Of a stretch of 64,000 nucleotides of DNA, positions 1 through 64,000 are shown piece by piece. The position numbers were made by a program, and so were the translations under genes. The DNA is from an uncultured Eubacteriales bacterium. Its GTDB lineage: Bacteria; Bacillota; Clostridia; Oscillospirales; Oscillospiraceae. The first letter of the stretch is position 1; each line of letters opens with the position of its first letter. The DNA is taken from positions 62,001 through 126,000 of the forward strand of contig ONEB01000004.1 of NCBI GenBank assembly GCA_900316745.1, given 5' to 3'. Below the pieces are notes generated by a model. That model did no database searches and was not told the DNA's origin. It saw only the letters and a program-made list of their open reading frames with translations.

Positions 1-2474
1 AGCGACAGTGCCGCCAGAAAGCTCTCGCCGCCGGAAAGCGAGCGCACGCTGCGCTCCGTGCCGTTGTAGTGGTCTACGACGTTCAGCTCCAGCCCGCTTC
101 GGGTTCGCAGATCGCCCGCCTCCTCGCGGCGCTTGAGATCATACTGCCCGGAGGACATGCGCATCAGATGCAGGCTCGCGCGGCGCAGAATGCGGTCGAA
201 GTACGCCATCTGCACATACGTCTCCAGCATTACGCGCGCCTTGCCCGTGAGACTGCCGTTGGCGGTGTCGCTCAGCGCGCGCAGCCACTGCCACTTCTCG
301 TCGAGCCCGCGCAGCCTGCTGAGCGCGGCATCCATCTCCTGCGCGGCCTTGCGGTCGGCGGCGAGACGCAGGGCGAGCGCGCGGCTTTCGCTTTGCAGGC
401 GGCTGCGCTCCGCCGCCGCGTCGTCCTTCTGTGTGCGCAGCGCATCAAGATCACAGGGCGCGTCCTGTTCCACCAGCTCGGAGAGCTGCTTGACCCGCGC
501 GCGGGCGGCTGTGAGCGCGTCCGCAGCCGCGCGGTGCGCGTCCTCTGCCTGCTGCTTTAAGTCGAGCAGGCCGCGCAGCGCGGCGCGGTCTGCGTCCAGC
601 GCGGCAGCGGCTTCGGCGCGGCTTTGAAAGAGAAGTGCTTCCTGCTGCTGGGCAAGCCGCGCATCTGCGGCGGCGCGGTCCTGCGCCGCCTGCGCCAGCT
701 CAGATGCGTGCTGCTGCGCCGCCTGTTCGGCAGCCTGGAGCGCCGCCTCCGCTGCCGGCAGCGCCTCGGCGAGCTCCTGCGCGCGATCCCGTCGCGCGGT
801 CTCGGCGTCGATGTCCGCCTGAAGCTGCGTCAAGGTTTCCTCCAGCGCGGAAAGCGCCCGCTCCGCTGCCGCGTCCGCCTCCGCAAGCGGTGTGCCGGGC
901 AGGAGCGCGTCTGTCTGTTTTGCGGCGGCGTCCCGGTCGGCCTCCAGCTTGCCGTGCGCGGCGCCCGCCGACTGACTGGCCTCGGTCGCGCGGTCGCGCT
1001 GGGCCTGCGCGGAGGCTTCGGCTTCGTCCACCTCTGCCTGTGTCGGCGCGTCGGTGCTCAGGCAGGCGGGGGAGGGGTGCGCCGTCGAGCCGCAGACGGG
1101 ACAGGGCTCGCCGGGCTTCAGCTCTGCCGCCATCAGTCCCGCCTGCTCGCGGTTGAAGCGGCGGCGCAGAGCTTCGGCCTCTGCGCGCAGAGCGTCCGCC
1201 TTCTCCTCGGCGGCGAGGTAGGCCGCCTGCGCGTCCTGATCGTTCTGTTCGTCCTGCCGGAGCAGAGAGAGCGCCTTTTGGAGCGCGCGAAGCGCATCGG
1301 CGCGATGCTCGTTTTCGGCTTTCTTCCGGCGCAGCTCCTGCAGGGCTTCGCCCGCTGTGCCGAGCTCGGCGTGCTCGTCGCGCATGGCAGTGAGGGCATC
1401 GCGCTGCTGCTGCGCCGCCTGTTCGGCTGCATGGAGTGCGGCGGATTTTTCATCGTGCAGGTCGCTCTTTTCCCGCGCGTCTTTCAGCGCTGCCTCCAGC
1501 GCGTCATAGCCGGGCAGCGCCGCCTCCTGCGCGGCGATGGATTTTGTGAGCGCGTCTCGCTTGTCGTCGTCGCCTGCGCATGCCTCCAGCGCGGCTGCGC
1601 ATTCCGCTTCCGCCAATATGCAGGCGTCTTCTTCTTTCTGTGCGGTCTCAAGCTGGGCGTGCGTCTGCGCCTGCGTTTCGGCGCGGGTGAGGAGGGCTGT
1701 GATTGCCTCATGCGCTTCGTCAGCTTTTTTCTGCGCCGCGTTGTGTTCGGCCTCCGCCTGCTCGTCGCGTGCGATCTGCTCATGCAGCCATTGCAGATGC
1801 TCCGCTTCGAGCAGAGCTTCCTCCGGCGTGTGGGAGGCCGTGCGCGCCGCCAGATTGAACGCGTCCCTGCAATCAGCGCGCGCCTTTTCCAGCGCGGACA
1901 CTTCGTCCCTCAGGCGCTTTTGCAGCGCTTCGAAGACGCGGGTTCCGAACACCTCGCGGAAGATCGACTCGCGCTCGCGGGTGTCGGCCTGCAGCAGACG
2001 CTGAAAGTCGCCCTGCGCGAGCATCACGATCTCGGAAAACTGCCGCCTGTCCACACCGAGGATCTCCGTCACGGCGGCGGTCACGCGGGTGGGGAGTGTC
2101 TCCACGCGCCCGTCGGGGCAGGTCAGCTCCGCAGCGGCTGCCTGCTTCGTTAAGCCGGAGCCGCGCGCTTTTTTGCGGGTGTATTCGGGGCTGCGGCGGA
2201 CGGTGTAGGTCTTGCCGCCGTTTTCAAAGCGCAGCTCGACGAACGTCGGCGTGTCGGCCTCGGCATACTTCGAGCGCAGCATGGCAGTGCTGCGCGCCTC
2301 GCCGCTCGGCTCGCCGTAGAGCGCGTAGGTAATCGCGTCGAAGATCGTGGTCTTGCCCGCGCCGGTGTCGCCCGCGATGAGATACAGCCCCTGTCTGCCC
2401 AGCGCGGAGAAGTCGAGCTCCTGCCGCGCGGCGTAGGGACCGAACGCGGAGAGCGTAAGATAAACAGGTCTCAT
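1..2474 (-). CDS. sbcC: Exonuclease subunit SbcC (Rad50-like ATPase), 3' end beyond the window
   Basis: SMC/Rad50-type ATPase that with SbcD forms a nuclease trimming DNA ends and hairpins. The minus-strand frame is open from the ATG to the window edge (about 824 codons). It shows an N-terminal Walker A (GDTGAGKT, residues 35-42), long Ala/Glu/Gln-rich coiled-coil arms, a zinc-hook CPVC at residues 458-461 and, just before the edge, the ABC signature LSGGE. Walker B and the rest of the C-terminal ATPase lobe therefore lie outside. Its ATG overlaps the sbcD stop (ATGA), so the two genes are translationally coupled. Identification is secure; full length is not visible. Confidence 0.95.
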   Translation of the reverse strand, partial: MRPVYLTLSAFGPYAARQELDFSALGRQGLYLIAGDTGAGKTTIFDAITYALYGEPSGEARSTAMLRSKYAEADTPTFVELRFENGGKTYTVRRSPEYTRKKARGSGLTKQAAAAELTCPDGRVETLPTRVTAAVTEILGVDRRQFSEIVMLAQGDFQRLLQADTRERESIFREVFGTRVFEALQKRLRDEVSALEKARADCRDAFNLAARTASHTPEEALLEAEHLQWLHEQIARDEQAEAEHNAAQKKADEAHEAITALLTRAETQAQTHAQLETAQKEEDACILAEAECAAALEACAGDDDKRDALTKSIAAQEAALPGYDALEAALKDAREKSDLHDEKSAALHAAEQAAQQQRDALTAMRDEHAELGTAGEALQELRRKKAENEHRADALRALQKALSLLRQDEQNDQDAQAAYLAAEEKADALRAEAEALRRRFNREQAGLMAAELKPGEPCPVCGSTAHPSPACLSTDAPTQAEVDEAEASAQAQRDRATEASQSAGAAHGKLEADRDAAAKQTDALLPGTPLAEADAAAERALSALEETLTQLQADIDAETARRDRAQELAEALPAAEAALQAAEQAAQQHASELAQAAQDRAAADARLAQQQEALLFQSRAEAAAALDADRAALRGLLDLKQQAEDAHRAAADALTAARARVKQLSELVEQDAPCDLDALRTQKDDAAAERSRLQSESRALALRLAADRKAAQEMDAALSRLRGLDEKWQWLRALSDTANGSLTGKARVMLETYVQMAYFDRILRRASLHLMRMSSGQYDLKRREEAGDLRTRSGLELNVVDHYNGTERSVRSLSGGESFLAALS

Positions 2475-3607
2475 GCTTCCGCCTCCCGGATCTCCTGCAG
2501 AAGCAGCGCTGCAAAGTCGCGCTGCTCCTTGGTCATGTCCTGCCCGTTCTGCAGGGCGTAAAAGTCCTCAAACAGCTCCAGCGCCGAGCGCCTGGGCACG
2601 ATCCCGGCGCCCTCGATCACGGCTTCGGCGCGCGTGCGCGTGTTGTCATAGCGCAGCTGCATGATGTTGGGATAGATGACGCGCAGCTTCATGAGCGCGT
2701 CCGGCACGTCCTGCTCGTCCGTGAGCACGATGCTGAGATAGTCGTCCGTGGCGGTGTGCTCGTAGTTTGCGCGCAGCGTGAGCGCGTCGTAAGTGCCGCG
2801 CAGCTCGCGCAGATCGTGCCTTGGCGTGAGCGGCACGGCGCGCACCAGAACCTCGCCTTTCGCGCCGAGCTCCGCGACCGTCACGGATTTGATGTGGTCC
2901 TTTTCCGAGAAGGAATATTTCAGCGGCGTGCCGCAGTAGCGTACGGTCTCGCGCCCCACGCGCTGCGCACCGTGCAGATGCCCCAGTGCGACATAGTCAA
3001 AGGGGGCGAACACATTCACGTCCACGCCGTCGGCCGTGCCGACCTGCAGCTCCTCGGAGTCGCATGTGGCGGCGCCCGTCACGAACTGGTGCGCCACGAG
3101 CACGTTGCGCTGTGTGCTGTCAATGTCCATGCTGCCGATTACGGCGGCGATGGCGTCCGTCTCGTTTTTGAGCTCGGTTTCCGGGAAATATCTCTGCACC
3201 TGCGCCCGCCGCAGAAAGGGCAGGGGCCAGATGCGCACCTCGCCGTGCGCGTCGGTAAGCGTCACGGGCTGCAGCGTGCCGTCATACACGGGCGCGAGCG
3301 TGACGCCGGAGCCCGCCATCAGACGCGCGCCGAACGAGAGCCGCTCCGCGGAATCGTGGTTGCCGCTGATGACGATCACGCGCACTGCGCGCGCGGAGAG
3401 CTTTACCAGAAAGTCGTCAAACAGCCGCACCGCCTCCGCCGGCGGCGTCGTGCGGTCATAGACGTCGCCTGCAATCAGCACCGCGTCCGGGGCTTCGTCG
3501 TCGATCACGGCGAGGATCTGCTCCAGGATAGTTGCCTGATCATCCAGCATCGAAAAGCCGTTTACGCGCTTGCCGAGGTGGAGATCGCTCAGATGGATCA
3601 GCTTCAT
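2471..3607 (-). CDS. sbcD: Exonuclease subunit SbcD (Mre11-like nuclease)
   Basis: Metallophosphoesterase nuclease partner of SbcC in double-strand-break and hairpin processing, acting in the cytoplasm. The 378-residue protein begins MKLIHLSDLHLG (metal ligands D8, H10), followed by GDVYD (D48), GNHD at 82-85 and a later GHLHG. These are the phosphoesterase motifs in the expected order, and length is normal for SbcD. It is the first gene of a minus-strand sbcD-sbcC operon and has a clear SD (AAGGAG) before the ATG. It diverges from thiI across about 130 bp. Confidence 0.97.
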   Translation of the reverse strand: MKLIHLSDLHLGKRVNGFSMLDDQATILEQILAVIDDEAPDAVLIAGDVYDRTTPPAEAVRLFDDFLVKLSARAVRVIVISGNHDSAERLSFGARLMAGSGVTLAPVYDGTLQPVTLTDAHGEVRIWPLPFLRRAQVQRYFPETELKNETDAIAAVIGSMDIDSTQRNVLVAHQFVTGAATCDSEELQVGTADGVDVNVFAPFDYVALGHLHGAQRVGRETVRYCGTPLKYSFSEKDHIKSVTVAELGAKGEVLVRAVPLTPRHDLRELRGTYDALTLRANYEHTATDDYLSIVLTDEQDVPDALMKLRVIYPNIMQLRYDNTRTRAEAVIEGAGIVPRRSALELFEDFYALQNGQDMTKEQRDFAALLLQEIREAEA

Positions 3608-3637
3608 GTCGTCACTCCTTGTGGAGAGGTTGAGGCC

Positions 3638-3646
3638 AGTATACCA
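3638..3646 (-). promoter_or_regulatory. Candidate extended -10 promoter of sbcDC
   Basis: On the minus strand TATACT is preceded by TG plus one base, an extended -10 element, about 30 bp upstream of the sbcD ATG. The -35 region is poor, so the call is tentative. Confidence 0.4.
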
Positions 3647-3667
3647 CGCCCGGACACATTTTTACAG

Positions 3668-3696
3668 TTGAAAAAACGATTGGAAGCCTTTATAAT
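3668..3696 (+). promoter_or_regulatory. Sigma-A promoter of thiI-cinA
   Basis: TTGAAA, a 17-bp spacer and a perfect TATAAT lie about 40 bp upstream of the thiI ATG. The promoter is divergent from the sbcD promoter. Confidence 0.75.
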
Positions 3697-3736
3697 GAGT
3701 ACTTGTTTAGATTTTTGACCGAAAGGGTAACCCGAT

Positions 3737-4915
3737 ATGAACGACATTCTCCTGCTCAAGCCCGGCGAGATCTTCCTCAAGGGCTTGAACAAGCGCTATT
3801 TTGAAGAAAAGCTCATGAACAACCTCCGCCGCCGCTTAAAGCACGTCGGCAGATTCGAGGTCAGCTGCCGCCAGTCGACGTTCTATGTCGAGCCGCGCAG
3901 CGAGGACGCCGATCTCGACGCCGCGCTGGAGGCTGCGCGGCAGGTGTTCGGCTTTGCAACCGTGACGCGCGCTGCCGCCTGCGAAAAGACACCGGAGGCG
4001 ATTGCCAAGCTTGCAATCTCCCATCTGAAAGCGGACATGGAGTCTGCCCGCTCCTTCAAGGTGGAGACGAAGCGCTCGGACAAGCGCTTTCCCATGACGA
4101 GCATCGAGCTTTCGCAGTATGTCGGCGGGCTTCTGAAAGAGGCGTATCCCGACGTCGAGGTGGAGATGCACCATCCCGACCTCGTCGTGCACCTCGAGGT
4201 GCGCGAGCTGGCGGCCTATGTGCACGCAGCGCCCCTGCCCGGCGCGGGCGGCATGCCCGTGGGCTCCAACGGCAGCGCCGTCACGCTCCTCTCCGGCGGC
4301 ATCGACAGTCCCGTGTCGAGCTATCTGATCGCAAAGCGCGGCGTGCGGCTCGTGCCGGTGCACTTCTTCTCGTTCCCGTATACCTCCGAGCTTGCCAAGC
4401 AGAAGGTCATTGACCTCGCCAAGCTCCTGGAGCCCTACACCGGCCGCATGACGCTCCAGATCGTCCCCTTTACGCATATTCAGGAGGAGATCCGCCGTCA
4501 GGTGCCGGAGGAATACTTCACCCTCGTTATGCGCCGCTTCATGATGCGCATTGCTGCTGACATCGCCGCGCACTCCGACTGCAAGGCGATCGTCACGGGG
4601 GAAAACCTCGGTCAGGTCGCGAGCCAGACCATGGAGGCCATGGCCTCCACGCAGAGCGTCATCGATCTGCCGGTGCTGCAGCCGCTGATCGGCATGGACA
4701 AGACGGACATCATCCGCTACGCCCGAGAGATCGGCACATTCGAGACCTCCATCCTCCCGTATGAGGACTGCTGCACGGTGTTCACGCCGCGCCACCCCAA
4801 AACCCGTCCCACGGTCGCGGAGGTCGCCGAGGTCGAATCCGTGATGGACATCGACGGTCTCGTGCAGGAGGCGGTCGCCGGAATCGAAAGGATCAAGATC
4901 GGTTATGAATGCTGA
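3737..4915 (+). CDS. thiI: tRNA 4-thiouridine synthase ThiI
   Basis: Adenylates tRNA U8 (and in many species ThiS) for sulfur transfer, giving 4-thiouridine and supporting thiazole synthesis. The 392-residue protein has an N-terminal ferredoxin-like/THUMP region (about 1-165) and a PP-loop ATPase with SGGIDSP at 186-192. There is no C-terminal rhodanese domain; the length matches the short Bacillus-type ThiI, which relies on a separate persulfide donor. An SD (AAAGGG) sits 9 nt before the ATG. The gene overlaps cinA by 11 bp. No cysteine desulfurase gene is adjacent. Confidence 0.95.
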   Translation: MNDILLLKPGEIFLKGLNKRYFEEKLMNNLRRRLKHVGRFEVSCRQSTFYVEPRSEDADLDAALEAARQVFGFATVTRAAACEKTPEAIAKLAISHLKADMESARSFKVETKRSDKRFPMTSIELSQYVGGLLKEAYPDVEVEMHHPDLVVHLEVRELAAYVHAAPLPGAGGMPVGSNGSAVTLLSGGIDSPVSSYLIAKRGVRLVPVHFFSFPYTSELAKQKVIDLAKLLEPYTGRMTLQIVPFTHIQEEIRRQVPEEYFTLVMRRFMMRIAADIAAHSDCKAIVTGENLGQVASQTMEAMASTQSVIDLPVLQPLIGMDKTDIIRYAREIGTFETSILPYEDCCTVFTPRHPKTRPTVAEVAEVESVMDIDGLVQEAVAGIERIKIGYEC

Positions 4916-6167
4916 AATCATCTCCGTCGGCACGGAGCTTCTGCTCGGTGAGACGATCAACACCGACGCCGCCGCCGTGGCGCAGCTTTTGAGCGAATAC
5001 GGCATCAACGTCTACTGGCAGACCGTCGTAGGCGACAACCGCGTGCGGCTCGAGCACGCCGTGAACGTCGCCAAGGAGCGCTCGGACATCATCATCACTA
5101 CCGGCGGACTCGGCCCCACCTGTGACGACCTCACGAAGGAGGTTGTGGCGGAAGCGTTCGGCAAAAAGCTCGTGCTGAATGAGGCCGAGGAGGCGCGCCT
5201 GCGCGGACTCTACGCCGAGCGCCACACCTATATGACCGAAAACCACCTCCAGCAGGTGTACCTGCCGGAGGGCTGCACCGTGCTCGTGAACGACTGGGGC
5301 ACCGCGCCCGCCTGCGCCTTTGAGGCGGAGGGCTGCCTTGTCATCATGCTTCCGGGTCCCCCGCTGGAGTGCGGGCCGCTTCTGGAGCACCGCGTGCGCC
5401 CGCTGCTCGATGCGCGCAGCGACAGCCTGATCCTGTCGCACAACGTGCGCATGTTCGGCATCGGCGAGGGCACGATGGAGTATTATCTGCGCGATCTCAT
5501 GAACGAGATGACGAATCCCACGCTCGCGCCTTACGCCAAGGAGGGCGAGTGCCTCGTGCGCATCACGGCGAAGGCCGCCACGAAGGATGAGGCCGAGGCA
5601 CTCATCGCCCCGTGGGTCGAGAAGATCTCCAGGCAGTTCGCGCCGTTTGCTTACAGCGTGGACGCTGAGAACATCGAGGACTACGCCATGCGCCGTCTGA
5701 TCGCGTCGGGCAAGACCGCAGCGGTTGCCGAGAGCATCACGGGCGGTCTCGTCGGCGACCAGATGACGAACACGCCCGGCGCCTCGAGCGCCTTTCTCGG
5801 CGGCATGATCGTCTATACCGACGAGATCAAAAACCGCCTGCTCGGCGTGGACGCCGACGTCCTGCGCGAGCACGGCGCGGTAAGCCGCGAGGTCGCCGTC
5901 CAGATGGCGGAGCGTGTGCGCGAGAAGTTCGGCGCCGATATCGGCATCAGCCTCACGGGGCTTGCCGGACCCGGCGACGACGGCGTGCATACGGTCGGCA
6001 CGGTGTTTGTCGCACTTGCCGTGGAGGGCGCGACCTATGTCCGGCGTCTGTACAAGGATAAATGGGGCAGAGAGCGCATCAAGCATGCCGCCGCCAACCA
6101 TGCCTTTGACATGCTGCGCCGCTACCTCGACGACCTCCCGGTCGAGATCGACGAGGAAAACCAATAA
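4905..6167 (+). CDS. cinA: CinA family protein (competence/damage-inducible, NMN deamidase-like)
   Basis: The 420-residue protein has the two-domain CinA layout. An N-terminal molybdopterin-binding-like (MoCF/COG1058) domain starts with the typical ISVGTELLLG and contains a TGGLGPT motif. A C-terminal CinA/PncC domain (about 258-415) contains AESITGGL and the FLGGMIVY segment typical of NMN amidohydrolases. CinA proteins are associated with pyridine-nucleotide salvage and repair and, in some bacteria, competence. It is translated from within the end of thiI and closed by a strong terminator. Confidence 0.93.
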   Translation: MNAEIISVGTELLLGETINTDAAAVAQLLSEYGINVYWQTVVGDNRVRLEHAVNVAKERSDIIITTGGLGPTCDDLTKEVVAEAFGKKLVLNEAEEARLRGLYAERHTYMTENHLQQVYLPEGCTVLVNDWGTAPACAFEAEGCLVIMLPGPPLECGPLLEHRVRPLLDARSDSLILSHNVRMFGIGEGTMEYYLRDLMNEMTNPTLAPYAKEGECLVRITAKAATKDEAEALIAPWVEKISRQFAPFAYSVDAENIEDYAMRRLIASGKTAAVAESITGGLVGDQMTNTPGASSAFLGGMIVYTDEIKNRLLGVDADVLREHGAVSREVAVQMAERVREKFGADIGISLTGLAGPGDDGVHTVGTVFVALAVEGATYVRRLYKDKWGRERIKHAAANHAFDMLRRYLDDLPVEIDEENQ

Positions 6168-6182
6168 TCGACAAGCCATTCT

Positions 6183-6224
6183 GCAATAATACACAGCGAT
6201 AAGCTGTGTATTATTGCTTCTTTT
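6183..6224 (+). terminator. Intrinsic terminator of thiI-cinA
   Basis: A perfect 15-bp stem (6183-6197 with 6203-6217) and 5-nt loop are followed by a T-rich tract. It lies 16 bp after the cinA stop. Confidence 0.9.
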
Positions 6225-6239
6225 TAAATAAAATACCGG

Positions 6240-6267
6240 TTGCGATTTTTCGGAATTATGATAAAAT
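6240..6267 (+). promoter_or_regulatory. Candidate promoter of the ABC/S26/PqqD operon
   Basis: TTGCGA, a 16-bp spacer and TAAAAT lie in an AT-rich stretch between the cinA terminator and the ABC gene. A small inverted repeat (ATACCA/TGGTAT, about 6276-6295) lies just downstream in the leader and could be an operator or structural element. Confidence 0.5.
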
Positions 6268-6340
6268 ATGATACAATACCATCTTAGTGTGGTATCATGC
6301 GCTTACTGCGCCAACGGATTACAGAAAACAGGTGCGAATG

Positions 6341-8056
6341 ATGACGCTTTCGGGAAAGCTCAAACAAAAGATCGGGGACGGCGGACTGCGCGAGATGTGG
6401 GACGAGACCAAATGGATGCTCACCTACATCCGGCGCTATCGCTTTGTCATCATGATCCATATTCTGCTCGGCATTGTCGGCACCTGCATGAGCCTCTTGA
6501 GCAGCATCGGCATGAAGCGGCTGATCGACGCCGTCACTGGCTTTCGTTACAGCAACATCTGGGGCGACGCGCTCTATATGGCCGGCATGCTTGTCGGCAG
6601 CGCGGTCCTCTCGGCGATCGCGGGGCGCATTGCCGCCATCATCAACATCCGCGTGCAGAACGGCATTCAGGCGGAGATCTACGACCGCATGCTGCGCACG
6701 GACTGGGAATCACTGGAATCCTTCCGCAGCGGCGATCTGCTCCAGCGCTTAAACGGCGATGTAGGCACCGTCGCGAGCGGCGTCACGAGCTTTCTGCCCA
6801 GCTTTGTCACGGGCAGCGTGCAGTTTTTCGGCTCGCTCGTGCTCATTTTGTTCTATGACCCGATGATGGCCCTCATCGCCCTCATCGGCGCGCCGCTGAG
6901 CGTGATCTGCTCGCGTGTGCTGGTGCGCCGGATGCGCGACTACAACAAGCGCATGAAGGTGCTCTCCAGCGAGGTCATGAGCTTTCACGACGATTCGTTC
7001 CGTAATCTCACGACCATCAAGGGCTTCGGGATCATGGACGCGTTCTTCCACCGGATGCTGGATCTGCAGCATCGCTACCGCACGGCGTATCTGGACTATA
7101 ACCGCTTTTCCGTGGTGGCGTCGCTCGTCATGTCGCTGGTCGGACTTCTGATCAGCGCCGGCTGCTTCGGCTGGGGCGTCTACCGTCTGTGGGCACACGC
7201 GATCACGTTTGGCGTGATGACGATGTTCCTGCAGCTGACCGGGATTTTGCGCGGGGCGTTCAGCTCCATCATCGGCCTCGTGCCGACCTATATCTCCATC
7301 ACCACCTCCGCCGGCCGTCTGATGGCGGTCGTGGAGCTCCCTGAGGAGCCCGGCGCGCGCGAGACGCTCACCGGTCTCGACGGAGACTGCGCCTGCGAGA
7401 TGCAGGACGTGACGTTCTCATATCAGGACGGGGCGAACGTTCTGGAGCATGTGAGCCTCTCGGTGCATCCGGGCGAGCTCGTAGCGCTGACCGGCCCCTC
7501 CGGCGAGGGCAAGACCACGCTCATCCGGCTCCTGCTGGGGCTCGTGCGCCCGAAGAGCGGAAGCATCACGATCACGACCGCTGACGGCGAGACGCACACT
7601 GCCTCCGCCGCGACGCGCGGAGCGTTCAGCTATGTGCCGCAGGGCAACACGATCTTTGCCGGAACCATTGCGGACAACCTCCGCATGGTGTCGCCCGAGG
7701 CGACGGACGATCAGATCCTGGAGGCGCTGGATATTGCCTGCGCCTGGGAGTTTGTAAAAAAACTGCCGGACGGCATTTACAGCGAGACCGGCGAGCTCGG
7801 GCGCGGCTTTTCCGAAGGTCAGGCACAGCGCCTTGCCGTCGCGCGCGCCGTGCTGCGCCGCGCGCCCATCCTGCTTTTGGACGAGGCGACCAGTGCGCTG
7901 GATGAGGATACCGAGCAGCGGATGCTGCACAATCTGATGGAGCGCGGCGGCGTGAGAAGCTGCGTGCTCATCACGCACCGCCCGGGCACGGCCGCCATCT
8001 GCGATCGGCGCTATGTCCTGCGCGGTACGATCCTTACGGAGGAGCAAACCGTATGA
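6341..8056 (+). CDS. ABC exporter half-transporter (membrane domain fused to ATPase)
   Basis: A type IV exporter-like protein of about 571 residues: a transmembrane domain (about 1-320) followed by a nucleotide-binding domain. The ATPase has Walker A GPSGEGKTT, a Q-loop (VPQGN), Walker B ILLLDEATSALD and an H-loop (LITHRPG). The signature is degenerate, FSEGQ instead of LSGGQ. The likely start is the second ATG of an ATGATG pair, because AGGTG sits 6 nt upstream; an in-frame GTG at 6287 lacks an SD. It ends in an ATGA overlap with the S26 peptidase gene. With the peptidase and PqqD genes it suggests export of a processed peptide; the substrate is unknown. Confidence 0.9.
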   Translation: MTLSGKLKQKIGDGGLREMWDETKWMLTYIRRYRFVIMIHILLGIVGTCMSLLSSIGMKRLIDAVTGFRYSNIWGDALYMAGMLVGSAVLSAIAGRIAAIINIRVQNGIQAEIYDRMLRTDWESLESFRSGDLLQRLNGDVGTVASGVTSFLPSFVTGSVQFFGSLVLILFYDPMMALIALIGAPLSVICSRVLVRRMRDYNKRMKVLSSEVMSFHDDSFRNLTTIKGFGIMDAFFHRMLDLQHRYRTAYLDYNRFSVVASLVMSLVGLLISAGCFGWGVYRLWAHAITFGVMTMFLQLTGILRGAFSSIIGLVPTYISITTSAGRLMAVVELPEEPGARETLTGLDGDCACEMQDVTFSYQDGANVLEHVSLSVHPGELVALTGPSGEGKTTLIRLLLGLVRPKSGSITITTADGETHTASAATRGAFSYVPQGNTIFAGTIADNLRMVSPEATDDQILEALDIACAWEFVKKLPDGIYSETGELGRGFSEGQAQRLAVARAVLRRAPILLLDEATSALDEDTEQRMLHNLMERGGVRSCVLITHRPGTAAICDRRYVLRGTILTEEQTV

Positions 8057-8508
8057 GTCCGAGAATTCTCCCGGCCTCGGTGCTGATGTCGGAATATGAA
8101 GCGCTGCTGCTTCAGGGCGCGGAGCTGCCGCTGGTGATCTCCGGCGGGAGCATGCTTCCGTTTCTTGCGCCGGGACGCGACAGCGTGATGCTCAAAAGCC
8201 CGGACAGGCCTCTGCGCCGCGGTGACATCGTCTTTTATCGCCGCAAAAACGGCGCCTACATCCTCCACCGTCTCATGCGTGTCCGAAACGGGCGCTGCTG
8301 GATGGTCGGAGACGCGCAGACGGTCGTCGAGGGACCGCTGGACATCGACTGCATCTTCGCCTATGTCACAGCCGCGCAGCGCAAGGGAAAGGTCGAAAAG
8401 CCCGGCACGTTCTGGTGGGACTTTTTCGCGCACACATGGCTGCGCGTCATTCCCATGCGACACGTCATTCTGAAAATTTACGGCCGTGTGATGCACGGAC
8501 ACAGATAA
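8053..8508 (+). CDS. S24/S26-family peptidase, Ser/His (SipW/ER-like) type
   Basis: The 151-residue protein resembles signal-peptidase I-type proteases. GGSMLPFL places a candidate nucleophile at Ser33, RRGDIVFY is box C, and YILHRL puts His72 where bacterial SPase I has the general-base Lys, as in archaeal/ER and SipW enzymes. There is no clear N-terminal membrane anchor; a weakly hydrophobic segment occurs near the C-terminus. It is coupled to the ABC gene and followed by PqqD, the arrangement seen around some RiPP (for example lasso) systems. A leader-peptide protease role is inferred. Confidence 0.82.
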   Translation: MSPRILPASVLMSEYEALLLQGAELPLVISGGSMLPFLAPGRDSVMLKSPDRPLRRGDIVFYRRKNGAYILHRLMRVRNGRCWMVGDAQTVVEGPLDIDCIFAYVTAAQRKGKVEKPGTFWWDFFAHTWLRVIPMRHVILKIYGRVMHGHR

Positions 8509-8520
8509 GGAGGTGCCCTG

Positions 8521-8787
8521 ATGCGGGCAGTCAAGGATTTCATCATGCGCGAGATCGCGGGAGAGACCATTCTCATCCCCTCCGGCAGCGCGGCAAAGAA
8601 GTTTAACGGTCTGATCACCGTCAACGAGCTCGGCGCGTTCATCTGGAATGCGCTTTCCGAAGACCTCACGCTCGATGCGCTCACGGAGCGGATCACCGAT
8701 GCATACGAGGTGAACGCCGCCACGGCGCGCGCCGACGCCTCGGAATTTCTTGATGAGCTGCGTCAGGTCGGCGCGCTGGAGGAATAA
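8521..8787 (+). CDS. PqqD family protein (RiPP recognition element-like)
   Basis: An 88-residue protein with the compact PqqD fold signature: an N-terminal beta segment, GxxxxFNGLITVNELGAFIW and a C-terminal helical wing ending in a LDELRQVGAL-type segment. PqqD-like domains bind leader peptides of ribosomally made natural products and deliver them to maturation enzymes. A strong SD (AAGGAGG) lies 6-8 nt before the ATG. It is the third gene of the ABC/S26 operon, with 12 bp separating it from the peptidase. No radical SAM, cyclase or obvious precursor gene is adjacent. Confidence 0.85.
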   Translation: MRAVKDFIMREIAGETILIPSGSAAKKFNGLITVNELGAFIWNALSEDLTLDALTERITDAYEVNAATARADASEFLDELRQVGALEE

Positions 8788-8792
8788 GCGAG

Positions 8793-9545
8793 ATGATCGA
8801 TATTCACGCGCATATCATCCCCGGCGTGGATGACGGCTCAAGCGATTACGAGACGTCGATCGTCATGGCGCAGATGGCGCAGGACGGCGGTGTTACGGAC
8901 ATCATCGCCACGCCGCACGCAAACCAGCGCAGCCGCTATGAAAACTATGTGTCCGAGGATCTGGACAATCGCATGACGATCCTCTGCGCTGCGATCCGCC
9001 ATGCGGGACTCACCGTACAGGTGCATCCGGGCATGGAGGTCTTCGGCACGCCGGATGTGCCGGAGCTGCTCAGGCAGGGGAAGATCTGCACGCTGGCAGG
9101 AAGCCGGTATCTGCTGGTGGAGTTCGCGTTCCGGGAGGATCCGTATTTTATGGAGAAGCTGCTGGGACGTATCCGTGCCGAGGGCGCGGAGCCCATCGTG
9201 GCGCATCCGGAGCGCTACACCGCGCTGCAGGACATGCCGGACATCCTGTTCAACTGGGCGAAGGCGGGGTATGCGCTGCAGATCAACAAGGGGAGCCTGG
9301 CCGGCACGTTCGGCCGCAGCGCCCGGCACACCGCGAACCTGATGCTGGAGCATGATCTGGCGGCATTTGTCGCCAGCGACGCGCATGGCTCGGATCGCCG
9401 CACGGCAGAACTCTCGCGCGTCCAGGATTATATTGCGATGGAATTCTCCCATCGCCGCGCCGAACGGCTTCTGGAAACCAATCCCCGCCGCGTTTTGCGC
9501 AATCAACCGCTGGCCATGGGCGAGCCGACGCCCGTGGACCAATGA
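8793..9545 (+). CDS. cpsB: CpsB/YwqE-type PHP-domain protein-tyrosine phosphatase
   Basis: The 250-residue protein starts MIDIHAHIIPGVDDG, the PHP metal-binding motif (H5, H7), with later ATPHAN, HPERY and SDAHG segments typical of CpsB/CapC/YwqE manganese-dependent phosphotyrosine phosphatases. These dephosphorylate BY-kinases that control capsule or exopolysaccharide length. Two BY-kinase fusions follow, so its partners are local. It begins 5 bp after the PqqD stop, so the polysaccharide block may be cotranscribed with the ABC/S26/PqqD trio. Confidence 0.92.
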   Translation: MIDIHAHIIPGVDDGSSDYETSIVMAQMAQDGGVTDIIATPHANQRSRYENYVSEDLDNRMTILCAAIRHAGLTVQVHPGMEVFGTPDVPELLRQGKICTLAGSRYLLVEFAFREDPYFMEKLLGRIRAEGAEPIVAHPERYTALQDMPDILFNWAKAGYALQINKGSLAGTFGRSARHTANLMLEHDLAAFVASDAHGSDRRTAELSRVQDYIAMEFSHRRAERLLETNPRRVLRNQPLAMGEPTPVDQ

Positions 9546-9559
9546 CAAGAGGTGCTTTT

Positions 9560-10360
9560 GTGAGAAGAGGATTACCAACTGTTTTGATTGTTCTGGCCGC
9601 GCTGTCGGTCATCGGGCTCGGCGTCTATCGCTTTCTTGCTGCGCGCAGCACCAGCGGCGAGGCGCCGGTCATCAGCTTTGAATCGAATCTGCTCGAGGTG
9701 ACGACGGGCGCCACGGAGGGTGAGCTGCTTCAGGGTGTGACCGCCACGGACGCCGAGGACGGCGATGTGACGGATTCCGTGCTTGTGGAGACGAGCACGC
9801 ATTTCGTGAGCGATAAGACCGTCGAGGTGACTTATGCTGCTTTTGATTCGCAGGGACACGTCACCAAGGCAAAGCGCAGCGTTCGCTATGTGGACTATAC
9901 GTCTCCGCGCTTTCACCTTTCCGGTCCGCTGATGTTCTCTGAGTCCGGCGTCTCTGATCTGCTGAGCTATGTCGGCGCGACGGACTGCATTGACGGCAAT
10001 ATCACGTCGCGTGTCAAGGTTGCGTCGCTCGAATCGGGTACGCTCCTGAACACGCCCGGCAACCATCCGCTGGAGTTCCGCGTGACGAACAGCACCGGCG
10101 ACACGGCCTATCTCACGGTCGGGGTCGAGGTCGTGAGCGGCTATAACAGCGCGCGCCAGATCCCGCTGACGGACTATCTGGTCTACCTGCCGCTCGGCAG
10201 CGAGTTTGATCCCAAGGCCTATCTGTCGGAGAACTACGCCAACGATCGCGACCTTGCGATCACGAGCAGCGTGAATACCGCAGCGCCCGGCGTTTATGAC
10301 GTGCATTATACGCTCGGCACCAGCGCGACCAGGCTGATTGTTGTGGTAGAGGAGGGGTAA
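9560..10360 (+). CDS. Membrane-anchored protein with DUF5011-type Ig-like domains
   Basis: An N-terminal signal anchor (about residues 4-26, LIVLAALSVIGLGVY) is followed by an extracellular region. It contains two Ig-like repeats with the characteristic acidic turns DAEDGDVT and DCIDGNIT (DUF5011/HYR-like beta-sandwich domains), and a shorter C-terminal segment. The GTG at 9560 is preferred because AGAGGTG precedes it at proper spacing; an upstream in-frame ATG (9542) overlaps the cpsB stop without an SD. Its place between the phosphatase and the kinases suggests a surface or assembly-scaffold role in polymer export. No catalytic motif is seen. Confidence 0.75.
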   Translation: MRRGLPTVLIVLAALSVIGLGVYRFLAARSTSGEAPVISFESNLLEVTTGATEGELLQGVTATDAEDGDVTDSVLVETSTHFVSDKTVEVTYAAFDSQGHVTKAKRSVRYVDYTSPRFHLSGPLMFSESGVSDLLSYVGATDCIDGNITSRVKVASLESGTLLNTPGNHPLEFRVTNSTGDTAYLTVGVEVVSGYNSARQIPLTDYLVYLPLGSEFDPKAYLSENYANDRDLAITSSVNTAAPGVYDVHYTLGTSATRLIVVVEEG

Positions 10361-10365
10361 GCGAT

Positions 10366-11919
10366 ATGGAAGAAAAAAAGAACGTAAGCCCCAAGCATAC
10401 CAACAACCAGCCGCACATGCTGCTGCTTCTGCGCGTGATGGCGCGCGGGCTGTGGCTGGCGGTGCTGGCGGGCATCATTTTCGGGTGCGTTGGTTATATC
10501 ATCGCGGATCTGCGTTATACGCCCAGATATCGGACGCGCACCACGTTCGTCGTCCATCAGCGCGGCAGCTATTCGACCGTTTACGGCAACCTCAACGCCG
10601 CCACCGGCATGGCACAGAGCTTCTCGCAGGTTTTGCAGAGCGACGTGATGCGCAAGCGCGTCGCGGAAGATCTCGGCGTGAGCCGCATCGACGGCGAGAT
10701 TAAGGCGTCGGTCATCTCCGAGACGAACCTGCTGGATCTGTACATCACGTCCGACACGCCGCGCATGGCATACCGCATCACGCGCAGCATCCTGACGCGC
10801 TATAATGAGCTTACGGGCGCGGCGCTGAACAACATCTCGCTGGAGATCCTGCAGCCGCCCTCCATCCCCACGCATCCGAGCAACGCGCCGAACTCCAGGC
10901 ATGTCGCACGTGTGGCGGGACTCATCGGCGCATTGCTGATGCTGGCCTATATCGGCACCATGGCATATCTGCGCGATACGATCAAGTCGGATAAGGACGT
11001 GGAGGAGGCGCTTGATATCAAGCTTGCCGCCGTGCTCCACCACGAGCGGAAGAACAAGTCGCTCATCACCATGCTTCGCAATCCGAAGCGAAGCCTGCTC
11101 ATCTCCGATCCGACAACGGGCTTTTTGTATGTGGAATCGGTGAAGAAGCTGCGCTCGCGCGTTGAGTACCAGATGCGCCGCTCCGGCGCAAAGGTGATCA
11201 TGGTCACGTCCGTGCTTGAAAACGAGGGCAAAACCACGGTCGGCACGAACCTTGCCATCGCGATGGGTCGCAAATATAAAAAAGTGCTCATCATCGACGG
11301 CGATATGCGCAAACCCGCGCTGCACAAGATCCTGGGCTATAAAAACGAGAACGTCACCTATCTCTCCGATGTACTGGAGGGCAAGGCCACGCTCGATGAC
11401 GCGCTGATCCATGATCCGCGCCGCAACATCTATGCGATCCTGTCCTGCCACAAGGGCGAGCATGCCGCGCAGCTGCTGCAGAGCGAGCGGATGGCGCAGC
11501 TGCTCGAGCAGGCGCGCCGGGAGATGGACGTCATCATCATCGATACCCCGCCGATGTCCGCGAGCGCCGACGGCGAGTGCATCGCGCAGATCTCGGACGC
11601 AGCGCTGCTGGTCGTCCGTCAGGACCGCGCGCCTGTGCGCGTGATCAACGACACGATCGACGTGCTCAAAAACGCCAACGCCGAGCTGATCGGCTGTGTG
11701 CTCAACAACTTCTATGTTGCGGATTTTACCGAGAACATCAGCTATGGCTTCGGCGGCGGGTACGGCTACGGCGGAAAATACGGCAAATACGGCAAGTACG
11801 GCAAATACGGGAAATACGGCAAGTACGGCACTGATTATGCCGCCAAGCAGGGCTACAACAAATACGGCTACGGCACCGGCTACGGAAGCGGCAGCAGCGG
11901 GGAGGAGGAGCGCAAATGA
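10366..11919 (+). CDS. Wzz-BY-kinase fusion (capsular tyrosine kinase) with KYG tail
   Basis: The 517-residue protein fuses an N-terminal Wzz-like chain-length domain (TM about 28-48, extracellular part, second TM about 180-205) to a cytoplasmic bacterial tyrosine kinase. Walker A lies around NEGKTT (286-291), Walker A' is IIDGDMRKP and Walker B is IIIDTPP. The C-terminus is a Tyr-rich tail with six KYG units plus further YG pairs, the expected autophosphorylation cluster. In many Firmicutes the transmembrane modulator and kinase are separate (CpsC/CpsD); here they are joined as in proteobacterial Wzc. It overlaps the next kinase gene by ATGA. Confidence 0.92.
   Translation: MEEKKNVSPKHTNNQPHMLLLLRVMARGLWLAVLAGIIFGCVGYIIADLRYTPRYRTRTTFVVHQRGSYSTVYGNLNAATGMAQSFSQVLQSDVMRKRVAEDLGVSRIDGEIKASVISETNLLDLYITSDTPRMAYRITRSILTRYNELTGAALNNISLEILQPPSIPTHPSNAPNSRHVARVAGLIGALLMLAYIGTMAYLRDTIKSDKDVEEALDIKLAAVLHHERKNKSLITMLRNPKRSLLISDPTTGFLYVESVKKLRSRVEYQMRRSGAKVIMVTSVLENEGKTTVGTNLAIAMGRKYKKVLIIDGDMRKPALHKILGYKNENVTYLSDVLEGKATLDDALIHDPRRNIYAILSCHKGEHAAQLLQSERMAQLLEQARREMDVIIIDTPPMSASADGECIAQISDAALLVVRQDRAPVRVINDTIDVLKNANAELIGCVLNNFYVADFTENISYGFGGGYGYGGKYGKYGKYGKYGKYGKYGTDYAAKQGYNKYGYGTGYGSGSSGEEERK
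11776..11829 (+). repeat. Six tandem 9-bp units encoding KYG
   Basis: Six near-identical 9-bp units within the first BY-kinase gene encode Lys-Tyr-Gly repeats of the tyrosine cluster. Third-base differences (aaa/aag, ggc/ggg) show the repeat is not freshly duplicated throughout. Such repeats can change length by slippage. Confidence 0.95.
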
Positions 11920-13415
11920 ATCACGGCGAATCTACGGTTGTTGCGCGCCTCGATCCTGCGCACATCATTGCGGCATTTAAGCGCGGCTTTAAGCGGCTCT
12001 GGCTTCCCGCGATCATCGCGATCGTCCTGCTCGCGGGCATTCTCGGCTTCCGCGCATGGCGCAGCTACCGCCCGAGCTACACAGCGAGCGCGACGTTCAC
12101 GGTCTATGTCGGAAACGCCCTGCAGGCGAGCACGCCGACCTACAACGCCGCTGCGGCAGAGCAGCTTGCAAATACCTTTCCTTACATTCTCACGAGCGGC
12201 GTTCTGAGCGAGGTCGTCAAGGCGGATCTGGGTCTGCCCGCACTTCCGATGATTCAGGCAAACGTCGTGAAGGACGCCAACCTCTTTGAGCTGCGCGTAA
12301 CGGGCAGCGATCCGCAGCAGTGCTACGATGTGCTGCAGTCTGTGATCAAGAATTATCCCGATGTCGCCGAGTTTGTCATCGGACCGACGGTGCTCACGGT
12401 CGTGGACGAGAGCGGCGTGCCCACGAGCCCGACGAACGGCCGCGTATGGCGCTCGGCTGCTGAGCGCGGCGCGCTGATCGGGCTGGTTCTCTCCCTTGCC
12501 GCCATGTTCCTGTATGGCTGGGCAAAGGCGACTGTGATGGGACGCGAGGACATGGAGGAGAGCTCCAACGTCCGCTATCTCGGCGCGCTGCCCCGCGTGA
12601 TGTTCAAGCGCCGCAGCGGCGATACGCCGGTCATCACGGTGCGCTCCGACGGCGACCGCGGCTTCCGCGAGGCGTTTCGTCTGGTCATGGTGCGCCTGAA
12701 GCAGAGCCTCAAGGGCCGCCACCGCAAGGTTTTGATCGTGACGAGCGCCATCCCCAGCGAGGGCAAGACCACGGTCGCATTCAATATTGCGCTCTCGCTT
12801 ACGGAGAAGGGCAAGCGCGTGATCCTGGTCGACTGCGACATGCGCAATCCCTCCGTGTACCAGATGACCGGACAGGAGGAATGCGTCGGTCTCGGCGACT
12901 GCCTGCGCGGAGAGGTCGAGCCGAAGAACGGCCTGAAATCCCTCGCGCATGTGTACGAGGAGGAACCGAACCTGAGCATCATCTATGCCGGCAAGGCGGG
13001 GGCAACACCGCCTGAACTGCTCGGCAGCGAGGAATTTGCCACGTTTATCATGGACCTGCGCAGAACCTTTGATTATGTGGTGCTCGATACGCCGCCCTGT
13101 TCGCTGCTGTCTGACGTCAGCGAGCTGCACGGCGTCGCGGACTGCGCCGTGCTCGTGGTGCGGCAGAACTTCGCAAGTAAAAACAGCGTGATCAGCACGC
13201 TCATGATGCTCAGCGAGTACGATATTCCGGTCGCCGGGTACATCATGAACGCCTACGACGGACGGATCTCGGGCGGCCACAGCTACGGTTACGGCTATGG
13301 CTACGGTTACGGATACGGCTATGGATACGGCTATGGCTACGGTTACGGCTATGGCTCAGGAAAGAAATATGGCGAATACGGCGAGGAGCCGAAACAAAAG
13401 ACCGAAGAGGGCTGA
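11916..13415 (+). CDS. Second Wzz-BY-kinase fusion with YG-repeat tail
   Basis: The 499-residue paralogue of the preceding gene has an N-terminal TM (about 29-47), a Wzz-like extracellular domain, a second TM (about 185-205) and a BY-kinase domain. Walker A is SEGKTT (about 281-286), Walker A' is ILVDCDMRNP and Walker B is VVLDTPP. The tail has 12 consecutive Tyr-Gly dipeptides and then a KKYGEYGEE segment. Both kinases keep the nucleotide-binding motifs, so both may be active. Tandem paralogues with different tyrosine tails imply either distinct partners or cross-phosphorylation under the CpsB-type phosphatase upstream. Confidence 0.9.
   Translation: MNHGESTVVARLDPAHIIAAFKRGFKRLWLPAIIAIVLLAGILGFRAWRSYRPSYTASATFTVYVGNALQASTPTYNAAAAEQLANTFPYILTSGVLSEVVKADLGLPALPMIQANVVKDANLFELRVTGSDPQQCYDVLQSVIKNYPDVAEFVIGPTVLTVVDESGVPTSPTNGRVWRSAAERGALIGLVLSLAAMFLYGWAKATVMGREDMEESSNVRYLGALPRVMFKRRSGDTPVITVRSDGDRGFREAFRLVMVRLKQSLKGRHRKVLIVTSAIPSEGKTTVAFNIALSLTEKGKRVILVDCDMRNPSVYQMTGQEECVGLGDCLRGEVEPKNGLKSLAHVYEEEPNLSIIYAGKAGATPPELLGSEEFATFIMDLRRTFDYVVLDTPPCSLLSDVSELHGVADCAVLVVRQNFASKNSVISTLMMLSEYDIPVAGYIMNAYDGRISGGHSYGYGYGYGYGYGYGYGYGYGYGYGSGKKYGEYGEEPKQKTEEG
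13284..13355 (+). repeat. Twelve tandem TAY-GGN units encoding YG dipeptides
   Basis: A 72-bp stretch of 12 six-base units encodes (Tyr-Gly)12 in the second BY-kinase tail. Synonymous changes (tac/tat, ggt/ggc/gga) interrupt exact identity. It is a potential length-variable tract that would keep frame in 6-bp steps. Confidence 0.95.
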
Positions 13416-13458
13416 TCTTCGGCCTGCTGTGCTGGGATACTTTAGGGAGAATGATTCC

Positions 13459-15354
13459 ATGGGAGAACACACCAATAAGAAAAAATTGATACGGCTGCTG
13501 GGACTGCTCGTGGCGGATATTATTGTGATCAACGCTGCTGCATTCCTGGCGCTGTATCTCCGCTTTGAGTTTGGGCACCCGCCGGAGGAGTATCTGGATC
13601 ACCTGCGGCAGTACGCGCTGGTCAACACCTGCCTGACGCTGCTGATCTTCTATCTTCTTCAGCTGTATTCCAGCCTCTGGGAGTTTGCCAGCACCATGGA
13701 GCTGATCCGGATCGGGATCGCCGTGGCGCTCAGCGGCGTCGCCTACTGGATCGGGACGAACCTGCTGCATCTGCGGATGCCGCGCAGCTTTCCGATCATG
13801 TATATGCTGCTGCTCGGCGTGGGCTGCATGGCAGTGCGCTGGGGCTACCGCGCCGCGCGGCTCCATCGCCACGGCGGCCACAGCGCCCAGCGGCGGCGCA
13901 CGATGATCATCGGCGGCGGCGCTGCCGGCGCGATGGTCATTCGGGAGTTTCTTTACAGCGAGCACTCTGAAAACAAGGTTGTCTGCATTCTTGACGACGA
14001 TCCCGCCAAGACCGGCAGCTATCTGCGCGGCGTGCGCGTCGTCGGCACGACGGCACAGCTCAAGCAGATGGTGCAGAAATACCGCGTCGAGGAGATCGTG
14101 CTCGCGATTCCCTCTGCCACGCGCCAGCAGCGCGCGAAGATCGTGGATCTGTGCCAGGAGACGACCTGCCGTCTGCGCACGCTTCCGGGCCTGTATCAGA
14201 TCGCCAATGGCGAGGTGAGCATCCAGAGCCTGCGCGAGGTGGACATCGAGGATCTGCTCGGCCGCGACATCGTGAAGATCAATCTCGACGAGGTCGCCAG
14301 CTACATCACCGGCAAGACCGTGCTCGTCACGGGCGGCGGCGGCAGCATTGGCAGCGAGCTCTGCCGTCAGGCGGCGGAGCAGCACCCGAAAAAGCTGATC
14401 ATCTTCGACATTTACGAAAACAACGCCTACACGCTGGAGCTTGAGCTCAGGCGCCGGCATCCGGAGCTGGATCTGCTCGTGCTGATCGGCTCCGTGCGAG
14501 ACGCCGCGCGCGTCAATTGGATCTTCGAGAAGTATCATCCGGATCTGGTCTGTCATGCTGCGGCCCACAAGCACGTCCCGCTCATGGAGGCCTCGCCCTT
14601 TGAGGCGATCAAAAACAACGTCTTCGGCACGCGCAATGTCGCGCGCGCGGCGGGCGAGTACGGCACACGCCGCTTCATCCTGATCTCGACGGACAAGGCG
14701 GTCAACCCCACGAACGTCATGGGCGCGTCCAAGCGCATGTGTGAGATGATCGTTCAGACGATGAACGAGCGCTATTTGAACACCGACTATGTCGCGGTGC
14801 GTTTCGGCAACGTTCTGGGCTCCGCCGGCAGCGTGATCCCGCTGTTTCGCCGCCAGATCAAGGAGGGCGGACCCGTCACGGTCACGGACAAGAACGTCGT
14901 GCGCTACTTCATGACGATTCCGGAGGCGGTGCAGCTGATTTTCCAGGCCGGCGCTTATGCGCACGGCGGAGAGATCTTTGTGTTGGATATGGGCGATCCG
15001 GTGCGCATCGACGATCTGGCGCGCAACATGATCCGCCTGTCCGGTCTGGAGCCGGACGTCGATATCGAGATCGTCTATACCGGCCTGCGCCCGGGCGAAA
15101 AGCTCTATGAAGAGCTTTTGCTCTCCGGCGAGGGGATGCAGAAAACGCCGAACGATCTCATCTACATCGGCCATGAGCTGGCCTTTGACAAGGAACGCTT
15201 TCTCGCCCGGCTTCATTCGCTGGAGAGCTGGAGCGAGCCGGACGGCGACGTTTTGCGTGATATGATCGCGCAGATCGTGCCGACCTATCACGAGCCTGTG
15301 CGCGACCTGCCGCGCGCGGAAGAAGGAGCAGAGCATGCAGCAAGCAGAGTATAA
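13459..15354 (+). CDS. FlaA1/CapD-like nucleoside-diphosphate-sugar epimerase/dehydratase
   Basis: A 631-residue membrane SDR enzyme: four N-terminal TM helices (about 8-130), a first Rossmann domain (MIIGGGAAG) and a second NAD-binding domain with VLVTGGGGSIGSE. The catalytic region STDKAVNPTNVMGASKR is typical of 4,6-dehydratases such as WbpM, PglF and CapD that make UDP-6-deoxy-4-keto sugars for glycan synthesis. The chosen ATG has GGGAG 9 nt upstream; a longer frame starting inside the kinase gene is a shadow. It follows the kinases by 43 bp and overlaps the LCP gene, supporting a polysaccharide operon. Confidence 0.92.
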   Translation: MGEHTNKKKLIRLLGLLVADIIVINAAAFLALYLRFEFGHPPEEYLDHLRQYALVNTCLTLLIFYLLQLYSSLWEFASTMELIRIGIAVALSGVAYWIGTNLLHLRMPRSFPIMYMLLLGVGCMAVRWGYRAARLHRHGGHSAQRRRTMIIGGGAAGAMVIREFLYSEHSENKVVCILDDDPAKTGSYLRGVRVVGTTAQLKQMVQKYRVEEIVLAIPSATRQQRAKIVDLCQETTCRLRTLPGLYQIANGEVSIQSLREVDIEDLLGRDIVKINLDEVASYITGKTVLVTGGGGSIGSELCRQAAEQHPKKLIIFDIYENNAYTLELELRRRHPELDLLVLIGSVRDAARVNWIFEKYHPDLVCHAAAHKHVPLMEASPFEAIKNNVFGTRNVARAAGEYGTRRFILISTDKAVNPTNVMGASKRMCEMIVQTMNERYLNTDYVAVRFGNVLGSAGSVIPLFRRQIKEGGPVTVTDKNVVRYFMTIPEAVQLIFQAGAYAHGGEIFVLDMGDPVRIDDLARNMIRLSGLEPDVDIEIVYTGLRPGEKLYEELLLSGEGMQKTPNDLIYIGHELAFDKERFLARLHSLESWSEPDGDVLRDMIAQIVPTYHEPVRDLPRAEEGAEHAASRV

Positions 15355-16420
15355 GGACCCCAAGCCGGGCAAGGAGAAAAAGCCCAAAAGCAAGCCGCCC
15401 AAACGGCGGAGCCGGATGAGCAAGGGCTCGCGCGTCCTGCTCACGATCGTGTGCGTCGTCGTGGGTATTGCAGCGGTGCTGGGCGCGACAGTGTTCGTGC
15501 TCGACCGCATCGGTCACGGTGCGCTCACCGGCGACGGCGAGGACATGCGTCTGCACGACGATGCCGAGAACATCGACGCCGGACGCGTGCGCTACAAGGG
15601 GCAGCTGTATCAGTATAAAAACGACGTGAGCACCATCGTGTTCATGGGTGTGGACTCTGAGGAGAAAAATACCTCCGGCGGCGAATTCGGCGACTCCAAT
15701 CAGGCGGACGTGATCGTGCTGGGCGTTCTGGATCCGACGACGAAGCACATTTCGCTCATCTCCGTCTCGCGTGACAGCATGTGCGAGATAGAGGTGCTGG
15801 ATGACAACGGCGCAAGCCTCGGCACGGCGCGCGCGCAGCTTGCGCTTTCCTATGCCTATGGCGACGGCGGCGACCGAAGCTGCCAGCTCACCGCCGACGC
15901 GGTCTCGAAGCTCTTCTATGATCTGCCCGTCTCGGCCTACGCCTCTATTTATATGGACGGCGTTGCCAAGCTCACGGATCTTGTCGGCGGCGTCACCGTG
16001 ACGCCGCAGGAGACATTCGGCGCGTTCAAGGCGGGCACGCCTGTCGTGCTCAACAGCTCCAATACCGAGGCCTATCTCCGTCACCGCGATAAGACGGTCG
16101 AGGGCAACAACGGCCGTATGGAGCGCCACAAGGCCGTGATGATCGAGCTCGCCAAGGCGATGCTCAGCAAGGTGCGTCAGGATCCGATGAGCATCCTTTC
16201 CATCTATGACGGCGTTTCCAAAAACGTGACGACCAATATCGACGCTCCCGCAATGGTGTATCTGGCGCGCGTCGCCTCCCGCATGACGCTCAATACGGAT
16301 GTGCAGAAAGTCGCCGGTACCTCGACGCTCGGCGCGGGCAACCACGCGGAGTTCAACGTGGACGAGACAGCGCTCTATGAGCTGATTTTGAAGACCTTCT
16401 ATGAGCCGATCGATGGATGA
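15335..16420 (+). CDS. LytR-CpsA-Psr (LCP) family wall-polymer ligase
   Basis: The 361-residue protein has a Lys/Pro-rich cytoplasmic start, one TM helix (about 33-56) and an extracellular LCP domain. The domain shows FMGVDSEE, QADVIVLGVLDP and ISVSRDSMCEI, with later RHRDKTVEGNNGRMERH, the Arg-rich polyprenyl-phosphate site. LCP proteins transfer capsule, teichoic acid or other polymers from lipid carriers to peptidoglycan. A good SD (AAGGAG) lies in the end of the dehydratase gene, with a 20-bp overlap. It fits as the attachment step of this block. Confidence 0.93.
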   Translation: MQQAEYKDPKPGKEKKPKSKPPKRRSRMSKGSRVLLTIVCVVVGIAAVLGATVFVLDRIGHGALTGDGEDMRLHDDAENIDAGRVRYKGQLYQYKNDVSTIVFMGVDSEEKNTSGGEFGDSNQADVIVLGVLDPTTKHISLISVSRDSMCEIEVLDDNGASLGTARAQLALSYAYGDGGDRSCQLTADAVSKLFYDLPVSAYASIYMDGVAKLTDLVGGVTVTPQETFGAFKAGTPVVLNSSNTEAYLRHRDKTVEGNNGRMERHKAVMIELAKAMLSKVRQDPMSILSIYDGVSKNVTTNIDAPAMVYLARVASRMTLNTDVQKVAGTSTLGAGNHAEFNVDETALYELILKTFYEPIDG

Positions 16421-17189
16421 CGTGAGACGCCCGGTCGCGGTGTTTGACTCCGGCATGGGCGGCGTGAGCGTCCTGCGCGAACTTGTGCGGCTGATGCCTG
16501 AGGAGGACTATCTCTATTACGGGGATTCCGCCAACGCGCCCTACGGCACCCGCTCGGTCGATGACGTGCGCGCGCTGACGCTCAGGCGGATCGGCGCGCT
16601 GCATGCGCGCGGGATCAAGGCCGCCGTCATCGCCTGCAACACAGCGACGAGCGCGGCGGTCGATCTGCTGCGGAGAACGTTTTCGGACATCCCGATCATC
16701 GGCATGGAGCCGGCTGTAAAGCCCGCGGTGCTCGCGCATCCGCACGGACGCGTGCTCGTGCTGGCGACGCCGCTCACGCTGCGGGAGGAGAAATTCAACG
16801 CACTGCTCAAACAGTATGCGTCTCTGGCGGAGATCGTGAAGATCCCGTGTCCCGAGCTCGTGGAATTTGTGGAACGGGGCGATCTCGGCAGCATGGCGGT
16901 CTATGATTATCTCGAGCAGCGTCTCGGCGCGTATCGGGGAAAAGCGGACGCGGCCGTGCTGGGCTGCACGCATTTTCCGTTTCTGCGGCGCGCCATTGCG
17001 CAGGTGCTCGGAAACGAAACCGAGCTTTTCGACGGCGGGGCGGGGACTGCGCGCGAGACGGCGCGGCAGCTCTCGGCACGGGGAACACGCGCCGAAGCCG
17101 GACATGTCGGCACGGTGCTGATTGAGAACAGTCGTGAAGATTCCCAAGAGATCGCGCTGACAAGACGGCTTTTACAGTCAGATTTGTAG
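16401..17189 (+). CDS. murI: Glutamate racemase
   Basis: Converts L- to D-glutamate for peptidoglycan. The 262-residue protein shows VFDSGMGG near the start, YYGDSANAPYG, IACNTATS (first catalytic Cys) and LGCTHFPF (second catalytic Cys), the full set of MurI motifs. It overlaps the end of the LCP gene. The start could instead be the ATG at 16413, as neither ATG has a strong SD. Placement at the end of the surface-polymer block links it to wall synthesis. Confidence 0.95.
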   Translation: MSRSMDDVRRPVAVFDSGMGGVSVLRELVRLMPEEDYLYYGDSANAPYGTRSVDDVRALTLRRIGALHARGIKAAVIACNTATSAAVDLLRRTFSDIPIIGMEPAVKPAVLAHPHGRVLVLATPLTLREEKFNALLKQYASLAEIVKIPCPELVEFVERGDLGSMAVYDYLEQRLGAYRGKADAAVLGCTHFPFLRRAIAQVLGNETELFDGGAGTARETARQLSARGTRAEAGHVGTVLIENSREDSQEIALTRRLLQSDL

Positions 17190-17225
17190 AATCTTCCTAT
17201 CACCCCGGGAAAGAGAAAAAAGGGG

Positions 17226-17254
17226 TTGCATTTCAAGTCTGATTGTAGTAGAAT
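17226..17254 (+). promoter_or_regulatory. Promoter of the small sortase-substrate candidate
   Basis: TTGCAT, a 17-bp spacer and TAGAAT lie about 45 bp upstream of the small ORF's ATG, in an AT-rich gap after murI. Confidence 0.65.
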
Positions 17255-17298
17255 AACCTTGATATTACTAGAATATAACCTGGATGGAGGTAACGCAT

Positions 17299-17541
17299 AT
17301 GAGAAAGTTTATGGCCATCGTTCTGGTCGTCGTGCTCGTGTTCGCAATGGCTTCCGTTGCTTTTGCAGATAATGGCGTTGCGAGCCCCGAGAAGGGCAAC
17401 ACGAAGCCGACTCCGGCTCCGAGTGGCAACAAGTCTCATCAGACCGGTGAGAGCTTCTCCGTGGTTTGGGTCGTTTTGGCGGCTGTTGTGCTGCTGGGCG
17501 TTGCATTCTTCTGCGGAAAGAAGTTTATTGCTGTCAAGTGA
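17299..17541 (+). CDS. Small secreted protein with sortase-like sorting signal
   Basis: The 80-residue protein has a classic signal peptide (1-23, cut after AFA) and a short hydrophilic Pro/Thr/Lys-rich segment (24-45). The motif SHQTGE (46-51) follows, then a hydrophobic helix (about 53-72) and a short tail containing KK. That motif-helix-basic-tail order is a cell-wall sorting signal, and a class B sortase gene lies immediately downstream. Cleavage between T49 and G50 would leave a wall-linked peptide of only about 26 residues. The ATG at 17299 has a GGAGG SD; an upstream ATG overlaps that SD and is rejected. Function is unknown; the motif assignment is inference. Confidence 0.72.
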   Translation: MRKFMAIVLVVVLVFAMASVAFADNGVASPEKGNTKPTPAPSGNKSHQTGESFSVVWVVLAAVVLLGVAFFCGKKFIAVK

Positions 17542-17559
17542 TGGACGTTCAATTGCCGA

Positions 17560-17615
17560 TGCAAAGGCTCCATGTTCGCATCTGAATGCGGCCATGGAGC
17601 CTTTGCACGTTTTTT
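17560..17615 (+). terminator. Strong terminator between substrate and sortase genes
   Basis: A 15-bp perfect outer stem (17560-17574 with 17593-17607) with an additional inner GCAT/ATGC helix is followed after two bases by six T. It ends only a few bases before the sortase SD, and the first in-frame ATG of the sortase frame falls inside it. Confidence 0.93.
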
Positions 17616-17630
17616 CGGGAGGCCCTCGGC

Positions 17631-18392
17631 TTGAAAAAAACACTCTTTCGCACCGTTTTGATCATTATCCTGCTCGCTGCCCTGATAGCCAGCGCGTGGT
17701 GCATTTGGTATATTGTCCAGTATTACGGCGGCCGCAGCTTCAAGGATAACCTGCGCCGGATCGGTATGCGGGATCCTGTGGAGATTGATCCCGAGGTCGA
17801 GACGATCGAGATTCCCGTGGATTTTGACGCGCTGCATGCGATGAACCCGGACATCTACGCCTGGATCGAGATTCCGGACACCGACATCAGCTATGCTGTG
17901 CTGCGCCGCGAGGGCGACAACAACTACTATATGAATCATGCTGAAAACGGCTCGTACTACTCCGGCGGCTGCATTTTCAGCGATGATTTCAACAGCCCCG
18001 ACATGACGGACCCCGTCACCATCCTTTACGGGCACAACCTCCGCAACGGCACCATGTTTGCCAAGCTCAATGATTTCGTGGACAGCGGAGTGTTCTCTGA
18101 CCACCGTTACATGTATCTCTATCGCCCGGACCGTGCGCTGGTGTATGAGATCTTCTCTGCCGCCCCGCACAGCAGCGAGCAGATTCTCGCGGAGCATGAC
18201 TTCACCGACCGCGAGGCCTACACCGCGTTTTTCGCCGACGTCGCGTCCGTCTCTTCCTCCGCGCAGCGCAGGGAGGACAGCTTCCCGACATTCGGCGACC
18301 GCGTTCTCATTCTCAGCACCTGCTTCCGTGTCAACAACCAGCAGCGCTTCCTCGTGATGGGCAGACTGGTTGCAGATATTCCTGCCGCATAA
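17631..18392 (+). CDS. Class B sortase
   Basis: A membrane-bound transpeptidase that joins surface proteins to the cell wall. The 253-residue protein (TTG start) has an N-terminal TM (about 8-28). The sortase domain has catalytic His135 (LYGHNLRNG), Cys231 (LSTCF) and Arg239 (QQRF), with the extra N-terminal helical region typical of SrtB. The TTG is chosen because GGGAGG lies 8 nt upstream and an in-frame ATG at 17586 is inside the terminator hairpin. No promoter fits between terminator and start, so expression probably depends on readthrough from the substrate gene. Confidence 0.93.
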   Translation: MKKTLFRTVLIIILLAALIASAWCIWYIVQYYGGRSFKDNLRRIGMRDPVEIDPEVETIEIPVDFDALHAMNPDIYAWIEIPDTDISYAVLRREGDNNYYMNHAENGSYYSGGCIFSDDFNSPDMTDPVTILYGHNLRNGTMFAKLNDFVDSGVFSDHRYMYLYRPDRALVYEIFSAAPHSSEQILAEHDFTDREAYTAFFADVASVSSSAQRREDSFPTFGDRVLILSTCFRVNNQQRFLVMGRLVADIPAA

Positions 18393-18519
18393 CAGACAGT
18401 TGATTCTATTATGCGACATAGCGACGTGCAAAACCGTGTGCAAATCCGATAAAATCAACAAAAAACGACAAAGCAATTTGTAAATGCAACAAAAAAGAAA
18501 CAAAAATGTTACGAAAAGG

Positions 18520-18548
18520 TTGTCATAACGAGTTGACTGTGCTATAAT
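18520..18548 (+). promoter_or_regulatory. Promoter of the C39-like/SLH surface protein
   Basis: TTGTCA, a 17-bp spacer and a perfect TATAAT lie about 33 bp upstream of the ATG. The preceding 100 bp is A-rich, resembling an UP element. Confidence 0.85.
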
Positions 18549-18581
18549 GCATATCGTCGATATGACAACGAGAGGTATTGT

Positions 18582-19844
18582 ATGAAGAAACGTATCATCA
18601 GCGCGCTGCTGATGCTGGTGCTTGTGGCCGTTCTGGTCGGTCCGATGACGACCGGTGCGTCCGCCTCGCAGCAGCTCACAGCCACTCCGTACACACCCGT
18701 AGAATACAGCTATTCCGCCCGTGCCCAGGCCGGCACGATCCGCTATTGCTCCCAGCTGAAGATGTCCCCCTATTTCTATGAGGCCTACTGGGGACCCTAT
18801 GTGGACTATGCCGGTCATGAATGCCTGACCGCATGCGTCTCCATGGCGCTGAGCTATGTCGGCGTGAGCGCCACGCCCGCAGAGCTGGGCGACTACTGGA
18901 ACATGAAGGGCTATACCGGCGGTGTCCCGTTCCGCACGATCCAGTGGGACACCAGCGGCTTCGGCGGCAGCTATGTCAAGGCCTCCCTGGACGGTGCGAC
19001 TGCCAACTATCTCAACGGCCGCGGTACTTACAGCCCGGCAGTCATCCACCTGAAGAGCTATTCCGTCAACGGTCACTGGGTCATGGTCGCCGGCAAGATC
19101 GACGCGCACACCTATCTCATCGTCGATCCCGCGAACGATTACGCCTGGCCGCTGACCTACTACAACGGTGTCGTCACCTACCAGCGCAACGGCAACACCC
19201 TGACCGAGACGCTCAGTGACGAGACCTTCCAGTACTACAACGCCAGCGTCAGCGTCGCGCTCGCCGCCAAGACCCATGCCGACGGCGCTGTCTGCCCCTC
19301 CACGGTTTACACGGACGTCCCCGACGAGGGCAACTGGGCGCACAGGGGCATCGACTTCTGCGTGGACCGCGGTCTGATGAACGGCGTTGACACCACGCAC
19401 TTCCAGCCCAGCGCACAGATGACGCGTGCCATGCTCGTCACGGTGCTCTACCGCGCGGCAGGCTGCCCGAGCGTTTCGGCCGCCGTGCCGTTCACGGATC
19501 TGGACGCCGACTGGTATCGCAGCGCTGTTGCCTGGGCGTATGCCTCCGGCGTGACCGCCGGTATGACGGATAACCGCTTCGATCCGTACGGCACCGTCAC
19601 GCGTGAGCAGATGGTCGCGATGCTCTATCGCTTCAAGACCATGCAGTCCGGCGCGAGCAACGCCGACCTCTCCGCGATCAGCGGCTTTGCCGATCAGGCG
19701 GCCATCGCCCCCTGGGCGACCACCGCATTCTGCTGGGCGGTGGACAGCGGCATCATCAACGGCAGCGACAATCTGCTCATGCCGCAGGGCAACGCCGACC
19801 GCGCACAGATCGCCGCGATCCTGATGCGCTATCTGCAGGCGTAA
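18582..19844 (+). CDS. Secreted C39-like peptidase with three SLH domains
   Basis: The 420-residue exported protein has a signal peptide (about 1-29). A papain-like C39_2-type domain follows (about 50-230), with candidate catalytic Cys81 (HECLTAC), His165 (NGHWVMV) and Asp182 (IVDPAND). Three S-layer homology domains (about 245-420) have the usual Asp-Trp/Ala and R-x-Q/E-M motifs. SLH domains tether proteins to secondary wall polymer, so this is a surface enzyme; substrate is unknown. The usual C-G-P around the nucleophile is replaced by C-L-T, so activity is uncertain. It is monocistronic between its own promoter and terminator. Confidence 0.85.
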   Translation: MKKRIISALLMLVLVAVLVGPMTTGASASQQLTATPYTPVEYSYSARAQAGTIRYCSQLKMSPYFYEAYWGPYVDYAGHECLTACVSMALSYVGVSATPAELGDYWNMKGYTGGVPFRTIQWDTSGFGGSYVKASLDGATANYLNGRGTYSPAVIHLKSYSVNGHWVMVAGKIDAHTYLIVDPANDYAWPLTYYNGVVTYQRNGNTLTETLSDETFQYYNASVSVALAAKTHADGAVCPSTVYTDVPDEGNWAHRGIDFCVDRGLMNGVDTTHFQPSAQMTRAMLVTVLYRAAGCPSVSAAVPFTDLDADWYRSAVAWAYASGVTAGMTDNRFDPYGTVTREQMVAMLYRFKTMQSGASNADLSAISGFADQAAIAPWATTAFCWAVDSGIINGSDNLLMPQGNADRAQIAAILMRYLQA

Positions 19845-19867
19845 AAACAAAACAATATCGAAAAAAA

Positions 19868-19904
19868 CACGGGACTGAGAAAACCTCTCAGTCCCGTTTT
19901 GTTT
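19868..19904 (+). terminator. Bidirectional terminator between SLH and Nudix genes
   Basis: A 12-bp stem (19868-19879 with 19885-19896) has a T tract on the plus side and an A tract on the other, so it serves both convergent genes. Confidence 0.9.
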
Positions 19905-19908
19905 GTCC

Positions 19909-20469
19909 TTACAGCTTTCCGTTCACCCAGAACCAGGAGCACGCCAGCGCCCAGGAGCCGAACATGTCGGTCTGATGCAGCGCGCGGATCTCTTCGCGGG
20001 TGTACCAGCGCGCCTGCGTGTCCTCGCCGGGTGCGGGGTGGAGCTCGCCCTGCGCGACGCCCATCAGAAGCACGGTCTGCTCGTCGCTCAGACCTACGGC
20101 GCAGGCGGCGCTCGGCAGCACGTGCCGCGCCTCGACGAGCCTGAGCCCCGTCTCCTCGCGCAGCTCGCGCCGCGCGGCCTCCTCCGGGGTCTCGCCCGGG
20201 TCGATGAGCCCGCCCGGCAGCCCGTAGATCCGGCGTCCGAGCTCCAGCCGGAACTCGTGGATCAGCACGAAGCGCTCGTTGCGCTCGTCCGTCAGCGCCA
20301 TGACGACGGCGTCCGGCCGGTGACGGAGCAGCTTTTCATAGGAGTCGAGCGCACCGTCCCGGCTCACCATCTCATAGGAGAGACGCCTGCCCTGCTCGTC
20401 GGAATACGTAATATCATACCGGTGCAGAAACGCACCGGTATGCTTCTTTTTCAGGGATTCAAACTTCAT
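19909..20469 (-). CDS. Nudix hydrolase (ADP-ribose pyrophosphatase-like)
   Basis: A 186-residue protein with the Nudix box GLIDPGETPEEAARRELREETGL at about 86-108, preceded by a beta-strand region containing LEHEFR-like residues (LIHEFRLEL), as in NudF/ADP-ribose pyrophosphatases. It probably cleaves nucleoside-diphosphate-linked molecules; the substrate cannot be assigned. Its ATG overlaps the DegV-family stop (ATGA), so the pair is coupled. Confidence 0.88.
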   Translation of the reverse strand: MKFESLKKKHTGAFLHRYDITYSDEQGRRLSYEMVSRDGALDSYEKLLRHRPDAVVMALTDERNERFVLIHEFRLELGRRIYGLPGGLIDPGETPEEAARRELREETGLRLVEARHVLPSAACAVGLSDEQTVLLMGVAQGELHPAPGEDTQARWYTREEIRALHQTDMFGSWALACSWFWVNGKL

Positions 20470-21329
20470 GTCTTCTGCCCGACGAAGAACAGCGCTACCG
20501 TGCCGGGTCCGACATAGGAGCCGGTCACGGGCTCATAGATCTCCATGGCGATCTCGGTGCCGGGCTTGGCCTCGCGGATGAGGTCGGCGACGAAGTTTGC
20601 GTCCTCCTCGCAGCCGCCGTGCGCGATCGAGACGCACTGGTCGGGGCTTTCCTCCATGCGGTTGATGCACTCCTCGGCGATCGCGCGCAGGGCCTTCTTG
20701 CGCCCGCGGGTCTTGCCGTAGCCGACAATCTTCGCGCCCGCCTCGTGGAGCAGGGGCTTCACGCCGAGAACGGTGCCGATGATCGCCGCCACGTTGGAGA
20801 CGCGTCCGCCGCGGCTGAGGAACATAAGGTCGCCCACCGTGAGATAAGAGCAGACGTGGCTGCGCAGGGCGATGAGCTGGGCGGTCGTGTCCGCCAGAGA
20901 GAGCCCCGCGTCACGGCGGCGGATTGCGCCGCGCACAAAGATGGCCTCGCCCAGAGAGGCGGTCATCGCGTCGAAGATCACGAGCTTGCGGTCCGGGAAT
21001 TTTTCCAGCAGCTCCCGCGCCGCGAGCGTCGCCATGTTCATCGAGCTGCTGATTCCGGACGACATGCCGACATAGAGCAGGTCCTTTCCCGCCTCCAGAA
21101 GGGGACGGAACGCATCGTCATACTGCTGGGCGTTGATGAGCGTGGTCTTGACCTCGCCGCCGTTTGAGAGCATGTCGTAGTATTCGTTCCCCTCAAACTC
21201 GTCGGGGCCGAGACATACGCGCTCCTCGCCGTTGACATAGAATGTGAACGGGATCACGGGAACATCGTGCTCCTGCAGGAAATCATGCCGCAGATTACAT
21301 GCGGAATCCGTAATGACAACAAATGACAT
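20466..21329 (-). CDS. DegV family fatty-acid-binding protein
   Basis: The 287-residue protein starts MSFVVITDSACNL, the DegV signature, with IPFTFYVNGEE, TSSGISSSMN-type and FLSRGGRVSN motifs. DegV/FakB proteins bind fatty acids and present them to the FakA kinase for phospholipid synthesis; no fakA is nearby. An SD (GGAGG) precedes the ATG at 21329; a longer frame upstream to 21401 lacks an SD and is not homologous-looking. First gene of a two-gene operon with the Nudix hydrolase. Confidence 0.9.
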   Translation of the reverse strand: MSFVVITDSACNLRHDFLQEHDVPVIPFTFYVNGEERVCLGPDEFEGNEYYDMLSNGGEVKTTLINAQQYDDAFRPLLEAGKDLLYVGMSSGISSSMNMATLAARELLEKFPDRKLVIFDAMTASLGEAIFVRGAIRRRDAGLSLADTTAQLIALRSHVCSYLTVGDLMFLSRGGRVSNVAAIIGTVLGVKPLLHEAGAKIVGYGKTRGRKKALRAIAEECINRMEESPDQCVSIAHGGCEEDANFVADLIREAKPGTEIAMEIYEPVTGSYVGPGTVALFFVGQKT

Positions 21330-21399
21330 GGCCAAACCTCCATTCTGTATCGGTAATCTGTTTGTTGAGCAGAGAACAGTCCATTTGTCTGATAATGAC

Positions 21400-21405
21400 A
21401 TTATA
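21400..21405 (-). promoter_or_regulatory. Candidate -10 of the DegV-Nudix operon
   Basis: A perfect TATAAT on the minus strand lies about 70 bp before the degV-family ATG. No convincing -35 is seen. Confidence 0.4.
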
Positions 21406-21463
21406 GCCGAATATTATTAGAACTTGGTTAAAAATTTTTTAATAAAAAACGGAATTCGCCGGT

Positions 21464-22687
21464 TCACTCTGCGTCGGGCAGCAGTCCGTACTCCAGTTTC
21501 ATCGTGAGGACGCGCATTACGTGCTGATCGAGCGCCTCGGGCGAGAGCGCGCCGGAATCGACCGCCTGCTCCAGCGCGCGCACCGTGCCGGGGAGATCGT
21601 AAAGCCCCAGCAGCAGGTCGCAGCCCGCGTTCAGCGCGCGCAGCGCCTTTTCCCCGTCGGGGGCGTCGAGCGCGGCTTTCATCTCCAGTCCGTCCGTGAT
21701 CACGACGCCGGAAAAGCCCAGCTCGCCGCGCAGAAGCTCCGTCACGAGCTTTTTGCTGAACGTGGCGGGGACGCTGTCCACGTCCGGCACGGTGAGATGC
21801 CCCACCATGACCATGTCAGCGCCTGCCTCGATGCCGCTTTGAAACGGGAGCAGCTCGTGCCGGCGCAGAGCATCGAGCGAGGCGTCCACATAGGCCGCCT
21901 CCTCATGGCTGTCGGTGCGGGTGCTGCCGTGGCCGGGAAAGTGCTTCAGGCAGCAGATCGTGCCGCTGTCGTGAAAGCCCCGCACTGCCGCGGCGACAAG
22001 CTCCGCTGCCGCGGCGAAATCGTCCGAGTAGGCGCGCTCGCCGATGACCTCGTTTTCGGGATTGCTCCACACGTCCGCCACGGGGGCAAGGTCGGTGTTG
22101 AAGCCGAACGCCGCGAGATCCGCTCCGAGCGTCCGGGCGTTCCGGCGCGCAACGCCGGGGCCCTTGTCCCGGTAGGCATACATGTTGTCTAGCTTTGTGG
22201 TACCGACGCGCAGCATCAGCCGTGAGATTCGGCCGCCCTCCTCGTCCACGCTGATGAGCATGGGAATCGCGGCGGTGTCCTGAAACGCCGCCGTGAGCGC
22301 GCGCAGCTGTGCCGCGCTGTCCATGTTCTCCAGACTCAGCAGCACGCCGCCGATGGGGTAGGCGCGCAGCGTGTCCTGCATGGCAGGGGAGAGCGTCTTC
22401 ACATCACCGTCGGCGCCGGGGATGAACTCCGGCTGCAGGATGAGAAGCTGGCAGATCTTTTCGCGCGTTGTCATGCCGTCCAGGAGCCTGCGCGCCGCGC
22501 GCGCCTCCGGCTTTTCAGAGGGCGGGGCGGTCGTCTCCGGGGGCGGCGCTTCGCTCTCCGCCGGCGCGGTGCGTCCGGACGCCGAGGCGCGCGCAAGAAA
22601 GAAGATCGCCGCTGCCGCCGCGAGCAGAAGCACGGCGAGGAGTACGCCGCGCGCGCGCGTACTCAGGCTTTCAAATTTCCGTTTCAT
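21464..22687 (-). CDS. Glycoside hydrolase family 3, NagZ-like beta-N-acetylhexosaminidase
   Basis: The 407-residue protein has an N-terminal signal anchor (about 14-31) and a Pro/Glu-rich linker (about 37-60). A single GH3 barrel shows LLILQPEFIPG, SVDEEGGRISR, KHFPGHGSTRTDSHE (the NagZ His/Asp acid-base loop) and VVITDGLEMKAA (nucleophile Asp). It probably trims GlcNAc from peptidoglycan fragments at the outer membrane face. No SD precedes the ATG; the promoter places the likely transcription start at the ATG itself (possible leaderless mRNA). Confidence 0.9.
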   Translation of the reverse strand: MKRKFESLSTRARGVLLAVLLLAAAAAIFFLARASASGRTAPAESEAPPPETTAPPSEKPEARAARRLLDGMTTREKICQLLILQPEFIPGADGDVKTLSPAMQDTLRAYPIGGVLLSLENMDSAAQLRALTAAFQDTAAIPMLISVDEEGGRISRLMLRVGTTKLDNMYAYRDKGPGVARRNARTLGADLAAFGFNTDLAPVADVWSNPENEVIGERAYSDDFAAAAELVAAAVRGFHDSGTICCLKHFPGHGSTRTDSHEEAAYVDASLDALRRHELLPFQSGIEAGADMVMVGHLTVPDVDSVPATFSKKLVTELLRGELGFSGVVITDGLEMKAALDAPDGEKALRALNAGCDLLLGLYDLPGTVRALEQAVDSGALSPEALDQHVMRVLTMKLEYGLLPDAE

Positions 22688-22693
22688 ACCAGT

Positions 22694-22722
22694 ATTGTAG
22701 TCCTTTTTTCTGCTCTTGACAA
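22694..22722 (-). promoter_or_regulatory. Promoter of the GH3 gene, positioned for a leaderless transcript
   Basis: On the minus strand TTGTCA, a 17-bp spacer and TACAAT are followed by six bases and then the ATG, so the predicted start is at or within a base or two of the A. The -35 overlaps a plus-strand TTGACA at 22716-22721. Confidence 0.6.
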
Positions 22723-22792
22723 TGGTGTTATACTATATTTAACGTAAAAGCCGCATTTCGCGGTGTATCTCAGACAGGAAGTGTATTGTATC

Positions 22793-23920
22793 ATGACCAA
22801 AATTGATATTTTCTCCGGCTTTCTCGGCGCGGGGAAAACGACCCTCATCAAAAAGCTGATCGCTGAGGCCTATCAGGGCGAGCAGATCGTCCTCATCGAA
22901 AACGAGTTCGGCGAGATCGCCATCGACGGCGGTTTCCTGCAGGACGCGGGCGTGACGATCAACGAGATGAACTCCGGCTGCATCTGCTGCTCGCTCGTGG
23001 GCGACTTTGCCGCCGCGCTCGGTCAGGTGATGGAGCAGTTCCATCCCGACCGCATCCTCATCGAGCCCTCCGGCGTCGGCAAGCTCTCGGACGTCATCCG
23101 CGCCGTGCAGGGCGTGCAGTCTGACGAAATGGTGCTCAACGGCTTCACCACCGTCGTGGACGCCTCGAAGTGCAAGATCTATATGAAGAACTTCGGCGAG
23201 TTCTTCAACAACCAGGTCGAGCACGCCAGCTCCATCATCCTCTCCCGCACGCAGGGGCTGAGCGAGAAGAAGCTCGATACCTGCGTCGCCATGCTGCGCG
23301 AGAAAAACCCCGTCGCCACCATCGTCACCACCCCGTGGGACGAAATCACGGGCGCGCAGATTCTCGAGACCATGGAGCGCCGCACGACGCTGCAGGCGGA
23401 GCTCGAGCATCTGGAGGAAGAGGCACACGAGCACCATCATCACCATGATGAGGACGAGGAATGCTCCTGCGGTCATCACCACCACGATCACGAGGACGAG
23501 CACGAGCATCATCATGACCACGACCATGAGCATGAGCATCATCATGACCACGATCATGAGCATGAGCATCACCACGATCACGACGGTGAGGAATGCTCCT
23601 GCGGTCACGATCATGACCATGACCACCACCATCACCACGCCGACGAGGTGTTCACGAGCTGGGGCACCGAGACCCCGCGCAAGTACACCGACGAGGAGAT
23701 CGCCTCCATTCTCGAGGCGCTGCTCGACGAGAAGCAATACGGCGTCGTGCTCCGCTCCAAGGGCATCGTCCCCGCTGCCGACGGCGGCTGGATCCACTTT
23801 GACTATGTGCCCGGCGAGAGCGATGTGCGCCGCGGCGGCGCGCAGGTCACGGGCCGCATCTGCGTCATCGGCTCGAAGCTCAACGAGGACGCGCTGAAGG
23901 AGCTGTTCCAAATTGCCTAA
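22793..23920 (+). CDS. CobW/COG0523 GTPase metallochaperone with His/Asp-rich insert
   Basis: A G3E-family GTPase of about 375 residues: Walker A GFLGAGKT (9-16), the metal-binding CxCC motif at C63-I-C-C66, and a C-terminal CobW domain. A very His/Asp/Glu-rich insert (about 212-282) carries two ECSCGH motifs and three decapeptide repeats. Such proteins insert or buffer zinc, nickel or cobalt; the rich insert suggests metal storage or sensing. The ATG at 22793 gives the family-typical start MTKIDIFSGFLGAGKTT. The next gene encodes a second COG0523 protein overlapping by 8 bp. Confidence 0.92.
   Translation: MTKIDIFSGFLGAGKTTLIKKLIAEAYQGEQIVLIENEFGEIAIDGGFLQDAGVTINEMNSGCICCSLVGDFAAALGQVMEQFHPDRILIEPSGVGKLSDVIRAVQGVQSDEMVLNGFTTVVDASKCKIYMKNFGEFFNNQVEHASSIILSRTQGLSEKKLDTCVAMLREKNPVATIVTTPWDEITGAQILETMERRTTLQAELEHLEEEAHEHHHHHDEDEECSCGHHHHDHEDEHEHHHDHDHEHEHHHDHDHEHEHHHDHDGEECSCGHDHDHDHHHHHADEVFTSWGTETPRKYTDEEIASILEALLDEKQYGVVLRSKGIVPAADGGWIHFDYVPGESDVRRGGAQVTGRICVIGSKLNEDALKELFQIA
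23498..23587 (+). repeat. Three 30-bp tandem repeats coding EHEHHHDHDH
   Basis: Three 30-bp units within the COG0523 gene encode near-identical decapeptides; the last ends in G rather than H. It is a coding metal-binding repeat with potential for slippage-based length change. Confidence 0.9.
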
Positions 23921-24869
23921 TCAGATGCAGGATCTGCCGGTCTATCTGTTCACCGGCTTTCTCGACGCGGGCAAGACCCGCTTCATTCAGGAGACGCTGG
24001 AGGATGAGCGCTTCCACAAGGGCGAGCGCACGCTGCTGCTCATGTGCGAGGACGGCGAGGAGGAATACGACCCCGAGCGCTTCTGCGCGCCGAACGTGTT
24101 TCTGCGCACGGTCGAGGACGAGGCCGACTTCACGCCCGAAAACCTCCAAAAAATGCAGCGCGAGGTGCTGCCCGAGCGCGTCATCATCGAGTACAACGGC
24201 ATGTGGCTGCTCGATACGCTGTATCAGAACCTGCCCGAGGGCTGGGTCGTGGCGCAGGAGTTTTTGTTTGCCGACGCCCAGACGTTCCTGACCTACAACG
24301 CGAACATGCGCCAGCTCGTTGTGGACAAGCTCAAGAGCGCCGAGCTCGTGGTCCTGAACCGCTACAACAGCGACATGGACCGCATGGCGCTGCACAAGGT
24401 CGTGCGCGGCGTGTCGCGTCGGGCGGACATTGCCTACGAATTCGCCGACGGCAACGTGGAGTATGACGACATCGAAGATCCGCTCCCGTTCGACATTGAG
24501 GCGCCGATCATCGAGATCGACGACCGCGACTACGCCATCTGGTACCGCGACATGTCCGAGGAGGTCCAGAAGTACGCGGGCAAGACCGTGCGCTTCAAGG
24601 GCCGCTGCCTCCAGCGCTCGAATCTGCCGAAGCACAGCTTCATCATCGGGCGCCACGTCATGACCTGCTGCGTGGAGGACATCCAGTTCGCCGGTCTCGT
24701 CGTCAACTGGGACGACGCGCAGACCGTTCAAAACGACAGCTGGCACACCATCACCGCGAAGCTCGAAAACAAATACCACCGCGCCTACGGCAGCAAGGGC
24801 CCGGTGCTGACCCTGATCAGCCTCGAGCCTGCCGAAAAGCCGGAGGAGACCGTCGCAACGTTTTATTAA
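23913..24869 (+). CDS. COG0523-like GTPase fused to a TIGR03943/YcgQ-like C-terminal domain
   Basis: The 318-residue protein begins with a CobW-like P-loop (GFLDAGKT, 15-22) but lacks the CxCC metal motif of its neighbour. The C-terminal third (about 215-318), with GKTVRFKGRC, FIIGRHVMTCC and GLVVNW, resembles the soluble domain of TIGR03943/YcgQ (DUF1980) proteins, which are paired with a permease in metal-related loci. The start is TTG with AAGGAG 10 nt upstream; an ATG 12 bp later is the alternative. It is translationally coupled to the first GTPase, suggesting a two-component metal-handling unit. Confidence 0.78.
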   Translation: MPNQMQDLPVYLFTGFLDAGKTRFIQETLEDERFHKGERTLLLMCEDGEEEYDPERFCAPNVFLRTVEDEADFTPENLQKMQREVLPERVIIEYNGMWLLDTLYQNLPEGWVVAQEFLFADAQTFLTYNANMRQLVVDKLKSAELVVLNRYNSDMDRMALHKVVRGVSRRADIAYEFADGNVEYDDIEDPLPFDIEAPIIEIDDRDYAIWYRDMSEEVQKYAGKTVRFKGRCLQRSNLPKHSFIIGRHVMTCCVEDIQFAGLVVNWDDAQTVQNDSWHTITAKLENKYHRAYGSKGPVLTLISLEPAEKPEETVATFY

Positions 24870-24876
24870 AAGAAAG

Positions 24877-24910
24877 ATCCCTTTCCGAGAGAAACGGAAA
24901 GGGATTTTTA
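24877..24910 (+). terminator. Bidirectional terminator between COG0523 pair and TrmH-type gene
   Basis: An 11-bp stem (24877-24887 with 24895-24905) and 7-nt loop has T residues on the right and A-rich sequence on the left. Confidence 0.88.
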
Positions 24911-24913
24911 TGT

Positions 24914-25732
24914 TCAATGCCGCCCAAGCTGCCAGAACGCGACGGCGCTGGCGGCGGCAACGTTCAGGGAGTCTACGCCGTGGCTCATCGGGATCTTAGC
25001 GGTGAAGTCGCTTGCGGTGATTGTTTCGCTGCGCAGCCCGTCGCCCTCGGTGCCGAGGATCAGGGCGAGTCTGTCTGCCTGCATCAGTTCCGGCGCGTCG
25101 ATCGGGAGTGACTCGTCCGTGAGCGCGAGCGCCACGGTCTGAAAGCCGAGCGCGTGCAGCGCGTCCCGGCAGCCTTCGCCCGCCGGCGCGTCCATGCGTG
25201 TCCACGGGATCTGAAAGACCGTGCCCATGCTCACGCGCACGGCGCGGCGGTAGAGGGGATCGGAGCATTGGGGCGTTAAGAGCACCGCGTCCATGCCGAG
25301 TGCGGCGGCGCTGCGGAAGATGGCGCCCACGTTCGTCGGGTTCTGCACGTCCTCCAAAACGGCGATGCGCGCCGCGCCCCTTACCGTGTCCTCCACGGAG
25401 CGGAGCGGCTTGCGGCGCATGGCGCACAGGACGCCGCGCGTGAGCGGAAAGCCGGTGAGCTGCGTGAGCACGTCGAGCGGCGCAGTGTAGAGCGGGATGT
25501 CCCCGCAGCGCTCGACGATCCTTTTCGCCTGTCCCTCGATGTGTTTCCCCTCCATCAGAAGCGACACCGGCTCATACCCGCCGTCCAGCGCCCGGTCGAT
25601 GACGTTCGGGCTCTCGGCGATGAAAAGCCCCTTTTCGGGCTCGGCGCGGTTTTTCAGCTGCCCCTCGGTCAGCCGGGCGTAGACGTCCAGCATGGGGTCG
25701 GAAAAGGTTGTGATCTCGCGGATGATCGCCAT
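24914..25732 (-). CDS. TrmH/SpoU-family RNA methyltransferase
   Basis: The 272-residue protein has an N-terminal substrate-binding region and a C-terminal SPOUT domain with the three motifs: DVQNPTNVGAIFRSA (motif 1), LILGTEGDGL (motif 2) and IPMSHGVDSLNVAAASAVAFW (motif 3). It likely 2'-O-methylates rRNA or tRNA; the exact site is unknown. The ATG at 25732 has an AAGGAG SD; a longer upstream frame crosses its own promoter and is not coding. Confidence 0.92.
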   Translation of the reverse strand: MAIIREITTFSDPMLDVYARLTEGQLKNRAEPEKGLFIAESPNVIDRALDGGYEPVSLLMEGKHIEGQAKRIVERCGDIPLYTAPLDVLTQLTGFPLTRGVLCAMRRKPLRSVEDTVRGAARIAVLEDVQNPTNVGAIFRSAAALGMDAVLLTPQCSDPLYRRAVRVSMGTVFQIPWTRMDAPAGEGCRDALHALGFQTVALALTDESLPIDAPELMQADRLALILGTEGDGLRSETITASDFTAKIPMSHGVDSLNVAAASAVAFWQLGRH

Positions 25733-25765
25733 GGCGGGTTGCTCCTTTGCTGCTTGCTGCCCTAG

Positions 25766-25794
25766 ATTATAGCCGAATCTCCCGGATTTGACAA
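25766..25794 (-). promoter_or_regulatory. Promoter of the TrmH-type methyltransferase
   Basis: On the minus strand TTGTCA, a 17-bp spacer and TATAAT lie about 35 bp before the ATG. Its -35 is the same sequence used, on the other strand, by the YoaK promoter. Confidence 0.85.
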
Positions 25795-25816
25795 CCCGCG
25801 CGGAAAGGGCTAAAAT
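25788..25816 (+). promoter_or_regulatory. Promoter of the YoaK-type gene
   Basis: A perfect TTGACA, a 17-bp spacer and TAAAAT lie 32 bp before the ATG. It is back-to-back with the methyltransferase promoter, sharing the seven bases TTGACAA as -35. Confidence 0.85.
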
Positions 25817-25847
25817 GATCGGCAGTTTTATGCAATCGGAGGCGGCC

Positions 25848-26573
25848 ATGGACGCATCGGCGCGGCGTGAGGACGCGATCTTCCTCACATGTGAAAAATA
25901 CAGGATCTTCGAGCTGCTGATCTGCGCGGCGGGCATGATGGGCGCGTACACGTTCAACCTGCGCGGCGGGGTCTTCTGCAACGCGCAGACGGCAAACGTG
26001 GTGCTCATGGCGCTGGAGTTCGGGCACGGCCGCTGGGCGGGCGGGTTTTACTACCTGATCCCGATCAGCGCGTATCTGCTGGGCGCGGTGATCTCCGAGG
26101 TGCTGCCCTCGGGCATCCGGGCGCGGCGGTTCCTCCGGTGGGACACCTATCTGATCGCGTTTGAGATGCTCGCGCTCTTCGGCATCGGGTTCATCCCGCT
26201 CTCGGCGCCGGTGCAGATCGTGCAGGTCATGATCAACTTCCTCTGCTCCATGCAGTACAACACGTTCCGGCAGGCGGAGGGCATCCCGATGGCGACGACG
26301 TTCGTCACGAATCACATCCGTCAGACGGGCATCTGGCTCGTCAAGGGCGTGCGCAAGCGTGACGGCGCGGCGCTCCGACGCAGCGCGCGGCACCTCGGCA
26401 TGGTGTCGGTGTTCTTCCTCGGCGGGCTGCTGCTCACGCTCGTTTGCCCGGCGCTCGGCGCAAGGGCGATCTGGCTTGCGCTCGTGCCGCTGGGCGTGAC
26501 GCTCGCCGTGCTCCTGCGCGCGGATCTCGTTGCGGAGAAGCAGCTGTTTGACTTAAAACCGCATGGTCATTGA
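25848..26573 (+). CDS. YoaK/DUF1275 family membrane protein
   Basis: A roughly 241-residue integral membrane protein with about six TM helices. It carries the family hallmarks GGVFCNAQTANVVLMAL near the start and CSMQYNTFR...MATTFVTNHIRQ in the middle. The function of DUF1275 is not established; a transporter-like role is assumed. The ATG at 25848 has GGAGG 5-6 nt upstream, and the earlier in-frame TTG is the promoter -35. The pyruvate-kinase-like gene follows at 12 bp. Confidence 0.87.
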   Translation: MDASARREDAIFLTCEKYRIFELLICAAGMMGAYTFNLRGGVFCNAQTANVVLMALEFGHGRWAGGFYYLIPISAYLLGAVISEVLPSGIRARRFLRWDTYLIAFEMLALFGIGFIPLSAPVQIVQVMINFLCSMQYNTFRQAEGIPMATTFVTNHIRQTGIWLVKGVRKRDGAALRRSARHLGMVSVFFLGGLLLTLVCPALGARAIWLALVPLGVTLAVLLRADLVAEKQLFDLKPHGH

Positions 26574-26585
26574 GGAGGCATTCCT

Positions 26586-27566
26586 ATGATAGATATTTTC
26601 GCCACACTGGGTCCCGCGTGCGCCGATGCGGACACGCTGGAAACGATGCTGCGCCGGGGCATGACCGGCGTGCGGCTGAATCTCTCGCACGTCACGCTCG
26701 TCGAGTCGGCGGCGTGGGTCTCCGCGCTCATCGAGGCGGGCGGGCGCTGCGGCGTAAAGCCGAAGCTTCTGATTGACCTGCAGGGACCGGAGCTGCGCAT
26801 CGGCGCGCTGAAGGCGCCGCTGGAGCTGGTTCCGGGCGAGACGGTTTCGTTCGGCGCGGAGGGCATCCCCGTCGATGAGGCAATCCGCGCGGCGCTGAAG
26901 CCGGAGCAGGACGTGCTGCTGGACGACGGGAAGCTGCTGCTGCGCGTGCGCGCTGACGGCAGAGCCGACGTCCTGCGCGGCGGCACGCTCCACAGCCGCA
27001 AGAGCATCGCGCTGCCGGGCGTTGCGCTGAAGCTGCCCGCGCTGACCGGTGCCGATCTCAACAACATCGCGGCGGCGTCGGAGTACGGCGTCACGGGCGT
27101 GATGCAGCCCTTCGTGCGCTCGCGGGAGGACCTCGTCGCCGTGCGCCAGGCACTGCGCGACGCGGGCGCGGAGCAGCTCCGGCTCTATGCCAAGATCGAG
27201 AATCAGGCGGGGCTCAAGGCGCTGCCGGAGCTCGTGGGCGAGGCGGACGAGATCGTGATCGCCCGCGGCGACCTCGGCAACGCCGTGCCGCTGTGGGACC
27301 TGCCCGGCGTGCAGAAGCGCATCGCAAGCACCTGCCGCGCCGCTTACAGGCCGTTCATGGTCGTCACGCAGATGCTCGCCTCCATGGAGCACAGCCCCGT
27401 GCCGACCCGCGCCGAGGTTTCGGACATCTTCAACGCTATCCTCGACGGCGCGACCTCCGTCATGGTCACGGGCGAGACCGCTGTCGGCGACTACCCGGTC
27501 GAGACGATCACCTACCTGACGGAGACCGTCCAGGCAGCCGAAAGATACCTCGGCATAGGACCCTGA
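26586..27566 (+). CDS. Pyruvate kinase-like protein lacking the C-terminal domain
   Basis: The 326-residue protein matches the A and B domains of pyruvate kinase: ATLGPACADADTLETMLRRG, VRLNLSH, DLQGPELRIG, LLDDGKLLL, the catalytic-Lys motif YAKIENQAG, IARGDLG, VTQMLASM, PTRAEVSDIFNAILDG and VTGETAVGDYPVE. Usual enzymes have about 470-590 residues with a C-terminal allosteric domain; here the frame stops after the barrel, followed by a terminator. NFSHG is altered to NLSHV. It may be an unregulated or alternative-substrate kinase, so it is not named pyk. A strong SD (GAGGAGG) is present. Confidence 0.82.
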   Translation: MIDIFATLGPACADADTLETMLRRGMTGVRLNLSHVTLVESAAWVSALIEAGGRCGVKPKLLIDLQGPELRIGALKAPLELVPGETVSFGAEGIPVDEAIRAALKPEQDVLLDDGKLLLRVRADGRADVLRGGTLHSRKSIALPGVALKLPALTGADLNNIAAASEYGVTGVMQPFVRSREDLVAVRQALRDAGAEQLRLYAKIENQAGLKALPELVGEADEIVIARGDLGNAVPLWDLPGVQKRIASTCRAAYRPFMVVTQMLASMEHSPVPTRAEVSDIFNAILDGATSVMVTGETAVGDYPVETITYLTETVQAAERYLGIGP

Positions 27567-27581
27567 AGCCGAAAACAGCAT

Positions 27582-27624
27582 AACCGCCCCTGCAGGGCCT
27601 GTGTGCCTTGCAGGGGCGGTTTCC
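27582..27624 (+). terminator. Hairpin between pyruvate-kinase-like and dihydrouridine synthase genes
   Basis: A 13-bp GC-rich stem (27582-27594 with 27609-27621) lies between convergent genes. The T tract is short on both sides, so termination may be moderate. Confidence 0.65.
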
Positions 27625-27628
27625 ATGA

Positions 27629-28588
27629 TTATACCATATAGAATCCCGGATGCTCCCGCACGGGGCAGCTGGCGAACAGCATGCGCACGGCGGCTTCGTA
27701 GTCAGGGAGCGTTGTCGCCTTGCGGATGGCTTTTAACGGCTTTGCCGGGTTCTCGAACGAGCAGCCGAGGTAGCGCCACGCCTCCTTCATGCGAAAGAGG
27801 GCCGCGCGCCGATCCGGGATGCGCTCGCGCGTCAGGGCATAGAGCGTGTCGTGGAATGCGCGCAGCTCGGCTGCCGTCGGCGGCGCGCCGGTGGTCAGCT
27901 CCGTGATCAGCCCCGGGTTTGCCGCGAGTCCGCGCCCGACCATGATGCGCTTTAGCGTCGGGAACCGCGCCCTGAGCGCCTCTGCCGACGGGACGTCAAA
28001 TACGTCGCCGTTGTAGCAGACCGGCGCATGGCTGTGAGAGAGCGCATACTGAAACGCCTCGAGATCCGGCGTGCCGGCATACTGCTGCGTCATGATCCGC
28101 GCGTGGACGATCAGCTCCGTCACGGGGTAGCGGTTATAGAGCTCCACGAGGGCGGGAAACTCCGCCGCGCTGTCGCGCCCCAGCCGCGTCTTGATCGAGA
28201 TGGGGAGGGGGCTTCGTTCAAAGATGCCGTCGAGCATGCGCTCTAAGAGTTCGCGCTCTGCGAGCAGGCCCGCGCCCTTTTTCTTCGCCGTCACGGTGCC
28301 GGAGGGGCAGCCGAGGTTCAGGTTGACCTCCGTGTAGCCAAGGTCGCGGATCGCGCCCGCCATCCAGATGAAGTCCTCGGGGTCGTTTCCCATCAGCTGC
28401 GGGATCACGTTCAGCCCCGCGTTGTGCTTTGGATCCAGCTCGCGCATCTCCCGCGCCGCCAGCGTGCGGCTCGACGTGGTGGATAAAAACGGCGTGTAGT
28501 ACCGCTGGCACGGCTGAAAGTGCCGCGCCTGAGCCTGCCGGAACAGGTCGCCCGTCACGCCCTCCATCGGCGCACATTCGTAAATCAT
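27629..28588 (-). CDS. tRNA-dihydrouridine synthase family protein
   Basis: A flavin-dependent reductase of uridine in tRNA. The 319-residue TIM-barrel protein starts MIYECAPMEGVTG (FMN site) and has NLNLGCPSGTVTAKKKGAGLL with the catalytic Cys, ISIKTRLG, ELIVHARIMTQQY, YNGDVFD and RIMVGRGLAANP. These are Dus motifs in order. The ATG at 28588 has a GGGAG SD; the longer upstream frame is rejected. It is divergent from the E2-like gene. Confidence 0.92.
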   Translation of the reverse strand: MIYECAPMEGVTGDLFRQAQARHFQPCQRYYTPFLSTTSSRTLAAREMRELDPKHNAGLNVIPQLMGNDPEDFIWMAGAIRDLGYTEVNLNLGCPSGTVTAKKKGAGLLAERELLERMLDGIFERSPLPISIKTRLGRDSAAEFPALVELYNRYPVTELIVHARIMTQQYAGTPDLEAFQYALSHSHAPVCYNGDVFDVPSAEALRARFPTLKRIMVGRGLAANPGLITELTTGAPPTAAELRAFHDTLYALTRERIPDRRAALFRMKEAWRYLGCSFENPAKPLKAIRKATTLPDYEAAVRMLFASCPVREHPGFYMV

Positions 28589-28693
28589 GATCCGCACTCC
28601 CTTTCTTACCGTCGGTATTGTATCACAACCTGAGACTTTTTTCGACACTTTTCACAAAAAGCTGCAAACGGTGCGGATATCCCGGGAAAAAAG

Positions 28694-28722
28694 TTGAAAA
28701 TTTTGTAGGATTATATTAGAAT
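28694..28722 (+). promoter_or_regulatory. Promoter of the E2-like acyltransferase gene
   Basis: TTGAAA, a 17-bp spacer and TAGAAT lie about 48 bp before the ATG, in an AT-rich gap between divergent genes. Confidence 0.7.
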
Positions 28723-28770
28723 AAATCGAATAACCTGCGCGCACCGGGCGCGCGGAGAGGAGAACATGCT

Positions 28771-29655
28771 ATGACAGCCAAACGCCGCTTTGGAGACCGC
28801 AGGGACGGACGCTGGGTGCGCGACGTGCCGGGTTTGCAGACGATCATGGGCCACATGATGGTCAACCGCACCGACGCGGAGGTCTATATCAACGAGCAGC
28901 TCGACTGCACGGAGCTGCTGAAATACATCGAGCGCAAGAACGCGGAGCATCCGGAGTTTAAGACGACGCTGTTCCAGTGCCTCGTGCTGTCGGTGGCGCG
29001 CATGGTGCGCGAGCGGCCGAAGATGAACCGCTTCGTCGCGGGCAGACGCACCTATGAGCGCGACGAGATCACGCTCAGCTTCGTCGTCAAGCGCCGCTTT
29101 GCCGACAACGGCGGGGAGTCGCTCATGGTCTACAAGGCGCACGACGACGACGTGATCGACACGCTCAGCCGCAAGATCGTCGGCGACGTGAAGGAGACGC
29201 GCAAGAGCGAGACCTCCACCGGCGGCATTGACGCCACGGTCGATGCGTTTGCGAAGATCCCACGCCTGCTGCTCATGTTTGTGATCCGCGTGATCCGCTG
29301 GCTGGACTTCTGGGGCATGGTGCCGAAAGCGCTCACCGAGGGCGACACGAACTTCACGTCCGTGCTGCTCACAAACCTCGGCAGCATCCAGTGCGACGCG
29401 ATCTATCACCACCTGAACAACTACGGCACGAACAGCATCGTCGTCTCCGTCGGCACGATTCACAAGGCCGAGCTCGTCATGCCCGACGGGCACAAGGAGA
29501 TCCGCGACGTCGTGAACATCGGCGCGACGGTGGACGAGCGCATCGGCGACGGGTTCTATTTTGCCCGCAGCCTGAAGCTCGTAAAATACATTTTTGCGCA
29601 TCCCGAGCTGCTGGATCAGCCCCTGGGCGAGCCGAGCGGCTACGATTATAAATGA
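28771..29655 (+). CDS. Stand-alone 2-oxoacid dehydrogenase E2-like (CAT-fold) protein
   Basis: The 294-residue protein resembles the catalytic domain of dihydrolipoamide acyltransferases (chloramphenicol acetyltransferase fold): VLLTNLGSIQCDAIYHHL in the middle and IGATVDERIGDGFYFARSLKLVKYIFAHPELL at the end. There is no lipoyl or E3-binding domain. The active-site motif DHRxxDG reads DERIGDG (255-261), so the catalytic His is Glu256. An amphipathic Phe/Leu/Ile-rich stretch (about 168-182) is also present. Loss of His argues against classical E2 chemistry; it may be a different acyltransferase or a structural protein. An acyl-CoA-ligase-like gene follows. Confidence 0.78.
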   Translation: MTAKRRFGDRRDGRWVRDVPGLQTIMGHMMVNRTDAEVYINEQLDCTELLKYIERKNAEHPEFKTTLFQCLVLSVARMVRERPKMNRFVAGRRTYERDEITLSFVVKRRFADNGGESLMVYKAHDDDVIDTLSRKIVGDVKETRKSETSTGGIDATVDAFAKIPRLLLMFVIRVIRWLDFWGMVPKALTEGDTNFTSVLLTNLGSIQCDAIYHHLNNYGTNSIVVSVGTIHKAELVMPDGHKEIRDVVNIGATVDERIGDGFYFARSLKLVKYIFAHPELLDQPLGEPSGYDYK

Positions 29656-29861
29656 GAAAACGCCGGGAAAAAACGCCGCACACATCTTGACGGCATATTT
29701 TCCGCCTGTCTTCGGCTCCAAATCTCGAAATACACAAAGTATTCCTTCGATTTCTCGACTTCGTCAGTCGAAAAATCTGCTCGCCAATCTGTGCACTTCG
29801 ATTTCTCCGGCGCTTTCTCTTAGATGCTTATCCTTAAAAAATACAACAGAGGTAAACGAAA
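29656..29861 (+). other. Structured 206-bp intergenic region
   Basis: The gap between the E2-like and ligase genes contains short palindromic stretches (TCGA-centred, about 29725-29790) and no ORF of note. No clear promoter or terminator was seen. It could be a long untranslated spacer or part of a dispersed repeat; repetitiveness cannot be judged from this window. Confidence 0.4.
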
Positions 29862-31601
29862 ATGGAAACAATAACCGTCAAGACGCCGTGGGCGGCTCAC
29901 ATGGGCGAGGTCCCGATGCATCTCAGTTACTTCGAGGGCTCGATGTTCGACAAGGTCGCGGACATCGCCGCAAAGTACCCGCGCAACATCGCCTTTGACT
30001 TCATGGGCAAGAGCACCACCTACAAAAAGATGGTGCAGGAGATCGAGCGCTGCGCCCGCGCGCTGAAGACCATCGGCGTCCGCGAGGGCGACAAGGTCAC
30101 CATCGCCATGCCGAACTGCCCGCAGGCGATCTACATGTTTTACGCCGTTAACCGCGTCGGCGCGATCGCGAACATGATTCACCCGCTCTCCGCGGAAAAG
30201 GAGATCGAGTTCTACTTAAACGAGTCCGAGTCCGTCACGGCGATCACGCTCGACCAGTTCTACCACAAGTTCGAGCACATCCGCGCCAACACCAAGGTCG
30301 TGAACATCATCATCGCCTCCGTCGCGGATGCGCTCTCCAAGCCCATCAAGGCCGGCTATATGCTCACCGAGGGGCGCAAGATCAAGAAGATCCCCAAGGA
30401 AGCGCCCGTCATCCGCTGGAAGCAGTTCATGCGTCTCGCCGACGCCTGCTTCTATCAGTACGCCGTCGAGCGTAAGAGTGATGACCCCGCCGTAATCCTC
30501 TATTCCGGCGGCACCACCGGCACAACGAAGGGCATCGTCCTCTCGAACAAAAACTTCAACGCCCTCGGCCAGCAGGTCGTCGCCACGAACCCGATGTTCC
30601 GCCCCGGTGACCGCATGCTCGCCGCCATGCCGCTGTTCCACGGCTTCGGACTGGGCGTGTGCGTGCACACGATGCTCTCCCAGGGCGGCAGATGCATCCT
30701 CATCCCGCGCTTTACCGCCGAGAGCTATGCCAAGCAGATCACGAAATACCGCTGCAACTTCATCGCCGGCGTCCCGACGCTGTATGAGGCGCTCCTGCGC
30801 CTGAAGACGATGGACGGCGCGGACTTGAGCTGCCTCAAGGGCGTGTTCTCCGGCGGCGACAGCCTGTCCGTGGAGCTGAAGAAGAAGTTCGACAAGTTCC
30901 TCCGCGATCACAAGGCGACCATCCAGGTGCGCGAGGGCTACGGCACCACCGAGACCGTCACCGCCTGCTGCCTCACGCCGGTGAGCTACCACAAGGAGGG
31001 CAGCATCGGCATCCCGTTCCCGGACACCTATATCAAGATCGTTGAGCCCGGCACGGACAAGGAGCTCCCCTACGGCGAGGAGGGCGAGATTCTGCTCGCG
31101 GGTCCCACGGTCATGATGGAGTACATGAAGCACCCCGAAGAGACCGCCCAGACCCTGCGCCATCACGCGGACGGCCTGACCTGGGTCTACACCGGCGACC
31201 TCGGCGAGATGGACGAGGAGGGCTTTATCTACTTCAAGGGCAGAGCCAAGCGCATGATCATCTCCTCGGGCTACAACGTCTATCCCGGTCAGCTGGAGAA
31301 CATTCTCGACGCGCACGAGGCGGTGCAGATGAGCTGCGTCATCGGCGTGCCCGATCCCTATAAGATGCAGAAGGTCAAGGCGTTCGTCAAGCTCGCCGCC
31401 GGGTATCAGCCGACGGAGGAGACCCGGCAGATGCTCATGGACTACTGCCGCAAGCATATCGCCAAGTACGCCATGCCGTATGACATCGCGTTCAAGGAGG
31501 ACATGCCCAAGACACTCGTCGGCAAGGTCGCCTACCGCGTGCTGGAGGAAGAGGAGCTCAAAAAGATCGAGGAAGAGGCCAGGCAGACCGCGACCGTCTG
31601 A
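29862..31601 (+). CDS. AMP-dependent acyl-CoA synthetase/ligase-like protein
   Basis: The 579-residue ANL-superfamily enzyme has P-loop YSGGTTGTTKG, REGYGTTETVTACC (A5), WVYTGDLGEMDEEGF (A7), RAKRMIISSGYNVYPGQLE (A8) and the C-terminal catalytic Lys motif PKTLVGKVAYR (A10). It activates a carboxylate, probably a fatty or aromatic acid, as acyl-AMP and then a thioester; the substrate is unknown. SD AGAGG is present. Its neighbours (CAT-fold protein upstream, cytidylate-kinase-like protein downstream) suggest an acyl-transfer pathway. Confidence 0.9.
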   Translation: METITVKTPWAAHMGEVPMHLSYFEGSMFDKVADIAAKYPRNIAFDFMGKSTTYKKMVQEIERCARALKTIGVREGDKVTIAMPNCPQAIYMFYAVNRVGAIANMIHPLSAEKEIEFYLNESESVTAITLDQFYHKFEHIRANTKVVNIIIASVADALSKPIKAGYMLTEGRKIKKIPKEAPVIRWKQFMRLADACFYQYAVERKSDDPAVILYSGGTTGTTKGIVLSNKNFNALGQQVVATNPMFRPGDRMLAAMPLFHGFGLGVCVHTMLSQGGRCILIPRFTAESYAKQITKYRCNFIAGVPTLYEALLRLKTMDGADLSCLKGVFSGGDSLSVELKKKFDKFLRDHKATIQVREGYGTTETVTACCLTPVSYHKEGSIGIPFPDTYIKIVEPGTDKELPYGEEGEILLAGPTVMMEYMKHPEETAQTLRHHADGLTWVYTGDLGEMDEEGFIYFKGRAKRMIISSGYNVYPGQLENILDAHEAVQMSCVIGVPDPYKMQKVKAFVKLAAGYQPTEETRQMLMDYCRKHIAKYAMPYDIAFKEDMPKTLVGKVAYRVLEEEELKKIEEEARQTATV

Positions 31602-31618
31602 ATGAAACAGATTCAGCA

Positions 31619-31647
31619 TTGCCAAACGGAAAATCACGCGTTATAAT
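31619..31647 (+). promoter_or_regulatory. Promoter of the cytidylate-kinase-like gene
   Basis: TTGCCA, a 17-bp spacer and perfect TATAAT lie 30 bp before the ATG, so this gene can be expressed apart from the ligase. Confidence 0.85.
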
Positions 31648-31677
31648 AAAAGAAAGAGACAGACTGGAGGGAGCAAT

Positions 31678-32286
31678 ATGTCGAATTTTGTCATCACCAT
31701 CGGCAGACAGCACGGCAGCGGCGGCCGTTATATCGGCGAGGAGCTGGCGCGTGTGCTGAACATCCCGTGCTATGATTCCGAGCTCATTGCCGAGACCGCC
31801 CAGCAGAGCGGCTTCGCCGAGGGCTTTGTGCAGACGCACGAGGAGCAGCGCCCGACGAGCTTCCTCTATTCGCTCGTCACCGGCAGCGCCACGATCAGCG
31901 GCGACAAGCCCGTGAGCGTCCAGCTCTTCCAGGCGCAGAGCGAGGTCATCCGCTCGCTTGCTGCCAAGGGCAGCTGCATCATCATCGGCCGCTGCGCAAA
32001 CTACGTCCTGCGCAGTGAAAACGTCCGCACGGTGGATCTGTTTGTCCACGCGCCCATGTTCGCCCGTGTCGCGCGCATCTCCGAGCGCGATGAGCTCGAC
32101 GCTGCCGAGGCCGAAAAGATCATCAAGCAGACCGACAAGGCGCGCCAGGCGTATTATAACTTCTTCACCGGCGAGCGCTGGGGCGACGTGCAGAGCTATG
32201 ACCTCGCCGTCAACACCGCCGCCATCGGCATCCCCGGCGTCGTGGAGCTCGTCACGCAGTATCTCAAGCTCCGCGGCATGATCTGA
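31678..32286 (+). CDS. Cytidylate kinase-like family protein
   Basis: The 202-residue P-loop protein has GRQHGSGGRYIGEELA at the N-terminus, CIIIGRCANYVL in the centre and RARISERDEL/KARQAYYNFFTG-like LID features. It belongs to the cytidylate-kinase-like (AAK6/DUF-type) group common in Clostridia, distinct from the housekeeping Cmk, and its substrate is not established. SD GGAGG is present. A strong terminator follows. Confidence 0.86.
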   Translation: MSNFVITIGRQHGSGGRYIGEELARVLNIPCYDSELIAETAQQSGFAEGFVQTHEEQRPTSFLYSLVTGSATISGDKPVSVQLFQAQSEVIRSLAAKGSCIIIGRCANYVLRSENVRTVDLFVHAPMFARVARISERDELDAAEAEKIIKQTDKARQAYYNFFTGERWGDVQSYDLAVNTAAIGIPGVVELVTQYLKLRGMI

Positions 32287-32304
32287 GACACAAGAACATA
32301 CATA

Positions 32305-32334
32305 AAAACCACCCGGCTCAAGCCGGGTGGTTTT
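32305..32334 (+). terminator. Bidirectional terminator after cytidylate-kinase-like gene
   Basis: A 13-bp stem with TCAA loop includes AAAA/TTTT at its base. It separates convergent transcription units (this gene and the hexokinase operon). Confidence 0.92.
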
Positions 32335-32351
32335 GCTATGTGCGGATGATT

Positions 32352-33809
32352 TTACGCCCCGTGGAACCATGCTGCGACGGCGCTGCCGATGTAGGTGGCG
32401 TTTTCCACGCCCTTGCAGACGGCGAAGCACGCGCGCTCCTGCACGGTGAAGTCCTGCATGGCGAGCATCATGGCGTTGTGGATGCGCCAGCTGCGGTTGT
32501 ACACCGAGCCGTCCACGCAGGTGATGATGGGCTTGTAGCGGTCGGCGGGTCTGCCCACGAGCTCCGAGAGCGCGGAGACGGCGCACACGGCGAGATTCGC
32601 CGCGCGCAGGAACACGGCGCGGATGATCTGCCCCGCGGTCTCGCGGTCGTCGGCGTCTGCGTCCGCGAGCGCGTCGATGGCGCCGCTGTATTCCGGCTCG
32701 AGCTCAAAGGCGTCGCACGCGGCGGTGGAGAGCGTCTCGATGGCTTTTAGCTTCCCGGCGACGGCGGGGGAGAACAGCCCTGCATCCGCCCCGGCGTGAA
32801 GCGCAAGGCGGCACTGCTCGCCGAGATATCGGCCCGCGATCTGCTTTTCATAGAGGCACTTGCCCGGCGCGTCGGAGCCCGCATCAATCACGCGGTCGAA
32901 CGCTGAGAGCGTCACGTCGTTATAGAAGCCGGACTCGACGTTCACGAGCATGACTGTCTCGTCGTCCGGTCTGCCGAGCTTTTCGATCGCCCTGACCGGC
33001 AGCGGCAGACAGGTGTTCACGCCCGTGCCGAGCACCATGCCCGCAAAGGCTCCGCCGTAGCGCGGCGGGATCTCCGCGCGGCCGGTGAGCTGGGCGGCGA
33101 CGGTGTCGTTCAGGGCGGTGAAGTGCTTGCCCGTCACGCCGCGCTTTTTGAGCTCCGCTTCCAGGTCGGCGCAGAGCAGATGCCCCTCGCTGCCCGTGAT
33201 CCGGACCTCCTTCGTGAAGCCCTGCATGCGCACGTCGCGCTCCGGCGTCGGCTCAGCGGCGTAGCAGAAGCACACGCCCGCAAGGTCCGTGCCCTCCAGA
33301 CGGGGCGCAAGAAGATCGGCGCATTTTTTGACAAAGGTCTCCCACTTCACGGCGCGGCTCATGCCCGGCAGGGGCAGTTCCTCGCGCTGCTCGATCTCAA
33401 ACGCGCCGCGCGACCAGGTCACGACCGCGGCGCGCAGGTGCGAGCCCCCGATGTCCAGCACCGCGACCGGCACATTCTCCGGCACCTCACCCACGTCGGA
33501 GAGGTAGGTCGGCAGCATCGGCAGCCCGCCCGCCTCGCCGCGAAGACCCTTCTTCATGGCGGAGAGAATGCCGTCCGTCACGGCGTCATAGTCGATGTCG
33601 GCATAGAAATGACCGTTGCGGCGCATCAGATCGCGCACGCCGTCGCTGAACTCCGGCGGGGGCGCGTCAAGCTCGGTCTTCATGCGCGCCTGGTTGTAGA
33701 TCTGCTCTTTCGTGCGCACATGCGGATCGACGCCGCGCGGGATGATCTGCTGCCGGATCATGCCCTCCGGCAGGGGCTTTTCCTTTTTCTTGAAAAAGGG
33801 TAGTTTCAT
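32352..33809 (-). CDS. Hexokinase family protein
   Basis: A 485-residue sugar kinase of the eukaryotic-type hexokinase fold. It has VAVLDIGGSHLRAAVV (phosphate 1 motif), a LNDTVAAQL segment with the catalytic Asp, FAGMVLGTGVNTCL (phosphate 2), NVESGFY and a C-terminal CVDGSVYN adenosine-loop region. It presumably phosphorylates glucose or a related hexose. The N-terminus is Lys/Arg-rich (MKLPFFKKKEK). The ATG at 33809 has AGGAGG upstream. It is the last gene of an nfeD-SPFH-hexokinase operon, an unusual partnership. Confidence 0.87.
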   Translation of the reverse strand: MKLPFFKKKEKPLPEGMIRQQIIPRGVDPHVRTKEQIYNQARMKTELDAPPPEFSDGVRDLMRRNGHFYADIDYDAVTDGILSAMKKGLRGEAGGLPMLPTYLSDVGEVPENVPVAVLDIGGSHLRAAVVTWSRGAFEIEQREELPLPGMSRAVKWETFVKKCADLLAPRLEGTDLAGVCFCYAAEPTPERDVRMQGFTKEVRITGSEGHLLCADLEAELKKRGVTGKHFTALNDTVAAQLTGRAEIPPRYGGAFAGMVLGTGVNTCLPLPVRAIEKLGRPDDETVMLVNVESGFYNDVTLSAFDRVIDAGSDAPGKCLYEKQIAGRYLGEQCRLALHAGADAGLFSPAVAGKLKAIETLSTAACDAFELEPEYSGAIDALADADADDRETAGQIIRAVFLRAANLAVCAVSALSELVGRPADRYKPIITCVDGSVYNRSWRIHNAMMLAMQDFTVQERACFAVCKGVENATYIGSAVAAWFHGA

Positions 33810-33873
33810 AGGTTGAATCCTCCTGAAAAAAGTGCCCGGCGCAGACCGCGTCGGGCACGCGAGCTCGATTGTG

Positions 33874-34764
33874 TTATTTCGCGCTCTCGATGATGCCGGA
33901 CGCCAGACCTGCGATGCCCTGGATCTCGGACGGGATGATGATCTTCGTTGCCTGACCGTTCGCGGCGGCGGCAAAGGCCTCGAGACTCCGCAGCTTCAGC
34001 ACGGCGTCGGTGGGGTTGGCCTCGTTGATGAGGCGGATGCCCTCGGCGGTGGCGCGCTGCACGGCGAGGATCGCCTCCGCCTCGCCCTCGGCCTCCAGGA
34101 TCTTCTGCTGCTTCTTCGCGTCGGCGCGGAGGATGGCGGATTCCTTTTCGCCCTCGGCCTCGAGGATTGCCGAGCGCTTCTCGCCCTCGGCGCGCAGGAT
34201 CGCCTCACGGCGCTCACGCTCGGCCTTCATCTGCTTTTCCATCGCGGACTGGATCTCGCGCGGCGGCAGGATGTTCTTCAGCTCCACGCGGTTGACCTTG
34301 ATGCCCCAGGGGTCGGTCGCCTCGTCGAGGATCTGGCGCATCTTGGTGTTGATGATGTCGCGGCTCGTCAGGCACTGGTCGAGCTCAAGATCGCCGATCA
34401 GGTTACGCAGCGTCGTGGCGGAGAGATTCTCGATGGCGAGAATCGGGCGCTCGATGCCGTAGGTGTAGAGCTTCGGATCGGTAATCTGGAAATAGACGAC
34501 GGTGTCGATCTGCATGGTGACGTTGTCCTTCGTGATGACGGGCTGCGGCGGGAAGTCCGCGACCTGCTCCTTCAGACTCACGCGCTTTTCCACGCGCTCG
34601 ATGAACGGGGTCTTCAGATGCAGACCCACGTCCCATGTGGTCTTGTATGCGCCGAGACGCGTCACGACGTACGCCTGCGCCTGCGGCACGATGCGGATGT
34701 TGCGCACCAGCACGAAAACGACCAGCGCGACAAGAATCAAAATTGCGATAGTTCCGGGTCCCAT
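33874..34764 (-). CDS. SPFH/band 7 (stomatin/paraslipin-like) membrane protein
   Basis: The 296-residue protein has an N-terminal TM (about 4-22) and an SPFH domain beginning IRIVPQAQAYVVTRLGAYKTTW. A Glu/Ala/Arg-rich coiled coil follows (about 175-245, EAEGEKxxAIL repeats), then a hydrophobic tail. Such proteins form cage-like oligomers in membrane microdomains and usually pair with an NfeD protein, as here. SD AGGAGG is present. Confidence 0.93.
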   Translation of the reverse strand: MGPGTIAILILVALVVFVLVRNIRIVPQAQAYVVTRLGAYKTTWDVGLHLKTPFIERVEKRVSLKEQVADFPPQPVITKDNVTMQIDTVVYFQITDPKLYTYGIERPILAIENLSATTLRNLIGDLELDQCLTSRDIINTKMRQILDEATDPWGIKVNRVELKNILPPREIQSAMEKQMKAERERREAILRAEGEKRSAILEAEGEKESAILRADAKKQQKILEAEGEAEAILAVQRATAEGIRLINEANPTDAVLKLRSLEAFAAAANGQATKIIIPSEIQGIAGLASGIIESAK

Positions 34765-34794
34765 AGTTCTTCCTCCTCCTGAAACATGGTGATG

Positions 34795-35241
34795 TTATGC
34801 GATCGGCTCGACGATGAGCTTCACGCCCTCAATGCGCCGCACGATCGCGCGGCTCTCCGCGCTGATCGGGTCGTCGGAGACGCTGCGCGCCGTCCAGACC
34901 TGACCGCCGACGGTCACGGCGCCCGTTCCGGCGACGTTATCGATGACCTCCGTGACGATGCACTCTCTGCCGATCAGACGGTCGGCGTTCGTGGGCTGGG
35001 TGCGGTTGTTGAGATGCTTCTGCGCCAGCGGCCGCGTGAGCACGAGCGTCACGAACGATACCGCCAGAAACACCGCCATCTGCAGCCACAGCGGCGCGCC
35101 GAGCATCTGGCAGATCAGCGCCGCCACCGCGCCGATGGCAAACCAGATCGTCACAAGCCCCGCCGTCAGTCCCTCGACGATCAGCAGCGCCACGATCGCA
35201 ATGATCCAGATGACGGTCATGGACAGAGTAAGCTCCGGCAT
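34795..35241 (-). CDS. NfeD family membrane protein
   Basis: The 148-residue protein has about three TM helices (8-75) and a C-terminal OB-fold (about 88-146: GRECIVTEVIDNVAGTGAVTVGGQVW...ARSV). It is the short NfeD1b type without the ClpP-like protease. NfeD OB domains cap SPFH oligomers. The ATG at 35241 has GGAGG; the longer frame is rejected. First gene of the operon. Confidence 0.92.
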   Translation of the reverse strand: MPELTLSMTVIWIIAIVALLIVEGLTAGLVTIWFAIGAVAALICQMLGAPLWLQMAVFLAVSFVTLVLTRPLAQKHLNNRTQPTNADRLIGRECIVTEVIDNVAGTGAVTVGGQVWTARSVSDDPISAESRAIVRRIEGVKLIVEPIA

Positions 35242-35288
35242 GTTCTCCCTCCTTTTTAAAAGCGCAGACAACTGCATTATTTGTTTTT

Positions 35289-35317
35289 ATATTAACGTAT
35301 ATGCTGTCGAATTGCAA
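35289..35317 (-). promoter_or_regulatory. Promoter of the nfeD-SPFH-hexokinase operon
   Basis: On the minus strand TTGCAA, a 17-bp spacer and TAATAT lie about 48 bp upstream of the nfeD-like ATG. Confidence 0.7.
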
Positions 35318-35391
35318 GGTTTTTCCCGATCCAAATACCGGCAGACTGGACCTTTTCACAAAATTAAGGGTAAACAATTCTGCCACAGCTG

Positions 35392-35420
35392 TTTACTTTT
35401 TCAACTTTATCATGTAAAAT
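35392..35420 (+). promoter_or_regulatory. Promoter of the YerC-methyltransferase unit
   Basis: TTTACT, a 17-bp spacer and TAAAAT lie about 58 bp upstream of the yerC-like ATG. Confidence 0.65.
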
Positions 35421-35477
35421 AAGTAAAGAAGAGAACCGGCCCGGCCGGGAGAGAATTTTAAAGGAGAAACAAACGAC

Positions 35478-35789
35478 ATGTATAAACGCAATAAAAACAA
35501 GCGCTGTGAGGAGCTGTATGACGCCATCCTCACGCTTCAGACGCGAGAGGAGTGCATGAAGTTCTTTTCCGATCTCTGCACCGTCAGCGAGCTTGCGGCG
35601 ATGGAGCAGCGCTATCAGGTGGCGTCGTTTCTGCGGCAGGGGATGATCTACAACGACATCCTCGAGCGCACAGGCGCCTCCAGCGCGACGATCAGCCGCG
35701 TCAATCGCAGCCTGCAGTACGGCGCGGACGGCTATGAGGTCGTGTTCGAGCGGCTCGGCTATCCCGAAGAGGGCGAGCGAAAGGAATGA
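35478..35789 (+). CDS. YerC/YecD family TrpR-related DNA-binding protein
   Basis: A 103-residue helical protein with the TrpR-like HTH: ELAAMEQRYQVASFLRQGMIYNDILERTGASSATISRVNRSLQYG (about 38-82). The family is named for similarity to the tryptophan repressor, but ligand and targets are not established. SD AAGGAG is present. Its stop overlaps the start of the methyltransferase gene (ATGA). Confidence 0.92.
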   Translation: MYKRNKNKRCEELYDAILTLQTREECMKFFSDLCTVSELAAMEQRYQVASFLRQGMIYNDILERTGASSATISRVNRSLQYGADGYEVVFERLGYPEEGERKE

Positions 35790-36535
35790 GCGCCTACGAG
35801 CCTCTGGCGGCATGGTATGACGCCCTGACGCAGGACGTGGACTATTCCGCCTTCGCGCAGTTTTATGAGCAGGTGTTCGCCGGGGCGTCCGGCGAGGTGC
35901 GCACGCTGCTCGATCTGTGCTGCGGCACCGGCACGCTCACATGCATCCTGGCAGCGCGTGGGTATGAGCTGATCGCGGCGGACGCCTCGCCCGAGATGCT
36001 CATGCAGGCGCAGCAGAAGGCGGCGGGTCTCCCGGAGGGGACCACGCCGCCATTGCTGCTTTGCCAGCGCGCGGACGCGCTCGACCTCTACGGCACAGTG
36101 GACGCGGCGTTCTGCTCGCTCGACGGCATGAACTATCTTGCGCCGGAGGAGCTGCGTGAGACGCTCCGGCGGCTGCATCTGTTCATCCGCCCGGAGGGGC
36201 TTCTGGTGTTCGATGTGCGCACGCCCGAGTCCTTTGCCGCGCTCGACGGCAGCACGTTCGTCGATGAGACCGAGGACGTGCTCTGCCTCTGGCGCGCGGA
36301 CTTCGACGAGGACGCCGCCGTCATGCGCTACGGCATGGACCTCTTCGAGCGGCGCGGCGGGCTCTGGCAGCGCGAGCGGGAGGAGCACGTGGAGTATGCC
36401 CACAGTCTGCGGTGGCTTTCCGAGACGCTCGCGGCGGCGGGCTTTGACGAGGTGAACGTGCATTCCGGCACCCCGCAGTACGCCGCGGGACGGCGATTTG
36501 TCAGCGCAAGAAGAGCACCCAATCAGGAAGGATGA
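35786..36535 (+). CDS. Class I SAM-dependent methyltransferase
   Basis: The 249-residue protein starts MSAYEPLAAWYDAL and has the SAM-binding motif I LLDLCCGTGTLTCILA (about 50-65), the acidic loop IAADASPEML and a later DAAFCSLDGMNYL. It resembles the methyltransferases often found near hslO or rsfS genes in Clostridia; the substrate is unknown. It is coupled to the YerC-like gene and 4 bp before hslO. Confidence 0.88.
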   Translation: MSAYEPLAAWYDALTQDVDYSAFAQFYEQVFAGASGEVRTLLDLCCGTGTLTCILAARGYELIAADASPEMLMQAQQKAAGLPEGTTPPLLLCQRADALDLYGTVDAAFCSLDGMNYLAPEELRETLRRLHLFIRPEGLLVFDVRTPESFAALDGSTFVDETEDVLCLWRADFDEDAAVMRYGMDLFERRGGLWQREREEHVEYAHSLRWLSETLAAAGFDEVNVHSGTPQYAAGRRFVSARRAPNQEG

Positions 36536-36539
36536 TATT

Positions 36540-37412
36540 ATGGACGAAATCGTAAGAGCCGTCACAGCGGACGGCTTTGTCAAGCTCTCGGTAATCACGG
36601 CGCGCGGCATGGTGCAGCGCGCAAACGAGATCCACGCCTGCACGCCCACAACGTCGGCGGCGCTGGGACGCGCGCTCTGCGCCGCCTCGCTGATGGGCGA
36701 TCTCCTGAAGGAGGACGACGGCACGCTCACGATCCGCATCAACGGCGGCGGCCCCATCGGCAGCGTTATCGCCGTGTCGGACTCCGGCGGCAACGCCCGC
36801 GGCATGGTGGGCGATCCCTCGGTCGATCTGCCCCTGCGCCCGGACGGCAAGCTGGACGTCGGCGGCGCGGTCGGGCGCGACGGCTCGTTCACCGTCAGCC
36901 GGGACATCGGCCTCCGGGAGCCCTATGTCGGCAGCACCGCGCTCGTGAGCGGCGAAATCGCGGAGGATCTGGCGTCCTACCTCGCCGAGAGCGACCAGAT
37001 TGCCGCGGCCTGCGGTCTCGGCGTCCTCGTGGACACCGACCGCACGATCAGGGCGGCGGGCGGCTTCATCGTGCAGCTCATGCCCGGCGCGCCGGAGGAG
37101 CTCATCACGAAGCTGGAGGACAACATCTTCTTCATGGACCAGCTCACCACCATCCTCGATGAGGACGGTGTGGACAACGTCGTCAGGCAGGTTCTTAAGG
37201 ACATGGAGCCCGAGATCGTGGAGCGCCACGGCGTGGAATACCGCTGCTACTGCTCGCACGAGCGCGTGCGCGAGGCGCTCCGGGGCGTTGGCGCGGACGC
37301 CATCAGCGAAATGATCGAGGCGGGAGAGCCCGTCACCTGCTCCTGCCAGTTCTGCGACGCGGAATATGTGTTCAGCCTCGAAGAATTAAAAGCGCTTCAG
37401 GCAGACATGTAA
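36540..37412 (+). CDS. hslO: Hsp33 redox-regulated chaperone
   Basis: The 290-residue protein shows the Hsp33 fold motifs (INGGGPIGSVIAVSDSGGNARGMV, VGRDGSFTVSRDIGLREPYVGSTALVSGEIAEDLA). The C-terminal zinc-redox switch has C-Y-C around 238-240 and CQFC around 271-274. Oxidation releases zinc and activates holdase activity. The ATG at 36540 has AGGAAGG upstream. Last gene of the YerC/methyltransferase/hslO unit. Confidence 0.96.
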   Translation: MDEIVRAVTADGFVKLSVITARGMVQRANEIHACTPTTSAALGRALCAASLMGDLLKEDDGTLTIRINGGGPIGSVIAVSDSGGNARGMVGDPSVDLPLRPDGKLDVGGAVGRDGSFTVSRDIGLREPYVGSTALVSGEIAEDLASYLAESDQIAAACGLGVLVDTDRTIRAAGGFIVQLMPGAPEELITKLEDNIFFMDQLTTILDEDGVDNVVRQVLKDMEPEIVERHGVEYRCYCSHERVREALRGVGADAISEMIEAGEPVTCSCQFCDAEYVFSLEELKALQADM

Positions 37413-37436
37413 GAGCGGGCCTCATCCAGCAATACA

Positions 37437-37473
37437 GCAAAAACGCCTTCCCGATACGGGAAGGCGTTTTTGC
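37437..37473 (+). terminator. Bidirectional terminator after hslO
   Basis: A perfect 17-bp stem with a 3-nt ATA loop includes the T/A tracts in its base. It separates hslO from the convergent membrane-protein gene. Confidence 0.92.
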
Positions 37474-37481
37474 GTTTCCAT

Positions 37482-38267
37482 TCAGTTTTTCTCCGCGTGC
37501 ATGCAGACCAGCCACACCTGCAGCAGCAGCATGCCCGCCGCGGCGATCAGCATCAGCTGCGCGCCGAGATAGCGGCTGTCCGCCAGACCGAGCAGGCACA
37601 AAAACGCCGCCCAGCTGCCCCAGAACAGCGCACGCTCCGGCTTCGGATTTTCAAAGGCGAAGCCCGCCAGCCGGAAGAACGCGACCGCAGCCGCCGCGAT
37701 CGTGATGATCTCCGGGGCGTAGGACGAGATCGTGGGGTTTACGATGTGCATCTTGTAGCTCACGATGAGCCAGAACGCGAACAGGGCGATCGGGAGAGCG
37801 CCGAGCGCAGGACGCAGGGCGGAGGGAGGATCCTCCTCGCCCGCGCGCAGCAGGTAGATGGGGAAGCTCAGCCCCGTCAGCGCGGCGATGGCGCCGAGAA
37901 CCATCAAAAGCTTTCGCTGCGGCTCATACAGCGGAGTGCGCAGCACCAGCAGCAGACCGCCCACGAGCATCATGAGCCCGAACACCAGACTCAGCGCCGG
38001 AGTCAGCACCGTGTCGGGGCGAAACGCCGAAGCGAATGTGCGCGGCAGACGGACGCGTCCGCTGCGCTGCATGCGCACCACGATCACCGCGAGATACACC
38101 GCGCCCACGAGGACCCACAACGCCAGCATATACGGCCAGATCGAGCCGCGCACAGCCAGACCCGTGTCCTTTTCAAAGCTTACCTGATTCTGCATCCAGC
38201 GCAGAAAGCCGCCGAACGCGGCCAGCACCACGCTGCCGACGCTCATGCGCAAAGCGTATTTTTGCAT
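37482..38267 (-). CDS. Hypothetical polytopic membrane protein
   Basis: A roughly 261-residue protein with about six or seven TM segments and short loops; no catalytic or transport motif is recognised. The N-terminal part reads as one TM with a short amphipathic loop (GGFLRWMQNQVSFEKDTGL). The ATG at 38267 is the likely start, as the frame upstream crosses non-coding sequence; the SD is weak. It stands alone between hslO and the divergent spoIID-like gene. Confidence 0.75.
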   Translation of the reverse strand: MQKYALRMSVGSVVLAAFGGFLRWMQNQVSFEKDTGLAVRGSIWPYMLALWVLVGAVYLAVIVVRMQRSGRVRLPRTFASAFRPDTVLTPALSLVFGLMMLVGGLLLVLRTPLYEPQRKLLMVLGAIAALTGLSFPIYLLRAGEEDPPSALRPALGALPIALFAFWLIVSYKMHIVNPTISSYAPEIITIAAAAVAFFRLAGFAFENPKPERALFWGSWAAFLCLLGLADSRYLGAQLMLIAAAGMLLLQVWLVCMHAEKN

Positions 38268-38376
38268 AGTTTCACGATCCGATCTATAAGATGATAGGGG
38301 CGGCATGCCGCCCGGAGTTTTAAAGCAAATTCTATTGTAAACGGGAATTTCGCCTGCGTCAAGGAGGGTTTTGCGC

Positions 38377-39330
38377 GTGCGCCGTGTTTTTTTCATTTCG
38401 CTGCTGCTCGTGGCGCTGACCTTTGTGATCGCGTGGGGGATGCTGCATTTCTTTGCCACGCCGGAGAAAGACGCCGCCGGTGCGGACGCCGCCACGATGA
38501 TCACGGTGCGGCAGGCAGGCGCCGTGCGCACGCTGCCGCTCTCGGAGTGGCTGCCGGGCGTTGTCGCCGCCGAGATGCCGGCGTCGTTTGCGCCCGAGGC
38601 GCTGCGCGCGCAGGCGGTCGCGGCGCGCACCTATGTGACCGACCACGCTTCCCACCGCCCGAAGGCGCACCCGGACGCCGACGTCTGCGACGATCCGAAA
38701 TGCTGCACGGCGTGGTGCTCGGACGCGGACATGGAGAAAAAATGGGGCGCGGACGCAGCATCCAACCGCGCGCGCATTGCCGCCGCCGTCGCGGACACAG
38801 ACGGCGAGATCCTCACATGGGAGGGCGCGCCGATCCGCGCGGTGTTCCATTCCTCGTCCGCCGGGCAGACTGAGAGCAGCGCTGCCCTCTGGGGTGACAG
38901 GCCCTATCTCGTGAGCGTCTCCACGCCGGAGACGGCGCAGGACGTGCCGGACTTCGTCGCCGTCACGGAGCGCAGCGCCGAGGCGGTGCGCGAGGCGATC
39001 CTCGGCGCCCACCCGGACTGTCAGCTGCCGGACGACCCCGCCGCCTGGTTCGGCGCGCCGGAGCACGATGCCTCGGGGCGCGTTTCGGCACAGAGCGTCG
39101 GGTCGATCACGCTCTCGGGCGCGGAGCTGCGCAGCCTGCTGTCTCTGCGGTCCGCGGCATACACCGTGCAATACGCCGACGGGGTCTTTCGCTTCACCAC
39201 CACGGGGTACGGTCACGGCGTCGGCATGAGCCAGTACGGCGCCAACGTCATGGCCGGGCAGGGGAGCACCTACGCCGAGATCCTGGAGCATTATTACCCG
39301 GGAACAGTGTTATGTAAACTAAACGAGTAG
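38377..39330 (+). CDS. SpoIID/LytB-domain protein
   Basis: A roughly 317-residue protein with an N-terminal membrane anchor (about 3-23) and a SpoIID lytic-transglycosylase-type domain. It has LPLSEWLPGVVAAEMPASFAPEALRAQAVAARTY, HSSSAGQTESS, LVSVSTPE and YGHGVGMSQYGAN. SpoIID degrades denuded glycan strands during engulfment, so this suggests a spore former or a LytB-like wall enzyme. The GTG at 38377 is chosen because AAGGAGG ends 9 nt upstream; TTG at 38371 is only 3 nt away. An extra Cys cluster (CDDPKCCTAWC, about 109-119) is notable. Confidence 0.9.
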   Translation: MRRVFFISLLLVALTFVIAWGMLHFFATPEKDAAGADAATMITVRQAGAVRTLPLSEWLPGVVAAEMPASFAPEALRAQAVAARTYVTDHASHRPKAHPDADVCDDPKCCTAWCSDADMEKKWGADAASNRARIAAAVADTDGEILTWEGAPIRAVFHSSSAGQTESSAALWGDRPYLVSVSTPETAQDVPDFVAVTERSAEAVREAILGAHPDCQLPDDPAAWFGAPEHDASGRVSAQSVGSITLSGAELRSLLSLRSAAYTVQYADGVFRFTTTGYGHGVGMSQYGANVMAGQGSTYAEILEHYYPGTVLCKLNE

Positions 39331-39333
39331 ATG

Positions 39334-39366
39334 AAGCGGTGGGAGCTTTCTCCCACCGCTTTTTTT
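39334..39366 (+). terminator. Terminator between spoIID-like and DUF554 genes
   Basis: A 12-bp stem (39334-39345 with 39350-39361) with CTTT loop leads into a run of T. It lies between convergent genes. Confidence 0.92.
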
Positions 39367-40063
39367 AGAACAGATTCACGATCGTACAGATGATCGGCGC
39401 AAAGAGAATGCCGGGCAGGTAGTCCGCGACCTTGATCTTGGCGATGCCGATCAGGTTCAGACCGATGCCGAGCATGATCAGCGAGCCCGTGCAGGTCATC
39501 TCCGCCACGGCAAACGGCGTCAGCGCCGGGGCGATCACACCCGCGAGCAGCACCAGCAGCCCCTGAAACACCAGCACGAACGCCGCCGAGAGCATCACGC
39601 CGAGACCCAGCCCCGCCGTGAGCATCATCGAGGAGAAGAAGTCCAGTGTCGCCTTGGTGTAGAAGATCGTGTCGTCGTGCTTCACGCCCGCCTCGATCGC
39701 GCCGTTGACGGTCATCGCGCCGACGCAGAACAGGAGGCTTGCCGTCACGAAGCCCTGCGCCACGGAGGCCTGCTCGCCCTCGCGGTGCTGAAACTTCGTC
39801 TCGACCCAGCTGCCGAGGCGGTTGATCCCGCCGTCGATGTCCAGCAGCGTCCCCACGATGCCGCCCAGCACCATTGCGGCGATCACGATCAGGACGTTTT
39901 CGCCCTCCAGCGCGCCGTCGACGCCGATGTAGAGCGTGCACAGACCGAGCCCGATCATCACCGCGCTCGAAACGCGCTGCGGGATGCCCTTGCGAAACAG
40001 CAGACCCAGCAGGCTCCCGACGATCACGGTGAGCGTGTTGACCAGAACGCCCAGAAAGCTCAT
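39365..40063 (-). CDS. DUF554 family membrane protein
   Basis: The 232-residue protein has about six TM helices. It has family features GVLVNTLTVIVGSLLGLLF at the start, a Gly-rich second helix and ASLLFCVGAMTVNGAIEAG. YqgA/YdfK-type proteins are of unknown function, possibly transporters. It overlaps the upstream LysR gene by 4 bp (ATGA), so the regulator likely controls or responds with it. Confidence 0.9.
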   Translation of the reverse strand: MSFLGVLVNTLTVIVGSLLGLLFRKGIPQRVSSAVMIGLGLCTLYIGVDGALEGENVLIVIAAMVLGGIVGTLLDIDGGINRLGSWVETKFQHREGEQASVAQGFVTASLLFCVGAMTVNGAIEAGVKHDDTIFYTKATLDFFSSMMLTAGLGLGVMLSAAFVLVFQGLLVLLAGVIAPALTPFAVAEMTCTGSLIMLGIGLNLIGIAKIKVADYLPGILFAPIICTIVNLF

Positions 40064-40926
40064 GACTGCCCCACCTCCTGCCGCAGCTCATGCAGGAACG
40101 CGGTTGCGGCAGTGCTCATCTCCTCGCGCCGGCGGGAGATAACCACGAGTGAGCGGCGGATCGGCGGCGTGAGCGGGCGGGCGAGCACCTTTCGGTTCGT
40201 GTTGTGCAGCACGATCTCCGGCAGCAGCGCCACGCCGAGACCGTTTTCCACCATGTTCAGCACGCTGTAATCATCCGCCACGCGGTACTGCACGTCCAGC
40301 TCCGGATGCTGCGCCACGGTGCGCTGGATCGTCGCCCCGCCGGGGCCCTCGTCGAGCTGGATGAACGGCTCGCCGCGCAGCTGCTCCAGACTGACCTGCG
40401 CCTCCCGCGCGAGCGGATGGGTCGCCGGGAGCGCCAGCAGCATCGAGTCGCGAAGCAGAGGCTCGTGCTGCAGATCACCGCAGCGCACCAGATCCGTGAA
40501 GCCAAAGTCCACCACGCCGTCACGCACCAGCGCCTCCACGTCCGCATACAGCCCCTGGTGCAGCTCAAAGCGGATGCCGGGGTGCGCCTCCTTGAAGCGC
40601 TTGATTACGGGCGGGAGCAGGCTGGACGAGATGGTTGTGAACGTGCCAATGCGCACGGTGCCGCTCTCCAGACCGCGCAGATTGGCGGCATACTCGGTCA
40701 GAAGCTGCCGCGCGTTGGCAACGCCGCGGATGCTGGGCAGCAGCAGCTCGCCCTCGCGCGTGAGCGTTACGCCCGTGCGCGAGCGCACCAGCATCGTCAC
40801 GCCCAGCTCCTCCTCCAGATTCTTCACCATCTGGCTCACCGCAGACTGTGTGTAGCCCATCGCCCGTGCGGCGTCGGAGAACGTCCCGCGCTCCAGCACC
40901 TGCAGGAATGCGTCGTATCGGTTCAT
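40060..40926 (-). CDS. LysR family transcriptional regulator
   Basis: A 288-residue regulator: N-terminal winged HTH (about 1-60, FSDAARAMGYTQSAVSQMVKNLEEELG) and a type-2 periplasmic-binding-like effector domain (about 88-285, VRIGTFTTISSSLLPPVIKRF...). The start at 40926 has GAGGTG upstream. It forms a two-gene operon with the DUF554 gene, unlike the usual divergent arrangement. The effector is unknown. Confidence 0.92.
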   Translation of the reverse strand: MNRYDAFLQVLERGTFSDAARAMGYTQSAVSQMVKNLEEELGVTMLVRSRTGVTLTREGELLLPSIRGVANARQLLTEYAANLRGLESGTVRIGTFTTISSSLLPPVIKRFKEAHPGIRFELHQGLYADVEALVRDGVVDFGFTDLVRCGDLQHEPLLRDSMLLALPATHPLAREAQVSLEQLRGEPFIQLDEGPGGATIQRTVAQHPELDVQYRVADDYSVLNMVENGLGVALLPEIVLHNTNRKVLARPLTPPIRRSLVVISRRREEMSTAATAFLHELRQEVGQS

Positions 40927-40996
40927 AGCGCACCTCAAATCAGAAACGTTTGTAATTTAACTATTAGAAATATTCGCTTTACTTATTAATGTGTGC

Positions 40997-41025
40997 ATTA
41001 TATAATAAGTGCGGAAAGAAAACAA
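40997..41025 (-). promoter_or_regulatory. Promoter of the LysR-DUF554 operon
   Basis: On the minus strand TTGTTT, a 17-bp spacer and perfect TATAAT give a leader of about 65 nt. The leader is AT-rich with short dyads that could hold LysR binding sites. Confidence 0.7.
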
Positions 41026-41095
41026 GAGGAAATCCGAAAGAATTGTCCCCCAGCAATTGTTTCGGCGTGTTTTCTGCTCTATTTTCTCCTGAATC

Positions 41096-41139
41096 AAAAA
41101 GCCACCTGCCGGTCGAACCGTTCCGGCAGGTGGCTTTTT
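41096..41139 (-). terminator. Terminator of the LspA-like/Nudix/membrane-pair operon
   Basis: A 17-bp stem (41096-41112 with 41123-41139, ending in T5/A5) with a 10-nt loop lies just after the last minus-strand membrane gene. Confidence 0.9.
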
Positions 41140-41146
41140 CTGTTGT

Positions 41147-41965
41147 TTATTTTAAGAATCCTCTCACGCGCTGATACGCCCGCCATGCGGGGATGAGGTT
41201 GCGGTAGGGCAGCTGCAGGGCGGCAGGCACGATCAGCGCCATACCGGCGAGCAGCAGCGCGAGCGTGCCGAGCACGGTGCCGGACTCGGCCGGCTGCACG
41301 GCGCGCAGCACCATCATGAGCGTGCCCGCGCACCAGATCGCCGCCGTCACGCCGAGCTGCACGGCGCGCAGGACGCGGCGCCGGCGCAGAATATCCCGCG
41401 CAGCGCAGACCGCGACCGCCGTGATGGGAATCCAGATCGCCGCGACAAGGGGCGCGCGCGTCATGAGCATCCCGCAGCAGACAAGCCCCGCGAGCACCAT
41501 CAGCCACTCCGGCGCTGCCGCCGTCATGGCCGAGATGTGGTCGATGTCACGCCCGACGTCCTTTTCCCAGTCGGGCGGCGGGGTGTGTCCCTCGGCTTCG
41601 TACAGCGCGCGCTTTGCCTCCACGGCGGCACGCAGGTCGCCCCGAAGCTTCTTCGCGCAGCGCAGCGCACACCAGATCGCCGCGAGATAGAGTACCGCCG
41701 CCAGCGCCGTCTTTCCGAGCAGGGCCAGCGCCGAGGCGCTGATCGGCGCGAGCTTCTGCACGCCGGTGCCCGCCAGCCGCTTTGCCACGGCGAGACTCAG
41801 ATCATCCAAAAGCCCCGGTACCGCCCACGGCAGCGTCACGGCGAGGATCGCCGCCGCGATGCCGCTCAGTCCGGAGAGCAGCCCGAACGGCTGCGACTTC
41901 ACGGCTTTGCCGAAGCGCCTGAAGCCTGCGTCAGCAGAGGAGAGAATGCGGTTTACCTGTGTCAT
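41147..41965 (-). CDS. Membrane protein resembling an ABC-exporter membrane domain (no ATPase), second of pair
   Basis: A 272-residue polytopic protein. Its order resembles the first four helices of an ABC exporter subunit: TM1, TM2, then an Arg/Lys-rich cytoplasmic helix (KKLRGDLRAAVEAKRAL), then DIDHISAM where exporters have a DVDxIS-type segment, then paired TMs. More hydrophobic segments follow and the frame ends with no nucleotide-binding domain. The ATG at 41965 has AAGGAGG and overlaps the upstream gene's stop (ATGA). No database support is available here, so the relationship is inference. Confidence 0.65.
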   Translation of the reverse strand: MTQVNRILSSADAGFRRFGKAVKSQPFGLLSGLSGIAAAILAVTLPWAVPGLLDDLSLAVAKRLAGTGVQKLAPISASALALLGKTALAAVLYLAAIWCALRCAKKLRGDLRAAVEAKRALYEAEGHTPPPDWEKDVGRDIDHISAMTAAAPEWLMVLAGLVCCGMLMTRAPLVAAIWIPITAVAVCAARDILRRRRVLRAVQLGVTAAIWCAGTLMMVLRAVQPAESGTVLGTLALLLAGMALIVPAALQLPYRNLIPAWRAYQRVRGFLK

Positions 41966-42921
41966 GCGCGCGCCTCCTTTCCGTTGCGTACCCAGAGCCC
42001 GGGCACGGCGGCAAGCAGGGCGCAGAGCATAAGCGCCGGGAGCCTGCCGGGCGAGAGCGTGAGCGCGTGTACGCTCCCGACGGCGACGCAGAGGATCGCG
42101 CCGCAGGCGATCACGCACGCCGCGAGCGACACGGCGCGCCGGGATCTCGGGCTGAGCTTCCACATTGCGAGGATCAACACCGCTGCCTCAGCCAGCAGCA
42201 CCGCCCCGCTCAGCGCATGCAGCAGCAGACCGCTGACCGCGGCGCCCAGAGCGAGCGCGGCAGAGAGGACCATGCGGCGCTCCCACGCACCCTCGCGCTC
42301 CAGGAGCGCCAGCCCGACGCCGCCCAGAAGCAGCGCCGCAACCGTCAGCCCCGCCATGCGCCAGAGCTCGGTGGAGATCACACGGCTGCGCAGCGACTCC
42401 GGATTGCCGCCGGAGACGGCATACTCCGTGCGCACAAAGGCGGTCGCGGCCTCGGTGCGGGCAGCTTGTGTCATCTCGCCCATCGCCTTCACGGCGGCCT
42501 CTGCCTGCTCGCGCACCTCCTCGGCGGAGGTGGAGCCGTTTTCAATCCCTGCGCGGATGGCGGCGAAGGTGTTCACGCCGCGCTGTGACACGCGCAGGTA
42601 TTCCAGCACCGGCTGCGTAAAGCGCGCGCTCAGCCGCCTTGCCTCGCCCGTGCCGTGCAGCACATAGACCCCGCCCACGAGATCGTATGCGCGCTTGGCC
42701 TCCGCGGCGGTGTCCTCAGGCAGGAACAGACGCAGGTCGTCCATCGTCGAGGCGCGGATGCGCAGGGGCGTGGCATACTCCACGCCGCCGCAGCGCACGC
42801 CGACGTCGATCAGCCGCGCCAGCCGCCACGGGATGCATGCCGCCGCAAGACCCGCGAGCACGAGCAGCAGCGACGCCAGCAGCGTCATCGGTGCGAATTT
42901 GTTTTCAGTCCAGTTCATCAT
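41962..42921 (-). CDS. Membrane protein resembling a clostridial ABC-exporter N-terminal domain (no ATPase), first of pair
   Basis: The 319-residue protein starts with TM1 (about 12-30). An extracytoplasmic region follows with the signature RLIDVGVRCGGVEYATPLRIRASTMDDLRLF, strikingly like the segment after TM1 in many clostridial heterodimeric ABC exporters (GGIExxVPxxxRxSTMDxLxLF). It then has a helical domain (about 105-195) and about six TM segments. Walker A, signature and Walker B are absent. It is probably a repurposed exporter domain acting with its neighbour; function is unknown. Confidence 0.65.
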   Translation of the reverse strand: MMNWTENKFAPMTLLASLLLVLAGLAAACIPWRLARLIDVGVRCGGVEYATPLRIRASTMDDLRLFLPEDTAAEAKRAYDLVGGVYVLHGTGEARRLSARFTQPVLEYLRVSQRGVNTFAAIRAGIENGSTSAEEVREQAEAAVKAMGEMTQAARTEAATAFVRTEYAVSGGNPESLRSRVISTELWRMAGLTVAALLLGGVGLALLEREGAWERRMVLSAALALGAAVSGLLLHALSGAVLLAEAAVLILAMWKLSPRSRRAVSLAACVIACGAILCVAVGSVHALTLSPGRLPALMLCALLAAVPGLWVRNGKEARA

Positions 42922-42942
42922 GTTCAGTCGTTTCCCATTCTT

Positions 42943-43458
42943 TCATTCCCGCAGTCCGAGGTTCTCGTGCAGGTCAAAGAGCAGATTTAAAAAGCTCTCC
43001 CAGTAGGGGGCGAAGGCGCCCTCACGCAGCAGCTGCAGCACCTCATTGCGCGTCGCCCAGCGCACGGCCTGCACCTCCTCGGTCTGGATCGTGAGGCCTT
43101 TGAGCGGCACATCGGCCTGCGTGATGTAAAAATCGTCAAACCCGCCCGGAAAGGCGAGCGTCACGGCGGCGCTGTCGCGGAGGGTAAGCGAGATGCCCAG
43201 CTCCTCGCGCGTCTCGCGCATGGCGGCCTCGCGCCCGGTCTCGCCGGCGCGCACACCGCCCGCCGCGGACACGTCCCAGTAGCCGGGATAGATCTTTTTG
43301 AGCGCGCTGCGCTGCTGCACAAGGAGCTCGCCCGCGCGGTTGAAGATGCAGACGTGAACCACGAGCAGATGCTCCCCGTCGAGAAGCTTGGTTCCCCGCG
43401 GCACGATCTTTCCGATCGGCGCGCGGTCGGCGTCCAGGAGGGCGATCTGTTCTGTCAT
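42943..43458 (-). CDS. Nudix hydrolase (IDI-like/YfcD-type)
   Basis: A 171-residue protein with GYWDVSAAGGVRAGETGREAAMRETREELGI, a Nudix box (about 62-87). The N-terminal part has HVCIFNRAGELLVQQRS, as in YfcD/isopentenyl-diphosphate-isomerase-like Nudix proteins. Substrate is uncertain. Its start overlaps the LspA-like stop (TGATG) and the membrane pair follows at 21 bp. Confidence 0.9.
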   Translation of the reverse strand: MTEQIALLDADRAPIGKIVPRGTKLLDGEHLLVVHVCIFNRAGELLVQQRSALKKIYPGYWDVSAAGGVRAGETGREAAMRETREELGISLTLRDSAAVTLAFPGGFDDFYITQADVPLKGLTIQTEEVQAVRWATRNEVLQLLREGAFAPYWESFLNLLFDLHENLGLRE

Positions 43459-43955
43459 CAGAGCCCGCCTCCGATCATGAGACCCGCCGCTGCGAGCACC
43501 GCGCCGTTTGCAATCGCGGCGTCGGCGATGTTCCAGATCCGCCTGCGCAGCAGGGGAATGCGGCTGTCCTTCAGATAGAGATAGTCCGTGACCATCCCGT
43601 GCGCCCAGCGCTCGGCGGTGTTGGCGATCGCGCCGCCTGAGAGCAGTCCTGCGCCGATGCGCCCGAAAAGCGGCGTGTGCGCCTCCGGCAGATGGATGAG
43701 CACCGCCGCGCCGAGCGCGACGAGGGCGGACGCCGTCTGCACCGCCGTTGCCAGCGCGGGTCTGCTCTCCAGACGGCTGCCGACGAGCCCGGTGTTGTGG
43801 GCACGGCGAAGCTGGACGCGGCGCGTGAGCATACGCGGATAAGTGCCGTCCGGCGCGCGGTTTACGCGGGTGCGCACGACGGTCTCCGCCGCGAGCACCG
43901 CCCCGGCGGATAAAACGGCTGCGAGCATGTAAGCCCCTCCTGTCAATCGTTTCAT
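43458..43955 (-). CDS. LspA (signal peptidase II)-like protein with substituted catalytic Asp
   Basis: A 165-residue four-helix membrane protein with LspA landmarks in order: HNTGLVGSRL (HNxGxAF region), GGAIANTAER (GNxxDR region), VTDYLYL (VVDF region) and WNIADAAI (FNxAD with Asp145). The first catalytic Asp of NxxDR is Glu115, so classical aspartic protease activity is doubtful. A second, canonical LspA presumably exists elsewhere. First gene of the four-gene operon, with SD AGGAGGGG before its ATG. Confidence 0.8.
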   Translation of the reverse strand: MKRLTGGAYMLAAVLSAGAVLAAETVVRTRVNRAPDGTYPRMLTRRVQLRRAHNTGLVGSRLESRPALATAVQTASALVALGAAVLIHLPEAHTPLFGRIGAGLLSGGAIANTAERWAHGMVTDYLYLKDSRIPLLRRRIWNIADAAIANGAVLAAAGLMIGGGL

Positions 43956-44063
43956 TTTATCAGTATAACACAGATTCCCGCAGGAAAAAAGCGCCTATTA
44001 CTATTTTCACAGTTTGCGTCATGACCAAAACGTAAACTTTAGGAAAAATCCCGAAGATTCGTC

Positions 44064-44092
44064 TTGCGTTTCATATTGTTTTGGTGTAAATT
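44064..44092 (+). promoter_or_regulatory. Promoter of pckA
   Basis: TTGCGT, a 17-bp spacer and TAAATT lie about 60 bp before the ATG. An AT-rich stretch lies upstream. Confidence 0.65.
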
Positions 44093-44151
44093 AGGTAAGA
44101 AGCGGCATCTTTACCGCGCGGCTTCCAGTAATTCAAAGGAGGAATCCCAAC

Positions 44152-45765
44152 ATGGCAGAACTTGATCTGCGCAAGTATGGCATCACCGGTACGACAGAGA
44201 TCGTATACAATCCGTCCTATGAGACGCTTTTTGAAGAGGAAATGAAGCCCGAGCTCACGGGCTTTGACAAGGGTCAGGTCAGCGAGCTTGGCGCCGTGAA
44301 CGTCATGACCGGCATCTACACCGGCCGCTCGCCCAAGGACAAGTTCATCGTCATGGACGAAAACTCCAGGGACACCGTCTGGTGGACGACCGACGCCTAT
44401 AAAAACGACAACCACCCCGCCTCTGAGGAGACCTGGGCGGCGGTAAAGAAGATCGCGCAGGACGCGCTCTCGAACAAGCGCCTCTACGTCGTCGACGCCT
44501 TCTGCGGCGCGAACAAGGACACCCGCATGGCCGTCCGCTTCATCATGGAGGTCGCCTGGCAGGCGCACTTCGTGCGCAACATGTTCATCAAGCCCACCCC
44601 CGAGGAGGAGGCGAACTTCGAGCCGAACTTCGTGGTCTACACCGCGTCCAAGGCCAAGGTCGAAAACTACAAGGAGCTGGGTCTCAACTCCGAGACCGCC
44701 GTCGTCTTCAACATCACGAGCCGTGAGCAGGTCATCCTGAACACCTGGTACGGCGGCGAGATGAAAAAGGGCATGTTCTCCATGATGAACTACTACCTGC
44801 CTCTGCAGGGCATCGCCTCGATGCACTGCTCGGCCAACACCGACATGGAGGGCAAGAACACCGCTATCTTCTTCGGCCTGTCCGGCACGGGCAAGACCAC
44901 CCTTTCCACCGACCCGAAGCGCCTGCTGATCGGCGACGACGAGCACGGCTGGGACGACGAGGGCGTCTTCAACTTCGAGGGCGGCTGCTATGCCAAGGTC
45001 ATCAACCTCGACAAGGACTCCGAGCCCGACATCTACAACGCCATCCGCCGCAACGCCCTGCTGGAGAACGTCACGCTCGACGAAAACGGCAAGATCGACT
45101 TTGCCGACAAGTCCGTCACCGAGAACACCCGCGTGAGCTACCCGATCGACCACATCGAAAACATCGCCCAGAAGGTCAACGGCATCTCCTCCGGCCCCGC
45201 CGCCGAGAACGTCATCTTCCTCTCGGCCGACGCGTTCGGCGTCCTGCCGCCCGTGAGCATCCTCACGCCCGAGCAGACGCAGTATTATTTCCTCTCCGGC
45301 TTTACCGCGAAGCTCGCCGGCACGGAGCGCGGCATCACGGAGCCCACCCCGACGTTCTCCGCCTGCTTCGGTCAGGCCTTCCTCGAGCTGCACCCGACGA
45401 AGTATGCCGAGGAGCTCGTCAAGCGCATGCAGCGCTCCGGCGCGAAGGCATATCTCGTCAACACCGGCTGGAACGGCACCGGCAAGCGCATCTCCATCAA
45501 GGACACCCGCGGCATCATCGACGCGATCCTGAACGGCGACGTGCTCAAAGCCCCCACGAAGAAGATCCCCGTGTTCGACTTCGAGGTCCCGACGGAGCTG
45601 CCCGGCGTCGATCCCGCCATCCTCGATCCGCGCGACACCTACGCCGACCCCGCCGAGTGGGACGCCAAGGCGCAGGATCTGGCGCAGCGGTTCGTCAAGA
45701 ACTTCGTCAAGTACGAAGGCAACGCCGCCGGCAAGGCCCTCGTCAAGGCAGGTCCGAAAGTGTAA
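44152..45765 (+). CDS. pckA: Phosphoenolpyruvate carboxykinase (ATP)
   Basis: Interconverts oxaloacetate and PEP with ATP/ADP; in anaerobes it often runs toward oxaloacetate to fix CO2. The 537-residue protein has [10 protein letters not shown], the kinase-1 P-loop [13 protein letters not shown], the kinase-2/metal motif [32 protein letters not shown] and [15 protein letters not shown]. All PckA features are present and the length is typical. SD AAAGGAGG is present. It is monocistronic. Confidence 0.98.
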
Positions 45766-45782
45766 AAGCAAACGGATATACG

Positions 45783-45815
45783 AAACCCTCCCGCTTTCAA
45801 AGCGGGAGGGTTTTT
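45783..45815 (+). terminator. Terminator of pckA
   Basis: A 14-bp stem (AAACCCTCCCGCTT with complement) with a short loop is followed by five T. Confidence 0.92.
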
Positions 45816-45821
45816 GCGATC

Positions 45822-46020
45822 CTGTCATTGCGAACCAGTCTGTTTTGGTGCGCCCCTACGGGCAAATACCAAATCGAATGGTCAGATTTGATTTGGAGAG
45901 GAAGAAGGCGGAAGCGGATATGGAGCCGGTCGGCGGAGGCAAAGCCTTTGCCGAGCTGCGAGATGGAGCGCGCGTCTTCTGACGAGATTGCCGCGTCGCT
46001 AGCGCTCCTCGCAATGACAG
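45822..46020. repeat. 199-bp element with 12-bp perfect terminal inverted repeats
   Basis: CTGTCATTGCGA at 45822-45833 is the exact inverse of TCGCAATGACAG at 46009-46020. The interior has further dyads (CCAAATC/GATTTGG around 45870-45898; GGCAAAG/CTTTGCC around 45938-45952) and no ORF. It resembles the dispersed TGTCATTGCGA-type palindromic repeats seen in clostridial genomes, possibly a MITE. No target duplication was evident. Confidence 0.75.
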
Positions 46021-46031
46021 CCTGCGCAGCC

Positions 46032-46481
46032 CTATGCCGCGAGCGCGTTGATTCCATCGATCACGCTCTTTAGGCTGTCGAGGTCACCGATACTGAGATA
46101 ATGCGCAGTCTGCGCGAACCATTCTTGATAACGTTGTGAGTCCGCCTTTAAAATGATGGGCGCACGCGACCGAATGACGTCGAAGTATTCCTGCAGGAGC
46201 GCTTCCTCCGCTGTGGGGCTTGCGATCCCGTTCAGCAGACGAGCGGCAGCTTCCGCGCTGCCCTGCGCACGCGTGATGAGCTGCGCCTGTGCGTCGGGGT
46301 CGGCTGCCTGCATTCCGAAGAGCATGTCATTGATCGTTTCAATTGTCGCCCGGCAGGCCTGCAGCCGGTTTTCCCGCTCGCTGCGGGCATGTGCCGCGGT
46401 ACGGGCAAGCATCACACCGAGCACGATGACTGCCGCAGTGAGCACAAGGATGCAGATCGTTTTCCATTTCTCTCGTTTCAT
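46032..46481 (-). CDS. Small membrane-anchored helical protein of unknown function
   Basis: A 149-residue protein with a positively charged start, one TM (about 8-24) and an extracytoplasmic all-helical region (about 28-149) rich in Ala, Gln and Glu. No family is recognised. The ATG at 46481 has a CGGAGG SD; an upstream frame runs into the terminator hairpin. The preceding gene's terminator ends directly against this SD. Its 3' end lies 12 bp from the 199-bp inverted-repeat element. Confidence 0.75.
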   Translation of the reverse strand: MKREKWKTICILVLTAAVIVLGVMLARTAAHARSERENRLQACRATIETINDMLFGMQAADPDAQAQLITRAQGSAEAAARLLNGIASPTAEEALLQEYFDVIRSRAPIILKADSQRYQEWFAQTAHYLSIGDLDSLKSVIDGINALAA

Positions 46482-46493
46482 AAAAAACCTCCG

Positions 46494-46539
46494 AAAAAAA
46501 ACACCCTGTCCATGCTGACAGTATAGCATGGACAGGGTG
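46494..46539 (-). terminator. Terminator of clpC-thioesterase, overlapping a possible promoter
   Basis: A 15-bp stem (46502-46516 with 46525-46539) and 8-nt loop leads, on the minus strand, into eight T. The loop and adjacent base carry a minus-strand TATACT (46520-46525) with TAGAGA 17 bp upstream, possibly the promoter of the next gene. Confidence 0.85.
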
Positions 46540-46587
46540 GATTCTCTATGAGGCTGCAGGAAGTTTAAGACATTTTAATAACCGCGG

Positions 46588-47004
46588 TCAGATGATCGGT
46601 CCCTCGATATAGTGCACGGTCACGCCGGCCTTGGCGATAAGCGTGCCGTCGTCGGTGTAGACCTCGGCCTCGGTGTAGCCGGTCGTGCGGCCCTCTTTGA
46701 TGACGCGGCCCTTTGCGGTGAGCTTTTCGGTGCGCGTGCCGGGGCGGAGAAAATAGATCGAGGCGTCCTGCGACACGGTGTTGCGCCCGCCGGAGCGCGC
46801 GGCGACGCCGGTTGCGACGTCACAGAGCGTAAAGATGAGCCCGCCGTGGGCAATGCCGTGCGGGTTTAAGCCCTCCTTGCGCAGCGTGACCTCGACGGTG
46901 CTCACGCCGTCGTCCACGTCCACGAGCCGCAGACCGTTGTGGCGGTTGAAGTCGTCATAGCTGTGAAACAGGTCAAAGCGTCTCTGTTTTTCCTCCGGTG
47001 TCAT
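46588..47004 (-). CDS. PaaI-type hotdog thioesterase
   Basis: The 138-residue single hotdog-fold protein has NPHGIAHGGLIFTLCDVATGVAA (about 47-69), the PaaI/YigI HGGxxxTLxD motif containing the catalytic Asp. Probably hydrolyses acyl- or aryl-CoA thioesters. SD GGAGG lies before the ATG, 19 bp after the clpC stop, so it is cotranscribed with clpC, a partnership with no obvious functional link. Confidence 0.9.
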   Translation of the reverse strand: MTPEEKQRRFDLFHSYDDFNRHNGLRLVDVDDGVSTVEVTLRKEGLNPHGIAHGGLIFTLCDVATGVAARSGGRNTVSQDASIYFLRPGTRTEKLTAKGRVIKEGRTTGYTEAEVYTDDGTLIAKAGVTVHYIEGPII

Positions 47005-47023
47005 GGGATACGCCTCCGATTCG

Positions 47024-49501
47024 TTATGGTTCGGAGGCTATCTTATCATGTTCGGCGCCGTTCGTCAAAATGATTTTATCGCCCTCGACGCGCGCGGTCA
47101 GGCAGTCGCCCTTTTCCGCCTCGCCGGAGAGCAGAAGCTTTGCCGCCGGGTCCTCCAGCTCCGTGCGGATCACGCGCCGCAGGGGCCTTGCCCCGTAGCG
47201 GGGATCATATCCGCGCTTTGCCACAAGCTCCAGCGCCGCCTCCGGCACCGTGAGATGCACGCCCGCGCGCTCCATGCGCTCTGAGAGCGTGCACAGAAGC
47301 TTCTGCGCGATCGTGCGCAGGTGCCGGGGCGTGAGCCGGTGGAAGACAATGATCTCGTCCACGCGGTTTAAAAACTCCGGGCGGAACGTGCGCTTTAAGT
47401 CCTCCATGACCATGCTGCGGATCTCCGCGTCCGTGCGCCCGGGCTCCGTGCGCTGCTCGCCGGAGAAGCCCAGCTTCCCGCGCCCGTCCGTGATGGCGCG
47501 CGCTCCGGTGTTCGAGGTCATGACGATGACCGTGTTTCGAAAATCCGCCTCGCGCCCGAGAGAATCCGTCAGCCGCCCGTCCTCCATCACCTGCAGCAGG
47601 AGGTTGAACACGTCCTCGTGCGCCTTTTCGATCTCGTCAAAGAGGACGACGGAGTAGGGGCGGCGCCGGACCTTTTCCGTGAGCTGCCCGCCCTCCTCGT
47701 GGCCGACGTAGCCCGGCGGAGAGCCGATGAGCCGCGCGGTCGCGTGCTTTTCCATATACTCCGACATGTCGATGCGGATGATGGCGCGCTCGTCGCCGAA
47801 GAGCGCCTCGGCAAGCGCCCGGCAGAGCTCCGTTTTCCCCACGCCCGTCGGGCCGAGAAAGAGGAAGCTGCCGATGGGGCGGTTCGGATCGCCGAGTCCC
47901 ACGCGGCTGCGGCGGATGGCGGAGGCGACGGCGGACACCGCCTCGTCCTGCCCCACAACGCGGCGGCGCAGCACGTCCTCCAGATGCAGCAGACGCTCGC
48001 TTTCGTCGGACGTGATCGCCGTCACGGGGATCCCCGTCCAGAGCGCCACGATCTGCGCCACGTCCTCGCCGGTCACGGCGCGGACGTGTCCCCGCGCCGT
48101 CTGCTCCCAGCCCGCGCGGGCGAGGTTGGAGCGCTCGCGCAGCGCTTCGGCGCGCGCCTTGAGCCTCGCGGCAGTCTCAAAGTCCCGCCGCTTCGCCGCC
48201 TGCTCCAGCTCGTTTAAGCAGACGGTCAGCCGCTGGTCGAGCGTGTGCAGCGTCTCGGGAAGCCGGAGCGCCTGCATTCGCACGCGCGAAGCCGCCTCGT
48301 CCACCAGGTCGATCGCCTTGTCGGGCAGAAACCGGTCGCCGATATACCGCACCGAAAGCCGCACCGCGGCGTCGAGCGCCTCGTCCGAGATCGTCAGCCC
48401 GTGGTGCTGCTGCAGCTTCGGGCGCAGGGCGGAGAGAATGCGGCGGCTCTCGTCCGCGTCGGGCTCGGAAATGCGCACGGGCTGGAACCTTCTTTCAAGC
48501 GCAGCGTCTTTCTCAATGTGGAGACGATATTCCTCCAGCGTCGTCGCGCCGATGACCTGCACCGCGCCGCGCCCCAGAGCGGGCTTGAGGATGTTTGCCG
48601 CGTCGATCGCGCCCTCGGCGGAGCCCGCGCCGACGATCGTGTGCAGCTCGTCGATGAAGAGAATGACGTTTCCCACGCGCTGCACCTCGCGCAGGACGTT
48701 TTTCACGCGGTCCTCAAAGTCGCCGCGGTACTTCGTCCCCGCGAGCATCGCCGTGAGATCGAGCGCCACGACGCGCTTTTGCCGCAGATCGTCCGGCACC
48801 GCGCCCTCTGCAATGCGCACGGCGACGGCCTCCGCCACCGCCGTCTTGCCGACGCCCGGCTCGCCGATGAGGACGGGATTGTTCTTGCTGCGCCGCGAGA
48901 GGATCTGCAGGGCGCGCTCAATCTCGCGCGTCCGGCCGACGACGGGGTCGAGCTGCCCCGACACGGCGAGCGCGGTGAGGTCGCGCCCGTACTGGTCGAG
49001 CGTCTTGGTCTCGCCGCGCCGCACGGCGGGGGCATGGGCGACGCTGCGTGTCCGGTCCGGCTGGGGACGCCCGAAGACGTCCAGAATGTTCGTGTAAAGC
49101 TCATCCAGGTCGCTGCCCAGCGCGACCAGCACGCGCGCCGCCGCGCAGTCTGATTCGCGCAGAATGCCCATCAGCAGATGCTCTGTTCCGACGTAGCAGT
49201 GGCCGAGCCCCGCGGCGTCCTCCGCCGCGCGCTCGATGACGCGCTTGGCTCTGGGCGTGAGCCCCTGCTCCGGCGCGCCGGGCACGCCTCGCCCCATCGT
49301 ATCCGTCACCATGCGCGTGAGCGCCGCCTCGGTGATGCCGTCCGACATGAGAATGCGGGCCCCGAGCCCGTCACCCTCGCGCATGATGCCAAGGAGCAGA
49401 TGCTCCGTCCCTACATAGCTGTGTCCCATGCGCATGGCGGCGTCGTGCGCCTTGTTGATGGCGGTCGACGCGCGCTGGGTAAACCGATCACTGCCGCGCA
49501 T
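47024..49501 (-). CDS. clpC: ClpC-type ATP-dependent protease ATPase subunit
   Basis: An 825-residue HSP100 unfoldase with two Clp N repeats (about 4-60 and 80-140). AAA+ 1 has GEPGVGKTA; a short middle domain has a UVR-like QAAKRRDFETAARLK; AAA+ 2 has GPTGVGKTE, VVLFDEIEKAH and a D2 C-terminal domain. It feeds substrates to ClpP. The usual mcsA-mcsB-ctsR neighbours are absent and no CtsR heptad repeat is recognised upstream, so regulation may differ from Bacillus. SD AAAGGAG is present. Confidence 0.94.
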   Translation of the reverse strand: MRGSDRFTQRASTAINKAHDAAMRMGHSYVGTEHLLLGIMREGDGLGARILMSDGITEAALTRMVTDTMGRGVPGAPEQGLTPRAKRVIERAAEDAAGLGHCYVGTEHLLMGILRESDCAAARVLVALGSDLDELYTNILDVFGRPQPDRTRSVAHAPAVRRGETKTLDQYGRDLTALAVSGQLDPVVGRTREIERALQILSRRSKNNPVLIGEPGVGKTAVAEAVAVRIAEGAVPDDLRQKRVVALDLTAMLAGTKYRGDFEDRVKNVLREVQRVGNVILFIDELHTIVGAGSAEGAIDAANILKPALGRGAVQVIGATTLEEYRLHIEKDAALERRFQPVRISEPDADESRRILSALRPKLQQHHGLTISDEALDAAVRLSVRYIGDRFLPDKAIDLVDEAASRVRMQALRLPETLHTLDQRLTVCLNELEQAAKRRDFETAARLKARAEALRERSNLARAGWEQTARGHVRAVTGEDVAQIVALWTGIPVTAITSDESERLLHLEDVLRRRVVGQDEAVSAVASAIRRSRVGLGDPNRPIGSFLFLGPTGVGKTELCRALAEALFGDERAIIRIDMSEYMEKHATARLIGSPPGYVGHEEGGQLTEKVRRRPYSVVLFDEIEKAHEDVFNLLLQVMEDGRLTDSLGREADFRNTVIVMTSNTGARAITDGRGKLGFSGEQRTEPGRTDAEIRSMVMEDLKRTFRPEFLNRVDEIIVFHRLTPRHLRTIAQKLLCTLSERMERAGVHLTVPEAALELVAKRGYDPRYGARPLRRVIRTELEDPAAKLLLSGEAEKGDCLTARVEGDKIILTNGAEHDKIASEP

Positions 49502-49652
49502 ATCCGTGTCTCCTTTTTTGGAATCTCATACAGTGTGCATTGTATGCCAAATCGCCGTTCGGAACGTGCCGAAATGCGGCAATCTGTCAGTAATGTTTCC
49601 ACAAAGGGTAAATTTTTAGTCAGTTGGCATAGGCTAATTGTCCGAATGGGCG

Positions 49653-49680
49653 TTGCTTTTTTCAAAACTTATGTTAAAAT
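49653..49680 (+). promoter_or_regulatory. Promoter of the ferredoxin gene
   Basis: TTGCTT, a 16-bp spacer and TAAAAT lie about 52 bp before the ATG. Confidence 0.65.
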
Positions 49681-49732
49681 GCACTTGAAAGCAAACCAAT
49701 GCTGAACTCATGTACAGGAGGTGTAACAAGCT

Positions 49733-49900
49733 ATGGCATATGTTATCGGTGATGATTGCGTGAAGTGCGGTTCCTGCGCTGCTCAGTGCCCCGTGGAGGC
49801 GATCTCCGAGGGTCCCGACAAGTATGTGATCAACCCTGACCTTTGCGTGGAGTGCGGCGCTTGCGCTGCTCAGTGCCCCGCTGAAGCGATTGACCTCTAA
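49733..49900 (+). CDS. Clostridial 2[4Fe-4S] ferredoxin
   Basis: A 55-residue electron carrier. Translation shows two CxxCxxCxxxCP clusters: CVKCGSCAAQCP (starting at Cys9) and CVECGACAAQCP, with the pseudo-symmetric PVEAI/PAEAI following each. This is the classic small clostridial ferredoxin that serves low-potential reactions such as pyruvate:ferredoxin oxidoreductase and hydrogenase. SD AGGAGGT is strong. It is monocistronic with its own promoter and terminator, consistent with high expression. Confidence 0.97.
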   Translation: MAYVIGDDCVKCGSCAAQCPVEAISEGPDKYVINPDLCVECGACAAQCPAEAIDL

Positions 49901-49914
49901 GTCAGAACAAAATG

Positions 49915-49945
49915 ACCGGCGTACTTCGGTACGCCGGTTTTTTGT
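49915..49945 (+). terminator. Terminator of the ferredoxin gene
   Basis: A 10-bp stem with a stable TTCG tetraloop (49925-49928) is followed by a T run. Confidence 0.93.
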
Positions 49946-49997
49946 TTTGGAACCTTTTCGGACACGGTGCCGTCTATTGTGCCGTAAGGGAAACGGT

Positions 49998-50026
49998 TTG
50001 ACAAGCCGGGGTCCTTGCGTTATAAT
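49998..50026 (+). promoter_or_regulatory. Consensus promoter of the glycosyltransferase gene
   Basis: Perfect TTGACA, a 17-bp spacer and perfect TATAAT lie about 42 bp before the ATG. Confidence 0.9.
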
Positions 50027-50067
50027 AAATCGCTTTTTCGACTTTTTCCGAAGGGAGGTACCGGCCT

Positions 50068-51504
50068 ATGTTCTGGGCGGCGCTGATCGTTTCGATCATC
50101 AATGCGATCTCCAATTTCATCAGCAGCCTGTATAAGTACCGCGACGTACTGATCTACACCGGTATCTTCTTCACGCGCAAATTCAAGCCCGCCAAAAATC
50201 AGCACAAGTACGCCATCCTGATCGCGGCGCGCAATGAGTCCACCGTCATCGGGAACCTCATCGCCTCCATCCGCGCACAGGACTACCCGGCGGAGCTGAT
50301 CGATATCTTCGTCGCTGCTGACAACTGCACGGACAATACCGCCGAGATCGCCCGCTCGCACGGCGCCTACTGCTACGAGCGCTTTGACAACGAGCACCGC
50401 ACCAAGGGCTTCGCGCTGCAGTTTCTCGTTGAGAACATCCGGCGCGACTTCGGCATCTACGCTTATGAGGGCTATATCATCTTCGACGCCGACAACCTCT
50501 TAAAGCGCGACTTCATGTCCCGCATGAACGACGCCTTTGACGCGGGCGAGAAGATCGTCACGTCCTACCGCAACACCAAGAACTTCGACACCAACTGGAT
50601 CAGCGCCTCCTACGGCATCCACTGGCTGCGCACGATCCGAAACGAGCACCGCGCGCGCTCGTTTTACCACCTTGCCACGCGCATTCAGGGCACGGGCTTC
50701 CTCTTCGCCGCCGAGATCATCGAAAACGGCTGGAACTACACGTCCCTCACCGAGGACCGCGCGTTTTGTGCCGACGCTGTCGCAAACGGCTATAAAATCA
50801 GCTACAACAACGCCGCCGAGTTCTATGATGAGCAGCCCGTTGACATTAAGATCGCCATGCGCCAGCGCATCCGCTGGGCAAAGGGTCACCTGCAGGCGTT
50901 CGTGGAGACGGGGCCGCAGCTGTTTTCCCATATCTTCGTGACGCACGGTATGGCAAACCGCGACGAGCCGGCAGACGCCCCGTGGTGGAAGCGCCTGTTC
51001 AATAACATCCGCCTGCGCTTCATGAGCTTCGATATGCTCACGATCGTCTATCCGCGCGCGCTTGTGTCGTTTTTCAAAAAGCTTGTCGTGATCGCCCTTA
51101 GGATCGTCATGGTCTATGCCACGGGCTATGCCTTCGTCCGCGCCGGCATGATGCCGTGGTGGGGACAGTCGATCGTCAGAGCGCTGCATCTGGCGTGGAC
51201 GGCCTCGAGCGAGCAGCAGGCGGTGTTCCTGCTGTGGGTGTTCCTGCTCTCCTGGACGATCAACGGCTGCCTGACGAATATGATCTACGCGGCCTACGTC
51301 TTTGTGTCTGAGTATAAGCGCATCGTGCCGATCAAGTGGTACCGCAAGCTCTGGTACATCTTCACGTTCCCGATCTTCGACCTCATCGGCAAGCTCTCGC
51401 TGATCATCGCCCTGTTCAGCCACGTCGAGTGGAAGCCCATCCCGCACAACGCCGACGTGAGTCTGGACGATCTCGAGCAGAAGCACGCGGGCGCTGCAAA
51501 ATGA
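50068..51504 (+). CDS. Membrane glycosyltransferase family 2 (BcsA/NodC-like)
   Basis: The 478-residue protein has an N-terminal TM (about 1-20). The GT-A domain has ILIAARNESTVIGNLIASI, FVAADNCTDNTAEIA, a DADN metal motif (IIFDADNLL), LTEDRAFCADA and QRIRWAKGHLQ (the Q/RxxRW processive signature). Three or four C-terminal TM helices follow. This layout is typical of processive polysaccharide synthases. The polymer is unknown and no accessory gene is adjacent. A strong promoter and a clear SD (GGGAGG) suggest constitutive expression. Confidence 0.92.
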   Translation: MFWAALIVSIINAISNFISSLYKYRDVLIYTGIFFTRKFKPAKNQHKYAILIAARNESTVIGNLIASIRAQDYPAELIDIFVAADNCTDNTAEIARSHGAYCYERFDNEHRTKGFALQFLVENIRRDFGIYAYEGYIIFDADNLLKRDFMSRMNDAFDAGEKIVTSYRNTKNFDTNWISASYGIHWLRTIRNEHRARSFYHLATRIQGTGFLFAAEIIENGWNYTSLTEDRAFCADAVANGYKISYNNAAEFYDEQPVDIKIAMRQRIRWAKGHLQAFVETGPQLFSHIFVTHGMANRDEPADAPWWKRLFNNIRLRFMSFDMLTIVYPRALVSFFKKLVVIALRIVMVYATGYAFVRAGMMPWWGQSIVRALHLAWTASSEQQAVFLLWVFLLSWTINGCLTNMIYAAYVFVSEYKRIVPIKWYRKLWYIFTFPIFDLIGKLSLIIALFSHVEWKPIPHNADVSLDDLEQKHAGAAK

Positions 51505-51509
51505 AAAAC

Positions 51510-51551
51510 CTCCCTCATCCGTCCGAACGGCTGGGGGAGTTCGATTTTTTT
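51510..51551 (+). terminator. Candidate terminator of the glycosyltransferase gene
   Basis: A roughly 13-bp stem (51510-51522 with 51527-51539) with one mismatch and one wobble is followed, five bases later, by seven T. Confidence 0.6.
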
Positions 51552-51591
51552 GCGGCGCGGCGCAAATATGCTTTCTTTATTCATAAAACTA

Positions 51592-51600
51592 TGGTATAAT
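51592..51600 (+). promoter_or_regulatory. Extended -10 promoter of secA
   Basis: TG, one base and a perfect TATAAT lie about 50 bp before the ATG; the -35 is weak. A small GCTGG/CCAGC hairpin lies in the leader. Confidence 0.6.
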
Positions 51601-51650
51601 CCTATATTACGCTGGGATACCAGCGGAACTGTAAGGAGTGTATTCGATCT

Positions 51651-54428
51651 ATGGGTTTTCTGAAAAAGCTGTTCGGATCGCACAGCGACCACGAACTGAA
51701 AAAGATCTATCCGATCGTTGATAAAATCGAAGCGCTGGAGCCGACCTACGCCGCCATGAGCGCCGAGGAACTCAGATCGCAGACGGATCTGTTCAAGGAG
51801 CGCTACCAGAACGGCGAGGATCTGGACGACATGCTGCCCGAGGCCTTTGCCGTCGCGCGCGAGGCGTGCTCGCGCGTGCTGAAGATGCGTCCGTTCCGCG
51901 TCCAGCTCGTCGGCGGCATCGTCCTGCATCAGGGGCGTATTGCCGAGATGAAGACCGGCGAGGGCAAGACGCTCGTCGCCGTCCTGCCCGCGTACTTAAA
52001 CGCCATCACCGGTGAGGGCGTCCACATCGTAACGGTCAACGACTACCTCGCCAAGCGCGACAGCGAGTGGATGGGCAAGGTCTATCGCTACCTCGGGCTC
52101 AGCGTCGGCCTGATCGTCCACGGGCTCACGAACGCGCAGCGCCGCGAGGCCTATGCCGCCGATATCACCTACGGCACGAACAACGAGATGGGCTTTGACT
52201 ATCTGCGCGACAACATGGCGATCTACAAGACGCAGATGGTGCAGCGCGGGCATGCCTTTGCCATCGTGGACGAGGTGGACTCCATCCTCATCGACGAGGC
52301 GAGAACGCCGCTCATCATCTCCGGCGAGGGCGATGAGAGCACGGATCTCTACGCCCGCGCGGAGGATTTTGTCTCCCGCCTGAAAGTCAAAGTCTATGCC
52401 TCCATCGACGAGAAGGAGGAGGAGGACGAGGATCTCGACGCCGACTACGTTGTGGACGAAAAGGCGCGCACCGCCACGCTCACCGCCCGCGGCATCGCCA
52501 AGGCCGAGACGGCGTTTGGCCTCGAAAACCTCGCCGACCTCGAAAACTCCACGCTCTCGCACCACATCAACCAGGCGCTGAAGGCCCACGGCATCATGAA
52601 GCGCGACATCGACTACGTCGTCAAGGACGGCGAGGTCATCATCGTCGATGAGTTCACCGGCCGCCTCATGCTCGGCCGCCGTTACAGCGAGGGTCTGCAC
52701 CAGGCCATCGAGGCCAAGGAGCATGTGGACGTCCAGCGCGAGAACAAAACGCTCGCGACCATCACGTTCCAGAACTTCTTCCGTCTCTACGGCAAGCTCT
52801 CCGGCATGACCGGCACGGCCATGACCGAGGAAGAGGAGTTTGCCGCCATCTATAACCTCGATATCATCGAGATCCCGACGAACAAGCCCCTCGCGCGCAT
52901 CGACAATCCCGACGTCGTCTATAAGACCGAGGCGGGCAAGGACCGCGCCGTCATCGAGCAGATCAAGGCCTGCCACGCCAAGGGGCAGCCCGTTCTGGTC
53001 GGCACGGTCAGCATCGACAAGTCGGAGCATCTGGATAAGCTCCTGAAGCGCGAGAAGATCCCCCACAATGTCCTGAACGCCAAGAACCACGAAAAGGAAG
53101 CCGAGATCATCGCCCAGGCGGGCAAGCTCGGCGCCGTCACGATCGCGACGAACATGGCCGGCCGTGGTACAGATATCATGCTCGGCGGCAACGCGGACTA
53201 TCTCGCCCGCGCCGATATGCGCAAGGCCGAAATCCCCGAGGAGATCATCCTCGAGGCGACGGGCTATGCCGAGACGGACAACGAGGAGGTGCTCGCCGCG
53301 CGTCAGTTTTATGCCGACCACGTCGCGCAGCACAAGGTCTCCATTGACGCCGAGGCCGACAAGGTGCGCGCCGCCGGCGGTCTCTTCATCGTCGGCACCG
53401 AGCGCCATGAGTCGCGCCGTATCGACAACCAGCTCCGCGGCCGCAGCGGCCGTCAGGGCGACCCCGGCGAGAGCCGCTTCTTCATCGCCATGACGGACGA
53501 CGTCATGCGTCTGTTCGGCTCCGAGCGCATGATGAGCATGATGGACACCCTCGGCGTGGACGAAGACACCCCGCTCGACCACAAGATGCTCTCCAACGCC
53601 ATCGAGCAGGCGCAGCGCACGGTGGAAAGCCGCAACTTCCAGACCCGTAAGAGCGTCTTGGAATATGACGACGTCATGAACGTCCAGCGCAATATCATCT
53701 ACGGCGAGCGCCGCAAGGTGCTCGATGGGGAGGACCTGCAGGAGCAGGTGCAGAGCATGATCCGGGAGTTTATCTCGGTGAACCTCAACGCCGTCCTCCA
53801 CGGCGGGCATCCCGAGAGCGAGCAGCAGCTGCAGGAGGCGCTGAGCCCCTTCTACAAGCTCTTCCTGCGCCCCGGCGAGCTGAAGTATGACCCGTCAGAC
53901 CTCCGCAAGCTCACGCCCGACCGCCTCACGGACGATGTGATGGCGATCGCCGAGCGCGTCTATGCCGAGCGCGAGGCAGCCTTCGGCAATCAGGAGAATT
54001 CCGATGTGCCGCTCATGCGCGAGCTCGAGCGCGTGATCCTTTTGCGCGTCGTGGACGAATACTGGATGGAGCACATCGACGCCATGACGGATCTCCGCCA
54101 GGGCATCGGCCTGCGCGGCTACGGCAACGTCAAGCCCGTGGACGCCTACAAGCAGGAGGGCTTCCAGATGTTCGACGCCATGACCGAGGGCATCCGCGAG
54201 GAGACCGTGCGCAGGCTCTTCACCGTGCGCATCCGCCGCGAGCAGAAGCTCGAGCGCAAGAGCGTGGCGAAAAACGCCGCCGCCAACGCCGGGGGAGACG
54301 CCTCTCTCAAGAAGCAGCCCGTCCGCCGCGTGAAAAAGCCCGGCCGGAACGATCCCTGCCCCTGCGGCAAAAAGCGCCCGAACGGCCTGCCCATGAAGTA
54401 TAAGGATTGCTGTGGAAGAAACGAATAA
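51651..54428 (+). CDS. secA: Protein translocase ATPase SecA
   Basis: Drives preprotein export through SecYEG. The 925-residue protein has [11 protein letters not shown] (Walker A), the [19 protein letters not shown] motif with DEAD-like box, [18 protein letters not shown] and [20 protein letters not shown]-terminal zinc-binding SEC-C motif (CPCG...CC) occupies the last 25 residues. An acidic insertion ([12 protein letters not shown], about 255-266) lies within the first nucleotide-binding domain region. It overlaps pgeF by 17 bp. The SD (AAGGAG) is about 12 nt from the ATG. Confidence 0.98.
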
Positions 54429-55221
54429 CAAAACCGAATGGCTCCGGCACGCGGAAAACTGCGTGGTGTTCTACACCGCGCCGAACATCCCCGCGCGCCA
54501 CGCCTTTACCACGCGCCTCGGCGGCGTCAGCACCGGTACGCTCCAGAGCCTGAACCTCTCCGTCCGCCGGGGCGACACGCCCCGCAACGTGCGCGAAAAC
54601 TTCCGCCGCCTCTCCGCGGCGACCGGCATGGATCTCACGCGAATGGTCTATGCCCGACAGGTGCACGGCACCGAGGTGCATCCCGCTGTTTCGGCAGAGC
54701 TTCAGGAGTCTGAGCGCGAGCCGCGCTTTCTGTGCGACGGGTTTGTGACGAATGAGCCCGGCGTTCCGATCGCGGTGTTCATGGCCGACTGCCTGCCCGT
54801 GCTGCTGCACGACGCTGAGCACGGCGTCATCGGCGCGGTGCACTGCGGCTGGCGCAGCTCCGTGGGAGACATTCTCGCCGAGGCCCTGCGGCAGATGACC
54901 GCGCTCGGCGCTGAGATCTCCTGCGTCCGCGCCGCCATCGGACCCGGCATCGGGTTTGATCACTTCGAGGTCGGCGACGAGGTCATCCATGCCGCCGAGC
55001 GGCTCATCGGCGATGTGTTGCCCTTCGTGCGCACCGGCCCAAACGGCAGACCCATGCTCGATCTCAAGGGCGTGAACGCCGCGAGACTCCGGCAGCTCGG
55101 CGTGCCGGAGGCGCAGATCAGCGTCTCCGACCTCTGCACGATGTGCATGCCGGACGTCTTCTGGTCGCACCGTGCAACCCACGGCGCGCGCGGCGTACAG
55201 GCCGCAATCATTACCCTGTAA
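54412..55221 (+). CDS. pgeF: PgeF/YlmD-family laccase-domain protein (peptidoglycan editing factor)
   Basis: The 269-residue protein of the DUF152/multicopper-polyphenol-oxidase family has [55 protein letters not shown] and a terminal [10 protein letters not shown]. The metal-site His and Cys (H in QVHG, C in ADC, H in VHCGW) are retained. Members have purine nucleoside phosphorylase activity and/or edit cytoplasmic muropeptides. The GTG start lies inside secA. The genes are translationally coupled. Confidence 0.93.
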
Positions 55222-55240
55222 GGGAGGGTTCGATCCCCCT

Positions 55241-56809
55241 ATGAAACGAAAACGCTATCTCGTTGCCGCGCTGGCGCTGAGCATGTCGCTCGCGATCTTC
55301 GGCTGCGGCAGGGAGGAAACCAAACAGCAGGAGGAGACGCACGACAGCAGCGTCGTTGCCGAGGTCATCTCGGACGGGAAGTTCACGCTGAACTATACCC
55401 CGAACGCCTCCATGAACCCCTACACGACGACGAGCGAATTAAACCGCGTCGTCTCCGAGCTTGTCTATGAGACGCTCACCGTCGTGGACGGCACGTTCCT
55501 CGTCCAGCCGGGGCTGTTCACCAAGTGGAGCAGCGAGGACGGCGTCCACTGGACGTTCACGGTCGATACAGCGCGGCAGTTCCACGACGGGCATGCGATG
55601 TCCGCCGCCGACGCCGCCTATTCGATCCAGTGCGCCATGGAGTCCGAGACCTACGCTGCGCGTCTGCGCCATGTCGTGAGCGCCGAGCTCGGCGAGGAAG
55701 AGGGCACGGTCACGGTCACGATGGACGCCGCGAATACGCAGCTGCCGGCCCTGCTGAACATTCCTGTCATCGCCAACAACTGCCTCGGCATGAATCTCGC
55801 GCCCGGCACGGGACCGTATCAGTTTGAGGGTGACGGCACGTCCCTGACCGTCTTTTCGGGACATCCGGACGCAGAGGAGATGCCGGTGGACCGGATCGAG
55901 CTCGCGTCCTTCCCGAACATGGAGGACATCGTGAATGCCTTCAGCTCCGGCACGCTCGATCTCGTCTGCAACGATCCGACTGGCGCCATCGACCTCGGCT
56001 TCGGCACGGTCAGCGAGGCGCGGCAGTACTCCACCACGAATCTGCAGTATGTCGGCTTCAATACCAACAGCCCGCTGTTTCTTGTGCCCGAGCGCCGCGC
56101 CGCGCTCACGCACCTGATCGACCGCGCCTATGCCGTCGCCATGCTCAACGACTCCGCCGTGGCAGCGCCGCTGCCGTTCCACCCCGTGAGCCCGTATTAC
56201 GATGAGCAGCTCGCCGCAACCCTGACGTATGATCCCGAGCTCGGGAAAAAGGCGCTGGAAAACGCGCACATCGTGGACTATGACGGCGATGACCAGCGCG
56301 AGTATCTGCTCGGAACGGACGAATCCTCCGCGCAGAAGATCAGCCTGACGTTCCTTGTGTGCAGCGACAGCACGCAGAAGACCGCCATCGCCAACAAGAT
56401 CGCGGGCGATCTCACCGCGCTCGGCATCCATACCACGGTCAAGAGTCTGGCGTGGGAGGAGTACCTCGCCGCGCTCCAGAGCGGAAACTTCGATCTCTAC
56501 TACGGCGAGGTGCGCCTCGGCGCGGACTTTGATCTCGCCCCGCTGCTCGCGCCGGGCGGCGCGCTGAGCTACGGCGGCATCACGAACGGCGCCTACTCCG
56601 AGGCAAACACCGCCTATCTCTCCGCCTCGGACGCCGACCGCTCCGCCGCCGCCAAGACCCTTTTGCGTCTCGTCGCGGAAAACGCGCCCATCATCCCCGT
56701 CTGCTTTGAAAAGCATGAGGTCTGCGCGCACCGCGGCATCGTGGGCGGCTTCATGCCGACACAATATAATATCTTCAACAATCTCCCCGAATGGGTGATC
56801 CAGATCTGA
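55241..56809 (+). CDS. ABC transporter substrate-binding lipoprotein (family 5, peptide-type)
   Basis: A 522-residue SBP_bac_5 protein with a lipoprotein signal peptide (lipobox AIFGC, lipidated Cys about residue 23). It has LNYTPNASMNPYTTTSELNRVVSELVYETLTVVDGTFLVQPGLFTKWSSEDGVHWTF near the start and the typical fold through HRGIVGGFMPTQYNIFNNLPEW at the end. It probably binds peptides or similar solutes. No permease or ATPase gene is adjacent, so it is an orphan. The ATG at 55241 has GGGAGGG; the longer frame starting in pgeF is rejected. Confidence 0.92.
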   Translation: MKRKRYLVAALALSMSLAIFGCGREETKQQEETHDSSVVAEVISDGKFTLNYTPNASMNPYTTTSELNRVVSELVYETLTVVDGTFLVQPGLFTKWSSEDGVHWTFTVDTARQFHDGHAMSAADAAYSIQCAMESETYAARLRHVVSAELGEEEGTVTVTMDAANTQLPALLNIPVIANNCLGMNLAPGTGPYQFEGDGTSLTVFSGHPDAEEMPVDRIELASFPNMEDIVNAFSSGTLDLVCNDPTGAIDLGFGTVSEARQYSTTNLQYVGFNTNSPLFLVPERRAALTHLIDRAYAVAMLNDSAVAAPLPFHPVSPYYDEQLAATLTYDPELGKKALENAHIVDYDGDDQREYLLGTDESSAQKISLTFLVCSDSTQKTAIANKIAGDLTALGIHTTVKSLAWEEYLAALQSGNFDLYYGEVRLGADFDLAPLLAPGGALSYGGITNGAYSEANTAYLSASDADRSAAAKTLLRLVAENAPIIPVCFEKHEVCAHRGIVGGFMPTQYNIFNNLPEWVIQI

Positions 56810-56824
56810 CAGGAGGAACGCGAC

Positions 56825-57202
56825 ATGACAGACAAACAGCTCATCGATCTCGCCGTTGAGGCTTCCAAAAACGCCTATGTGCCGTATTCGCACTTCGCCG
56901 TGGGCGCCGCGCTCGAGTGCGCCGACGGCACGGTGTTCACCGGCTGCAACGTCGAAAACGCGGCGCTGGGCAGCACGATCTGCGCCGAGCGCACCGCTGC
57001 CTGCAAGGCCATCAGCGAGGGGCATCGCGACTTCGTCCGCATCGCCGTCTACGGCGACGGGGAGGGATACTGCTATCCCTGCGGCGCGTGCCGCCAGTTC
57101 CTCGCGGAGTTCGCGCCCGAGATGGAGGTGCTCTCCGCCAAGGCGGGGCGCTATGTGTCCAACAAGCTCTCAGAGCTCATGCCCTATACATTTAATTTCT
57201 AA
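56825..57202 (+). CDS. cdd: Cytidine deaminase
   Basis: Deaminates cytidine and deoxycytidine to the uridine forms in pyrimidine salvage. The 125-residue protein has PYSHFAVGAAL, GCNVENAALGSTICAERTA (zinc Cys and catalytic Glu) and PCGACRQFLAEF (two zinc Cys), the tetrameric Cdd type. An SD (AGGAGG) precedes the ATG, 15 bp after the SBP stop. Confidence 0.97.
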   Translation: MTDKQLIDLAVEASKNAYVPYSHFAVGAALECADGTVFTGCNVENAALGSTICAERTAACKAISEGHRDFVRIAVYGDGEGYCYPCGACRQFLAEFAPEMEVLSAKAGRYVSNKLSELMPYTFNF

Positions 57203-57207
57203 AGACG

Positions 57208-57477
57208 ATGGAACTGGAGCATTTGCGCATGTTTCTGGCCGTGGCGGAGTGCGGCAGCTTCACCGAGGCTGCCAAACGCCTCTTTGTCAGCCACTCCACC
57301 ACGAGCCGGGCTGTCTCCGCGCTGGAGCGGGAGCTGGGGGCGGAGCTTTTCCGCCGCCACAGCCGCAGCGTCATCCTCACCCCGGCGGGCGAGGTGCTTT
57401 CAGAGCGCGCCAAAGCCCTGCTGCACGAGGCGGAAGCGCTCGTCGAAGCCGTAAAAAACGCCGCGGAGACCGATTAA
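57208..57477 (+). CDS. LysR-type HTH-only protein
   Basis: An 89-residue protein consisting only of the LysR winged HTH (MELEHLRMFLAVAECGSFTEAAKRLFVSHSTTSRAVSALERELGAELFRRHSRS...) and the linker helix (to about 85). The 190-residue effector domain is missing: the frame stops at 57475 and AT-rich non-coding sequence follows. It may be a true small DNA-binding protein or a truncated LysR. It begins 5 bp after cdd and is probably cotranscribed with it. Confidence 0.75.
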   Translation: MELEHLRMFLAVAECGSFTEAAKRLFVSHSTTSRAVSALERELGAELFRRHSRSVILTPAGEVLSERAKALLHEAEALVEAVKNAAETD

Positions 57478-57531
57478 GTGGTTTTTCACAAATTATTCGT
57501 AAAAATTTTTTGGAAAACAGAGAAAATCCCC

Positions 57532-57560
57532 TTGACAACCGAGGGGATCTTTGTTATTCT
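57532..57560 (+). promoter_or_regulatory. Promoter of the S10 ribosomal operon
   Basis: Perfect TTGACA, a 17-bp spacer and TATTCT give a leader of about 275 nt before rpsJ. The -35 lies in the loop of a short hairpin. Confidence 0.75.
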
Positions 57561-57728
57561 ATCAAAGCGCCTGTCAAAGAAAGGGCGTATAATGCGATGA
57601 AGCGGGAGATTGCAGCGATTCGCTGGTAACTTCCGTGGAGTATGTCCGCTGTCGGGCTGTTGTTCCGGCAGACAATCGGGCGGCTGAGCAATACCTGCAC
57701 TTGCGTATATCACCTGTGTGGGACAACG

Positions 57729-57756
57729 CCGGCAAGCATGTTGCCGGTTTGTTTTT
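57729..57756 (+). promoter_or_regulatory. Possible transcription attenuator in the rpsJ leader
   Basis: CCGGCAA (57729-57735) pairs with TTGCCGG (57741-57747) around a 5-nt loop and is followed by TTTGTTTTT, 88 bp before rpsJ. An upstream CCGGCA at 57666-57671 could pair with the 3' arm as an antiterminator. It is consistent with leader control of ribosomal-protein synthesis. Confidence 0.6.
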
Positions 57757-57843
57757 CGGACAGGGTTTGATACGCACGGAACAGTGTATGGCTTTTTGCT
57801 CATCCGTACGAACCCACAAACATTCGTAACGGAGGAAAACACA

Positions 57844-58155
57844 ATGGCAAACAAGAAAATGATCCGCATCCGCCTCAAGGCTTACGATCATCAGCTGATC
57901 GACAAGGCCGCCGAGAAGATCGTCGAGACCGCAAAGCGCACCGAAGCGAAGGTCTCCGGTCCGATCCCCCTGCCGACCAAGACCGAGATCGTTACGATCC
58001 TGCGTGCTGTCCACAAGTACAAGGACAGCCGTGAGCAGTTTGAGCGCCGCACCCACAAGCGCCTGATCGACATCATGAACCCGACCCAGAAGACGGTCGA
58101 GGCTCTCATGAACCTGGAGCTCCCCGCCGGCGTCGAGATCGACATCAAGCTCTGA
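57844..58155 (+). CDS. rpsJ: 30S ribosomal protein S10 (NusE)
   Basis: The 103-residue protein begins [26 protein letters not shown] and contains GPIPLPTK and HKRLIDI, standard S10. It sits in the 30S head and also works in antitermination with NusB. The ATG at 57844 has GGAGG; longer frames are shadows. First gene of the S10 operon. Confidence 0.98.
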
Positions 58156-58288
58156 GACACCCACAAATTCATCCATCACCCCAACCCACATATTAAAATA
58201 GGTGGGCGGGTCAAGTCAGAAGCCTCTGTCAGAGCACCCAATGGCTTTGTTACGCGGTCTGACCAATAACCTGAAGGAGGAAAACCCA

Positions 58289-59008
58289 ATGAAAAAAGCC
58301 ATCATCGGCAAAAAGGTCGGCATGACGCAGATCTTCGATGAAGCAGGCAAGGTCGTTCCGGTCACTGTGATCGAGGCCGGCCCCTGCACGGTCACCGCGA
58401 AGGCGACCAAGGAAAAGGAAGGCTACGACGCGATCCAGCTCGGCTTCGAGGAAGTCGCTGAGAAGAAGCTGTCCAAGCCCGAGAAGGGCCACCTGGCGAA
58501 AGCCGGCGTCGGCAACCTCAAGCATCTCAAGGAATTCAGACTTGAAGATTGCGCATCCGTGAATGTTGGCGATGTCCTCAAGGCCGACACCTTCAAAGAA
58601 GGCGACAAGGTCGACGTTACGGGCATCAGCAAAGGTAAGGGCTACGCCGGCGTCGTCAAGCGCTTCGGCCAGGGCCGTACCCCCATGACCCACGGCGGCG
58701 GTCCTGTCCACCGTCACGCCGGTTCCATGGGCTCCAGCACCGATCCTTCCCGTATCTTCCCGGGCAAGAAGCAGGCTGGTCACATGGGCGTCGAGCAGGT
58801 CACCGTTCAGAATCTGGACGTTGTCAAGGTCGATCCCGAGCTCAACATGATCGTTATCCGCGGCGCGATCCCCGGCCCGAAGGGCGGCATCGTGTATGTC
58901 AAGAGCACCGTCAAGAAGCTCATCGAGAAGAAGGGCGACGCCGGTATCTCTTCCAACCCGCAGAAGGCCAGCGGCCGCAACCCGCAGAAGGCTTCCGCCA
59001 GAAAGTAA
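58289..59008 (+). CDS. rplC: 50S ribosomal protein L3
   Basis: A 239-residue protein starting [20 protein letters not shown], with the conserved [34 protein letters not shown] loop reaching the peptidyl transferase region. The C-terminus is longer than usual, with a short Lys/Ser/Asn-rich tail containing two NPQKAS repeats. SD AAGGAGG is present. 133 bp of spacer separates it from rpsJ, larger than the other gaps in this operon. Confidence 0.97.
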
Positions 59009-59026
59009 GGAAAGGAGAGTTAAGAA

Positions 59027-59650
59027 ATGCCGAAAGCAAATCTGTTCAACATGGCCGGCGAAAACGTCGGCGAGGTTACCCTCTCCGAAGCCGTTTTCGG
59101 GGTGGAACCCAACAAGTCCGTGCTGCACGATTCTGTCAAGAATCACCTCGCCAACTGCCGTCAGGGCACGCAGAGTGCTCTCACGAAGGGCGAAGTCAGC
59201 TACACCACCGCCAAGCCCTGGCGCCAGAAAGGCACCGGCCGCGCACGCGCCGGCTACAAGGGCTCCCCGGTGTGGACCCACGGCGGCGTCGCGTTTGCGC
59301 CGAAGCCGCGTGATTACAGCTACACGCTCAACAAGAAGGTTAAGCGTCTGGCTCTCAAGAGCGCTCTGAGCGCCAAGGCCGCCGAGGAGAAGATCCTCGT
59401 CATCGACGGTCTGGCTGTCGAAGAGATCAAGACCGCTCCCTTCAAGGCGTTCCTCGACAAGATCGGCGTTGACGGCAAGGCGCTCGTCATCACCGAGAAC
59501 GTCGATGAGAAGGTCGTCAAGTCCGCCCGCAACATCCCCGGCGTGACCACCACCACCGCCACCATTCTCAGCCCCTATGCGATCCTGAACAACCGCGTTC
59601 TCGTCGTTGACAAGGCTGCGCTCCAGAAAATCGAGGAGGTGTTCGCATGA
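59027..59650 (+). CDS. rplD: 50S ribosomal protein L4
   Basis: A 207-residue protein with WRQKGTGRARAGYKGSPVWTHGGVAF, the extended exit-tunnel loop, then the globular domain. In enterics L4 represses its own operon by binding the S10 leader; whether it acts on the leader here is unknown. The stop overlaps rplW by 4 bp. Confidence 0.97.
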   Translation: MPKANLFNMAGENVGEVTLSEAVFGVEPNKSVLHDSVKNHLANCRQGTQSALTKGEVSYTTAKPWRQKGTGRARAGYKGSPVWTHGGVAFAPKPRDYSYTLNKKVKRLALKSALSAKAAEEKILVIDGLAVEEIKTAPFKAFLDKIGVDGKALVITENVDEKVVKSARNIPGVTTTTATILSPYAILNNRVLVVDKAALQKIEEVFA

Positions 59651-59943
59651 GAACCGCATACGACGTCATTCTCCGCCCGATCATCACCGAGCAGTCCATG
59701 GAAGACCTCGACATCAAAAAGTATGTCTTTGAAGTCGCCGTCGACGCCGGCAAGATCGAGATCAAGAAGGCGATCGAAGAGATCTTCGACGTCAAGGTCA
59801 TCAAAGTGACCACCACCATGATCCACCCCAAAGAGAAGCGTGTCGGCGGCAACCCCTCCGGCATGACCGCCAAGCGCAAAAAGGCTGTGGTCAAGCTCTC
59901 CGCCGACTCGAAGAACATCGATATCTTCGAGGGCATGGTGTAA
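59647..59943 (+). CDS. rplW: 50S ribosomal protein L23
   Basis: A 98-residue protein beginning MRTAYDVILRPIITEQSM, with KYVFEVAVDAGKIEIKKAIEEIFDVKV. It lies at the tunnel exit and docks trigger factor and SRP. The ATG overlaps the rplD stop region, giving translational coupling. Confidence 0.97.
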   Translation: MRTAYDVILRPIITEQSMEDLDIKKYVFEVAVDAGKIEIKKAIEEIFDVKVIKVTTTMIHPKEKRVGGNPSGMTAKRKKAVVKLSADSKNIDIFEGMV

Positions 59944-59958
59944 GGGAGGTAAAAGAGT

Positions 59959-60795
59959 ATGTCTATTAAAACTTACAAGCCCACTACTCCGGCGCGCCGT
60001 CAGATGACGGTCTCCGGCTTCGACGGCGTCGACAAGCACGCCAAGCCCCAGAAGGAGCTCGTCGAGGTTCTCAAGAAGCACGCCGGCCGCAACAGCTACG
60101 GCAAGATCACCGTCCGTCACCAGGGCGGCGGCAACCGCAAAAAGTACCGCGTCATCGACTTCAAGCGCAACAAGCTGGACATGAGCGCCACCGTTCTGCG
60201 TCTGGAGTATGACCCCAACCGCAGCGCGTTCATCGCTCTGTGCGAGTATGAAGACGGCGAGCGCCGCTACATTCTCGCGCCTGTCGGTCTGAAGGCCGGC
60301 GACGTCATCGTCTCCTCCGCCTCCGCCGACATTAAGCCGGGCAACGCTCTGCCTCTGGCGAACATCCCCGTCGGTACCGTCATCCACGCCATCGAGCTCT
60401 ATCCCGGCAAGGGTGCCCAGCTCGTCCGCTCCGCCGGCGTCGCCGCGCAGCTGATGGCCAAGGAGAACGGCATGGCGACCGTGCGTCTGCCCTCCGGCGA
60501 GTATCGCAAGGTCCGCATGAACTGCTTTGCCACGATCGGCCAGGTCGGCAACATCGATCACGCCAACGTCTCCATCGGCAAGGCCGGCCGCAAACGCCAC
60601 ATGGGCATCCGCCCGACGGTCCGCGGCTCTGTCATGAACCCGAACGACCACCCCCACGGCGGCGGCGAGGGCAAGAGCCCTGTCGGTCGTCCCGGCCCTG
60701 TGACCCCCTGGGGTAAGCCCGCGATGGGTTACAAGACCCGCAAGAAGAAAAACGCTTCTGACAAGTATATTGTCAAGCGCCGCAACGCGAAGTAA
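59959..60795 (+). CDS. rplB: 50S ribosomal protein L2
   Basis: A 278-residue protein with the conserved [17 protein letters not shown], the C-terminal [39 protein letters not shown] and essential His near the peptidyl transferase centre. Length is normal. SD GGGAGG is present. Confidence 0.98.
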
Positions 60796-60809
60796 GGAGG
60801 GTGACGTAA

Positions 60810-61085
60810 ATGAGCAGAAGTGTCAAGAAAGGCCCGTTCGCCGCGCCGGAACTCCTGAAGCGCGTCGACGAAATGAACAAGGCCGGCGACAAGAAGGTCA
60901 TCAAGACCTGGAGCCGCGCCAGCACGATTTTCCCGTCCTTCGTCGGACACACCATCGCTGTCCACGACGGTCGCCGTCATGTTCCCGTGTATATCACGGA
61001 GGATATGGTCGGTCACAAGCTCGGTGAATTTGCGCCCACGCGTACCTTCCGCGGTCACGCCGGCAGCAAGACCGCCGGTAGATAA
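60810..61085 (+). CDS. rpsS: 30S ribosomal protein S19
   Basis: A 91-residue protein starting [19 protein letters not shown], with [51 protein letters not shown]. It is the 30S head protein near the A-site finger. SD AAGGAGG is present. Confidence 0.98.
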
Positions 61086-61097
61086 GGGGGAGGAACC

Positions 61098-61445
61098 ATG
61101 GAAGAAAAGAAAACTGCACGGGCACAGCTGATGTATGCCCGCATCGCTCCCCGCAAGGTTCAGATCGTCTGCGATATGATCCGCGGCAAGGACGTCAAGC
61201 TCGCCGAAGCTTATATGCAGCACACGCCGAAGGCGGCCTGCGAGCTTATGCTGAAGGTTCTCAAGAGCGCCTGCGCGAACGCTGAGAACAACTTCGAAAT
61301 GGACCCCGACAACCTCTACGTCGCGGAAGCTTACTGCGGCGCCGGCCCCATCCTCAAGAGAGGCCGTCCGAGAGCTCAGGGTCGTATGTACCGCATCAAC
61401 AAGCGCACCAGCCACATCACCATCGTCGTGGCTGAGAAAGAGTAA
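61098..61445 (+). CDS. rplV: 50S ribosomal protein L22
   Basis: A 115-residue protein with [20 protein letters not shown] and the C-terminal beta-hairpin region ([23 protein letters not shown]) that lines the exit tunnel, where macrolide-resistance changes are known in other species. SD GGGAGG is present. Confidence 0.98.
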
Positions 61446-61460
61446 GGGAGGAGGCAGAAT

Positions 61461-62333
61461 ATGGGACAGAAAGTTCATCCGCACGGCATGCGCGTCGGCG
61501 TCATCAAGGATTGGGATTCCCGCTGGTACGCCCGTGACGAGAAGGTCGGCGATCTGATCGTCGAAGACTACAAGATTCGTAATTATCTGAAGAAGACCCT
61601 GTATTCCGCAGGCGTCCCCACCATCGAGATCGAGCGCGACAGCGCGAAGGTCCGCATCTTCATCCACTGCTCCCGTCCCGGTGTTGTCATCGGCAAGGGC
61701 GGCACGGAGATCGAGCGCATCCGCCTCTCCGTCGAGAAGATGATCGGCAAGCCCGTCGCTCTCTCCATCGTCGAGGTCCGCACTCCCGATACGAACGCTC
61801 AGCTCGTCGCTGAGAACATCGCCGCGCAGCTCGAGAAGCGCATCGGCTTCCGCCGCGCGATGAAGAACGCCATGGGCCGCGCCATGCGCATGGGCGCCCG
61901 CGGCATCAAGATCATGTGCTCCGGCCGTCTGGGCGGCGCCGAGATCGCCCGCACCGAGTGCTATCACGAGGGCACCATCCCCCTGCAGACCATCCGCGCC
62001 GACATTGAGTACGGCTTCGCCGAGGCCGCGACCACCTATGGCCGCGTCGGCGTCAAGGTTTGGATCTACAAGGGCGAGATCCTCTCCCAGACTCTGCGCA
62101 CCACCCCGCGCACGATGGATCTGAATCGCCGCGACGACCGTCGCCGCGACCGTCGTGACGGCGACCGCAGAGGCAGAGGCCGCGGCGGCTACAACCGCGA
62201 CCGTCAGGGTAACGGCTACAACCGTGACCGCCAGGGCGCGCCCCGTCAGGGACAGGGCAACCGTCCGCAGGGCGGCTACAACCGCGGCCCGCGTCCGGCA
62301 GCTCCGGCTGCTAAGGAAGGAGGCAACAACTAA
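61461..62333 (+). CDS. rpsC: 30S ribosomal protein S3 with a long Arg/Gly-rich tail
   Basis: The first about 220 residues are standard S3: [23 protein letters not shown], the KH domain with [15 protein letters not shown], and [16 protein letters not shown]. The protein then continues for about 70 residues of low-complexity sequence (221-290) rich in Arg, Asp, Gly, Gln and Asn with repeated GYNRDRQG-like units, so the total is 290 rather than about 220. Base use stays similar to the rest of the gene. The tail is probably disordered and RNA-binding. Its stop overlaps the rplP start (TAATG). Confidence 0.97.
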
Positions 62334-62761
62334 TGCTGATGCCCAAAAGAGTGAAGTACCGCAGAGTGCAGCGTGGTCGTATGACCGGCAAGGCCACCCG
62401 CGGCAATAAGGTCACCTACGGTGAGTTCGGCCTGCAGGCGCAGGAGCCCACCTGGATCACCTCCAACCAGATCGAGGCGGCTCGTGTCGCCATGACGCGT
62501 TACACCAAGCGCGGCGGTCAGGTCTGGATCAAGATCTTCCCCGACAAGCCCGTTACGCAGAAGCCCGCCGAGACCCGTATGGGTTCCGGTAAAGGCTCCC
62601 CCGAGTACTGGGTCGCCGTTGTGAAGCCCGGCCGTGTCATGTTTGAGATCGGCGGCGTTTCCGAGGAAGTGGCGCGTGAGGCGCTGCGTCTGGCGAGCCA
62701 CAAGCTGCCCTGCAAGACCAAGATCGTCTCCAAGGCAGATACTGAGAATGGTGGTGAATAA
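62333..62761 (+). CDS. rplP: 50S ribosomal protein L16
   Basis: A 142-residue protein starting [25 protein letters not shown], with [40 protein letters not shown]. It lies at the A-site side of the 50S. The start shares one base with the rpsC stop. Confidence 0.97.
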
Positions 62762-62762
62762 G

Positions 62763-62957
62763 ATGAAGGCAAGTGAAATTCGCTCCATGTCCGCCGAAGA
62801 GCTGCAGAGCAAGCTCGTCGAACTGAAGAAGGATCTGTTCATGCTCCGTATGCAGCACGCTACCAATCATCTTGACAACCCCGTTAAGATCTCTGCCGTG
62901 CGTCGCGACATTGCCCGAGTCAAGACCGTGATCCGCGAAAAAGAGCTCGAGGCTTGA
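62763..62957 (+). CDS. rpmC: 50S ribosomal protein L29
   Basis: A 64-residue two-helix protein, [34 protein letters not shown]..., standard L29 next to L23 at the tunnel exit. The start at 62763 is one base after the rplP stop, with GGTGG upstream within rplP. An in-frame ATG 15 bp earlier lacks an SD. Confidence 0.96.
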
Positions 62958-62971
62958 GGAGGTAAGTGAGA

Positions 62972-63235
62972 ATGAACGAGATTAGAAATACTTCCCGCAA
63001 GGTTCGCGTGGGCAAGGTCGTGTCCGACAAGATGGATAAGACCGTCGTTGTGACCGTGGCTGACCACGTCGCTCACAAGACCTATAAGAAGATCATCGGC
63101 CGGACCTATCGTCTGAAGGCGCACGACGAGAATAACGAGTGCCGCGTCGGCGATATCGTCCGCGTGATGGAGACCCGCCCCCTCAGCAAGGACAAGAGAT
63201 GGCGCGTGGTCGAAATCGTTGAAAAGGCGAAGTAA
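62972..63235 (+). CDS. rpsQ: 30S ribosomal protein S17
   Basis: An 87-residue OB-fold protein with [21 protein letters not shown] and [21 protein letters not shown], standard S17. The ATG at 62972 lies 9 nt after an AGGAGG SD; a GTG six bases earlier is less well spaced. Confidence 0.97.
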
Positions 63236-63248
63236 GGAGGTAACCTAA

Positions 63249-63620
63249 ATGATCCAGCAAGAATCTTTTCTGAAGGTTGCCGACAATACCGGCGCCAAGG
63301 AAATCAAGTGCATCCGCGTTCTGGGCGGATCCAAGCGCAAGTATGCCAGCATCGGTGATGTGATCGTCGCTTCCGTCCGCAAGGCTGCCCCCGGCGGCTC
63401 TGTGAAGAAGGGCGACGTCGTGAAGGCTGTCGTGGTTCGCACCGCGAAGAGCGTCCGCCGCGCCGACGGCACCTATGTGCGCTTTGACGACAACGCCGCT
63501 GTCATCATCAACGGCGAAGACAAGAACCCCAAGGGCACCCGTATTTTCGGGCCCGTGGCGCGTGAGCTGCGTGACGCGGATTTCATCAAGATCCTGTCCC
63601 TGGCTCCGGAAGTGATTTGA
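63249..63620 (+). CDS. rplN: 50S ribosomal protein L14
   Basis: A 123-residue protein starting [19 protein letters not shown], with the conserved [28 protein letters not shown] and [14 protein letters not shown]. It forms part of the 50S interface with elongation factors. SD AAGGAGG is present. Confidence 0.98.
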
Positions 63621-63633
63621 GGAGGACGCATCT

Positions 63634-63963
63634 ATGAATATCAGAAAAGACGATAAGGTCGTTGTCCTCTCCGGCAAGGATAAGGGCAAGGAGGGCACCG
63701 TCCTCAAGGCCGATCCGAAAAACGGCAAGGTCATCGTTTCCGGCGTGAACGTCGCCACCAAGCATCAGAAGCCCCGCAAGCAGGGCGAAGAGGGCGGCAT
63801 CATCAAGGTTGAGACCCCCATCTACGCCAGCAAGGTGCAGGTCGTCTGCCCCAAGTGCGGCAAGGCCACCCGCGTCGGTCACGTGGTCCGCAAGGTCACC
63901 ATCGCCGGCGAGGAGAAGAACAAATCCATCCGCGTCTGCAAGAAGTGCGGCGCTGATCTGTAA
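63634..63963 (+). CDS. rplX: 50S ribosomal protein L24
   Basis: A 109-residue KOW-domain protein, MNIRKDDKVVVLSGKDKGKEGTVLKADPKNGKVIVSGVNV..., with a C-terminal pair of CxxC motifs (CPKCGK and CKKCGA) that could bind zinc, as in Cys-containing ribosomal protein variants. It initiates 50S assembly. SD GGAGG is present. Confidence 0.97.
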   Translation: MNIRKDDKVVVLSGKDKGKEGTVLKADPKNGKVIVSGVNVATKHQKPRKQGEEGGIIKVETPIYASKVQVVCPKCGKATRVGHVVRKVTIAGEEKNKSIRVCKKCGADL

Positions 63964-63980
63964 GGAAAGGAGAGACTGCT

Positions 63981-64000
63981 ATGCCTACTATGAAAACCAA
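63981..64000 (+). CDS. rplE: 50S ribosomal protein L5, first codons only
   Basis: An ATG with an AAAGGAGAG SD lies 17 bp after rplX and codes MPTMKT before the window ends. Assignment as rplE rests on the conserved S10/spc order (rplX then rplE), not on the few residues visible. Confidence 0.7.

Follow-up and report, generated by a model that had tools for sequence, protein, structure and literature searches.

A gene for an LCP (LytR-CpsA-Psr) glycopolymer ligase lies near most sortases of the group to which the sortase studied here belongs, a linkage that is new here. In the window, by which we mean the whole 64,000-nucleotide stretch of DNA analysed, this sortase is paired with a small gene whose product would leave 26 residues on the cell wall, and the pair closes a cluster of capsule genes. 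We propose, with confidence evenly balanced, that the small protein serves an LCP–sortase capsule-attachment module as its minimal anchor peptide. Genes in the window, which comes from a draft genome of 2.44 Mb in 39 contigs, run in the order CpsB phosphatase, Ig-like protein, two Wzz/BY-kinase-like genes, CapD-like enzyme, LCP, glutamate racemase, small gene and sortase, with the capsule genes (8793-16420) in one cluster on one strand. The features are as follows.

8793..10360, +: CpsB-type capsule phosphatase and Ig-like surface protein (PF19567, 202 bits; PF16403, 49 bits)
10366..13415, +: two chain-length/tyrosine-kinase-like genes (Wzz and P-loop ATPase) with Tyr/Gly-rich tails (Wzz match of the second gene 17.2 bits, below cut-off)
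13297..15354, +: CapD-like polysaccharide biosynthesis enzyme (PF02719, 397 bits)
15335..16420, +: LCP glycopolymer ligase (PF03816, 72 bits against a cut-off of 24.6; relatives have an orthologue close to the pair)
16401..17189, +: glutamate racemase-like gene between the LCP gene and the small ORF (Asp_Glu_race, 70.1 bits)
17226..17254, +: promoter-like pair TTGCAT-17 nt-TAGAAT before the small ORF, a weak match read from the sequence
17299..17541, +: small gene for the predicted sortase substrate, 80 aa (sequence, homologues, alignment, dN/dS)
17299..17367, +: signal peptide, predicted cleavage after AFA (sequence; A-F-A common to the eight genus rows of the alignment)
17368..17445, +: predicted mature wall peptide, 26 residues (computed length), with an N-terminal V-x-S-P-E/Q element (S29 and P30 invariant in 14/14)
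17434..17448, +: sorting motif SHQTG, which is SPQTG in 13 of 14 aligned homologues (alignments)
17446..17541, +: rest of the predicted sorting signal, comprising G, hydrophobic helix and basic tail (alignment of nine sorting signals)
17560..17617, +: strong hairpin and T run, terminator-like, between the small ORF and the sortase (folding)
17631..18392, +: predicted class-B-like sortase, 253 aa, TTG start, N-terminal membrane helix, H135/C231/R239 (Pfam, NCBIfam, alignment, SrtB structures)

The small gene is read from ATG 17299, which is preceded by GGAGG, because the listed ATG 17284 would read through the ribosome site. Its 80-residue product reads, in order, MRKFMAIVLVVVLVFAMASVAFA, DNGVASPEKGNTKPTPAPSGNKSHQT and GESFSVVWVVLAAVVLLGVAFFCGKKFIAVK, the second segment being the mature 26-residue stretch, which ends in SHQT; a signal peptide precedes this stretch, and a G, a hydrophobic helix and a basic tail follow it. 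The layout of a sorting signal, as recognized in a sequence-only reading that preceded this analysis, stands with all its parts (signal peptide, motif, helix and basic C terminus), and the roughly 26 residues that it was said to leave on the wall come to exactly 26 when computed from the predicted cuts after AFA and between T and G. Seven homologues from the same genus share 54-75% identity with the window's protein, and across the whole gene dN was below dS in all 28 pairs of genus homologues (for example 0.02/0.37, 0.03/0.33 and 0.08/0.76), which together show that this is no chance ORF. Curated sorting-signal models missed the protein, which scored 10.2 bits with PF00746 Gram_pos_anchor (cut-off 20) and 14.4 bits with TIGR01167 (cut-off 15.9). 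Its best NCBIfam match was the EF2685/EF0750 family of short sortase-dependent proteins (NF053819), and membership was rejected because the score, 18.8 bits, fell far below the cut-off of 47.

The sortase begins 89 nt beyond the small gene, most likely at TTG 17631 behind GGGAGG; we prefer this start to the listed ATG 17586, which lies inside the strong hairpin (17560-17608). The protein is a predicted class-B-like transpeptidase: it matched Pfam Sortase PF04203 at 44 bits, above the cut-off of 26.6, and the NCBIfam SrtB model TIGR03064 at 140.6 bits, under the cut-off of 153.75, hence 'class-B-like'. A profile search of solved structures matched 15 different PDB sequences at E <=1e-5; sortase B is the name given to 12 of these. 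H135, C231 and R239, which we take to be the catalytic His, Cys and Arg, are invariant across 12 aligned sortases, and a structure model (mean pLDDT 74.9, used for this helix alone) places a predicted N-terminal helix at residues 2-45.

The two genes occur together in relatives. With each protein searched in 60 genomes, ten of them from the same genus including the window's own, the small ORF and the sortase (at least 55% identity) were adjacent in eight of the ten. Orthologues of both were missing from the other two, G007 and G009: the small-ORF search returned nothing from either at E 0.1, the only sortases in G007 are about 30% identical, and G009 yielded no sortase at E 1e-20. The same two genomes account for the misses in the LCP search, where an orthologue was found in seven of nine genus relatives (E 1e-40), and they gave only partial, weaker CapD matches; the long CapD match was also missing in G005, whose contig begins just before the LCP gene. 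In the wider family, a search of 400 genomes gave 13 sortases at E <=1e-100 in five genera, and with G004, a genome outside that listed sample, all 14 closest sortases have a short ORF encoding a signal peptide and sorting signal directly upstream. The high rank of these 14 is partly by construction, since the sortase profile was built from 12 of them, and the loci outside the genus that entered it were first found with the small-protein profile. Conserved adjacency and a motif invariant in all 14 proteins both bear out the idea, already present in the sequence-only reading, that the small protein is the substrate of the adjacent sortase, and from these sequences it is very probably a dedicated one.

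Alignment of the 14 small proteins showed eight invariant residues (M1, S29, P30, S46, Q48, T49, G50 and K75), so that S-x-Q-T-G before the helix, the pattern whose conservation had been put forward as a check, is present in 14/14. Position 47 is Pro in 13 proteins and His solely in the window's draft assembly, and the (S/P)PxTG consensus that SHQTG misses is satisfied in the other 13 homologues. Clostridioides difficile SrtB, a sortase of the same class, cleaves SPQTG among other motifs in vitro and leaves an NVQTG peptide uncut, according to the sections of that report available to us (PMC4155245), and published motif simulations, as far as the text at hand goes, are relevant to the (S/P)PxTG motifs of C. 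difficile (PMC5118464). Together, SPQTG in 13 of 14 homologues and its cleavage by C. difficile SrtB point to SHQTG as a one-genome substitution within an ordinary motif family. The earlier description of the motif as noncanonical thus holds for the window, where H replaces P, and not for the family; SHQTG as a new motif class was rejected because the change occurs in one genome among the 14 aligned. With the Pro lost, SHQTG may itself be a poor sortase site, given that NVQTG, which is changed at two positions, went uncut.

Within the mature stretch, which is short and rich in Pro, Ser, Thr and Asn, the S-P element by the N terminus is invariant (14/14), and the middle differs in length and sequence. 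This statement of conservation is drawn from the 14-row alignment; a scripted count of S-P near the mature N terminus was dropped for the tiny proteins, for which it misplaced the cleavage sites and took the sorting motif into the counted stretch, and gave 7 of 26 for larger substrates, against a background of 0.075 per stretch and with crude cleavage calls. A 79-residue protein from another family of the class (locus L240, genome G714) has AVISPGSEN and later SPKTG, and the tiny proteins of G191, G013 and G388 have N termini of other kinds.

The capsule setting of the pair is shared to differing extents. Capsule gene order is the same in genus relatives within the stretch covered, except in G006, whose CapD orthologue lies on another contig, and, as a point against the module, in the window and the genus about 0.4-1.2 kb separates LCP from sortase, occupied by the small gene and usually the racemase gene. 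The racemase-like gene lies inside the capsule block in seven of eight genus loci and is absent from G006 and from the loci of other genera examined. Capsule genes also lie beside the module in G133, G199, G249 and G173, from two other genera. Also counting against the module, such genes do not accompany the peptide–sortase–LCP triad everywhere: LCP was the sole capsule query found in the stretch covered in G135, G191, G013 and G388, and G154 had LCP and CpsB there. Both Wzz/BY-kinase-like genes of the window (10366-13415) end in Tyr/Gly-rich repeats (KYGKYG..., GYGYGY...), presumably the usual tyrosine autophosphorylation site.

We assessed LCP linkage on a tree of 98 sortases, comprising 17 from tiny-substrate loci, 36 from further family loci, 15 from 391 class genomes, eight from named contigs and 22 from the host genome and the 60-genome search. 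The tree was quick, midpoint-rooted and without bootstrap, and sortase score, not the presence of LCP, decided which rows entered it. The window's sortase falls in a group of 73 sampled sortases (SH-aLRT 98), of which 62 have a same-strand LCP gene within 1.5 kb, compared with none of the 25 outside (LCP profile built from tiny-substrate loci). Flanks were unequal, with at most about 1.5 kb on each side for 20 of the 25 outside rows and about 4 kb for the other five (L245, L247-L250), as against 2-4 kb or more for many in-group rows; the count within 300 nt (34/73 versus 0/25) is less exposed to this imbalance. Dividing the rows by sortase score in place of the tree gave 61/73 at 180 bits or above and 1/25 below, and the whole 2.44-Mb host genome holds two LCP matches. 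Eleven group sortases had no LCP gene in the stretch covered, which for two of these extended about 4 kb to either side; this weighs against the module.

Substrate size varies within the group. A scripted search recognized sorting-signal genes near 45 of the 73 group sortases, compared with 4 of the 25 outside; none was recognized near the remaining 28 in the group, which likewise weighs against the module. Substrate ORFs of at most 112 residues occur in twenty rows, all with LCP nearby (20/20); L220 was put in this tiny group by hand because its longest ORF starts far upstream. The other 26 recognized neighbours in the group have 129-307 residues, and a Pfam scan of nine larger neighbour proteins gave one anchor match above cut-off and otherwise sub-threshold matches or none. 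By parsimony the tiny-substrate label changes five times on the tree, with at least two changes forced by supported branches.

Published systems offer two comparisons. As in the window, a class B sortase of Mediterraneibacter gnavus is clustered with an LCP gene, a BY-kinase/phosphatase pair and capsule genes: srtB4, which from the locus tags we infer to be RGna_12035, lies in the cluster RGna_12030 to RGna_12060 with the LCP gene RGna_12040 and the tyrosine phosphatase gene RGna_12055 (PMC13121745). In the parts of that report drawn on here, the srtB4 mutant lacks the capsule halo, packs tightly and has reduced wall polysaccharide, a non-polar deletion has a like phenotype that was complemented, and the same tests place the LCP mutant among those with a capsule-presentation defect (PMC13121745). 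The same parts mention candidate targets with sorting signals near M. gnavus sortase genes and name neither the target of srtB4 nor its action on the capsule; we set srtB4 beside the window's sortase by published description, not by sequence (PMC13121745). In Actinomyces oris, according to the available text, LcpA glycosylates the sortase-anchored protein GspA before anchoring and lcpA adjoins gspA, so that, as with the predicted substrate in the window, an LCP gene lies near the gene of a sortase-anchored protein; A. oris differs in that its sortase is the housekeeping SrtA, and GspA is likened to the 26-residue peptide by description alone (PMC6381275). C. difficile SrtB, in the sections available, has several predicted substrates (adhesins, hydrolases and a nucleotidase), whereas the window offers one tiny candidate and an LCP partner (PMC4155245). 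Among the titles and abstract openings of open-licence literature, we found no report that connects an LCP enzyme with a tiny class B substrate.

Taken together, the M. gnavus srtB4 and LCP mutants and the A. oris LcpA/GspA pair suggest that a wall-linked peptide may help an LCP enzyme to hold the capsule, and we lean towards a role in capsule attachment for the peptide–sortase pair. Under our proposal, Sec would export the small protein and signal peptidase would trim it; the sortase would cut S-H/P-Q-T|G and link the 26-residue peptide to peptidoglycan; and the pair would form a capsule-attachment module with the LCP enzyme of the cluster, which would transfer lipid-linked capsular polysaccharide, with the wall-linked peptide as the required tether. 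In its most economical form, LCP would load the glycan on the peptide, with the invariant Ser close to the mature N terminus as the first candidate site, before the sortase fixes the glycopeptide to the wall. That the peptide itself carries capsular glycan is a tentative suggestion by analogy with A. oris GspA/LcpA. The sequence-only reading had the small protein as a sortase substrate, which stands, and overlooked the capsule and LCP context when considering its role.

The bearing of this on capsule biology begins with the 2026 M. gnavus report, whose available text shows that a bacterium common in the human gut depends on a class B sortase to present its capsule (PMC13121745). How a protein-anchoring enzyme acts on a sugar coat would find a minimal, concrete answer in this locus, in a tiny substrate and an LCP partner. 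If the peptide carries glycan, capsule anchoring in many relatives would follow a route known, from the text at hand, for one actinobacterial protein (PMC6381275); if it does not, an explanation is still needed for a sortase with a single recognized substrate, from which about 26 residues would stay on the wall. More broadly, there may be a second, Gram-positive-type way to hold a capsule, possible rather than probable, in which LCP would load capsular polysaccharide not on a peptidoglycan sugar but on a peptide of about 16-28 residues that the sortase anchors, with larger substrates of the same sortase group acting likewise and the globular part lost or gained more than once.

LCP may instead need no peptide, since the known LCP acceptor is MurNAc in peptidoglycan; the text available describes its use by LCP enzymes, with A. 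oris LcpA as the exception (PMC6381275). The small protein would then have a surface role of its own, as a spacer or brush anchored to the wall, while LCP attaches the capsule directly to peptidoglycan, and sortase, peptide and LCP would share a locus because all act on new wall. A mature stretch that is short, rich in Pro, Ser, Thr and Asn and variable outside the S-P element suits such a spacer. A shared locus by itself does not readily explain why LCP linkage divides 62/73 against 0/25 by sortase group, nor the capsule loss described in the consulted parts of the M. gnavus srtB4 report (PMC13121745), and we consider this explanation somewhat unlikely.

Expression signals bear on a further alternative. 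The hairpin between the two genes was assessed by folding, as the automatic consensus terminator scan did not report 17560-17617: the computed fold of 17545-17625 has an energy of -39.8 kcal/mol (z -6.0), a hairpin occupies this position in all 14 loci, and four or more consecutive Ts, read by eye, closely follow the stem in ten, with weaker tails in G001, G004, G005 and G135. We infer the layout of a read-through terminator, which would keep substrate mRNA above sortase mRNA. Upstream, a loose TTGxxx/TAxxxT pattern precedes all 14 small-ORF homologues; a consensus promoter scan did not call the TTGCAT/TAGAAT pair at 17226. More small protein than enzyme is also what might be seen if the protein were a decoy, inhibitor or activator that regulates or paces the sortase, with the true capsule-related substrate encoded elsewhere, and our search for host-genome substrates, by profile only, leaves room for other substrates. 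A nearly invariant sorting motif argues against such a regulator, as does that search: of the next two matches of the sorting-signal profile, one carries TPQTG and the other, which has a sortase of its own alongside, TPRTG, and no other SxxTG substrate was seen among the matches read, all of them stronger than two further ones at E 1.06 and 3.37. A PF00746 scan of the host genome at E 10 was of little use, as it also matched 13 of 14 control genomes. A regulatory role is, on this evidence, quite unlikely.

Taking the small protein for a plain small membrane protein in which SHQTG is incidental would fit the imperfect motif of the window's genome and the sub-threshold anchor score; with S-x-Q-T-G unchanged in 14 proteins whose peptide middle varies, and the gene beside a sortase in every one of the 14 loci, we judge this very improbable. 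Least probable of all, and by our estimate barely credible, is that the sortase sets the peptide free or cyclises it, and that the product acts as a diffusible signal or in the manner of a bacteriocin. The short precursor with its conserved N-terminal element and cleavage site might suggest this; the scanned neighbours (capsule, LCP and wall genes, with the sole ABC exporter-like gene at 6287-8056, about 9 kb upstream) do not. The free signal entertained in the sequence-only reading is not supported, and neither is its pilus-like tip, no pilin family having been found in the 17 neighbouring proteins scanned.

Several minor observations concern neighbouring and related loci. Downstream of the window's sortase, behind a strong promoter-like pair (TTGTCA-17-TATAAT, 18520-18548), the product of the gene at 18582-19844 has three S-layer homology stretches and matches a C39 peptidase below threshold; five further loci of the genus encode a protein like it downstream of their sortase. 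On host contig C27 (L100), a second sortase (7383-8255) is close to a 1218-residue TPKTG protein (10385-14041), in a region that looks like a conjugative element. Two sortase–LCP pairs occur in one class genome (L240, 2422-8911), the second followed by the 79-residue sorting-signal protein and capsule-type genes. In L064, L065 and L070, sorting-signal proteins of 91-133 residues are encoded downstream of the sortase, and two of them have repeated acidic Pro-Asp units before the sorting motif.
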